Assembly (NCBI GenBank): GCA_937922815.1
Contig: CALAJP010000144.1
Location: forward strand, 1 to 34,224
Direction: 5' to 3'
Origin: an uncultured Saprospiraceae bacterium
GTDB lineage: Bacteria; Bacteroidota; Bacteroidia; Chitinophagales; Saprospiraceae
DNA length: 34,224 nucleotides
Shown here: one piece after another, positions 1-34,224 of the stretch
Layout of the letters: the number at the start of each line of letters is the position of its first letter
Numbering within the stretch: the stretch's first letter is position 1
Made by a program: the position numbers and the translations under genes
Notes under the pieces: model-generated
Databases searched by the model: none
What the model saw: the letters and a program-made list of their open reading frames with translations, nothing else
Told to the model about the DNA's origin: nothing

Positions 1-470
1 ATTACTGGCAGTTTTAGGTTTTCGAAATGGCGTTTAACCTCCAATAATAAACGCCCTCCCGTTCCTGTTCCTTTATAAGCCTCTATAACCCCAAAAATAA
101 TGGGGCGAAGATGGTTTTCTTTAGGATAATGCTTGTTTGTCAAGCGTTCTCTTTTTAAGATTTTAAATACTCGAGAAAGCCCTATGCACTGGGTTGCTAA
201 TTTTACATCTAATAAAATAGTTTTGAAATTGGATTGAATTTGGTTGGGGTAGTTGAAAAGTATGCAAGCCTTGTTATTAGAAGAAATAAATATTTCGCCA
301 AACATAAATGCTCTTTCGAATAGGTAGCCCATCAGAACGGCAGTTCTTTTTTTTCGATGGTGGTCTTGTTTTACCACAAAGTTGATTGAATTTTCGCCTT
401 CGAGAGGTAGGAATGCAGAAACTAATATGTCAATAACCAATTGCTTGTCTTCTCTAATTGCTTTTCTCAA
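1..470 (-). CDS. GNAT-family N-acetyltransferase (partial, C-terminus beyond the left edge)
   Basis: Reading the minus strand from position 470 gives an open frame of 156 codons that runs off the window without a stop. The protein begins MRKAIREDKQLVIDILVSAF and has a GTGTGGRLLLE segment near residues 141-151, which fits the acetyl-CoA pyrophosphate-binding loop (Q/RxxGxG/A) of GNAT enzymes. The start is a TTG: an in-frame TAA lies two codons upstream, no ATG fits, and the peptide after the TTG looks like a normal GNAT N-terminus. No Shine-Dalgarno is present. The substrate cannot be told from sequence. The gene points away from the sigma-factor operon, whose last stop is 92 bp away on the same strand. 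Confidence 0.72.
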   Translation of the reverse strand, partial: MRKAIREDKQLVIDILVSAFLPLEGENSINFVVKQDHHRKKRTAVLMGYLFERAFMFGEIFISSNNKACILFNYPNQIQSNFKTILLDVKLATQCIGLSRVFKILKRERLTNKHYPKENHLRPIIFGVIEAYKGTGTGGRLLLEVKRHFENLKLPV

Positions 471-562
471 TTTTTAGTAAACGTTTAATTCTAAAAAAAT
501 GATTTCAATTTTAAAGATAATTTAATCATTAGACATCTTTATTACACAGAGAAAAGTATTTA

Positions 563-1474
563 TTAATATCGTGTGGGCGTTTCCCCATTAACTTTTATTG
601 TTCCTAAACTAGTAGAAAGGTTAATAAAAATACCTTTGGTTTCTCGTACTGGAGCATAAACAGCTCTAGAAACATGTTGCATAGGATGAGAGATTTTGAA
701 GCCCATTATTGGGGGTAATTCTACTTCCCCCATCTTGTTTGTGATATTAAAATTAAAGGATTCAACATCATTTACAAACAAATTAATATCGGTTTGGTTT
801 CCATCTATATCAATACCTGTCAATTCGTCTTTTGCATAAATAGTTACAGAACCGAACTCGGCTACAACATCAAGTAAACCGCCTACTTGGTCTAAGAAAA
901 CGTCGCTTCTTTTAGTTTTCAGATGAAGATTTCCGTCCAAATCATTCCCTACCACTTTACCGTAAGTAGTTTCTAAATTCAAAAGCCCATTTATTCGTTC
1001 TAAATCTATTGACGTAAACCTTGCATTGATGTCTAACAGGTTAGAAACATCTTTTATTACTGCCTTTCCAAAGTAATTGGAGACATAAACAGGGCAATCT
1101 TCAGGTACAAAGATGTTATAATGTGCATGAAGCGTCGCATCTGTGTTTTGCGAACCGTCAATAATTTTATTAGAAACAATAATTTTATCGTCAAATTCAG
1201 AAATAGTAAAAACATTTTTTTCTAAATCGCGCTCCGCAATTTTTCGGTCGGGGTGTTTGGCACTCAATTGCAGCGTTACTTTCACTTCTGAATGTTCCCA
1301 TGTATTAATTTCAATTTCAGCTTTTTCGCCTTCAACTTGAATTGATTTACCAACTGCATTTCCTATTTTTTCTTCATAGGTTTTTTTCACGACCTGAACC
1401 GTAGTTAACGATTGTGAAAACACTGAGCTATTAAATAAAAATAAGCAACAACAAAGATTTATTATTAATTTCAT
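563..1474 (-). CDS. Secreted DUF4097-like (putative adhesin) beta-repeat protein
   Basis: The 303-residue product starts with a signal peptide (MKLIINLCCCLFLFNSSVFSQ, cut near residue 20). The rest is rich in short beta strands of the type 'EIEINTWEHSEVKVTLQL', 'GLLNLETTYGKVVGNDLDGN' and 'LLDVVAEFGSVTIYA', the pattern of the DUF4097/DUF2807 'head GIN' beta-solenoid families. It is the third gene of a minus-strand set: it follows the anti-sigma gene by 19 bp, and sigma, anti-sigma and DUF4097 in a row is a common Bacteroidota arrangement. By position it is probably an envelope protein made under, or sensed by, that sigma pair; the molecular role is unknown. The family call rests on pattern only. 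Confidence 0.75.
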   Translation of the reverse strand: MKLIINLCCCLFLFNSSVFSQSLTTVQVVKKTYEEKIGNAVGKSIQVEGEKAEIEINTWEHSEVKVTLQLSAKHPDRKIAERDLEKNVFTISEFDDKIIVSNKIIDGSQNTDATLHAHYNIFVPEDCPVYVSNYFGKAVIKDVSNLLDINARFTSIDLERINGLLNLETTYGKVVGNDLDGNLHLKTKRSDVFLDQVGGLLDVVAEFGSVTIYAKDELTGIDIDGNQTDINLFVNDVESFNFNITNKMGEVELPPIMGFKISHPMQHVSRAVYAPVRETKGIFINLSTSLGTIKVNGETPTRY

Positions 1475-1493
1475 TTCCTTTTTTGGTTAATGT

Positions 1494-2111
1494 TTATATG
1501 AATTGCTTCATTTTTTGTAAAACTTCAGACTCTTCGTTTTCTAATCGCCTAAGCATAATGAGTAGGTTTTCTTCCTCTCCGAATGAACCTATTTGTCTTT
1601 TCAATTCGCTTTTTGCTTTTTCTATATCATTCAGGTTTGTCCACAACAACTGCTTGTAAGGAGTGGTATTAATTCCCATTTGTTTTTGATACAAAAGTTT
1701 TAAATGTCCCACTAATTGTTGGTCTTCTAAATTGACTAGAGATTGAACATCTTCAATATATGCTACATCGTAACTCATTTCGTAATCTTTATCTAAGTAT
1801 TTCCACAGACCGATACTTAATAGAAACAATGGTATCATCACTGCTGCATATTTCATCAAAGCCAATGGTCTAATTTTAGGCTTTGCAATTATTTCATTCT
1901 CCTCGTCAGAATCTATTTTGGAGACTATTTCTTCCCAAGCCCCCTCAGGTGCACGATAAGTTTGTATTCCCGACAGTGTATTTTTAAAATTTTTATTATT
2001 ATCTATTGTCGTTTCTATTCTATCCCAGACTTGCGTTGGAGCTTCATAGTTAGGCAATTGCATTAATGCCTTTTTCAGCGTATTCCTGTTGAGTTCGTAT
2101 TTTGGATTCAT
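1494..2111 (-). CDS. Membrane anti-sigma factor partner of the adjacent ECF sigma factor
   Basis: The 205-residue protein has one hydrophobic segment (about residues 85-103, LMKYAAVMIPLFLLSIGLWKYL), which puts an N-terminal domain in the cytoplasm and the rest in the periplasm. The N-terminal part has two copies of a motif: 'LPNYEAPTQVWDRIETTID' near residues 18-37 and 'IQTYRAPEGAWEEIVSKID' near 48-67, sharing Y-x-A-P-x-x-x-W-x-x-I. The gene begins 1 bp after the sigma-factor stop codon, so translation is probably coupled. It does not have an obvious zinc-binding HxxxCxxC anti-sigma domain. The anti-sigma role is inferred from topology and position. Confidence 0.7.
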   Translation of the reverse strand: MNPKYELNRNTLKKALMQLPNYEAPTQVWDRIETTIDNNKNFKNTLSGIQTYRAPEGAWEEIVSKIDSDEENEIIAKPKIRPLALMKYAAVMIPLFLLSIGLWKYLDKDYEMSYDVAYIEDVQSLVNLEDQQLVGHLKLLYQKQMGINTTPYKQLLWTNLNDIEKAKSELKRQIGSFGEEENLLIMLRRLENEESEVLQKMKQFI

Positions 2112-2112
2112 A

Positions 2113-2634
2113 CTAAAATTGGTTTTTTAAGATGCTTCTTAATTTCTTCTTAGAATGATAAAGTTGTGATTTTGAAGTGCCTTCAGAAATCCCAAGCATT
2201 TCGGCTACTTCGCGGTGCGAATAACCTTCTATTTCAATCAAAATAAAGACCGTTCTATAACCTGTAGAAAGTGATTGAATGGCAGTTTCTAAATATTCGG
2301 TATCTAAACTGGTTCCCCAATCAATCATTTTATCATCATAATTATCAGACAATTCTTCAGAAAATTGATATTTCTGATTCTTTTTTTTCAATCGTAATGC
2401 TCGCCTTACAATAATGGTTTTAATCCAAGCTCCTAAAGTGGAGTCTTTTCTAAATTGAGCTATATTCTTAAATACACTCAAAAACCCTTCTTGCAATACA
2501 TCTTCAGCTACGTTAAAGTCGTTAGTAATTCTGTAAGCCAAAGTAAACATAGCGTCTTTATATTGATCGAATAACCGTTTTTGTGCCATTCGGTCACTAT
2601 TTAAGCACCCCTCTAGTAAATCTGCTTCGCTCAT
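2113..2634 (-). CDS. ECF RNA polymerase sigma factor
   Basis: The protein has sigma region 2 ('RLFDQYKDAMFTLAYRITND...AEDVLQEGFLSVFKNI') and region 4 with a helix-turn-helix ('GYSHREVAEMLGISEGTSKSQLYHSKKKL'), joined by a short linker with no region 1 or 3. This is the ECF layout. The frame is open up to an ATG at 2667, but I place the start at the internal ATG at 2634 (MSEADLLEGCL), where family members usually begin; this gives 173 residues. Starting at 2667 would add MGALKITFKKQ. It is first in a set with the anti-sigma and DUF4097 genes and has a good candidate housekeeping promoter at 2714-2745. It probably drives envelope genes, its own operon included. Confidence 0.92.
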   Translation of the reverse strand: MSEADLLEGCLNSDRMAQKRLFDQYKDAMFTLAYRITNDFNVAEDVLQEGFLSVFKNIAQFRKDSTLGAWIKTIIVRRALRLKKKNQKYQFSEELSDNYDDKMIDWGTSLDTEYLETAIQSLSTGYRTVFILIEIEGYSHREVAEMLGISEGTSKSQLYHSKKKLRSILKNQF

Positions 2635-2713
2635 CTGTTTTTTGAATGTAATTTTTAATGCACCCATTTCTATTTAGCAAGTTCTAAAATAATTATTTTC
2701 TTACTCATATTGG

Positions 2714-2745
2714 CAAAATAAAATTCAATAAATCAATTCAACAAA
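2714..2745 (-). promoter_or_regulatory. Bacteroidota-type promoter for the sigma-factor operon
   Basis: On the minus strand, TTTG (2742-2745) is followed after 20 bases by TTATTTTG (2714-2721), one mismatch from the TAnnTTTG -7 box used by the primary Bacteroidota sigma factor. The predicted transcript starts near 2709, 40-75 nt ahead of the two possible start codons. Confidence 0.45.
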
Positions 2746-2829
2746 ATTTACAAATCCGAATTTATTTTACGCTAATATTTATTGAGCCTATATAATAGAA
2801 ACTTAGTTTTTTAAAATGGTTGTATCGTA

Positions 2830-3600
2830 TTAAAAAGTTGTTGTGTTTTTTGGGCTTTTTTTAATAGCAATATCTGTTGCTACAATCGTTGCAAAAGCTG
2901 GGGCAACTAGAATCCCGATACCTGTAAATGAAAGTAACATAAAACCTATACCTATACTGAGGGTCTCTGCCTTGTGCTCTTTAATAAATTTGAGCCCATT
3001 TTGATAGTCTAAATGTCTCTCTAAAGATATATCCAAAAAGCCGAAACCAATAAAATAAGCTTGAACAGCAAATATCAAAGGAACAGTTACGATAGCAAGA
3101 AAAGGAAAAATAATCTTCAATAAAAAGAGCAAAAGGATAATACTAAATTCTATTGAGATATTACGTATGGTTAATTTAAGGGAACGGATAAATGATTTTA
3201 GCAATTCTAAAAACCAACCGCCTGAATGGGTCACCTTGTTTCCCGTTTTTTTGTATTCATACTCTTCCGATAAAAAGCTCATTAATGGAGAAAGGAGTAA
3301 GAACAATATATTTTTAAAAAACAACAAACTAAAAAGAAAGAGGCTTCCTGAAATTAACCAACCACTGAACTGTGTCCAGAAATTATCATCGTCCTGGCAG
3401 AACTCCCAACGCTGGCATAAATAGTCCGTAACTATATCAACTAACGTATCGGATATATTAAATACAACTGTAAAAAAAACACTTAATATCAATAATGCTA
3501 AACCGACAGAAAACCAAATATATTTAGATAGTTTATATTTCTTAATGGTAGAAAACACCTTCAAGAAGGCGAACAAAGTACCTAAGGATCTTGCAATCAT
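2830..3600 (-). CDS. EI24/CysZ-like integral membrane protein
   Basis: The 256-residue protein has at least four long hydrophobic segments, near residues 28-50, 82-108, 147-186 and 214-245. Their spacing, and the loop 'LLLSPLMSFLSEEYEYKKTG' after the second segment, resemble the EI24 domain family (PF07264), to which bacterial CysZ belongs. CysZ proteins help sulfate enter the cell; there are no sulfate-assimilation genes next to this one, so the substrate is open. The start at 3600 gives a natural N-terminus with a short amphipathic stretch before the first membrane helix. Upstream lies a small secreted-protein gene 65 bp away on the same strand, so the two could be co-transcribed. Confidence 0.68.
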   Translation of the reverse strand: MIARSLGTLFAFLKVFSTIKKYKLSKYIWFSVGLALLILSVFFTVVFNISDTLVDIVTDYLCQRWEFCQDDDNFWTQFSGWLISGSLFLFSLLFFKNILFLLLSPLMSFLSEEYEYKKTGNKVTHSGGWFLELLKSFIRSLKLTIRNISIEFSIILLLFLLKIIFPFLAIVTVPLIFAVQAYFIGFGFLDISLERHLDYQNGLKFIKEHKAETLSIGIGFMLLSFTGIGILVAPAFATIVATDIAIKKSPKNTTTF

Positions 3601-3665
3601 TTTTAATCACAAAATTATACGTTTTATAGAAAACGGTAGTCGAAATTACTATAAAAGGTGAAAAA

Positions 3666-4073
3666 TTATCGACTTACTTTCGAAGTATATTTTTGTTTAT
3701 TGAAAAACACTTGTAATATGAGGTCTTTTTCTTGAGTAGGATAATTAATATCTACAAACTGTGGCCCTTTTACTAAATCGAAAGAACTAAGAGCAATACG
3801 TTTTCCTTTCGTATCATAAAGGTATATATCTGCCTCTCCTGTTTGAGTAGCATCTATTCGTACTCTTATTTCTTCTCCTTTAAAATATGATTCCATTTTG
3901 AGGGAACGGTTCTCTTTATTTAAGTTAATAGCTTCTTCTAAACTAGGTTTAGCCATTTCAATAATCACGCTAGGTGCCAATAATGAAAGGTTAGTTACAG
4001 TACTATGTTGTGCAGCTAAATTGTTACAACAAAAAGAAAGGATAAAAAGAGCTATAATTGGAAAAGATTTCAT
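3666..4073 (-). CDS. Small secreted protein of unknown function with a beta-sandwich-like C-terminus
   Basis: The 135-residue product has a signal peptide (MKSFPIIALFILSFCCNNLAAQ, cleavage near residue 21). Residues 65-135 contain 'VRIDATQTGEADIYLYDTKG' and 'LILQVFFNKQKYTSKVSR', strands that recall the T9SS type A sorting fold (IYDxxGK... VxF....kv), but the usual 'YPNP' motif is absent, so I do not call it a sorting domain. I do not recognise a family. A 7-bp inverted repeat sits just upstream (4096-4118). Export is well supported; function is unknown. Confidence 0.65.
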   Translation of the reverse strand: MKSFPIIALFILSFCCNNLAAQHSTVTNLSLLAPSVIIEMAKPSLEEAINLNKENRSLKMESYFKGEEIRVRIDATQTGEADIYLYDTKGKRIALSSFDLVKGPQFVDINYPTQEKDLILQVFFNKQKYTSKVSR

Positions 4074-4457
4074 TAATTTTCTATTTGATTATTTACTCTG
4101 TTACAATAAGAAACAGAGAATAAGCAGGTTATAAAAACCATATATCCTACTTTTCAATGAATGTATTTCAAAAAGCATGTCAAAGTGTTTTGTTTTACAC
4201 CAATTTGTGACATAACAATTAAAATACTTTTGGAAAAGTAAAAATATAAATAGAAAAAATGTTGTTTTTAAAAGATAGGCTAAAGATATGGAAAAGATTT
4301 AAAAAAACAACTTTTATATTAAAAATAAAAAAATATTTAAAATAAAAATGATAGATAGTATCAATGGGTTTATAAATCATATAAAATAAAAAATCTCAAC
4401 ATCGAAACAAGTTCAACATTGAGATTTAATCTAGGCTAGAAATTAATCTAAATAATA
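4074..4457. other. 384-bp AT-rich intergenic region
   Basis: No gene is visible. It contains the leader of the small secreted protein gene (an inverted repeat CTCTGTT/AACAGAG at 4096-4118, 23 bp before the ATG), a small inverted repeat TGATA-N5-TATCA at 4349-4363, and a terminator for the gene to the right at 4381-4427. The part at 4220-4350 is close to pure A/T without a recognisable element. Confidence 0.6.
4381..4427 (-). terminator. Rho-independent terminator of the 462-residue protein gene
   Basis: The arms AAATCTCAA (4391-4399) and TTGAGATTT (4419-4427) form a 9-bp stem with a 19-base loop. On the minus strand, the direction of the gene ending at 4458, the stem is followed by a T-rich tract (4381-4390). 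Confidence 0.7.
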
Positions 4458-5846
4458 TTATGCTTTAGTTACTTTCTTTCTTTTGGTTTTAAAGAATTCA
4501 ACCATTTCTTTGTCTTTCATAAAGCCCCATTCTCCGAAGTTACCCATCACAAATTTCTTAACATCTTGGTAATCTCGTCCACGTTTATCTGTAAATACTC
4601 TTGTTAATTTCTTCAAGTATTTAATATTTAATTCCTTAAGTTTTTTATTATACTTTTCGTTCGAAAAGATGCCCATATAAGGAGAATAATATTTACTAAT
4701 ATCAAACCATTCTGCATATTCTCTAGTGTCTAAATCGTTAATAAACAATCTAAAATAGTTGTTGATAAACTGACGAACACAAGAGTTTTCTATAGAAACA
4801 CCTTCGTGTGTGTTATAGAAATTTCTAACTTTGTCCATTGCGTTTTGGTCAATAAAACCATATTCCTGAACAGTAGCTACCAAACTTACGAACTCTGAAA
4901 TAGTATCGTTTGGACCTTCGTGTAAATCAGCATAAAGCCTTGTTTCAAAATCAGGATCCCAAGTTATTTTTGAAGAACCAACTAAACTATATACTTTTTC
5001 AAAAAATTGGTCTTCAAACTCTTCTGTTTTCCTTAATTCATGAATGATAGCCAAAACTTCTTTCTTGTGATCAGATAGGTGACTATAGTGCCTTAGATAA
5101 ATAATCAAAAGTTCAACATATTCTGGCAAACTTTGCAATTCTTTTAGTTTAAGCATATCCACTATTGGCTGAAGCAAAGATTCGTTGTCTTTGTCTAATG
5201 GAATTCGCTCTAAAAGGAAGTTTTTAACTGCTTTGAAATTAATAATCATTTCATCAACAGTGGTCGGAAAAACAGTAGTCGTATAAGTAATTGAAGCGAA
5301 TTGTTTTTTGTAACGATTAAACCCAATCTCTCTTTCTAACTGAATTCTATATTTAGGTAGTTTTTGGTTTTGAAGAAAATAACGAACTTTTTTATTGTTC
5401 ATTGAATTAATCAAATTGGTAATCCAAATATCTGAACTCAACGCAAATCCAACCTGAATAGTTTGACCAATACGTTTTTTTAAGAAATCGAAATTAGAAG
5501 AAGAACAGATGGTAAGCAAAATATCTTTGAAATGATCTTGAGGTTTCGCATATTTGAATTTATCATTCTTTTCACCTCTCAACACTGAATACCCAAGGAT
5601 TCTTGTCAAATAAAGTCCTTCCAATTCTTCGTCCAATAGTAATTTTTCAAAATTCTCTAATTGTAAAGGATCTTGAGTCGCTATTTCTTTAAACAATTCA
5701 TCTATTTTAGGTTCAAAAGCTTCTCGGAGAGCCAAAAAAGCTTCTTCTTCTTCTGAATCTAAATAAACGGTTAGTTCTTCTGATGCTAAAATTTCAGCCT
5801 TAATGGCATCAAATTGATCTTTATATTTTTTATCTACATCGTACAT
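4458..5846 (-). CDS. Conserved-looking hypothetical protein, all-helical, cytoplasmic
   Basis: I do not recognise this 462-residue protein. It has no signal peptide, no membrane segment and few Gly/Pro residues; it is rich in Glu, Lys, Leu and Phe and looks helical throughout. The first 70 residues are strongly acidic (for example 'SEEEEAFLALREAFEP'), and the last 15 residues are strongly basic ('FFKTKRKKVTKA'). No catalytic signature is apparent. It stands alone, with good terminators on both sides (5905-5944 ends the bS16 transcript upstream, 4381-4427 ends its own), so it must have its own promoter. Codon use matches its neighbours, which argues against recent transfer. Confidence 0.85.
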   Translation of the reverse strand: MYDVDKKYKDQFDAIKAEILASEELTVYLDSEEEEAFLALREAFEPKIDELFKEIATQDPLQLENFEKLLLDEELEGLYLTRILGYSVLRGEKNDKFKYAKPQDHFKDILLTICSSSNFDFLKKRIGQTIQVGFALSSDIWITNLINSMNNKKVRYFLQNQKLPKYRIQLEREIGFNRYKKQFASITYTTTVFPTTVDEMIINFKAVKNFLLERIPLDKDNESLLQPIVDMLKLKELQSLPEYVELLIIYLRHYSHLSDHKKEVLAIIHELRKTEEFEDQFFEKVYSLVGSSKITWDPDFETRLYADLHEGPNDTISEFVSLVATVQEYGFIDQNAMDKVRNFYNTHEGVSIENSCVRQFINNYFRLFINDLDTREYAEWFDISKYYSPYMGIFSNEKYNKKLKELNIKYLKKLTRVFTDKRGRDYQDVKKFVMGNFGEWGFMKDKEMVEFFKTKRKKVTKA

Positions 5847-5904
5847 GGGAAGATATTTATATTATTGGTAATTTAATTTTATACAACTATATATTCATTT
5901 AACT

Positions 5905-5944
5905 AAAAACCTGACGAAGCAAATTAATGCTTTGTCAGGTTTTT
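5905..5944 (-). terminator. Strong terminator downstream of rpsP
   Basis: The arms ACCTGAC(g)AAGC and GCTT(t)GTCAGGT (5909-5920 and 5929-5940) pair with one internal mismatch around a small A/T loop. A/T tracts flank both sides, so it could work in both directions; it follows the rpsP stop codon by about 90 bases on the minus strand. Confidence 0.85.
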
Positions 5945-6034
5945 AATAGCTATTTAAGTCTCAGAACTTAAATATAAGAAATTTATATGATATAACGAAA
6001 AAGAAACCTATCGGTTCTCTGACATTAATCGTTT

Positions 6035-6562
6035 TTATTCTGCACTTTCTTCAGAAGAAGCTTCTTCCGCTGGAGCTTCAGGAGTTGCCTCTGCCTCTGC
6101 TGCTGGAGTTTCTTCTACTGCTGGTGCTTCTTCTACAGGAGCTTCAACAACAGGAACTGTTCCTGATAGCTTGTTCCAAAAATCAGCTTTAGCTGATTCA
6201 GAAGCTGCTTTTCTTCCTGCGATTTTTTCTTCTTTTTGCTCAATCCATTCTGCATACATTTTATCTGCTTGTTCTTGAGTCATAGCTCCTTTTACTACTC
6301 CACGGTTCAAATGTTTACGGTATAAAACACCTTTGAAACGTAAGATTGCTCTTGCTGTGTCTGTAGGTTGTGCCCCTTTCATCAACCAATCAAAAGCTGA
6401 ATCTCTATCAATATCGATAGTTGCTGGAGAAGTCATTGGGTTGTAAGTTCCCAATTTTTCAATAAATTTACCATCTCTTGGCGATCTTGAATCTGCTACT
6501 ACGATGTGGTAAAACGGACTTTTACGACGTCCATGTCTTTGAAGCCTAATTTTTACTGGCAT
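6035..6562 (-). CDS. rpsP: 30S ribosomal protein bS16 with a long Ala/Glu-rich tail
   Basis: Residues 1-85 are a clear bS16 core: MPVKIRLQRHGRRKSPFYHI, then 'VVADSRSPRDGKFIEKLGTYNP' and 'DWLMKGAQPTDTARAILRFKGV'. bS16 helps the body of the small ribosomal subunit to assemble. The start is the ATG at 6562 because bS16 almost always begins MPVKIRL; the frame is open to an ATG at 6595, but that would add MGMVKPIKFYT and lies in a leader hairpin. The 175-residue product is about twice the usual 80-90. The extra part is a basic helical segment (about 85-135), then a tail of Ala, Glu and Pro (from about 140). Long bS16 proteins are usual in Bacteroidota. A good promoter lies at 6636-6667. Confidence 0.97.
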   Translation of the reverse strand: MPVKIRLQRHGRRKSPFYHIVVADSRSPRDGKFIEKLGTYNPMTSPATIDIDRDSAFDWLMKGAQPTDTARAILRFKGVLYRKHLNRGVVKGAMTQEQADKMYAEWIEQKEEKIAGRKAASESAKADFWNKLSGTVPVVEAPVEEAPAVEETPAAEAEATPEAPAEEASSEESAE

Positions 6563-6590
6563 TGTATAAAATTTAATTGGTTTAACCATA

Positions 6591-6619
6591 CCCATCTACC
6601 TTGCATATCAAGCGATGGG
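6591..6619 (-). promoter_or_regulatory. Hairpin in the rpsP 5' leader
   Basis: On the minus strand the leader between the promoter (6636-6667) and the bS16 start codon (6562) folds as CCCATC / GATGGG (6614-6619 with 6591-6596) enclosing a second stem CTTG / CAAG (6609-6612 with 6600-6603), with a small internal loop of 1 and 3 bases. The lower arm includes the upstream in-frame ATG at 6595. It may be an autoregulatory site for bS16; no experiment or known motif supports this. Confidence 0.4.
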
Positions 6620-6635
6620 ATTTCAAATAAAAGTG

Positions 6636-6667
6636 CAAATATATAACTTTATTTCAGAGTTATCAAA
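6636..6667 (-). promoter_or_regulatory. Promoter of rpsP (TTTG-N20-TATATTTG)
   Basis: On the minus strand TTTG (6664-6667) is followed after 20 bases by TATATTTG (6636-6643), a perfect match to the Bacteroidota -7 consensus TAnnTTTG. Transcription should begin near 6631, giving a leader of about 70 nt. Confidence 0.7.
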
Positions 6668-6676
6668 TTTGTTGTT

Positions 6677-7228
6677 TTATTTTTGCTTTGAAAACTTATA
6701 CACAGCACTCAAGGCTATTAGGTTAGGGCTAACACCCAAACTTGCTCGTGTATAAGAAAGTTCACTCCCTCTTTGACTATAATTTATTGATAAAGAAGGG
6801 ATACTTTCAATACTTAGGTATATTTTATTCGATAAATCATACTGAAAACCTAATACATAACCAATCCCAAAACTAACATCAAGTACACCTGGAATCTCTT
6901 GGGCATTGGCATGCCTAAATGACAAACGTGGCTCAAAACCGTGAATAAAAGAGAATTCCTCATTTATTGTTTTTCTCTTTTCTAAACCAACTGCCATGCC
7001 TAATCCGAATGAAAATGCTCCTCTTTCCCCGTCTAATAGACTTAAATTGAAATCAATCAATCTCATTCGTAAAAACTTATTATTAGATTTGGCTTTTTTA
7101 TACACAAAATCAAACCTATCTAAACTTGCCATTCTAAAACCTACTTCATGTTGATGGCTCTGGCTATATACAGATACCGAAAATAATGTGAATAGTGTAA
7201 CTACTAGTAACTGTTTGGTTGTTTTCAT
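6677..7228 (-). CDS. Small outer-membrane beta-barrel protein
   Basis: The 183-residue protein has a signal peptide (MKTTKQLLVVTLFTLFSVSVYSQ, cut near residue 22). After it come alternating hydrophobic/polar stretches typical of barrel strands, such as 'FSFGLGMAVGLEKR', 'VLDVSFGIGYVLGFQYDLS' and a last strand 'NLIALSAVYKFSKQK' ending close to an aromatic. Length allows roughly eight strands. No catalytic or binding motif is seen, and no neighbour suggests a substrate. It is upstream of rpsP on the same strand, but rpsP has its own promoter inside the 3' end of this region, so they are probably separate units. Confidence 0.72.
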   Translation of the reverse strand: MKTTKQLLVVTLFTLFSVSVYSQSHQHEVGFRMASLDRFDFVYKKAKSNNKFLRMRLIDFNLSLLDGERGAFSFGLGMAVGLEKRKTINEEFSFIHGFEPRLSFRHANAQEIPGVLDVSFGIGYVLGFQYDLSNKIYLSIESIPSLSINYSQRGSELSYTRASLGVSPNLIALSAVYKFSKQK

Positions 7229-7378
7229 GTTTTATTGATTATTTATTTTGAAACGTATCTATCCGCACACTATGATTAAATTAGTAGTGCAAAAAATGAC
7301 AATGAAAGATGAAATTAGGAAATTAATTCGATAGAAAACATTAGAGTGCCATTTTATATGATAGAAAGTGAGCCTAAC

Positions 7379-7861
7379 CTATAATTCCTTGTACATAATA
7401 TAGGTATCAACCAAGCCTAATGACAGATGTCTAAAACCTTTTGGGGTGACGCCTATTATTTCGAAACCAAATTTCTTCCACAAGTTAACCGCAACTTCGT
7501 TCGTACTTACTACTATATTAAATTGTATGGCAAAGTATTTTTGTTCTTTTGCAAAGTCTATAGAATGCTTGCACATCATTGAGCCTACACCTTTTCCTTG
7601 TGCATTGGGCGATACCATATAACTACAATTTGCAACATGACTGCCCAAACCAACCTGATTAGGCTTTATTATATAGGTTCCTACTACCCTGTTATCATTT
7701 TCGACAACAAAAGTCGTCATATAATCCGCAAACCAATGTTTTTTTAAATCTTCTTTTGGCGTAAGAGGAGAGAAAGTATAGGTATCTCCAGCTTTCACGA
7801 CTTCTTCGAAGATGCTCCAAATAGCTTCATAATCATTTATATTTGCTAATCTTATTTCCAT
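7379..7861 (-). CDS. GNAT-family N-acetyltransferase
   Basis: This 160-residue protein is a single complete GNAT domain, which moves an acetyl group from acetyl-CoA to an amine. The start 'MEIRLANINDYEAIWSIFEE' is typical; residues 84-104 include 'MVSPNAQGKGVGSMMCKHSI', carrying the Q-x-x-G-x-G acetyl-CoA loop (QGKGVG), and 'NLWKKFGFEIIGV' near 127-139 is the usual motif B region. The order and length resemble the PhnO/YjcF-like small-molecule acetylases, but the substrate cannot be told. It stands alone on the minus strand, divergent from the ABC transporter pair to the right. Confidence 0.9.
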   Translation of the reverse strand: MEIRLANINDYEAIWSIFEEVVKAGDTYTFSPLTPKEDLKKHWFADYMTTFVVENDNRVVGTYIIKPNQVGLGSHVANCSYMVSPNAQGKGVGSMMCKHSIDFAKEQKYFAIQFNIVVSTNEVAVNLWKKFGFEIIGVTPKGFRHLSLGLVDTYIMYKEL

Positions 7862-8025
7862 ATCATTGTTTTTATCAAAAAGAAAGACTTACCGAATACC
7901 GTTTGCTAAAAATATAGAAAACTTCCTTGTTTTAAAAAATTAGTCGAATCGATTGAGCCATTTGTCATAGAAATAGGATAACATTCTCAAAAAAACGGAA
8001 TATTAGCACAATCAAATATATAAAT

Positions 8026-8943
8026 ATGCTGAGTTACTATTTTTCATTACAATATCGAAGACTTTCTAGGTGGCTTAATGCTAATGGAGTGCCTCCATTT
8101 GTCGGTATATTTTTAGCAGGATTCATATTTGTTTTTTTATCAAAATTGCTTTTTTTAAAATTAACATGGGCAAGCGAATGTTTTATACTAATTGCTTTCA
8201 GCCAACTGGCTAAGCTAAGTGCACAAAAAAGAAACAATCAATTATCTCTCATTTTTGATAATCTAACTAAGAAAAAGATTCGTTTAGTTGAAAATCTCCT
8301 TCTTTGTCTACCTTATGTTATTTATTTACTTTATGTGGGAGAATTTTATGCTGTTGGTGTTCTTCTTTTATTAGCTATTATTTTTTCTTTTATTGTTTTT
8401 AAAACTTATGTACAAAATACTATTCCTACGCCATTCAAGAAAATTCCCTTTGAAAATATAATTGGATTTAGAAAAAATTGGTGGCTCTATCTTTTACTTT
8501 ATTTTATCGTTTTTCAGTCCGTTCGAGTAGATAATTTCAACCTAGGATTAGTAGCGTTGGGGGCAATTTTTCTCGTTCAAATGTCAGCATACTTTACGCA
8601 AGAAAGTCAGTTTTTAGTTTGGATTTACAATAAAAACCCAAATCAATTTCTATTATCCAAGGTAAAAGATGCTATTTTAAGTTGTTTAATCCTATCCTTG
8701 CCTGTTGCATTAGTTTTATTGCTATTCAATAGCCAACATTTCCTAATTATTTTAGGCGTATTATTCATAGGACTGATTTATTCCTCTTCAATTGTTTTAG
8801 CAAAATACTCCGCTTATCCGAACGAAATAAGCCTGCCGCAAGCTATTTTATATGCAATTAGTTTAGTATTTCCTCCTCTGTTGCTTGTCATAATGTGTAT
8901 ATTTTATAGTAAATCAAAGAAAAATTTAAATCTAAGCCTATGA
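8026..8943 (+). CDS. ABC transporter membrane subunit (predicted)
   Basis: The 305-residue protein has about eight hydrophobic segments and no signal peptide. It does not match a permease family I know by sequence, but its stop overlaps the start of an ABC ATPase gene by 4 bp (ATGA at 8940-8943), which strongly suggests it is the membrane partner. The layout (short cytoplasmic N-terminus, paired helices, about 300 residues with one ATPase) is like ABC-2-type exporters or lantibiotic-immunity-like permeases. The substrate is unknown. Confidence 0.7.
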   Translation: MLSYYFSLQYRRLSRWLNANGVPPFVGIFLAGFIFVFLSKLLFLKLTWASECFILIAFSQLAKLSAQKRNNQLSLIFDNLTKKKIRLVENLLLCLPYVIYLLYVGEFYAVGVLLLLAIIFSFIVFKTYVQNTIPTPFKKIPFENIIGFRKNWWLYLLLYFIVFQSVRVDNFNLGLVALGAIFLVQMSAYFTQESQFLVWIYNKNPNQFLLSKVKDAILSCLILSLPVALVLLLFNSQHFLIILGVLFIGLIYSSSIVLAKYSAYPNEISLPQAILYAISLVFPPLLLVIMCIFYSKSKKNLNLSL

Positions 8944-9620
8944 TTCTATCGGTTAAAAATCTATCAAAAAAATACGGAAATAAAACTGTTCTTAAAAACA
9001 TCAATCTCGAATTTGAAGCAGGAAAAATATATGGTATTGTCGGAAAAAATGGTGCGGGGAAAACAACCCTTTTTAAATCTTTGACGAGCTTAGAGTCAGC
9101 CAATGGAAAAATAGATTCTCCGTTAGGCAACCTTAAAAACCATATTGGGCTATTAGAAACCAACCCTCTTTTTTTATCAAGGATTACAGGTTGGGAATAC
9201 CTCAAATTACTTTGCGTTGCCAGAGGAATAAACGAGGATAATTTTGACAAACAAAACATTTTTGACCTTCCTTTAAATGAATATGTCGAATTTTATTCCA
9301 CAGGAATGAAGAAAAAATTAGCTTTTATGGCTATTCTACTCCAAAAGAATGATATTTTAATTCTTGATGAGCCATTTAATGGGGTTGATATACAAAGTAA
9401 TATTATCCTGTCATCTCTTATTGAACAACTCAAGCAAAAAAATAAAACTATCCTTATTTCTTCACATATTTTTTCGACCCTAAGCAATTTATGTGACCAG
9501 ATTTTATATCTCAAAAATGGTCAAATCGTCAAATCTGTTTTACCTCAAGATTATAAAACCCTCGAAGACGAAATGAAAACTGACGTTCTGATGAATACAT
9601 CAAAAGAAATCATGCTTTAA
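8940..9620 (+). CDS. ABC transporter ATP-binding protein
   Basis: The 226-residue protein has all the nucleotide-binding motifs: Walker A GKNGAGKTT (residues 35-43), a signature in the weaker form YSTGMKKKL (119-127, in place of LSGGQ), Walker B ILILDEP (139-145) and the H-switch histidine at 176 in 'ILISSH'. The 'YSTGMKKKL' form is common in ATPases paired with ABC-2-type exporters. It overlaps the preceding membrane-protein gene by 4 bp. The 3' end is only 2 bp from the stop of the converging DUF1684 gene, so transcription must end inside or beyond that gene; no terminator is visible there. Confidence 0.95.
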   Translation: MILSVKNLSKKYGNKTVLKNINLEFEAGKIYGIVGKNGAGKTTLFKSLTSLESANGKIDSPLGNLKNHIGLLETNPLFLSRITGWEYLKLLCVARGINEDNFDKQNIFDLPLNEYVEFYSTGMKKKLAFMAILLQKNDILILDEPFNGVDIQSNIILSSLIEQLKQKNKTILISSHIFSTLSNLCDQILYLKNGQIVKSVLPQDYKTLEDEMKTDVLMNTSKEIML

Positions 9621-9622
9621 AC

Positions 9623-10228
9623 TTATTTATCCATTAATACACCTGCCTTAACCTCAACGTCTAATTGGTTTTCGAGTGGCGGAATAGGACAGCTATATAA
9701 ATCCGAATAAGCACAGTATGGATTATAAGATTTATTAAAATCGAGACATACTTTATTTTTAGAAATATCCGTAATTTTTAAGTCTAGGTATCGTCCTCCC
9801 CCATAGGTGCTATTTCCATTGGTTTGGTCAAGAAAAGGAACAAATAAATGATTTTTGTTCATTGGGTTTATAGGGTAGCCTTGAAAAACGGTTAATGTTT
9901 GACTTTTTCCATTGACTTCGAAAGTTAATTTTCCATACTTTTTATAAGCGGCTTTCCTATTTGTTGAGGTTTCAAAATTGACAATTTTATTTTTTGAACT
10001 GGGTACGAAATTCGCTTTCAATCGAAATTGTTTGTTATAATCGAAGAAGGTTAACCCCTCAAAGCTATATGCTGCTTCTTTCAACGGAGAAGTAGAAGGG
10101 TCTTTATAGCTTTGATTCAATTCTTTTTGATAGACTAAAACCTTTTTTTTGCTTTGAGCCGATGAGATTTGACAACCTCCTAATATAAATATCACTACTA
10201 ACCAACTCCAAAAATTACTAATACACAT
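9623..10228 (-). CDS. DUF1684 family lipoprotein
   Basis: The 201-residue product has a lipoprotein-type signal (FILGGC, Cys at residue 19). The rest matches the DUF1684 pattern: 'LFVPFLDQTNGNSTYGGGRYLDL' around residues 128-150, then 'DFNKSYNPYCAYSDLYSCPIPPLENQL' near 163-189, with the invariant Tyr-Asn-Pro-Cys and Cys-Pro-x-Pro-Pro-x-Glu-Asn. The function of the family is not known. It starts 6 bp after the amidohydrolase stop codon and is probably the second gene of a two-gene operon. Confidence 0.9.
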   Translation of the reverse strand: MCISNFWSWLVVIFILGGCQISSAQSKKKVLVYQKELNQSYKDPSTSPLKEAAYSFEGLTFFDYNKQFRLKANFVPSSKNKIVNFETSTNRKAAYKKYGKLTFEVNGKSQTLTVFQGYPINPMNKNHLFVPFLDQTNGNSTYGGGRYLDLKITDISKNKVCLDFNKSYNPYCAYSDLYSCPIPPLENQLDVEVKAGVLMDK

Positions 10229-10234
10229 AAATTA

Positions 10235-11863
10235 TTATTTTTTATAAACCAATTCTCCCCCTACAAACGTCATCATCACTTCAGTATTAGGGATTTTAGA
10301 AATATCGACTTCCATAATATCATCTTCCAACACCACAAAATCAGCCCATTTCCCGACTTCAATACTCCCCTTTTCTTTCTCTTCAAAATTACTATACGCT
10401 GCCCAAATAGTCATTCCTTTAAGAGCCTCTTTTCTTGACAGTTTTTCGTTTGGACGGAAGCCTTCCTCAGGAAACTGTTTTAAGTCTTGTCTGCTAACTG
10501 CTGCGTAAAAAGTCAAAAAAGGATTCACTTGTTCTATAGGAAAATCCGTTCCCAAAGCGACCATTCCTGACCTATCTAACAAACTTTTGAATGCATAAGC
10601 TCCGTCCATTCTATGATGGCCTAAACGTTCTTCTGCCCAATACATGTCACTAGTTGCATGAGTGGGCTGAACAGACGGCAAAATATTCTTACTAAAGAAA
10701 TGGAAATCATTGGTATCCACAACCTGAGCATGTTCAACTCTCCACCTGCGGTCTTCTTTCCCTTTCAAAGCATCAACGTAAGCCTTCAAGATAACAATAT
10801 TCGCAGAATCGCCTATGGCATGTGAATTCATTTGAAAATCCGTGGAAGCAATACGATGAGCAAGAGCCTCAATTTCATCAATAGGAGTTACCATTGCCCC
10901 AAAATGACCTTTTTTATCATGATATTCCTCTTTGAGTGCTGCTCCTCTAGACCCCAATGCTCCGTCTCCATAAACTTTTATAGAACGTACATTTAGCAAA
11001 TCGGTTTTCAATGGTGGCTGACTGAGATAATGGTCAATATTTGCGGGGGTATTACTAACCATCACATACATTCTGATTTTCAACGCTTCATCGGTTTGCA
11101 TTTTACCAATAAGGTCTATAATTTCCTTGTCCAAACCTGCATCATCAACTGTTGTCAAACCATAAGAGAAACAAATATCTTCTGCGATTGTTAGTGCATC
11201 TTCTTTTTGTTTAAGAGTAGGTTCTGGAATAATTGCATCGACCAATTCCATCGGCCTATCAATTAATATTCCTGTCAATTTTCCATTTTTTTGTTCTATA
11301 GCCCCTCCTTTTTGAGAAGTTTTGGTCGTTATTTTTGCTAATTGGAGTGCTTTTTCATTGACTAAATAAGCATGACCGTCTATACGCTCCAATACGACAG
11401 GAATGTCGGGAAATAATTTACTCAACTCTTCATTAGTAGGAAATTCTTTTTTGTCCCAATCATTTTGATCCCAACCCGAACCTTTAAGAAATGGTAAGTT
11501 TTTTTCTTTCTGAAACGCGACTACTTTATCTAATACATCTTGATAGCTTTTTGTCCCTACCAAATCAATTCTAGATTGATCTAAACCCATTCTGTAAAAA
11601 TGGCAATGGGCATCTATCAAACCAGGATATACATATTTGCCTTCTAAATCGTATGTATCCGTAGCGATATATTGATTTTCTAATTCGCCTTTTTTCCCAA
11701 TGGCTATTATCTGTTTATCCTTTACAACTACCTCATTTGCAATATTAAAATTCTTGTCAACAGTATAAATTTTAGCATTTTTGATTAATAAATCTGCTTT
11801 TTCTTTATTTTCTCCACAAGAAAAAAAGAATACGGTCAGCGATAGGTATAACAAAAATCTCAT
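10235..11863 (-). CDS. Amidohydrolase family 3 (YtcJ-like) lipoprotein
   Basis: The 542-residue protein is a metal-dependent hydrolase of the amidohydrolase superfamily. It has a lipoprotein signal (FFFSC, Cys16), a first metal motif HxH in 'DAHCHFY' (His86 and His88), later metal-binding or catalytic positions in 'MNSHAIGD' and 'RVEHAQVV', and the C-terminal Asp in 'ALGTDFPI'. The final 'GKWADFVVLEDD' is the usual C-terminal strand region. YtcJ-like enzymes are predicted to cut amide or N-formyl bonds, but natural substrates are mostly unknown. As a lipoprotein, it works in the envelope. A DUF1684 gene follows after 6 bp. Confidence 0.93.
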   Translation of the reverse strand: MRFLLYLSLTVFFFSCGENKEKADLLIKNAKIYTVDKNFNIANEVVVKDKQIIAIGKKGELENQYIATDTYDLEGKYVYPGLIDAHCHFYRMGLDQSRIDLVGTKSYQDVLDKVVAFQKEKNLPFLKGSGWDQNDWDKKEFPTNEELSKLFPDIPVVLERIDGHAYLVNEKALQLAKITTKTSQKGGAIEQKNGKLTGILIDRPMELVDAIIPEPTLKQKEDALTIAEDICFSYGLTTVDDAGLDKEIIDLIGKMQTDEALKIRMYVMVSNTPANIDHYLSQPPLKTDLLNVRSIKVYGDGALGSRGAALKEEYHDKKGHFGAMVTPIDEIEALAHRIASTDFQMNSHAIGDSANIVILKAYVDALKGKEDRRWRVEHAQVVDTNDFHFFSKNILPSVQPTHATSDMYWAEERLGHHRMDGAYAFKSLLDRSGMVALGTDFPIEQVNPFLTFYAAVSRQDLKQFPEEGFRPNEKLSRKEALKGMTIWAAYSNFEEKEKGSIEVGKWADFVVLEDDIMEVDISKIPNTEVMMTFVGGELVYKK

Positions 11864-12167
11864 AATCTAGATATTATTTTATAAGCCATTAAGTTAGCAA
11901 AAAATAATTCTATTTTATAACATAGAATTATACATTATTATCCTAAATAAATTTTATAGCGCTGTAACAATAGTCCGTTCACTGATTTATTACAGCTTTC
12001 TAATAGATATTATATAATGTCTAAGTTGAATCCAATGTATAAGGTTCTTACCATAAAGCCTGTGCAGAAAAAAATGTATATATTTAGATAAAAATTGATA
12101 CTTTTCAATAAAAAATTATAATTTTGTTAATAAATTATATCTTTTTTTGTAAAAATTATAATTACTA
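11864..12167. other. 304-bp divergent intergenic region (amidohydrolase / Lrp regulator)
   Basis: It separates two divergent genes. The right half holds the operator candidate of the Lrp-type gene (12111-12163). The left half is AT-rich and has no box that I would call a promoter with confidence. No small ORF is convincing. Confidence 0.55.
12111..12163 (+). promoter_or_regulatory. Palindromic operator candidate upstream of the Lrp/AsnC gene
   Basis: A 13-base sequence, AAAAATTATAATT, occurs at 12111-12123 and again at 12151-12163, exactly 40 bp apart. The first copy is inside a perfect 14-bp palindrome (12112-12125, AAAATTATAATTTT); the second is a 12-of-14 version ending 4 bp before the GTG start. 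Lrp/AsnC proteins bind spaced AT-rich palindromes and often control themselves, so autoregulation is likely. The region is very AT-rich, so chance matches are possible. Confidence 0.45.
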
Positions 12168-12647
12168 GTGCAACAATTAGACAGTTTAGACAGGAACATA
12201 CTTTCTTTATTGGTAGAAAATGCGAATACTCCGTATACAGAAATAGGAAAAAAACTTTTCGTTTCTGGAGGGACTATTCATGTGCGAATGAGAAAATTAA
12301 AAGAATTGGGTATTGTAAAAGGTGCCAATTTAGAAATTGATTATTCTAAATTAGGTTATGACATTTCCGCCTTTTTGGGAATCTACCTAGATAAAAGTGC
12401 TCTCTACAAATCTGTTATTAAAAGTCTCAGTGAAATTCCAGAAATCATTAATGCTCATTATACGACTGGAAATTATTCTATTTTTGCAAGAATCATCTGC
12501 AAAGATACACAACATTTAAGAACGGTTCTTTACGATAAAATACAGAGTATTGAAGGAATTCAACGAACAGAAACCTTTATATCATTAGAAGAAAACATTC
12601 GACGACCTTTAAAAATGGTTTCTGACAACGAAATCGAAACTTCTTAA
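12168..12647 (+). CDS. Lrp/AsnC family transcriptional regulator
   Basis: The 159-residue protein has an N-terminal helix-turn-helix (residues 4-60: 'LDRNILSLLVENANTPYTEI...GGTIHVRMRKLKELGIV') and a C-terminal ligand-binding RAM domain (about 65-145: 'SAFLGIYLDKS...AHYTTGNYSIFARIICKDTQHL'). The RAM domain binds amino acids or other small ligands and forms dimers and octamers. The start is GTG at 12168; no ATG is placed to give the conserved 'LDxLDRxIL' N-terminus. It is a close fit to the AsnC-type regulator widespread in Bacteroidota. A strong terminator overlaps its 3' end. Its targets are not visible here beyond its own upstream region. Confidence 0.93.
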   Translation: MQQLDSLDRNILSLLVENANTPYTEIGKKLFVSGGTIHVRMRKLKELGIVKGANLEIDYSKLGYDISAFLGIYLDKSALYKSVIKSLSEIPEIINAHYTTGNYSIFARIICKDTQHLRTVLYDKIQSIEGIQRTETFISLEENIRRPLKMVSDNEIETS

Positions 12648-12664
12648 CCTTTCGATTTTTTTAT
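12631..12664 (+). terminator. Terminator of the Lrp/AsnC gene, overlapping its stop codon
   Basis: The arms AAATCGAAA (12631-12639) and TTTCGATTT (12650-12658) form a 9-bp stem with a 10-base loop, followed by a run of T. The stem begins inside the last codons of the gene. Confidence 0.75.
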
Positions 12665-12780
12665 TCTCGAGTTTCAAAATAAAGATGGTATGTATTTTGA
12701 ATATTTATTATATATGTTATATCTAACGAAAAATTTAAACCTAACTAACATTCTTAATAAATAATCATATTCCCTTATCT

Positions 12781-13299
12781 ATGAAATTTCATTTTTTCTA
12801 TTTCATACTTTTTTTCGTTTCTTTCCAATCGTGTGGAAAAAAAACGACTCCCATTCAACAGTACCCTGAAGCTACAAATAACACTTCTAATACATCAATA
12901 GCAGATAATTTATGTGCCGATTTAATCGTTTCTAACCTAAAAATAGTTACGAGAAAAAAGAAGTATGCGATTATCCAATGTACCATTCTCAACCAAGGAG
13001 ATGGCTATGCAAACTTACTTGGCAAGTCTGATGCTGAAAGTGATGATTTGAAAATTAGAGCTTTCATTTCTGGTACAGAAAAACTTTCTCGTGGAGATTT
13101 CAAAATTGGAGTTTTTCCTATCGAATCATACGAGATAAGTACAACGAATATTTCACCAAATGGTCAATTGACCCTACAAGTTAAGGTGCCTACAGAAAAA
13201 ATAACCAGATATACTAGGTTTATTATTTTGCAATTAGATGCATTTTTAACGATGAAAGAATGCGATAATACCAATAATTATAAAGCAATTATGCATTAA
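12781..13299 (+). CDS. Lipoprotein with a CARDB-like domain
   Basis: The 172-residue product has a lipoprotein signal (FVSFQSC, Cys at residue 18), a Thr/Asn/Ser-rich linker (about 24-42), then a beta-sandwich-like domain from about residue 45: 'ADLIVSNLKIV...AIIQCTILNQGDGYANL' is the DLxV/ NxGxxxA pattern of CARDB domains, and it ends 'TMKECDNTNNYKAI', matching the usual closing 'DxxNN' of that fold. Such domains mediate surface binding or support extracellular proteins; the partner is unknown. Its stop overlaps the stop of the converging protease gene by 4 bp. Confidence 0.75.
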   Translation: MKFHFFYFILFFVSFQSCGKKTTPIQQYPEATNNTSNTSIADNLCADLIVSNLKIVTRKKKYAIIQCTILNQGDGYANLLGKSDAESDDLKIRAFISGTEKLSRGDFKIGVFPIESYEISTTNISPNGQLTLQVKVPTEKITRYTRFIILQLDAFLTMKECDNTNNYKAIMH

Positions 13300-14702
13300 T
13301 CTATTTCAAAAGTATAAATATAGCTACCTTCTGCATCTTCATAAACGCCTGTGATTATTATTTCTCCTTTGCTAGAGCCTAATATCATTTTTACATCATC
13401 AACATCTTCTACAGTAATATTATTTATATTTGTAATTATCAGCCCCTTTACCATATTCGTTTCACTAATGATTGAATGGGGAGATATTTTAGAAACATAA
13501 GCTCCTTTACTTCCTATTTTATTGATTTGGTCGGGTGTCAAGTCTTGAAGGAAAAAGCCTAATGCGTTCAAAATTTCAGATTTTGGTTGCGTAAAGACAT
13601 GATTTTTAGAATGTAAAACAACCTTTTTTCTTATTTCATTATCCTTTCTTACTACCCTTATCATAACTTCATCTCCGGGTCTATATCTAGCGACTAATTC
13701 TTGTAACCGAGATACATTAGTAATAGAATCATCATTCAGTCCTACGATAATATCATTTTTCCTTAGTCCTGCACTATAAGCTCCGCTCTTTCTTTCTACT
13801 TGGGTAATCAGAACACCTTGTATAGAATCATATTCATCGATAATTTCTGGCGGCAACTTAGAAATGCTAACCCCTAATACAGCCCTTTGAACAATACCAT
13901 ATTCAATTAAATCTTGTACAACCTTGAGACATAGGTTGGATGGAACAGCAAACGAGTATCCATCAAACTTACCGCTACGAGTAATAATTGCCGTATTTAT
14001 GCCTACCAATTGTCCGCTCGAGTTAATCAAAGCTCCTCCACTATTTCCTGGATTCACAGCAGCATCCGTTTGGATGAATGATTCGATAGAATATTGCCCT
14101 TCAAGAATATTTATGGAACGACCTTTCGCAGAAACAATACCTGCAGTAACGGTTGACTCTAGATTATAAGGGTTGCCCACAGCCAAAACCCATTCTCCCA
14201 CAGACAGAGAGTCTGAATCGCCAAAAAATAATTGTGGAAAATCTTTGTCTCCTTCTATTTTTAACAATGCTAAATCCGTAGAGGGGTCGGTTCCCATTAA
14301 AGTCGCCTCGTATTCTTGTCCGTCGGCCAAAGATATTTCGAATGAAGAACCATCTTCAATGACATGGAAATTAGTAACAATATATCCATCTTTATTAATA
14401 ATAACCCCAGAACCTGAAGAACTCGCTGATTTACTCGATGCCCAAAAATAGGAATCTACGTTTTCGAAAGCACGAACATTTACCACAGCAGGAATGGCCT
14501 GTTTTGAGGCAAAGGTAAAGTCTTGAAATTTTAATCTAGTGTTTGGTGCTTCATTATTTGCCTGGTTAAGTTTGGTGTATTGAACAGGCGCCGTAGGAGA
14601 TTTTACTATTACTTTTTGAGGACCAATAAAGTAATCGTAGAGGGCTAAAGTCAACAATGAACTTGCCAAGGCTAATAATAAAAGTCCACCTACTTGTTTC
14701 AT
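13296..14702 (-). CDS. HtrA/DegP-type serine protease
   Basis: The 468-residue protein begins with an uncut signal-anchor helix (residues 4-25). Its trypsin-like domain (about 60-255) has a complete catalytic triad: His113 in 'VTNFHVIEDG', Asp143 in 'STDLALLKIE', Ser221 in 'NPGNSGGALI'. A first PDZ domain follows (about 262-355, 'VLGVSISKL' to 'GDEVMIRVVRKD'); a second, divergent PDZ-like domain takes up the C-terminus (about 375-468). HtrA proteases degrade or refold misfolded proteins in the periplasm. The gene is single, its 3' end overlapping the lipoprotein gene. A TATCTTTA box at 14720-14727 is close to the -7 consensus but lacks a -33 partner. Confidence 0.96.
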   Translation of the reverse strand: MKQVGGLLLLALASSLLTLALYDYFIGPQKVIVKSPTAPVQYTKLNQANNEAPNTRLKFQDFTFASKQAIPAVVNVRAFENVDSYFWASSKSASSSGSGVIINKDGYIVTNFHVIEDGSSFEISLADGQEYEATLMGTDPSTDLALLKIEGDKDFPQLFFGDSDSLSVGEWVLAVGNPYNLESTVTAGIVSAKGRSINILEGQYSIESFIQTDAAVNPGNSGGALINSSGQLVGINTAIITRSGKFDGYSFAVPSNLCLKVVQDLIEYGIVQRAVLGVSISKLPPEIIDEYDSIQGVLITQVERKSGAYSAGLRKNDIIVGLNDDSITNVSRLQELVARYRPGDEVMIRVVRKDNEIRKKVVLHSKNHVFTQPKSEILNALGFFLQDLTPDQINKIGSKGAYVSKISPHSIISETNMVKGLIITNINNITVEDVDDVKMILGSSKGEIIITGVYEDAEGSYIYTFEID

Positions 14703-14788
14703 AAATTCATATTTGAAACTAAAGATATATAGTAATATATTTAATAAAGAATTAGAAATGAATATTGTCTATAATATGTACCGAAATA

Positions 14789-17700
14789 TTATTTAAAGGT
14801 TTGAAAAATAGTGGCAAAACTATTCTCCGAAGATACTATTTGTACATAATAGGTTCCATTAACTAAATTTGTCAAGTCTATTGAATGGTCTGAAATATTT
14901 TTTTCAAAAAGTATGTGTTTTACTAAAACTCCATTGGCAGCAATAATTTTTACTTCATATGTCTCATTTCTGGGTAGATTATCGACAAAAAGAGTTTCTC
15001 TGGCAGGGTTAGGATATAGCCTAATCTCAGATTCTGCGTTTTCTGTTTCTGAAACAGATGTCATAAAGTCATCACAATCAAACTCTAAAGACAGGTTAGG
15101 TGTAGAAGTTGACTGAGTAGCCGAAGTAACACACTCATTGTTTGAAATCATTTCTAATCGAATACTATCATTAGCATTAAAGTTGCCTAATCGTAAGACT
15201 GGATTAGTCAAAAAAGTAAATCTATCGTTGAAATACCATTTATATTGAGGTGCAGAACCTCCATGTTTTGGCTTCGCTATTAAACGGACTTCTTTAACGG
15301 GGTCTACCTCATCACAAAGCTTGGTCTTATCTACTTCAAACGTAATTGATGATTCTAGTTCGTCTAAAGCAGTGATTGTTATAGGTTCGCTTTCAACTAC
15401 AGGTTCCGTAGTACATTCTAAATTCGCTTCTCCTTTAGCTATTAATTTAATATCTGAGGTGACTCCTTCAAAAGTAATTGAACTCCCCTCTCCTATTTTC
15501 ACCTTATCATTAAACCATTCTATTGGGGAATTGCCATCTATATTTTTTCCTGTTGCCGAGACAGTAAAGGTGTTTTTTCGACAAACTTCAAAACTTGACG
15601 TATCTATAGATATTGAAGAAACCGTGCTTTTTGTTACTCCTAAAACAATAGAATTTGATTGAAAATCTTCACCTTCAACACAACTTACTGACGATGGGTC
15701 TAACCTTGCAAACCACACATCGCCATTATTAACATTATTATCTATCATATTAGCTCCCATACCTATTTCAACTCCATTTTTAAACCATTTTAATTGGGTT
15801 AAATCAACTGCTTCGTTAGAAAAACTAAAAAAGGTTACAGGAGAGCCTTCGCATACAGGATTGGTATTGGTTGATATTGATATTTCTGGTCTAATTACGT
15901 CATTTATGTTGAATTCAAGTTGATTAGAGGAGATTGAACCATTAGAAGAACATTCGCTCTCGAACATTAATTCTACCTTAATTCTATCATTAGTTTCAAG
16001 GGATGAGGTTTGGTAAGAAAACTCGTCTCGCAAAATTTCCGCATCGTTTTTCTTCCAAATAATTTCATAATTATCTGATGGTAGATTCTCGATAGTTAGC
16101 ACTATATCTACTTCATCACCTTTACAAAAATCTGTTCCATTAGCATCAATATTTAGTATCGGAGCTTGGGTTGAAATGACAGTGATAGTTTCTACTTCAG
16201 ATCTTGATACAGCTCCTGGACATTGAGTAGCAGGAATTGCTTCTACAAAAATTTGATCCCCATTTTGTAGAACAGACGAAGTGTATCCACTTACGTTTTC
16301 TGCAATCAGTTCGTCATTTAAATACCACTCCAAATCTACATTGCTTCCCGTGTTAGAAATAGCCGTTGAAAAATCAACCCTTATGCCTTCACAGATACTA
16401 GTTGTTGAAGGAATCAGTTCGACGACAGGTGAAGAAACCGTCATTACATTTGGTGCTAAAACTTCAGAAGTGTCTTCAGAAAAATCTTGACAGCTTGATT
16501 GCCCAACTAAAACAACCTTTACTTCGTCTGAATTTTTTAGAGAATCAAAAGTTATTGAAGAGGAAGAATTTTCTTGAACCATCTCATCATTAAGAAACCA
16601 TTTGAATAATGGAACATCTCCTTCATTCTGAAAAGTAGTTTCTAAGGTAACCTCTGTACTTGCACAAAATAACCCTGGATCATTAATTGATACTTCAGGA
16701 TTAGAGGTATTAATAATACTAGGTCTTAGGGTGTCTGAGATACTGGTACTATTGGTCAAACAAGAATTATTAGAATTCGCTTTCACATAAAATTCGTCAT
16801 TGGGTTCAAAATCGTAGAGTACGTCTTTAGCCTTCGTACTAATCACCTCTCCATTTTGAAACCATTCAAAGTTATAGCCAACTTCGGGTCCAATTATAGA
16901 ACTTTCTAAAATAATACTATCGCTTTCGCAAGTCTCTGCGATGTCTAAAGCAACAACACTAAAACCTTCTGATGGAAGTATCTCTATATATATGGAATCC
17001 GAAAAGAATAATTCTCCGAATTCATCTATAACTCTTAATTGATAATAACCTGTTGCTTCGGGTCCTCCCGTTACCTTAATAATACGAGTGTTAGTAGAAT
17101 CTATTTCTTCATTATCTTTAAACCATTTATAATCAAAGTGCCCATTTCCTCTAGCAATAATTCGTATAGATGTATCAATTTGATTACACGAGAAAATATC
17201 CTCAGGAATTAATTCATATTGAGCATCATGTTTTATTCCTGACTTAGACTCGTAAGCCCCTAAATCCATTATTAAATTATCAAAGCGGTAATTACTATCT
17301 ACATCACTCTCTATTTCGAAAACGTCTATATAAGTATTGTCTCCTTTGTCGATTACTGACGAACCTGTATTGGGTCTCAAATCGTGATTCGTTTCATCGA
17401 CAAAGTTAATATCTTCAAATATCATTTCATCACAATTGAAACTAAACGACTCTCCAGCTCCTCTACCCATAAAACGACAACTAGCTACATCTGCGGCTGA
17501 GTTTTTAAAATTAAATATCGCATTCGTTGATTGAGATACTCCAGAGGAAAACAACCCTGTATTGGAACTGAAAACACTACCAATAATGTCTAACGCTAAC
17601 TCATCAACACCTTCTTCTTCTGCTGCTGCAGAAATTGCTCCGCCTGTAAATGAAGTATTTTTATAAAAAGTATTGTGTATTAAGGTCGCTTTAGATTTGG

Positions 17701-19054
17701 ATTCTCCATCTACATCCATATGAATTCCGCCTCCTGTAGTTGCATTATTTTCTACAAACGAGGAATTTAATAAAGTAGGGTTTAAGCTAGAAAGTTCATT
17801 GTTTTTAAAATAGATTCCACCTCCAGAAGAAGCCGTATTCGTAGAAAAACTTCCTCCTTGAAAGAAAGGCTCTGAAACAGCATTATTATTTAAAACATGA
17901 TGAATAGCTCCTCCTCGACCATTAGCAATATTGCCCATGAAGTTACAATAAAGAAACTTTTGAACATTATCCTTATTGCTTGATTCATCTATACTAATCG
18001 CTCCTCCATTGCTATTAGAACTATTATTGGAAAATATAATTTTATTTACATTAAAGTTAATTCCTTTTCCTTCTGATTCTAAACTCAATGCGCCACCATT
18101 TAAGCCCGACTGATTCGCTATAAATTCATTATTAAACATTTTTACATCAACATAGCCTCCTTCTTCATAAATACTTATAGCTCCGCCATCTTCTTTAGCT
18201 GAATTTTCATTAAAAAGACTATTATCAATATTGATTTGACTAGTGCTAGTAGAAGTACTTTCTATTACAATAGCTCCTCCGCAACCATCCTCTGTAACAT
18301 TCGATTTTGCTTCTATGCTCGCTATATTAAGATTGACGGCATAAAAACTAGTCGTTATTGAATAAATAGCTCCTCCACCCGAAGTAGCAGAATTATTTTC
18401 GAATAATGTATTTGTACAATTAATGTCTGCAGAACCTTCCTCTAAATCTACGTATACTCCCCCTCCGAAACCGAAAACATGATTGTTTGTGAATTTACAA
18501 TTATTAATTGAAAGCCCTACCCCTCCAGTTGAGATTGTTGATTGGAAATAAACTCCTCCTCCACTATTAGAAAATGAACCTGGAGCTACTAAAGAGTTCT
18601 CTCCATTCGCATTCATAAACTCAATTCCATCGATTAAGGTATTTGCATTTGTATTTAATGCGAAAACAAGACTAAAAGAATTATTGGAGAGGGCATTGTT
18701 TTTATCAATATCACCATCAAATACAGAGTAACTATTTTCTGGTCTTTCGGACAGTTCAACTTCAGTGCCTGAAAAGCCACCATACAGCTTGATTCCACTT
18801 GGAATTTCGAAACTTTGGCTTCTATCATTAGTGGTACAAACGATACAATCTACAGGATAGTAGATTCCTTCTTTAATCCAAATAACATCATTTTCTTCAG
18901 CGTTTTTTAGGGCATTTTTTAAGTTCGTGGAACTGGTCCACGAACCTCCATCCCCATTACCTTTCGGACTTACAAAAAACTTACTTTGGGCGGTTGAGTT
19001 AATTATAAGGGTAATAGATAGAAGAATAAATAAGATGTTATTTTTTGAAAGCAT
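14789..19054 (-). CDS. Type IX-secreted giant protein: GGA(I/L/V) beta-helix, Ig-like array, T9SS sorting domain
   Basis: The 1421-residue product has a signal peptide (residues 1-22, ending NSTAQ). Residues about 120-590 are a right-handed beta-helix with some eleven repeats around GGGVY, GGAIS or GGALS, preceded by F-x-x-N motifs such as 'LFENNSATSGGGAIYS'. This is the GGA(I/L/V)/FxxN pattern of chlamydial Pmp repeats. Residues about 610-1330 hold eight Ig-like modules, each with a Cys early on and a W-(F/Y/K)-x-(N/D) strand ('EWFQNGE', 'KWFLNDE', 'EWYLNDE'). Residues about 1345-1421 form a T9SS type A sorting domain ('IRLYPNPARETLFVDN... NGTYYVQIVSS'). It probably is a surface-anchored adhesin or matrix protein. 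No enzyme domain is seen. Confidence 0.94.
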   Translation of the reverse strand: MLSKNNILFILLSITLIINSTAQSKFFVSPKGNGDGGSWTSSTNLKNALKNAEENDVIWIKEGIYYPVDCIVCTTNDRSQSFEIPSGIKLYGGFSGTEVELSERPENSYSVFDGDIDKNNALSNNSFSLVFALNTNANTLIDGIEFMNANGENSLVAPGSFSNSGGGVYFQSTISTGGVGLSINNCKFTNNHVFGFGGGVYVDLEEGSADINCTNTLFENNSATSGGGAIYSITTSFYAVNLNIASIEAKSNVTEDGCGGAIVIESTSTSTSQINIDNSLFNENSAKEDGGAISIYEEGGYVDVKMFNNEFIANQSGLNGGALSLESEGKGINFNVNKIIFSNNSSNSNGGAISIDESSNKDNVQKFLYCNFMGNIANGRGGAIHHVLNNNAVSEPFFQGGSFSTNTASSGGGIYFKNNELSSLNPTLLNSSFVENNATTGGGIHMDVDGESKSKATLIHNTFYKNTSFTGGAISAAAEEEGVDELALDIIGSVFSSNTGLFSSGVSQSTNAIFNFKNSAADVASCRFMGRGAGESFSFNCDEMIFEDINFVDETNHDLRPNTGSSVIDKGDNTYIDVFEIESDVDSNYRFDNLIMDLGAYESKSGIKHDAQYELIPEDIFSCNQIDTSIRIIARGNGHFDYKWFKDNEEIDSTNTRIIKVTGGPEATGYYQLRVIDEFGELFFSDSIYIEILPSEGFSVVALDIAETCESDSIILESSIIGPEVGYNFEWFQNGEVISTKAKDVLYDFEPNDEFYVKANSNNSCLTNSTSISDTLRPSIINTSNPEVSINDPGLFCASTEVTLETTFQNEGDVPLFKWFLNDEMVQENSSSSITFDSLKNSDEVKVVLVGQSSCQDFSEDTSEVLAPNVMTVSSPVVELIPSTTSICEGIRVDFSTAISNTGSNVDLEWYLNDELIAENVSGYTSSVLQNGDQIFVEAIPATQCPGAVSRSEVETITVISTQAPILNIDANGTDFCKGDEVDIVLTIENLPSDNYEIIWKKNDAEILRDEFSYQTSSLETNDRIKVELMFESECSSNGSISSNQLEFNINDVIRPEISISTNTNPVCEGSPVTFFSFSNEAVDLTQLKWFKNGVEIGMGANMIDNNVNNGDVWFARLDPSSVSCVEGEDFQSNSIVLGVTKSTVSSISIDTSSFEVCRKNTFTVSATGKNIDGNSPIEWFNDKVKIGEGSSITFEGVTSDIKLIAKGEANLECTTEPVVESEPITITALDELESSITFEVDKTKLCDEVDPVKEVRLIAKPKHGGSAPQYKWYFNDRFTFLTNPVLRLGNFNANDSIRLEMISNNECVTSATQSTSTPNLSLEFDCDDFMTSVSETENAESEIRLYPNPARETLFVDNLPRNETYEVKIIAANGVLVKHILFEKNISDHSIDLTNLVNGTYYVQIVSSENSFATIFQTFK

Positions 19055-19244
19055 AAAAAAAATTTATAACTCCTAGATGCTATGTTTTAGAGCTAGATTT
19101 TTATGGTATAAAACCTACTTCTATTAAGTACGTAAAATTATTTTATAAGGTTATGCATTCTCATAAAAAATACTGTATTGCAAAACTCTTAATAGAATAA
19201 GCATTTCAAAAAATATACCAAAACGATGTATTTTCCATTTAAAA

Positions 19245-20165
19245 CTACTTTTTCATTCCTTTACTTCCCTTAGATGAAATTAAAAATATACCAAACAGCA
19301 CAAGCACTGTCCCAAAAACCTGCTGATAAGTCATTATTTCACCCAAAATATAATAGGCTAAAAGTATCGTAAACACTGGCCCCGCACTCGCAATTATAGA
19401 CATATTATCTGCCCCAACCCTTTTTACACCATTCATAATTAATAACGTAGGGAGTACCGTTGAAAAAATAGCTATTTTTATCATATAATAATATACGTCT
19501 ATATCGTGATTCCAAATTTCCAAACCATTCACAAAGTAAGTATGAACCAAAACGGGAATGGTAGCAATCATCATAGAAAGGCAGGTAAATTGCAACGAGG
19601 TCATCCTTTTCATCGTGGCTTCTGAAGTAATTAAATACACCGCATAAACCACCCCTGATAAAATCACCAAACTTACTCCTATTAATAAGTCATTTTGAGC
19701 TTGTAACGACAAACTTCCTACAAAAGTGATGACAATTCCTAAATATGAAACCCCAATTGCTATCCATTGGATTTTCGTAATTTCTTTTTTGAAGAAAATT
19801 TTATTAATCAACAAGACCCATGTTGGATAAGTAAACAACACAATACGTTCTACATTAACCGTAACGTATTGTAAACCAACAAAATTGACATAAGAGGCTA
19901 CGTAATAACCTAGTGTGGCAATAATCCCAAATGAAAAAAGTTGCTTCCTCGTAAAGGAAGGCAATTTTGCTCCTCTCGCCCTGCTCAATAGTAAAATAAG
20001 TACATAGAATGGAAATGAAAAAATCATTCGCAATGCAATAACATCAGTAGCATCGATATCATAACCATAAGCTTGTTTGATGAAAATTCCTTTCATAGCA
20101 AAGCCAAACGACCCTAAAACCACCATTATTGCACCTATCCAAAAAGATCTTCTTTCTTTATTCAT
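19245..20165 (-). CDS. EamA/DMT-superfamily transporter
   Basis: The 306-residue protein has ten predicted membrane helices in two repeats of five, the EamA fold of the drug/metabolite transporter superfamily. The first repeat starts 'FWIGAIMVVLGSFGFAMKGIFIKQAYGYD', and the second ('LIGVSLVILSGVVYAVYLI') begins near residue 150; the conserved 'P.......GEIMTYQQVFGTVLVLFGI' lies close to the C-terminus. It ends in a basic stretch (SSKGSKGMKK), consistent with a cytoplasmic tail. Substrates in this family are amino acids, nucleotides or other metabolites and cannot be told from sequence. It stands alone. Confidence 0.93.
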   Translation of the reverse strand: MNKERRSFWIGAIMVVLGSFGFAMKGIFIKQAYGYDIDATDVIALRMIFSFPFYVLILLLSRARGAKLPSFTRKQLFSFGIIATLGYYVASYVNFVGLQYVTVNVERIVLFTYPTWVLLINKIFFKKEITKIQWIAIGVSYLGIVITFVGSLSLQAQNDLLIGVSLVILSGVVYAVYLITSEATMKRMTSLQFTCLSMMIATIPVLVHTYFVNGLEIWNHDIDVYYYMIKIAIFSTVLPTLLIMNGVKRVGADNMSIIASAGPVFTILLAYYILGEIMTYQQVFGTVLVLFGIFLISSKGSKGMKK

Positions 20166-20319
20166 TCCAACTATTTCTATTTAATTCCTATATCTTTTCT
20201 AAGGTAGCTTTTTAATAGCAGTAAAAGGATTCAAAATACTAAAAATTACGATTCCTAATGATACAAATCGAGTTATATTACGAGGCAAAAATATGGTAGG
20301 AAATTAAGTTATGGAATTG

Positions 20320-20327
20320 TATCTTTG
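20320..20327 (+). promoter_or_regulatory. -7 box (TATCTTTG) of the acyltransferase gene
   Basis: A perfect TAnnTTTG match, 42 bp upstream of the ATG at 20370. The expected -33 position reads GTAG, not TTTG, so it may be weak or need help. Confidence 0.45.
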
Positions 20328-20369
20328 GCATTTCAAACACTCTACTATCTAACTACATAAGACTAACGA

Positions 20370-21647
20370 ATGTATCATTTTTTTAGGTTTCTAGTACGAT
20401 TTGCATTAAAATTCTTATACAGAAATATAAATATCGTTGGCATTGAGAATGTTCCTAAAGACAAACCTGTTATCATGGTTGCCAACCACCCTACTGCATT
20501 TATGGAACCTACTATTTTGGGCTGTTTTCAAGACAAACCACTAGACTATTTGGTAGCTGCTCGTTTTTTTAACCACCCTGTTGCGGGTTGGTTTTTAAAA
20601 GCACTTCACATGATTCCTGTTTATGCTGCTAGAGATGGATTGCATATATTGAAGAAAAGGCAAAATATGTTTGATGCTTGTTTTGACGCTTTGCATAATA
20701 ACCATTGGATTATGATTTTTTCAGAAGCTACCAGTAAGCAAGTTCGGTATTTACGTCCTCTAAAAAAAGGTTTTTTAAGAATGGGCTTTGGAACTATGGA
20801 AAAATACGACATCAAAGACGTTTATATTTTACCCGTTGGAAATAATTTCAGAGCTGCCGACCAACCTAGGAGTTCAGTCACTATCGCTCTTGGCGAACCA
20901 ATTAATTTGGCTGATTACTGGGCTGAATATCAAGCACACCCAAAAGATACTTACGAAAAGTTAACACAACTAATGTTTGATAAATTGAACCGATTAGTGG
21001 TTGCTCCAACAGAAAGAACTAGTGATGATGCTTATGAATTGGCACTAAATCTAATTGACAACGAAATCAACGCTCCTTTGTCTCCTGTCGCTTCTGACGA
21101 TGCTAAATCACATAAACTAACGAGACTTTGGGCTGATAAAATAGATAGTTGGTCTAAAACAGAATTAAGTACTTGGCAACAAAAGGCGGAAAAATACTTC
21201 AATCAATTAGCTTCAAACAACATAACCGATTTTGGTTTAGTGAATGTCAAAAAAAATACAACGCCAACCCTAATCGCATTAATTTTAGGTTGGTTGCCTG
21301 CTTTTTTAGGTCGTATTTTTCATTTGCCTATATTCTTATATGCTAGAAATTTTGGTCAGACCAAACCTAAACGAATAGAATTTAAACTTCCTGCTTTCTT
21401 CGGGATTGCGTTCGCTGGCTATTTTGTTATGTATATTATATTAATCATTATTGGATTTATCGTTCAAACGCCTTGGTTGTGGATGGGAATTTTGACTATG
21501 CCGTTTTTAGCATATTTTGCCGTTTTATATTATCATTTTACCACTGATTATAAAGCTATTTCTGCTGCTAAAAAACTATCCTCAGAGAAAATAAATACAT
21601 TAACGAAATTAAGAGCTGAAATTATTAATGAAATTAATCAACGATGA
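20370..21647 (+). CDS. PlsC-like 1-acyl-glycerol-3-phosphate acyltransferase family protein
   Basis: The 425-residue protein has an N-terminal PlsC domain (about 1-215). The catalytic region is 'VANHPTAFMEP' (His40 with Glu46 where the family has Asp), and the phosphate-binding block is FSEATSKQ (117-124) where the classic form is FPEGTR. 'LRPLKKGFLRMGF' (128-140) follows. The C-terminal 120 residues have three or four membrane helices (from about 300). This two-part layout is common in Bacteroidota and is thought to serve phospholipid or ornithine-lipid synthesis; the exact acyl acceptor is unknown. The substitutions at both motifs could change specificity. It is followed 45 bp later by the metal module, which has its own promoter. 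Confidence 0.88.
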   Translation: MYHFFRFLVRFALKFLYRNINIVGIENVPKDKPVIMVANHPTAFMEPTILGCFQDKPLDYLVAARFFNHPVAGWFLKALHMIPVYAARDGLHILKKRQNMFDACFDALHNNHWIMIFSEATSKQVRYLRPLKKGFLRMGFGTMEKYDIKDVYILPVGNNFRAADQPRSSVTIALGEPINLADYWAEYQAHPKDTYEKLTQLMFDKLNRLVVAPTERTSDDAYELALNLIDNEINAPLSPVASDDAKSHKLTRLWADKIDSWSKTELSTWQQKAEKYFNQLASNNITDFGLVNVKKNTTPTLIALILGWLPAFLGRIFHLPIFLYARNFGQTKPKRIEFKLPAFFGIAFAGYFVMYIILIIIGFIVQTPWLWMGILTMPFLAYFAVLYYHFTTDYKAISAAKKLSSEKINTLTKLRAEIINEINQR

Positions 21648-21656
21648 TAGCGTTAC

Positions 21657-21687
21657 TTGAAAAAGTACGCTAAATATATTATCTTTG
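21657..21687 (+). promoter_or_regulatory. Promoter of the metal module, ending at the start codon
   Basis: TTG (21657-21659) and TATCTTTG (21680-21687) are 20 bases apart, a full match to the Bacteroidota consensus. Transcription should start about 4-6 bases after the -7 box, at 21691-21693, which is the ATG itself (21693). The mRNA would be leaderless or nearly so. The -33 box also rules out the alternative TTG start of the frame at 21657. Confidence 0.7.
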
Positions 21688-21692
21688 GGAGT

Positions 21693-22133
21693 ATGAAAAT
21701 TAATCGATTCAAAAATATAGGTATCTATCTGATAGTAGCCTTGATGTTGTTGTCATCGGCTAACCTTACCATTGATTTTCATTTTTGTCAAAGCCATATT
21801 AAGTCCATCAGTTTAATTGGCAAAGCAAAATCTTGTTTTGAAACGAAATCTTCGTGCAGTAAAGCAGCTTCATCTTGTGCTTTCAAAAGCAAAGAAGAGC
21901 ACAAAGGTTGTTGTCAAAACAAGTCTCTACAAATTGATGCAGATGATGATTTTAATAAAATATCATTCGAATCTAATTCTTTAGACCACCATCAAAGTTC
22001 TTTATTAATTAAGTCTTTCAATTTAGTTCTTCATAATCCAATCGATTATGTTTCTGAATTTGTGAAGCTACAAATTATCCCTCCTTTATTGAATCAAGAA
22101 CTCATTATTCTGATTCAATCCTTCCTTTTATAG
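21693..22133 (+). CDS. HYC_CC_PP family Cys-rich envelope protein
   Basis: The 146-residue product starts with a signal or anchor helix (residues 7-24). It then has the family's landmarks: 'DFHFCQSHIKSISLIGKAKSC' (His30-Phe31-Cys32, where most have HYC; Cys48), an extra Cys cluster (Cys50s-60s in 'SSCSKAASSC'), Cys73-Cys74 in 'KGCCQN', and a Pro-Pro pair at 130-131. The family is named after these motifs; its biochemistry is not known, but Cys and His placement suggests metal binding, and it often lies near heavy-metal genes. It is first in a plus-strand operon with the barrel, tandem-HMA and NHL genes. The start is the ATG at 21693, not the TTG at 21657. Confidence 0.82.
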   Translation: MKINRFKNIGIYLIVALMLLSSANLTIDFHFCQSHIKSISLIGKAKSCFETKSSCSKAASSCAFKSKEEHKGCCQNKSLQIDADDDFNKISFESNSLDHHQSSLLIKSFNLVLHNPIDYVSEFVKLQIIPPLLNQELIILIQSFLL

Positions 22134-22161
22134 CCATAAGTCAGTCTTTTTTTACTTACTA

Positions 22162-22198
22162 ATTCTTGTGTAGTGCAAGAATATTTATTCTATTTTTA
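22162..22198 (+). terminator. Hairpin between the HYC_CC_PP and barrel genes (possible attenuator)
   Basis: The arms ATTCTTG (22162-22168) and CAAGAAT (22176-22182) enclose a 7-base loop; the sequence after is T-rich but broken (ends TATTTTT). It may lower expression of the three downstream genes. Weak by terminator standards. Confidence 0.35.
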
Positions 22199-22212
22199 AA
22201 TTAATAAGACTT

Positions 22213-22989
22213 ATGGATCAACATAATAAGTGGGTTATTATTTTAGTAATCCTCCTGTCCTGTGAATGGCTTTCAGCCCAAGGACCTCCTATTTTGGGTG
22301 ATAAACCCATCATGTTAGGTGGTAAATCCGTTATCATTAAAACCTTAACAGAAGTTAGGAATACCAACGAAGGAACTTTCGTCAAAGCCCCTTTAATGGT
22401 TCATTATCTGCCGACATCCAATACTTTAGTGAGCGTTCACGTTCCGTTTACCAATTATAAATTCAATAATGGGTTGGAAGGAAGTGGTTTGGGCGATATT
22501 GAAATTATGGCTAAATATCAGTTTTTTCGAAAAGACAAGATGGGAAAAACATTCCGAATCGTTGCTAAAACCTTGCAAACCTTACCCACAGGAAAAGACC
22601 TACGGCTGGAAGGAATTCAAACCAAACAATACCAATCTTATTTGGGTGTGGTAGCTGGTTATGAAACCATAAAATACGGCATTTCTAATGAGTTAGGTTA
22701 CAATATTGGTTTCGATGAAGATTATAATGAATTTCGTCACAAACTTAGTTTTGGGTTGCCATTATTAAAACCAACATATCCCGTAAACCAAATTAATCTA
22801 TATTTCGAATATCAAAACAGTTGGTTTCCCGAAACGAATAATTTTGCCATTCTTTATGGTCAAGGTATTCAATATGCCAAAGGACGATTCACCATAGAAA
22901 TGGCTGTTCAAGCTCCATTGATTCAAAATTTAGCCGAAGAAAAAGAACGTAAATACAGTTTGTTCTTTGGTAGTCGTTATGTTTTTTAG
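22213..22989 (+). CDS. Outer-membrane beta-barrel (phenol-degradation MetA/alpha-amylase-like putative porin)
   Basis: The 258-residue protein has a signal peptide (residues 1-22, ending WLSAQ). The remainder alternates hydrophobic and polar residues, as in barrel strands ('LMVHYLPTSNTLVSVHVPF', 'SYLGVVAGYETIKYGISNELGYNIGF'), and ends 'YSLFFGSRYVF' with the C-terminal Phe that directs barrel assembly. 'GLGDIEIMAKYQFFR' near residues 94-108 resembles the strand motif 'GlgDl.l..ky.f' of the PF13557 family. Its place between HYC_CC_PP and HMA genes suggests a metal-related pore or outer-membrane component. It does not overlap its upstream neighbour and is 22 bp ahead of the next gene's start. 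Confidence 0.78.
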   Translation: MDQHNKWVIILVILLSCEWLSAQGPPILGDKPIMLGGKSVIIKTLTEVRNTNEGTFVKAPLMVHYLPTSNTLVSVHVPFTNYKFNNGLEGSGLGDIEIMAKYQFFRKDKMGKTFRIVAKTLQTLPTGKDLRLEGIQTKQYQSYLGVVAGYETIKYGISNELGYNIGFDEDYNEFRHKLSFGLPLLKPTYPVNQINLYFEYQNSWFPETNNFAILYGQGIQYAKGRFTIEMAVQAPLIQNLAEEKERKYSLFFGSRYVF

Positions 22990-23011
22990 AAAATTTATAA
23001 ATCAAAATATC

Positions 23012-23641
23012 ATGAAAAATATCATTTTAATAATTTCATTATTCACCTCATTCCTATTTTCAAATTCAATAAATGCTCAGTCTAAAGATATGGATAATTT
23101 TACCGTTCGTGTAGATGGATTGGGTTGTCCTTTTTGTGCTTATGGATTAGAAAAAAAATTCAAAGAATTGAAAGGAATTAAGAAAGTCACCATAGACATG
23201 GAAACGGGAATTATGAATTTCAAATTTCCTACTGCTGACGTTCTAAGTATTGAAACTATCGAAGAACAAGTAGAAAAAGCAGGTTATACGCCTGTTTCTG
23301 TAAAAATCACAAGAGCTGACGGAAAAGAAGAGAATTCTGAAACTCAAAAAACAATCGTTAACAACGAAAGTATTCTCAAAGATGCGACTTTCCCCGTTGG
23401 TGGAAATTGCGATATGTGTAAAGCTCGAATAGAAAAAGCGGCTTTGGGTACCTTGGGAGTTACAAAAGCAAATTGGGATAAAGAATCAGAGGTTTTATCA
23501 ATTAGTTATGACGAAAATCAAACGAATCCTACCAGTGTAGAGATTGCAGTGGCTAAATCGGGACATGACACCAAAAACAACAAAGCCAAAAATTCTACCT
23601 ACGAGGACTTACCTGCTTGTTGTTTGTATCGTGATAATTAA
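23012..23641 (+). CDS. Secreted tandem heavy-metal-associated (HMA) domain protein
   Basis: The 209-residue product (start at the ATG at 23012, after the preceding stop; the frame runs open to 22967) has a signal peptide (residues 1-23, ending NAQ). Two HMA domains follow. The first (about 29-100) has Cys39 and Cys42 in GLGCPFCAYG; the second (about 123-190) has Cys133 and Cys136 in GNCDMCKARIE. A CxxC of this type binds Cu(I), Zn(II) or Hg(II). The tail 'YEDLPACCLYRDN' adds Cys203-Cys204, a possible third thiolate site. It probably is a periplasmic metal chaperone or scavenger. Both domain types exist as separate proteins in Bacteroidota, so this looks like a fusion. Confidence 0.9.
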   Translation: MKNIILIISLFTSFLFSNSINAQSKDMDNFTVRVDGLGCPFCAYGLEKKFKELKGIKKVTIDMETGIMNFKFPTADVLSIETIEEQVEKAGYTPVSVKITRADGKEENSETQKTIVNNESILKDATFPVGGNCDMCKARIEKAALGTLGVTKANWDKESEVLSISYDENQTNPTSVEIAVAKSGHDTKNNKAKNSTYEDLPACCLYRDN

Positions 23642-23662
23642 ATTCCAACTAAAAAAATTAAA

Positions 23663-24469
23663 ATGAAAAATATATTAATATTAGGTTTCATAACCTTATT
23701 ATTTTCTGCCTGCGAAAAACCCATGCAATGGCAAGCCGTAAAACAGTTAGATTTGGGCAGCATCACCCCCATAGGAATTGCTCCATCTGAAAAAGGACTT
23801 TGGTTAGCCGATGGTGACCACAATCAAGTCATTGAAATAGATTTTGAAGGAAATGTTCTTCAAAAAATAGATAGTCTTGAACGTCCTATGCACATTTCTT
23901 ATCATGACAACACACTTTATATTCCCGAATATGGTTCGGATAATATTTTAAAAATTAATGATGGACAAAAAACGACTTTATCTATTTCCGACAGTTTAGA
24001 TGCTCCCGCAGGAGTTGATATATCAGGCGATGAAATAGTAATTGCTGATTTTTACAAACATCGAGTATTGTTTTATGATGGTAAAGAATGGAAAAGTATT
24101 GGTAAAAAAGGCAAAGCCAATGGGGAATTTCACTACCCTACCGATGTTCAACTTTTTAATGATAAAATAATCGTTGCCGATGCTTACAACCATCGAGTTC
24201 AAATATTCGATAAATCAGGCAGCCACCTAACTACGGTCGGGCATTTAGAAGGCATGAATGCTGCTACGGGAATTTTTGTTACTGATAAACAAATCTATAC
24301 CACTGATTTTGAAAACAATAGAGTTCTTATTTTTGATTGGGAAGGAAATGTAATGCAAACTCTCACTGAAAATATTCAAAAACCGACAGATATACTTGTT
24401 CATGAAAACAACCTTTATGTAATTAATTATAAAGGAAAAAGCATGAATGTTTATAAGGTATTAAAATAA
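23663..24469 (+). CDS. NHL-repeat beta-propeller lipoprotein
   Basis: The 268-residue protein has a lipoprotein signal (TLLFSAC, Cys17). The mature part is built from about five or six NHL blades, such as 'IVIADFYKHRVLFYD', 'IIVADAYNHRVQIFDKSG' and 'IYTTDFENNRVLIFDWEGN', with the repeated (A/T)D-x-x-x-(H/N)R-V pattern. Such propellers bind ligands or proteins and rarely are enzymes. It is last in the metal module, 21 bp after the HMA gene, and a clean terminator follows. A link to metal binding is by context only; no Cys or His cluster is seen in it. Confidence 0.85.
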   Translation: MKNILILGFITLLFSACEKPMQWQAVKQLDLGSITPIGIAPSEKGLWLADGDHNQVIEIDFEGNVLQKIDSLERPMHISYHDNTLYIPEYGSDNILKINDGQKTTLSISDSLDAPAGVDISGDEIVIADFYKHRVLFYDGKEWKSIGKKGKANGEFHYPTDVQLFNDKIIVADAYNHRVQIFDKSGSHLTTVGHLEGMNAATGIFVTDKQIYTTDFENNRVLIFDWEGNVMQTLTENIQKPTDILVHENNLYVINYKGKSMNVYKVLK

Positions 24470-24478
24470 ATCTTCTGG

Positions 24479-24523
24479 CAGGTTGACTTTCAACATCTTA
24501 TCATTAGTCAACCTGTCATTTTT
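24479..24523 (+). terminator. Terminator of the metal module
   Basis: CAGGTTGACT (24479-24488) pairs with AGTCAACCTG (24506-24515), a perfect 10-bp stem, and is followed by CATTTTTC. It closes the operon of 21693-24469 and isolates it from the NO module. Confidence 0.8.
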
Positions 24524-24572
24524 CTTCCTCCTTCTCCTCCATAATTCTAATTTATAAAAATAGTATAGTTCA

Positions 24573-24588
24573 TATGATTTAGGTCATA
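24573..24588 (+). promoter_or_regulatory. FNR/CRP-family activator site of the NO module
   Basis: TATGA-N6-TCATA is a perfect inverted repeat and includes TGAT-TTAG-GTCA, 8 of 10 positions of the TTGAT-N4-GTCAA/ATCAA type sites of FNR, DNR and NnrR regulators. It is centred at 24580.5, about 42 bp ahead of the transcription start predicted from the -7 box at 24611-24618. This is the class II activator position (-41.5). No TTTG -33 element is present where it would be needed. Confidence 0.62.
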
Positions 24589-24610
24589 AATAGATGGCTC
24601 TTTAATCCTC

Positions 24611-24618
24611 TAATTTTG
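24611..24618 (+). promoter_or_regulatory. -7 box (TAATTTTG) of the HPP-flavohemoglobin operon
   Basis: A perfect TAnnTTTG match, 19 bp before the ATG at 24638, with predicted transcription start near 24622. The -33 position (about 24588-24592) is A/T without TTG, which suits an activator-dependent promoter. Confidence 0.62.
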
Positions 24619-24637
24619 TTGTATAAAAAGTCATATA

Positions 24638-25123
24638 ATGAATGATTTATTAAATAATCTAATGAACTGTGTATTTGCAATTGTTTGTTTTAATTCTATT
24701 TATTGGGTTCATAAATACTTTTTAAATCTCGAAGAAAGTGTAATAATTATAGCTGCATTTGGAGCTGCTGCTGTGCTTGCATTTTCAAGAGAATCCAGTA
24801 AATTTTCTTTATTAGAAATGCTTACGACAGGAATGTTCACTGCGTTTATGGGGGTGTTTTTTGAATCTTTAGAATTAGCATTTTACTATCAAATTTCATT
24901 CACTATCGGAATGTGTATTTTGGTATTAAATTCAATTCTTGCCACTTACCCTCCTGCTGGTGCAATAGCGATTATCCCTTTAATATCTAATACTGAGATT
25001 CAAGATTTAGGTTACTTATTTATCATTTGTCCAACTATGACTGGATTAATTCTAATTTATTCATTTTCAAAGTTAAAAGAAAAAATAAACGTGTTATATC
25101 ATGACAAAAAAAGAAGTAATTGA
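24638..25123 (+). CDS. HPP-family integral membrane protein
   Basis: The 161-residue protein has about four to five membrane helices and the HPP-family (PF04982) outline: 'IIIAAFGAAAVLAFSRESSKFS' near residues 36-57 corresponds to the 'iasfGAsAvL.F' block, and 'ILATYPPAGAIAIIPL' near 100-115 to the block that names the family. Here the His-Pro-Pro is Tyr104-Pro105-Pro106. HPP proteins in chloroplasts and cyanobacteria have been linked to nitrite transport. Its last 23 bp overlap the flavohemoglobin gene, and both are behind one FNR-type promoter, so it probably moves nitrite, nitrate or a related anion during NO stress. The transport role is inferred. Confidence 0.8.
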   Translation: MNDLLNNLMNCVFAIVCFNSIYWVHKYFLNLEESVIIIAAFGAAAVLAFSRESSKFSLLEMLTTGMFTAFMGVFFESLELAFYYQISFTIGMCILVLNSILATYPPAGAIAIIPLISNTEIQDLGYLFIICPTMTGLILIYSFSKLKEKINVLYHDKKRSN

Positions 25124-26297
25124 AATCGTAAAAGCAACGGCACCTGTTTTACAAAATCATGGAGAATCCATAACTAAGGTTTTTTACAAAAGGTTATTTG
25201 AGAATCATCCCGACTTAAAGGATATTTTCAATATGGTTCATCAAAAAAAAGGTAGTCAACAAAAAGTATTAGCCAATACAATTTTCCAATATGCTGTACA
25301 TATTGACAAATTAGAAATGTTAACTAGAACCGTCGAAACTATTGCACAAAAACATTCAAGTCTTTCAATTCCAAAGGAGGCTTACCCTATCGTTGGCGAA
25401 AACCTAATGGAAGCCATAAAAGATATTTTAGGAGAGGCAGCTACACCTGATATTGTGGAAGCATGGACTATAGCTTATGGTGATTTAGCCGCTATTTTTA
25501 TTCATAAAGAAGAAAAAATATATGGCGATAATGAATCTTCTTCTAACGGTTTCAGAGGAACTAAAGAGTTTGTTATAACAAAGAAAGTAAACGAAAGTGA
25601 TGTAATTACTTCATTCTATTTAAAAAGGAAAGATGGAAAACCAACACCTCATTTTATTGGTGGTCAATACATTGCAGTAACTATTGAGATTCCAAATACA
25701 TCACATAAACATACTCGAAATTATAGTCTTTCTAATTCGAAAAATGATGGTTTTTATAGAATCAGTATAAAGAAAGAAGCAGGAAACCCTGACGGAATTG
25801 TTTCTAATTACTTCCATTCTAATTTGAAAGTTGGGGATACAGTAGTAGCAGGTATGCCTGCTGGAGACTTTACATTAAATAGAAAAGGCGAAAAACCCAT
25901 AGTATTAATAAGTGGTGGAGTTGGAATCACTCCTTTATTGAGTATTTGTAAAGATGCCATTAATAGTAAAAGAGATGTCACTTTTATTCAGTGTGCACTG
26001 AATAGCAATACCGTTGCATTTTCAGAGGAAATTGAAGAAATGCTTGATAATCCTTCAAAATTAAAGAAAATATTTAGCTTGCCTTTAGATACTGATAAAA
26101 TAGGTGATGAATATGATTATAAAGGTTTTTTATCACTCGATATGCTTCTTGACCAAGGCTTAGACAAAGAAAGTGAATTTTATTTTTGCGGGCCAACTCC
26201 ATTTATGGCAAACACGTTAAGAATATTAAATACTTGGGGCGTTAAGAATCAAAATATCTATTATGAATTCTTTGGACCTAAAGAAAATTTGGTATAA
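25101..26297 (+). CDS. hmp: Flavohemoglobin, nitric oxide dioxygenase
   Basis: The 398-residue protein oxidises NO with O2 to nitrate, using NAD(P)H through FAD and haem. All three modules are present. The globin domain (1-140) has Tyr29 (distal B10), Gln53, the haem ligand His85 in 'AQKHSS', and Tyr95, at the same numbers as in Escherichia coli Hmp. The FAD domain (about 155-262) has RNYSLS (206-211), and the NAD domain (about 265-398) has GGVGITP (272-278) and FCGPTPFM (362-369). The motif 'FNMVHQKKGSQQK' matches Hmp closely. It overlaps the HPP gene by 23 bp and is followed by a strong terminator. It acts in the cytoplasm. Confidence 0.97.
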   Translation: MTKKEVIEIVKATAPVLQNHGESITKVFYKRLFENHPDLKDIFNMVHQKKGSQQKVLANTIFQYAVHIDKLEMLTRTVETIAQKHSSLSIPKEAYPIVGENLMEAIKDILGEAATPDIVEAWTIAYGDLAAIFIHKEEKIYGDNESSSNGFRGTKEFVITKKVNESDVITSFYLKRKDGKPTPHFIGGQYIAVTIEIPNTSHKHTRNYSLSNSKNDGFYRISIKKEAGNPDGIVSNYFHSNLKVGDTVVAGMPAGDFTLNRKGEKPIVLISGGVGITPLLSICKDAINSKRDVTFIQCALNSNTVAFSEEIEEMLDNPSKLKKIFSLPLDTDKIGDEYDYKGFLSLDMLLDQGLDKESEFYFCGPTPFMANTLRILNTWGVKNQNIYYEFFGPKENLV

Positions 26298-26330
26298 TTC
26301 CATGTTCTATAATCTTAAAATTTGATATAT

Positions 26331-26376
26331 GTTCTTAATTCGTTAATTTCAACGGATTAAGAACATTTTTTATTTA
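26331..26376 (+). terminator. Terminator of the HPP-hmp operon
   Basis: TGTTCTTAAT (26331-26340) pairs with ATTAAGAACA (26357-26366); the inner CGTT (26342-26345) pairs with AACG (26352-26355). It is followed by TTTTTTATTT. One of the strongest hairpins in the window. Confidence 0.9.
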
Positions 26377-26402
26377 TAAAACTATGTAAACCCACATTTT
26401 TA

Positions 26403-28922
26403 ATGAAAAACACATTATTACTAATTGGTTTTCTAATCAGTTTTGTAGCCAATGCACAACTAAGCGAAAACTATTACCTTCCTAAAAGCAATTTAGACCC
26501 CAATATTACTAGCCCATCTGATTTTTACGGTTTCTCCGTTGGAGAATGGCATTTATCTCACGACCAAGTTGTTTATTATCTAAAACACCTTTCTGATCAA
26601 TCGGATAGGTTCATTTACAAAGAAATAGGTAGAACGTATGAAGATAGACCATTAATCAACATTTTCATTTCGACCCCTCAAAACCTTGCTAAATTAGACG
26701 AAATTCAAAAACGTAGAATGGATTTCATTAATGGTAAAAATGATGATACTTCTAACCTGCCCGTTGTCATTTATCAAGGAAACTCTATTCATGGAAATGA
26801 ACCTAGTGGCGGAAATGCAGCCATTTTATATGCCTATTATTTAGCTGCTTCGAAAGACGCTCCTGTTCTCGAAAAATTGGAAAACACAATCGTGATTTTA
26901 GACCCATGTTTTAATCCTGATGGTTTCAATCGTTTTGCAAGTTGGGTAAATTCTCACAAAGCTCACACCATGACCAATGACAACCAAGATAGAGAATATA
27001 ATGAGGCTTGGCCAAAAGGTAGAACGAACCACTATTGGTTTGATTTGAATAGAGATTGGTTATTTATGAGAAACCCTGAGAGTAAAGCTCGTATTCCTAT
27101 TTTTCAAGAATGGTTGCCCGAAATATTAACGGATCATCACGAAATGGGAACAAATGCTACTTATTTTTTCCAACCTGGTGTTCCTCAACGAGCAAACCCT
27201 TTGACCAGTGATAAAAACCAATCTTTGACAATGGATATCGCTCGCTATCATATTGCAGCCTTGGATAGCATTAAATCTATGTATTACACCAAAGAAAGTT
27301 ATGATGACTATTATTATGGTAAAGGTTCTACCTACCCAGATATTCATGGAACAATAGGAATTTTGTTTGAACAAGCAAGTTCAAGAGGGCATTTGCAAGA
27401 ATCTGAACATGGTGATTTGTCTTTTCCTTTTACGGTAAAAAATCAATTTAATACCTTAGTGAGTACTTTCGAAGCAGGTTTTGGATTAAGAGATGAATTA
27501 TTGGCTTATAAAAAAGATTTTTTCAAAAACTCCTTGGCTGATGTCATGAAAATGGGACACAAAGGATATGTTTTTGGAGAGGATTATGACCAAGCTCGTT
27601 TGAATGAATTTATAGATATCTTATCTCGTCAAAAAATCAAAGTTTATAAAACCAATGCACAAAGAATAAACGGCACTCAAACGAATAACTCTTATTTCGT
27701 TCCCACCAATCAACAAAGAGCAAAAACAGTTGAAGCTATTTTTGGTAAGAATCTAACTTTCAGAGATAGCGTATTTTATGACGTTTCGGCGTGGACATTA
27801 CCCGATGCATTTAATATCAATTTTGAAAAAAGTAATAAAATTATAGAAGGTTCAGAATTATCTATGAACTTGAAGATGTCTCCAGCTTTCCAATCCAACA
27901 GAGAAGCAATTGCTTATATTTTTGAATGGGATGAGTTTTTTGCTCCTGCTGCATTACACCATATTTTGAATGCTGGGGTTAAAGCAAAAATTAGTACCTC
28001 AGCGGCTACTTATATTACTTCCGAAGGAGAAAAAGATTTTAATCGAGGAAGTATTATTGTTTATAAACAAATGCAAGATGAAAAACTGATTCATAAAACC
28101 TTAAAAGAAGCAGCAAAAGTCGGTAAAGTAAAAATTTATTCCGCATTGAGTACTAAATCAATCGAAGGTTATGATGTTGGAAGTAGAAGTTTCAAGGCGG
28201 CTGTATTACCTAAGGTTGCATTAATTGTTGGAGACGGTACCTATTCTTATGATGCAGGGGAAATCTGGCATTTATTTGACCAATATTACAAAATGCCTAT
28301 TACTAAAATTGATGCTGCCAGACCTTGGGGTAAAGATTTGAATAAATATAACGTTATTGTTTGTGTAGCTGGAAATTACAATTCGTCAATTACCGCAAAA
28401 ATCAAGAAATCCGTTGAAAACGGAGCAACCTTGATTGTAATGAGAAAAGCCGTTGAATGGGCTTCAAAAAATGGTTTAGGAAAATTTGTTATCAAAAAAG
28501 ATAGCACTACTTTCCCTAAAAAAGTTGTTTATGGAGAAATCGGAAATGATAAAGGTTCTAAAAGAATTGGAGGTGCTATTTTCAAGACGAATATAGATTT
28601 AACGCACCCGTTATTTTATGGATATCGAAGACCACAATTACCTGTATTTAGAAATACAGAATTGTTTTTTGAAGAGCCTACCAACCAATATGCTGCTCCT
28701 TCGCATTACACTTCAAATCCATTGATAAGTGGATATATCAAAAATGAAAATTTACAAAAACTAAAAAATACTCCTGCTATAATAGTTTCTAAAAAAGGAA
28801 CAGGAACCGTTATCGGAATTTTAGACAACCCTAATTTCAGAGCATTCTGGTGGGGAACGAATAAGATTTTTGCAAATGCCGTATTTTTTGGAAATACCAT
28901 CGATAAAAGATCTAAAGAATAA
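26403..28922 (+). CDS. Secreted M14-family zinc carboxypeptidase
   Basis: The 839-residue product has a signal peptide (residues 1-19, ending ANAQ). The peptidase domain (about 45-360) shows the first two zinc ligands in 'SIHGNEPSGG' (His130 and Glu133), an Arg/Asn region in 'NPDGFNRF' (171-178) and 'DLNRDW' (214-219), the third ligand in 'LTDHHEMG' (His245 or His246), and a catalytic Glu in 'GILFEQAS' (Glu323). The remaining 480 residues form a large C-terminal region, with a class I glutamine-amidotransferase-like Rossmann section near 600-680 ('KVALIVGD', 'YNVIVCVAGNY'). This is a common Bacteroidota layout. It probably trims peptides outside the cell or in the periplasm. No T9SS domain is seen. 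Confidence 0.94.
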   Translation: MKNTLLLIGFLISFVANAQLSENYYLPKSNLDPNITSPSDFYGFSVGEWHLSHDQVVYYLKHLSDQSDRFIYKEIGRTYEDRPLINIFISTPQNLAKLDEIQKRRMDFINGKNDDTSNLPVVIYQGNSIHGNEPSGGNAAILYAYYLAASKDAPVLEKLENTIVILDPCFNPDGFNRFASWVNSHKAHTMTNDNQDREYNEAWPKGRTNHYWFDLNRDWLFMRNPESKARIPIFQEWLPEILTDHHEMGTNATYFFQPGVPQRANPLTSDKNQSLTMDIARYHIAALDSIKSMYYTKESYDDYYYGKGSTYPDIHGTIGILFEQASSRGHLQESEHGDLSFPFTVKNQFNTLVSTFEAGFGLRDELLAYKKDFFKNSLADVMKMGHKGYVFGEDYDQARLNEFIDILSRQKIKVYKTNAQRINGTQTNNSYFVPTNQQRAKTVEAIFGKNLTFRDSVFYDVSAWTLPDAFNINFEKSNKIIEGSELSMNLKMSPAFQSNREAIAYIFEWDEFFAPAALHHILNAGVKAKISTSAATYITSEGEKDFNRGSIIVYKQMQDEKLIHKTLKEAAKVGKVKIYSALSTKSIEGYDVGSRSFKAAVLPKVALIVGDGTYSYDAGEIWHLFDQYYKMPITKIDAARPWGKDLNKYNVIVCVAGNYNSSITAKIKKSVENGATLIVMRKAVEWASKNGLGKFVIKKDSTTFPKKVVYGEIGNDKGSKRIGGAIFKTNIDLTHPLFYGYRRPQLPVFRNTELFFEEPTNQYAAPSHYTSNPLISGYIKNENLQKLKNTPAIIVSKKGTGTVIGILDNPNFRAFWWGTNKIFANAVFFGNTIDKRSKE

Positions 28923-28932
28923 CGTCAATTAT

Positions 28933-28967
28933 GATTAGGCTCATCTAACTTGGTGAGTCTAGTCTTT
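28933..28967 (+). terminator. Terminator of the M14 peptidase gene
   Basis: GATTAGGCTCA (28933-28943) and TGAGTCTAGTC (28954-28964) form an 11-bp stem with two G-T wobbles and a 10-base loop. The T tract is short (TTTCCTT), so efficiency is uncertain. Confidence 0.5.
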
Positions 28968-29095
28968 CCTTAAAAAGAAATTCAATTATATATAAAGAAT
29001 AAACACTTGTCGCTTGAAATAGGCGATTAATATAATTAACCATCGTTTTATCAATATGGATTACTTACTTTGTGTCTAAAGATAAAACGAAAATA

Positions 29096-30457
29096 ATGAA
29101 TCCTACTTTTATAAAAAATTCCGTTCTAACAAGCATCATCTTACTTCTAGCTATCACTACCCATGCCCAAGAGACATTAACACTCGATGAATGTGTTCGA
29201 CTGGCTAAAGAAAACAACCTTAGTATAAAAAGTGGATTATTGAATGAAAATCAAGCTGCGGCTAACTATGAAAATGCAAAATGGCAGTGGACACCAAGTA
29301 TTAATGCCTCTGCAAATCAATCATTTTTGTTTGGTCTGACGCTAAACCCAACTACAAATAATTTAGAATCGGCGAACTCAAACACAACTACTTTTGGAGT
29401 AAGTGCCAGAGCCTCTATTTTTGCCAATGGCAGATTAAAAAACAACATCAAAGCCAACAAATATTCCTTTGAAGCCTCAAAAGCGGATAATCAACAACTA
29501 GAAAGTGATATTATTCTCCAAACCGTTAATGCATATATTAATGCTGTTTTCGAAAAAGAGAGAATTCAAATTGCCAAATCTAATGTAGAACAAAGCGAAG
29601 CTCAACTTAATCAATTAGAACGACTAATAAGTGCTGGCGTAAGACCGGAAATTGATAAACTGCAATTAGAAGCACAGTTAGCCTCCGACTTACAACAAGA
29701 AATTGCAAGCCAGAACAACTATGATATAGCACTATTAAATCTTCAAAATATACTTTTTCTAGAAGAAAATTATTTTGATAATCTCGAAATTCCAAATTTA
29801 GATTTTGATATTAACGACCCTATCTACCTTACGCCATTTAATGAAATTTTTGATAAAGCAATACTGAGTTACGCTTCATTAAAATCGTCGGATTTAAATA
29901 TAAAGGCGTCCGAAATGAGATTAAAAGTTCAAAAAACAAACAAACTACCTTCTTTGTTTGCCTTTGGTAATATGGATACTCGATATTCTAGTTTAGCTAG
30001 AGATTTTAGTTTGCCAAACACTCCGACACGAAAATTTAACGACCAAATAAATAACAATTTGGGACAATCCGTCGGACTAAGTTTAAACATTCCTATTTAC
30101 AACAGAACCGATAATAAATTATCCGAACAGCAAGCCACTATTAATATAAAAAGAGCGGAGATTCAAAGAGAACAGGCTATACAACAATTAAAAACTGATG
30201 TTTTGAGTGCTTATACCAGTCTCAAGTCTAACCGGTTTCAATACGAAGCGGCACAAAAAACAGAAAATGCAAATTTAAAATCTTTCGAGGCGGCTCAAAA
30301 ACAATTTGAAATAGGAGCTATTGATGCCATTTCGGTTCAAATAGCGAGAACTAATCATAACAATTCAAAAGTACAAACACTTATAGCTAAGTACAATTTA
30401 ATACTTAGCCAGAAGGTTTTGCATTTTTATGTTGGGAATCAAATAACACTGGAATAG
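29096..30457 (+). CDS. TolC-family outer-membrane efflux protein
   Basis: The 453-residue protein is a TolC/OEP family channel: two repeats of coiled helices and barrel strands, such as 'TLTLDECVRLAKENNLSIK' at the mature N-terminus and 'INIKRAEIQREQAIQQLKTDVLSAYTSL' in the second half. TolC trimers link inner-membrane pumps to the outside. It has a signal peptide ending 'THAQE'. I start at the ATG at 29096; the GTG at 29072 in the same frame falls in a -7-like sequence (TTACTTTG, 29065-29072) and gives a poor signal peptide. No membrane-fusion protein or pump lies nearby, so it must serve a pump encoded elsewhere. Its stop is 3 bp from that of hemE. Confidence 0.95.
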   Translation: MNPTFIKNSVLTSIILLLAITTHAQETLTLDECVRLAKENNLSIKSGLLNENQAAANYENAKWQWTPSINASANQSFLFGLTLNPTTNNLESANSNTTTFGVSARASIFANGRLKNNIKANKYSFEASKADNQQLESDIILQTVNAYINAVFEKERIQIAKSNVEQSEAQLNQLERLISAGVRPEIDKLQLEAQLASDLQQEIASQNNYDIALLNLQNILFLEENYFDNLEIPNLDFDINDPIYLTPFNEIFDKAILSYASLKSSDLNIKASEMRLKVQKTNKLPSLFAFGNMDTRYSSLARDFSLPNTPTRKFNDQINNNLGQSVGLSLNIPIYNRTDNKLSEQQATINIKRAEIQREQAIQQLKTDVLSAYTSLKSNRFQYEAAQKTENANLKSFEAAQKQFEIGAIDAISVQIARTNHNNSKVQTLIAKYNLILSQKVLHFYVGNQITLE

Positions 30458-30459
30458 CA

Positions 30460-31482
30460 TTATTTTCCTTGAATAGTGTTGATGAAAGTTTTTACATTTT
30501 CGAGAGGAGTTTCTGGATAAACGCCATGCCCTAAATTAACGATATGCTTTCCTTTGGGAAATCTATTTAACATATCATGAGCACGCTGAGGAATATCTTC
30601 TTTGTTTCCTAATAAATAAGCAGGGTCGAAATTACCTTGAAATATTTTATCATCAATTTTAGATAACGCGAATTCAGGGTCAATTGTCCAATCCAGACCT
30701 ACAGCATCGGCACTTGTCTTGCCTAATTCTTCGAGAACAAACCAAGCTCCTTTAGCAAAAACAATTTTAGGAACTTCGGTTATAGAATCTAAAATTCTAT
30801 TGATATAAGGCATCGCAAATTCATTATATAAATCCGCACTTAGAACACCTGACCAGCTATCAAAAACTTGAACAACAGATACGCCAGCTTTTACCTTTAA
30901 TTTAAGATATTCAATACAACTTTCTGTAATTTTATCTAACAACAGATGAGCAGCTTTAGGATTTTGCATTAAAAAAGCACGAGCTTTAGAGAACGTTTTA
31001 CTGCCTTTTCCTTCTACCATATAACACAATAATGTCCACGGTGCTCCACAAAAACCAATCAAAGGTACTCGACCATCTAATTGTCTAACGGTTTCTGAAA
31101 CAGCATCATAAACATAGCCTAGTCTTTCTGCTGCCGTTTTTCCTGAATCGAGAGATTCTACATCTTTCAATGAGTTTATGGTTTCGGGAAAACGAGGACC
31201 TACTTTCTCGATTAAATCATAATCCAAGCCCATACACTCAGGAATCACAAGTATATCAGAAAAAATAATTGCGGCATCAACATTTAATTCATCTACTGGT
31301 TGAATGGTAACTTCGGCTGCCAAATGAGGTGTCTGAACAAGTTCTTTGAACCCAGAAAGGCTACCTCGAATTGCTCGATATTGTGGCAAGATTCGACCTG
31401 CTTGACGCATCAGCCAAACAGGCGGTCTTGGGGTCGGGTTTCCATTAAAAGTGTCTAGTAGTAAATTATTATCAAATGCCAT
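30460..31482 (-). CDS. hemE: Uroporphyrinogen decarboxylase
   Basis: The 340-residue protein removes four carboxyl groups from uroporphyrinogen III to give coproporphyrinogen III in haem synthesis. The diagnostic motifs are complete: 'PVWLMRQAGRILPQYR' with RQAGR at 26-30, the substrate-binding Asp76 in 'IIFSDILVIPE', 'GFCGAPWTLLCYMVEGKGS' at 143-161 with Tyr154, and the C-terminal 'VNLGHGVYPETP'. Length matches the family, and no cofactor is needed. It has a good promoter (31530-31537) about 45 nt upstream. No other haem gene lies beside it; flavohemoglobin 4 kb away needs haem, but there is no sign of common control. Confidence 0.98.
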   Translation of the reverse strand: MAFDNNLLLDTFNGNPTPRPPVWLMRQAGRILPQYRAIRGSLSGFKELVQTPHLAAEVTIQPVDELNVDAAIIFSDILVIPECMGLDYDLIEKVGPRFPETINSLKDVESLDSGKTAAERLGYVYDAVSETVRQLDGRVPLIGFCGAPWTLLCYMVEGKGSKTFSKARAFLMQNPKAAHLLLDKITESCIEYLKLKVKAGVSVVQVFDSWSGVLSADLYNEFAMPYINRILDSITEVPKIVFAKGAWFVLEELGKTSADAVGLDWTIDPEFALSKIDDKIFQGNFDPAYLLGNKEDIPQRAHDMLNRFPKGKHIVNLGHGVYPETPLENVKTFINTIQGK

Positions 31483-31529
31483 TGTATTTTCTTATAAATT
31501 GTTTATTCAAAATCAACAAAATCGAGTTG

Positions 31530-31537
31530 CAAATATA
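31530..31537 (-). promoter_or_regulatory. -7 box (TATATTTG) of hemE
   Basis: On the minus strand this is a perfect TAnnTTTG, the same 8-mer as in the rpsP promoter. The -33 region has TTT about 20 bases further up but no TTTG. Predicted leader about 43 nt. Confidence 0.5.
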
Positions 31538-31616
31538 GGCGATGCTATATTTTTGAAAAACATAATTTTGTAAAAAAACAATTAAAAGTATTCGTGGCAA
31601 ATAAAGTGTATTCTAA

Positions 31617-32159
31617 CTACTGAACTCTGTACAAAACTTTGTTCTGTCTTGCATCTTCTCCATATAGTTCCTTTGCTTTTTTATTATACGCTCTTGCCGC
31701 ATCAAATTTGTTATCAAACATACCGATATGGATTGATTTACCTTTATAAGTGATAATAGAACGGAATCTTCCTTTTTCCATATACACCCCCGTCAAACCT
31801 GTAGGGTTATTAGTCTTTTTGTTTCTTGCAGATTCTGATCGTGTTCTCCACTCTAAATTATCGATACGACAATCTAATTTATTACCATTCTTTGCACCTA
31901 CAAAAGTTTTACTTTGTTCTCTTGGACTACCAATAAATCGTTCCGCAATGAATTTATGTAAGTAAATGGTTTCTATTTTGACGTTTCCTTTCTTCTTCGT
32001 CCAATTTTTTTGAAAAACACAGCAGCCTGATGAATGTAGTCTTAGTTTTTCAAGAAAACCAATTTCTTTTAAATAAGAATCTTGAAGTATTTTTTCATAA
32101 ACAAAATCATCAAGGATTACTTCTTTGTCTGCGTTTTTTAATTTTACTTTAAATAACAT
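31617..32159 (-). CDS. HNH/AP2 DNA-binding protein with a degenerate HNH centre
   Basis: The 180-residue protein has an HNH-like middle (about 62-112: 'IYLHKFIAERFIGSPREQ' then 'NGNKLDCRIDNLEWRTRSES') and a C-terminal AP2 domain (about 121-171: 'LTGVYMEKGRFRSIITYKGK' and 'GMFDNKFDAARAYNKKA'). His68 of HNH is kept, but the second His, usually in 'VxHxDGN', is Ala89 here ('VGAKNGNKLDC'); a working nuclease is doubtful. Such HNH-AP2 proteins resemble free-standing homing endonucleases; without cutting ability it might be a host regulator. It faces ribD across 281 bp with a 22-bp palindrome. Codon use is as in the neighbours. Confidence 0.85.
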   Translation of the reverse strand: MLFKVKLKNADKEVILDDFVYEKILQDSYLKEIGFLEKLRLHSSGCCVFQKNWTKKKGNVKIETIYLHKFIAERFIGSPREQSKTFVGAKNGNKLDCRIDNLEWRTRSESARNKKTNNPTGLTGVYMEKGRFRSIITYKGKSIHIGMFDNKFDAARAYNKKAKELYGEDARQNKVLYRVQ

Positions 32160-32218
32160 AATGGTTGTGTTTTATTTGTTCAAAATAATTTAATGGTTTG
32201 GCTAAATTATTCGCTTCT

Positions 32219-32240
32219 ATGTATTAAATATTTAATACAT
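32219..32240. promoter_or_regulatory. Perfect 22-bp palindrome, operator candidate
   Basis: ATGTATTAAAT joined to its own complement, with no spacer and no mismatch, centred 70 bp ahead of the AP2 gene start. Its position upstream of the -7-like box at 32181-32188 fits a site for a dimeric regulator, perhaps the AP2 protein itself. A/T richness raises the odds of chance palindromes, but 11 matched pairs is long. Confidence 0.5.
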
Positions 32241-32269
32241 TTGAACAACCACACATAAAAGAATTGAAA

Positions 32270-32378
32270 TAATGAGCGAAAATGAATTTGCCGCTCATTA
32301 CTAGGAATATACCGTTAACATTGGAGAAAACACCGTTTACTCAAAAGTCATACTCCTAGTAGGAAGGTTAATTTTTTT
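32270..32378 (+). ncRNA. Possible structured RNA or leader upstream of ribD
   Basis: A 9-bp stem (TAATGAGCG, 32270-32278, with CGCTCATTA, 32292-32300) is followed by a second, alternative stem (TACTAGGA, 32299-32306, with TCCTAGTA, 32354-32361) that shares two bases with the first, so they may exclude each other. The loop of the second has two near-identical 9-mers (ACCGTTAAC 32311-32319, ACCGTTTAC 32332-32340). A run of seven T (32372-32378) follows, as after a terminator. No known family recognised; a protein-binding DNA region is the alternative. Confidence 0.25.
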
Positions 32379-32440
32379 ATTATGGTTGTGTCGATAAGCA
32401 TTTGATTAGCTTATAAATACGAATATATATAAATTACGAT

Positions 32441-33538
32441 ATGAAAGAAAAAAAGTTTGACGTTTTCGACAATATTTTTTCAAAAAGAGCAATTGATATT
32501 GCTCAAAATGGACTAGGTTCTGTATCTCCAAACCCAATGGTTGGAGGTATTTTGGCTTCCAATTATCGAATACTCGCCGAAGGATGGCATCAGAAATATG
32601 GTCAGGCTCATGCCGAGGTAAATTGCCTAAAAAGTTATCATAAAAACTATGACTCCCCCATTCCCGATGATGCTCAAATGTATGTCACTTTGGTGCCTTG
32701 TTGCATACATGGAAATACTCCTGCTTGTACAGATTTGTTAATTCGTGAAAAAATAAAATCTCTCCATGTTGGTTGTGATGATGCAACACCAGGAGTAGAG
32801 TCCAAATCTTTAGTAATTTTAAAAGAAAACTCAATTGAGACCACTCTTCAAAATACTAAAGAAGCAAAACTAATTGCTCGTTTTCGTAACGTTTCTCAGC
32901 GATTGAATCGTCCTTATATTATCATCAAATACGCAAGGAATCATCAAGGCATTTATGGTGATAAAAATCAACAAATTGCCATTTCCAATCAAATTTCTAA
33001 AAGAATAGTACATCAGTGGAGAAACGAATGCGATGCTATTGTTATTGGAGCAAATACATTATTGCTTGACAACCCAAAACTTGACAATCGTTTTTATTAT
33101 GGAAAATCACCTATTCGAGTCGTTCTAGACAGGAAAGGTAGAAGTTTCGACAAAGAATTGAACGTGTATAATGATGGAAATAAGACGATAATCTTTACCC
33201 AAAAGAAAGAAATTCCCTCTAACTTATTAAAAAATAAAAATCTACAATTTATTACGCTTTCTAGTGATAATTTTCTCCAAAACGCAATGGCTAAACTCTA
33301 TGAATTAAAATTAGGAATTGTATTAATTGAAGGGGGATCGACATTACAAAAACAGTTTTTCATAGAAGAATTATATGATGAAATCAGAGAAATTGTTGCT
33401 CATAAAAATATAGTTGAAGGTGAGAAAATAGAAGCTCCTACCCTCCCCACAACAGCAGTTTTGAAGCACTCCGAAGCTTATAGAAATGATACTCATAACT
33501 ATTGGTTTTCTAAATACGTAAATAAAATGATGGGTTGA
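32441..33538 (+). CDS. ribD: Bifunctional riboflavin biosynthesis protein RibD (deaminase/reductase)
   Basis: The 365-residue protein does the second and third steps of riboflavin synthesis: deaminating 2,5-diamino-6-ribosylamino-pyrimidinone phosphate, then reducing the ribose with NADPH. The N-terminal deaminase (1-145) has 'SPNPMVGG' (29-36), HAE (57-59) and 'PCCIHGNTPACTDLLI' (86-101); His57, Cys87 and Cys96 should bind zinc, with Glu59 catalytic. The family's TPPC is TPAC here. The C-terminal reductase (about 165-360) has 'VIGANTLLLDNPKLDNR'. Length matches known RibD. The upstream region has no FMN riboswitch but has possible alternative hairpins. The partner genes ribE, ribBA and ribH are not nearby. 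Confidence 0.96.
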   Translation: MKEKKFDVFDNIFSKRAIDIAQNGLGSVSPNPMVGGILASNYRILAEGWHQKYGQAHAEVNCLKSYHKNYDSPIPDDAQMYVTLVPCCIHGNTPACTDLLIREKIKSLHVGCDDATPGVESKSLVILKENSIETTLQNTKEAKLIARFRNVSQRLNRPYIIIKYARNHQGIYGDKNQQIAISNQISKRIVHQWRNECDAIVIGANTLLLDNPKLDNRFYYGKSPIRVVLDRKGRSFDKELNVYNDGNKTIIFTQKKEIPSNLLKNKNLQFITLSSDNFLQNAMAKLYELKLGIVLIEGGSTLQKQFFIEELYDEIREIVAHKNIVEGEKIEAPTLPTTAVLKHSEAYRNDTHNYWFSKYVNKMMG

Positions 33539-33555
33539 TTTGGGGTGTTAGATGC

Positions 33556-33595
33556 TTGGCGTGTTGGGTAATTGGCTTGTTGGCGTATTGGGTAA
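33556..33595 (+). repeat. Short imperfect direct repeat downstream of ribD
   Basis: TTGGCGTGTTGGGTAA (33556-33571) and TTGGCGTATTGGGTAA (33580-33595) differ at one of 16 positions, with related TTGGCTTG between. It is more G-rich than its surroundings. It causes a short open frame at 33535-33747 with a repetitive Leu/Trp/Val peptide that is not a convincing gene. Confidence 0.6.
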
Positions 33596-33763
33596 ATACC
33601 CCATTCGCTAATCAACAAATATTTTTGTTCACATTCAAACACCAAAATAACAGAAAATATCATCTATTAAATAAACGGAGATGTTCAATTTTGTATATTT
33701 TAGCAAAATTCAATAAAAATCGAATTTCGAATCTCTTATTTACTTAAACTTTCAATATTGAAA

Positions 33764-34224
33764 ATGCGACCTTTTTTAAATATTTCAAACCTAATCTTAC
33801 TTTCTATAACTATAATATTATTAAGTAGTTGTGGGGCTAAACAACCTGGAGAAAAAGGGTATCCTAAACGAACAGCTTTGAGTTCAGTGAACGTACTTTC
33901 AGTTGTTTCTGACAAACAGGATTTTACTGGAAATTTATCCGATTCTGTTCTTTACCACTTGGAAGTTCCCTTTCAAATATTACCTCAATACGAACCAACT
34001 TGTGATATTTTGTATTTTTCTTTTGCCGATTTACAAAAGGAGCCTGTTCGTAGAACCCTACGTTCTTATGTGGTATTGGGTGTAATGGAAAACAAAGAGT
34101 CTAAAATCACTCAGATGATTAAATCTGATATCGGGAGCGAAAAACTTCGTACTAAATTAGAAGAAAAGGATATTGCTATTTTTATAGGAAAAGATAAATG
34201 GGCTAGAAACCAAACCGTTATTTA
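33764..34224 (+). CDS. DUF4837 family lipoprotein (partial, C-terminus beyond the right edge)
   Basis: From the ATG at 33764 an open frame of 153 codons runs off the window. The product has a lipoprotein signal (TIILLSSC, Cys23) and the outline of DUF4837: 'SSVNVLSVVSDKQDFTGNLSDSV' near residues 41-63 (where the family has 'vneIlVVmdk.qW.G.vGd'), 'FQILPQYEPTCDILYF' near 72-87 (usual LPQPEP), and 'RRTLRSYVVLGV' near 95-106. The family is confined to Bacteroidota and its function is unknown. Several hallmark residues differ (Phe for Trp, Tyr for Pro), so it is a divergent member. No clear promoter is seen. Confidence 0.78.
   Translation, partial: MRPFLNISNLILLSITIILLSSCGAKQPGEKGYPKRTALSSVNVLSVVSDKQDFTGNLSDSVLYHLEVPFQILPQYEPTCDILYFSFADLQKEPVRRTLRSYVVLGVMENKESKITQMIKSDIGSEKLRTKLEEKDIAIFIGKDKWARNQTVI

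Follow-up and report, generated by a model that had tools for sequence, protein, structure and literature searches.

The question raised by this locus is why a gene for a small membrane protein of the HPP family should overlap hmp, the gene for a flavohemoglobin, and what might switch the two on together. The window, i.e. the whole stretch of 34,224 nucleotides analysed here, comes from an uncultured Saprospiraceae bacterium, and the following features were placed in it:

24573..24588 (centre 24580.5), no strand assigned: proposed activator site, the palindrome TATGA-N6-TCATA, here TATGATTTAGGTCATA; proposed from the sequence, a second exact copy and conservation before HPP-hmp in relatives
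24611..24618, + strand: -7 box TAATTTTG, of the Bacteroidota type TAnnTTTG, 22 bp past the palindrome and with no TTG as -33 box
24622..24623, + strand: predicted transcription start, placed by the convention that it lies 4-5 nt past the -7 box
24638..25123, + strand: HPP-family membrane protein of 161 aa (PF04982, 4e-18), with Tyr-Pro-Pro in place of His-Pro-Pro
25101..25123, + strand: 23-bp overlap of the HPP and hmp reading frames, from their coordinates; overlaps also occur in five relatives
25101..26297, + strand: hmp, flavohemoglobin (NO dioxygenase) of 398 aa, above the cut-off of NCBIfam NF009805 and aligned with solved flavohemoglobins

The hmp product combines a globin, an FAD-binding and an NAD-binding domain in one chain, passes the curated Hmp cut-off (478.7 vs. 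432 bits for the NO-inducible flavohemoprotein model NF009805) and can be aligned over its whole length with the solved flavohemoglobins 3ozu, 1cqx and 1gvh; the heme-pocket residues of E. coli Hmp are matched in this alignment. The HPP protein is a member of its Pfam family (65.9 bits against a gathering cut-off of 27.2 in the profile search) but a motif variant, since the His-Pro-Pro motif itself is absent. A two-row AlphaFold model of it reached a pLDDT of 37.6, too low to be of use, and no solved relative was returned by profile search. The 23-bp overlap that a preliminary description of this DNA had claimed is indeed there, with hmp intact, and suggests that translation of the two genes may be coupled. 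Further upstream on the same strand (21657-24469) lie genes for a HYC_CC_PP family protein, a 258-aa protein, a protein with two heavy-metal-associated domains and an NHL-repeat protein, a group that looks like a metal-handling cluster.

Promoter geometry, a second copy of the site and a candidate regulator

The preliminary description had read the region ahead of HPP as a class II promoter, in which a perfect TATGA-N6-TCATA repeat stands about 42 bp before the predicted start and the normal -33 box is missing, and these claims hold up. The palindrome centre falls at about -41.5 to -42.5 relative to the predicted start, and the triplets 19, 20 and 21 nt ahead of the -7 box are AAT, AAA and TAA, none of them TTG. 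Judged by its sequence, the promoter thus has the geometry of class II activation, with a site near -41.5, a core box and no upstream box. Across the genome the bare palindrome is not clearly enriched (17 sites against 13 for the reversed control and about 9.6 expected); of the exact 16-mer TATGATTTAGGTCATA there are two copies against an expectation of 0.007, and of the composite of palindrome and -7 box likewise two against 0.03, the expected counts being derived from the window's own dinucleotide make-up. Two composite sites with a single mismatch were found, on contigs C123 and C172. When up to three mismatches were allowed, the 16-mer showed no surplus (38/54 against 48/61 for the reversed control) and the composite stayed close to its control (110/93 against 84/96), and weaker sites are therefore indistinguishable from background.

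The second exact 16-mer (G000:C150:48578-48593) stands 22 bp from a TACCTTTG box, which is the spacing of the window's promoter, and is flanked by a gene for a 195-aa regulator of the CRP/FNR type and, on the opposite side, by a membrane-like ORF of 114 aa that has no Pfam match and, after it, a gene for a truncated globin (Bac_globin). The only two strong composite sites of this genome both precede globin-family genes. The 195-aa protein contains no cysteine, so that an iron-sulfur FNR, as the label FNR-type in the preliminary description might imply, is rejected, and what stands of that label is the FNR/DNR-like character of the site. Among solved structures the regulator matches two chains named 'cyclic nucleotide-binding protein' best (1.1e-15), followed by DNR (1.9e-13), CRP (from 9e-11) and an FNR-type regulator (1e-7), and it combines a CRP/FNR fold with the lack of iron-sulfur cysteines that is expected of the DNR type. 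It reached no regulator cut-off in NCBIfam, the best model being CRP with 64 vs. 266 bits. By these comparisons DNR appears to be the nearer model than iron-sulfur FNR, and binding of the regulator to the palindrome is what we would predict from the arrangement. The genome holds one other HTH_Crp_2 gene, on C14, which is a less likely candidate, as the Glu in the recognition helix of the C150 regulator is replaced by Gln in its product and only a 16-mer with three mismatches was found nearby (C14:18884).

The site and the regulator in relatives

The preliminary description had named absence of the inverted repeat from related genomes as a ground for giving up its reading, but the repeat was found both before HPP-hmp and before relatives of the regulator. 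With the C150 regulator as query, 136 of 199 genomes in the window's family gave matches at E<=1e-10, mostly distant, and in the five closest (G033, G014, G150, G058 and G122; 48-63% identity) the palindrome invariably lies between the regulator and a divergent homologue of the 114-aa ORF, with a globin alongside in two of the five by BLAST, as in the window's genome. This ORF is accordingly found divergent from the regulator in six family genomes (L013:1575-1919; homologues L108-L112), and we regard it as a candidate for a new nitrosative-stress protein. When the regulator was aligned with 18 relatives, a recognition helix G-L-x-x-E-T-(V/T)-I was common to all 19 sequences, while the number of cysteines in the other members ranged from 0 to 5. 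A fully symmetric TATGA-N6-TCATA was found close upstream of eight of the 19 and was not found upstream of the other 11, one of which had 14 bp of upstream sequence. In several cases the palindrome is adjacent to, or in contact with, the start codon of the regulator gene (L013:1496-1516, L207:2187-2202, L209:782-797), which suggests that the regulator represses its own gene while activating the divergent one; with the site between a few and some tens of bases away from that codon, the regulator probably limits its own expression.

The combination of palindrome and -7 box is furthermore not peculiar to one genome. We assembled 13 promoters, the window's own plus 12 to which protein searches had led, a set that excludes the hmp loci L142 and L143, which have no such site, and the distant regulator loci, which mostly are without a symmetric one. 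All 13 have the palindrome, which is exact in 11 and carries one TGTGA half in two, and an exact TAnnTTTG follows 21 or 22 bp downstream in 11, the boxes of L207 and L110 having one mismatch. The chance of an exact box at either offset is about 0.0017, and TTG is absent from the positions 19-21 bp ahead of the -7 box in all 13. In a sample of 395 genomes of the class, 149 composite promoters were counted, spread over 90 genomes, against six matches to the reversed control; the spacing is 21 bp in 122 of the 149 and 22 bp in 27.

What follows these class promoters was annotated at 29 loci (L144-L172; six without a placed downstream ORF, two with a tiny one, and the hand-picked L173-L192 not counted). 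The preliminary description had suggested looking for the site ahead of hmp, norB and nirK. Of N-oxide or respiratory genes, the composite precedes cytochrome c with NosZ (L156, L157), DUF2249-RIC (L160, and L161 which was judged alike without a domain scan), NapC/NirT with cytochrome c nitrite reductase (L171), cbb3 subunit I (L168), cytochrome c (L170) and NADH dehydrogenase chain 3 (L144), and a cytochrome c with a COX1-family subunit at L166 is read as a putative NorCB. However, the same promoter also stands before unlinked genes for HGD-D, rhodanese, a histidine kinase, a xanthine-dehydrogenase-like protein, a beta-eliminating lyase, fasciclin, Hsp20, a YgaP-like protein, a response regulator and a TonB receptor, and it is therefore a general class II architecture rather than one specific to NO, probably used by several CRP/FNR paralogues.

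HPP-hmp pairs and the branch of HPP that they carry

The pairing of HPP with hmp, which the preliminary description had expected to recur in related genomes, does so in one family but not in the window's own. At E<=1e-60 hmp is present in four of the 199 genomes of the window's family, the window's included, and HPP was not found in the other 198 at E<=1e-5. One of the three remaining hmp genes (G126, 56% identity) has the regulator and the site directly ahead of it and no HPP, and the two others (G057 and G151, 34-35%) have neither site nor HPP, but a gene that looks Rrf2-like. HPP is thus not obligatory for hmp. In the phylum sample some HPP occurs in 52 of 395 genomes. Among 40 HPP loci that were inspected, BLAST for hmp at ten (L098-L107) showed it to neighbour HPP in just two, those of G284 and G505, both uncultured Tenacibaculum sp., and hmp was not seen at the other 30, which were read by eye. 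A scan of named genomes with strict peptide patterns returned the same two Tenacibaculum loci only, and HPP had no match on plasmids.

We took the family of these two genomes to be the Flavobacteriaceae, and in a sample of 349 of its genomes six contain hmp at E<=1e-60, in all six cases with HPP directly upstream. Five of these pairs are intact, with overlaps of 11, 11, 22, 23 and 22 bp. In the sixth (G505, L099) the promoter is intact, but the HPP frame stops after 97 aa and hmp is split into two pieces, of 154 and 229 aa. Three of the six loci have a divergent regulator gene on the far side of the palindrome, its product being 38-42% identical to the C150 protein, and in two of these three one half-site reads TGTGA. 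Both Tenacibaculum genomes also have a further composite promoter, which stands ahead of a 114-aa ORF and has a globin-like gene and the regulator gene next to it, an arrangement reminiscent of the two targets in the window's genome; BLAST showed no link between this 114-aa ORF and the one of the window's genome, and the globin-like gene was recognised by BLAST only, with no Pfam or NCBIfam match at 1e-5.

In a tree of 20 HPPs the six intact hmp-linked proteins form one clade with a support of 100/100, but since four of them were gathered through hmp, the tree does not show that the clade is always linked to it. The Tyr-Pro-Pro version of the motif, to which the preliminary description had drawn attention, is real and present in all six, whereas 13 of the 14 other HPPs have His-Pro-Pro and the last (L107) has neither. 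The canonical HPPs have a recurrent neighbour of their own: at 17 of 30 loci (L068-L097) an adjacent ORF codes for about 425-443 aa and starts similarly. At L069, the one locus where this ORF was tested, it proved to be a CLC anion channel, which hints at anions, although these HPPs belong to the other branch. A DUF2249 gene lies near HPP at L101:1317-4113, and a hemerythrin-domain gene beside it at L107:3112-4112.

Proposed function, alternatives and known systems

We propose that HPP and hmp form a coupled nitric-oxide defence operon under a DNR-like regulator with HPP as an anion exit, a reading to which, taken as a whole, we assign a probability of about 0.5. The cysteine-free CRP/FNR regulator, encoded on C150 and beside the operon in some relatives, would bind TATGA-N6-TCATA at about -41.5 and, once bound, replace the missing -33 contact and thereby activate RNA polymerase at the TAnnTTTG -7 box; very likely it would also drive the divergent membrane ORF and the truncated globin. 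This module of promoter and regulator, as deduced from sequence, is the part that we hold to be highly probable, and that NO is the signal is likewise probable, if with less assurance. Hmp, which makes nitrate from NO and O2 (consulted part of PMC6950321), would do so here, and the membrane protein HPP most likely serves as its partner, releasing the product anion, nitrate or nitrite, and so preventing a build-up of trapped anion. Since NO comes in as a gas whereas nitrate carries a charge, a co-translated membrane protein from a family in which nitrite transport activity is known would make a sensible exit, but substrate and direction are deduced and this part is offered tentatively. More tentative still is the general form of the proposal, in which the Tyr-Pro-Pro branch would be a dedicated, co-translated exit for nitrate made by Hmp, under a DNR-like regulator of the Bacteroidia whose class II architecture (TATGA-N6-TCATA with TAnnTTTG at 21-22 bp) also serves part of the N-oxide and respiratory genes of the class.

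The role of HPP is open to two other readings. It may be another kind of membrane partner of Hmp, i.e. a docking, heme, electron or NO-handling protein or a membrane-protection factor, and the strict pairing and the overlap would fit any such role, as would the loss of His from the motif in the hmp-linked clade and the occurrence of other HPPs near DUF2249 or hemerythrin-domain proteins, whose roles are not anion transport. This reading is nonetheless doubtful, given the CLC channel among the 17 similar ORFs at canonical HPP loci and the nitrite transport activity of cyanobacterial and plastid relatives of HPP, for which PMC7438415 and PMC4137279, in the parts available, cite Maeda 2014. The same transport data, as far as these sources go, lend some weight to HPP as an importer of nitrite or nitrate that shares the operon by accident and feeds assimilation or respiration, since the plant and cyanobacterial protein takes up nitrite; that the characterised members, which have His-Pro-Pro, carry nitrite inward indeed counts against our exit model. 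We find an importer rather improbable, however, for the partner is an NO oxidase and not a nitrite or nitrate reductase in seven of seven pairs, and no such reductase was recognised in their flanks when these were read by eye.

As to the signal, the regulator might sense low oxygen or another redox or carbon cue, with the operon as part of a general anaerobic CRP/FNR response. That the promoter type precedes cbb3 oxidase subunit I, nitrite reductase, Hsp20, a TonB receptor and others in the class speaks for this, as does a metatranscriptome study from 2021, which in the part consulted (PMC8510549) placed CRP/FNR homologues of Flavobacteriales and Saprospiraceae only loosely, near a carbon regulator. 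But several paralogues may share the motif, the C150 regulator has no cysteine for an iron-sulfur cluster, and in this genome the strong composite sites are confined to globin-family genes, and we consider such a cue unlikely in comparison with NO. Finally, the palindrome could be a product of chance and the neighbourhood accidental, as the bare repeat is barely commoner than its control in this genome; this explanation deserves almost no weight in view of the exact 16-mer repeated at the exact spacing, the pairing with HPP in all six hmp genomes of another family and the excess of composites in the class.

The HPP-hmp pair was not recognised in the published literature searched, a search that most subscription papers fell outside, and the word HPP does not appear in the consulted part of a comparative study of N-oxide regulons (PMC1274295), where the predicted HcpR2 regulons of most Bacteroides species consist of hcp only, with no hmp. 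New here, as far as the examined parts of the N-oxide and CRP/FNR papers go, are the distinct partner clade of a known enzyme and the promoter rule. Flavohemoglobins are uncommon in Bacteroidota (PMC6950321, in part), and hmp is rare in our samples (6/349 and 4/199 genomes), and every sampled hmp of the Tenacibaculum family comes with HPP, so that what HPP does can be tested within a single operon. That activator site and -7 box stand a fixed distance apart furthermore provides a rule by which activator-dependent promoters may be read, in a phylum where the assignment of CRP/FNR regulons is poor, at least in the consulted part of PMC8510549.

In comparison with known systems, the enzyme is the familiar one, a three-domain flavohemoglobin above the NCBIfam cut-off and alignable with solved Hmp from end to end, but in the regulons described it is usually controlled by NsrR or NorR (PMC1274295, part consulted), whereas the window's hmp has a site of the CRP/FNR type and a putatively co-translated HPP gene. 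HPP shares the family PF04982 with the cyanobacterial and plastid nitrite transporter NITR2, but differs from canonical HPPs in forming a separate clade, in its Tyr-Pro-Pro, in its linkage to hmp and in its length of about 160 aa, the ten canonical Bacteroidota HPPs of the tree having about 180-207 aa. The putative regulon, lastly, has in common with those of DNR, NnrR and FNR the CRP/FNR fold, the core TGA-N6-TCA as in TTGAT-N4-ATCAA, the class II position and some N-oxide targets, and is set apart from them by the half-site TATGA and by a Bacteroidota -7 box at a fixed distance of 21-22 bp.
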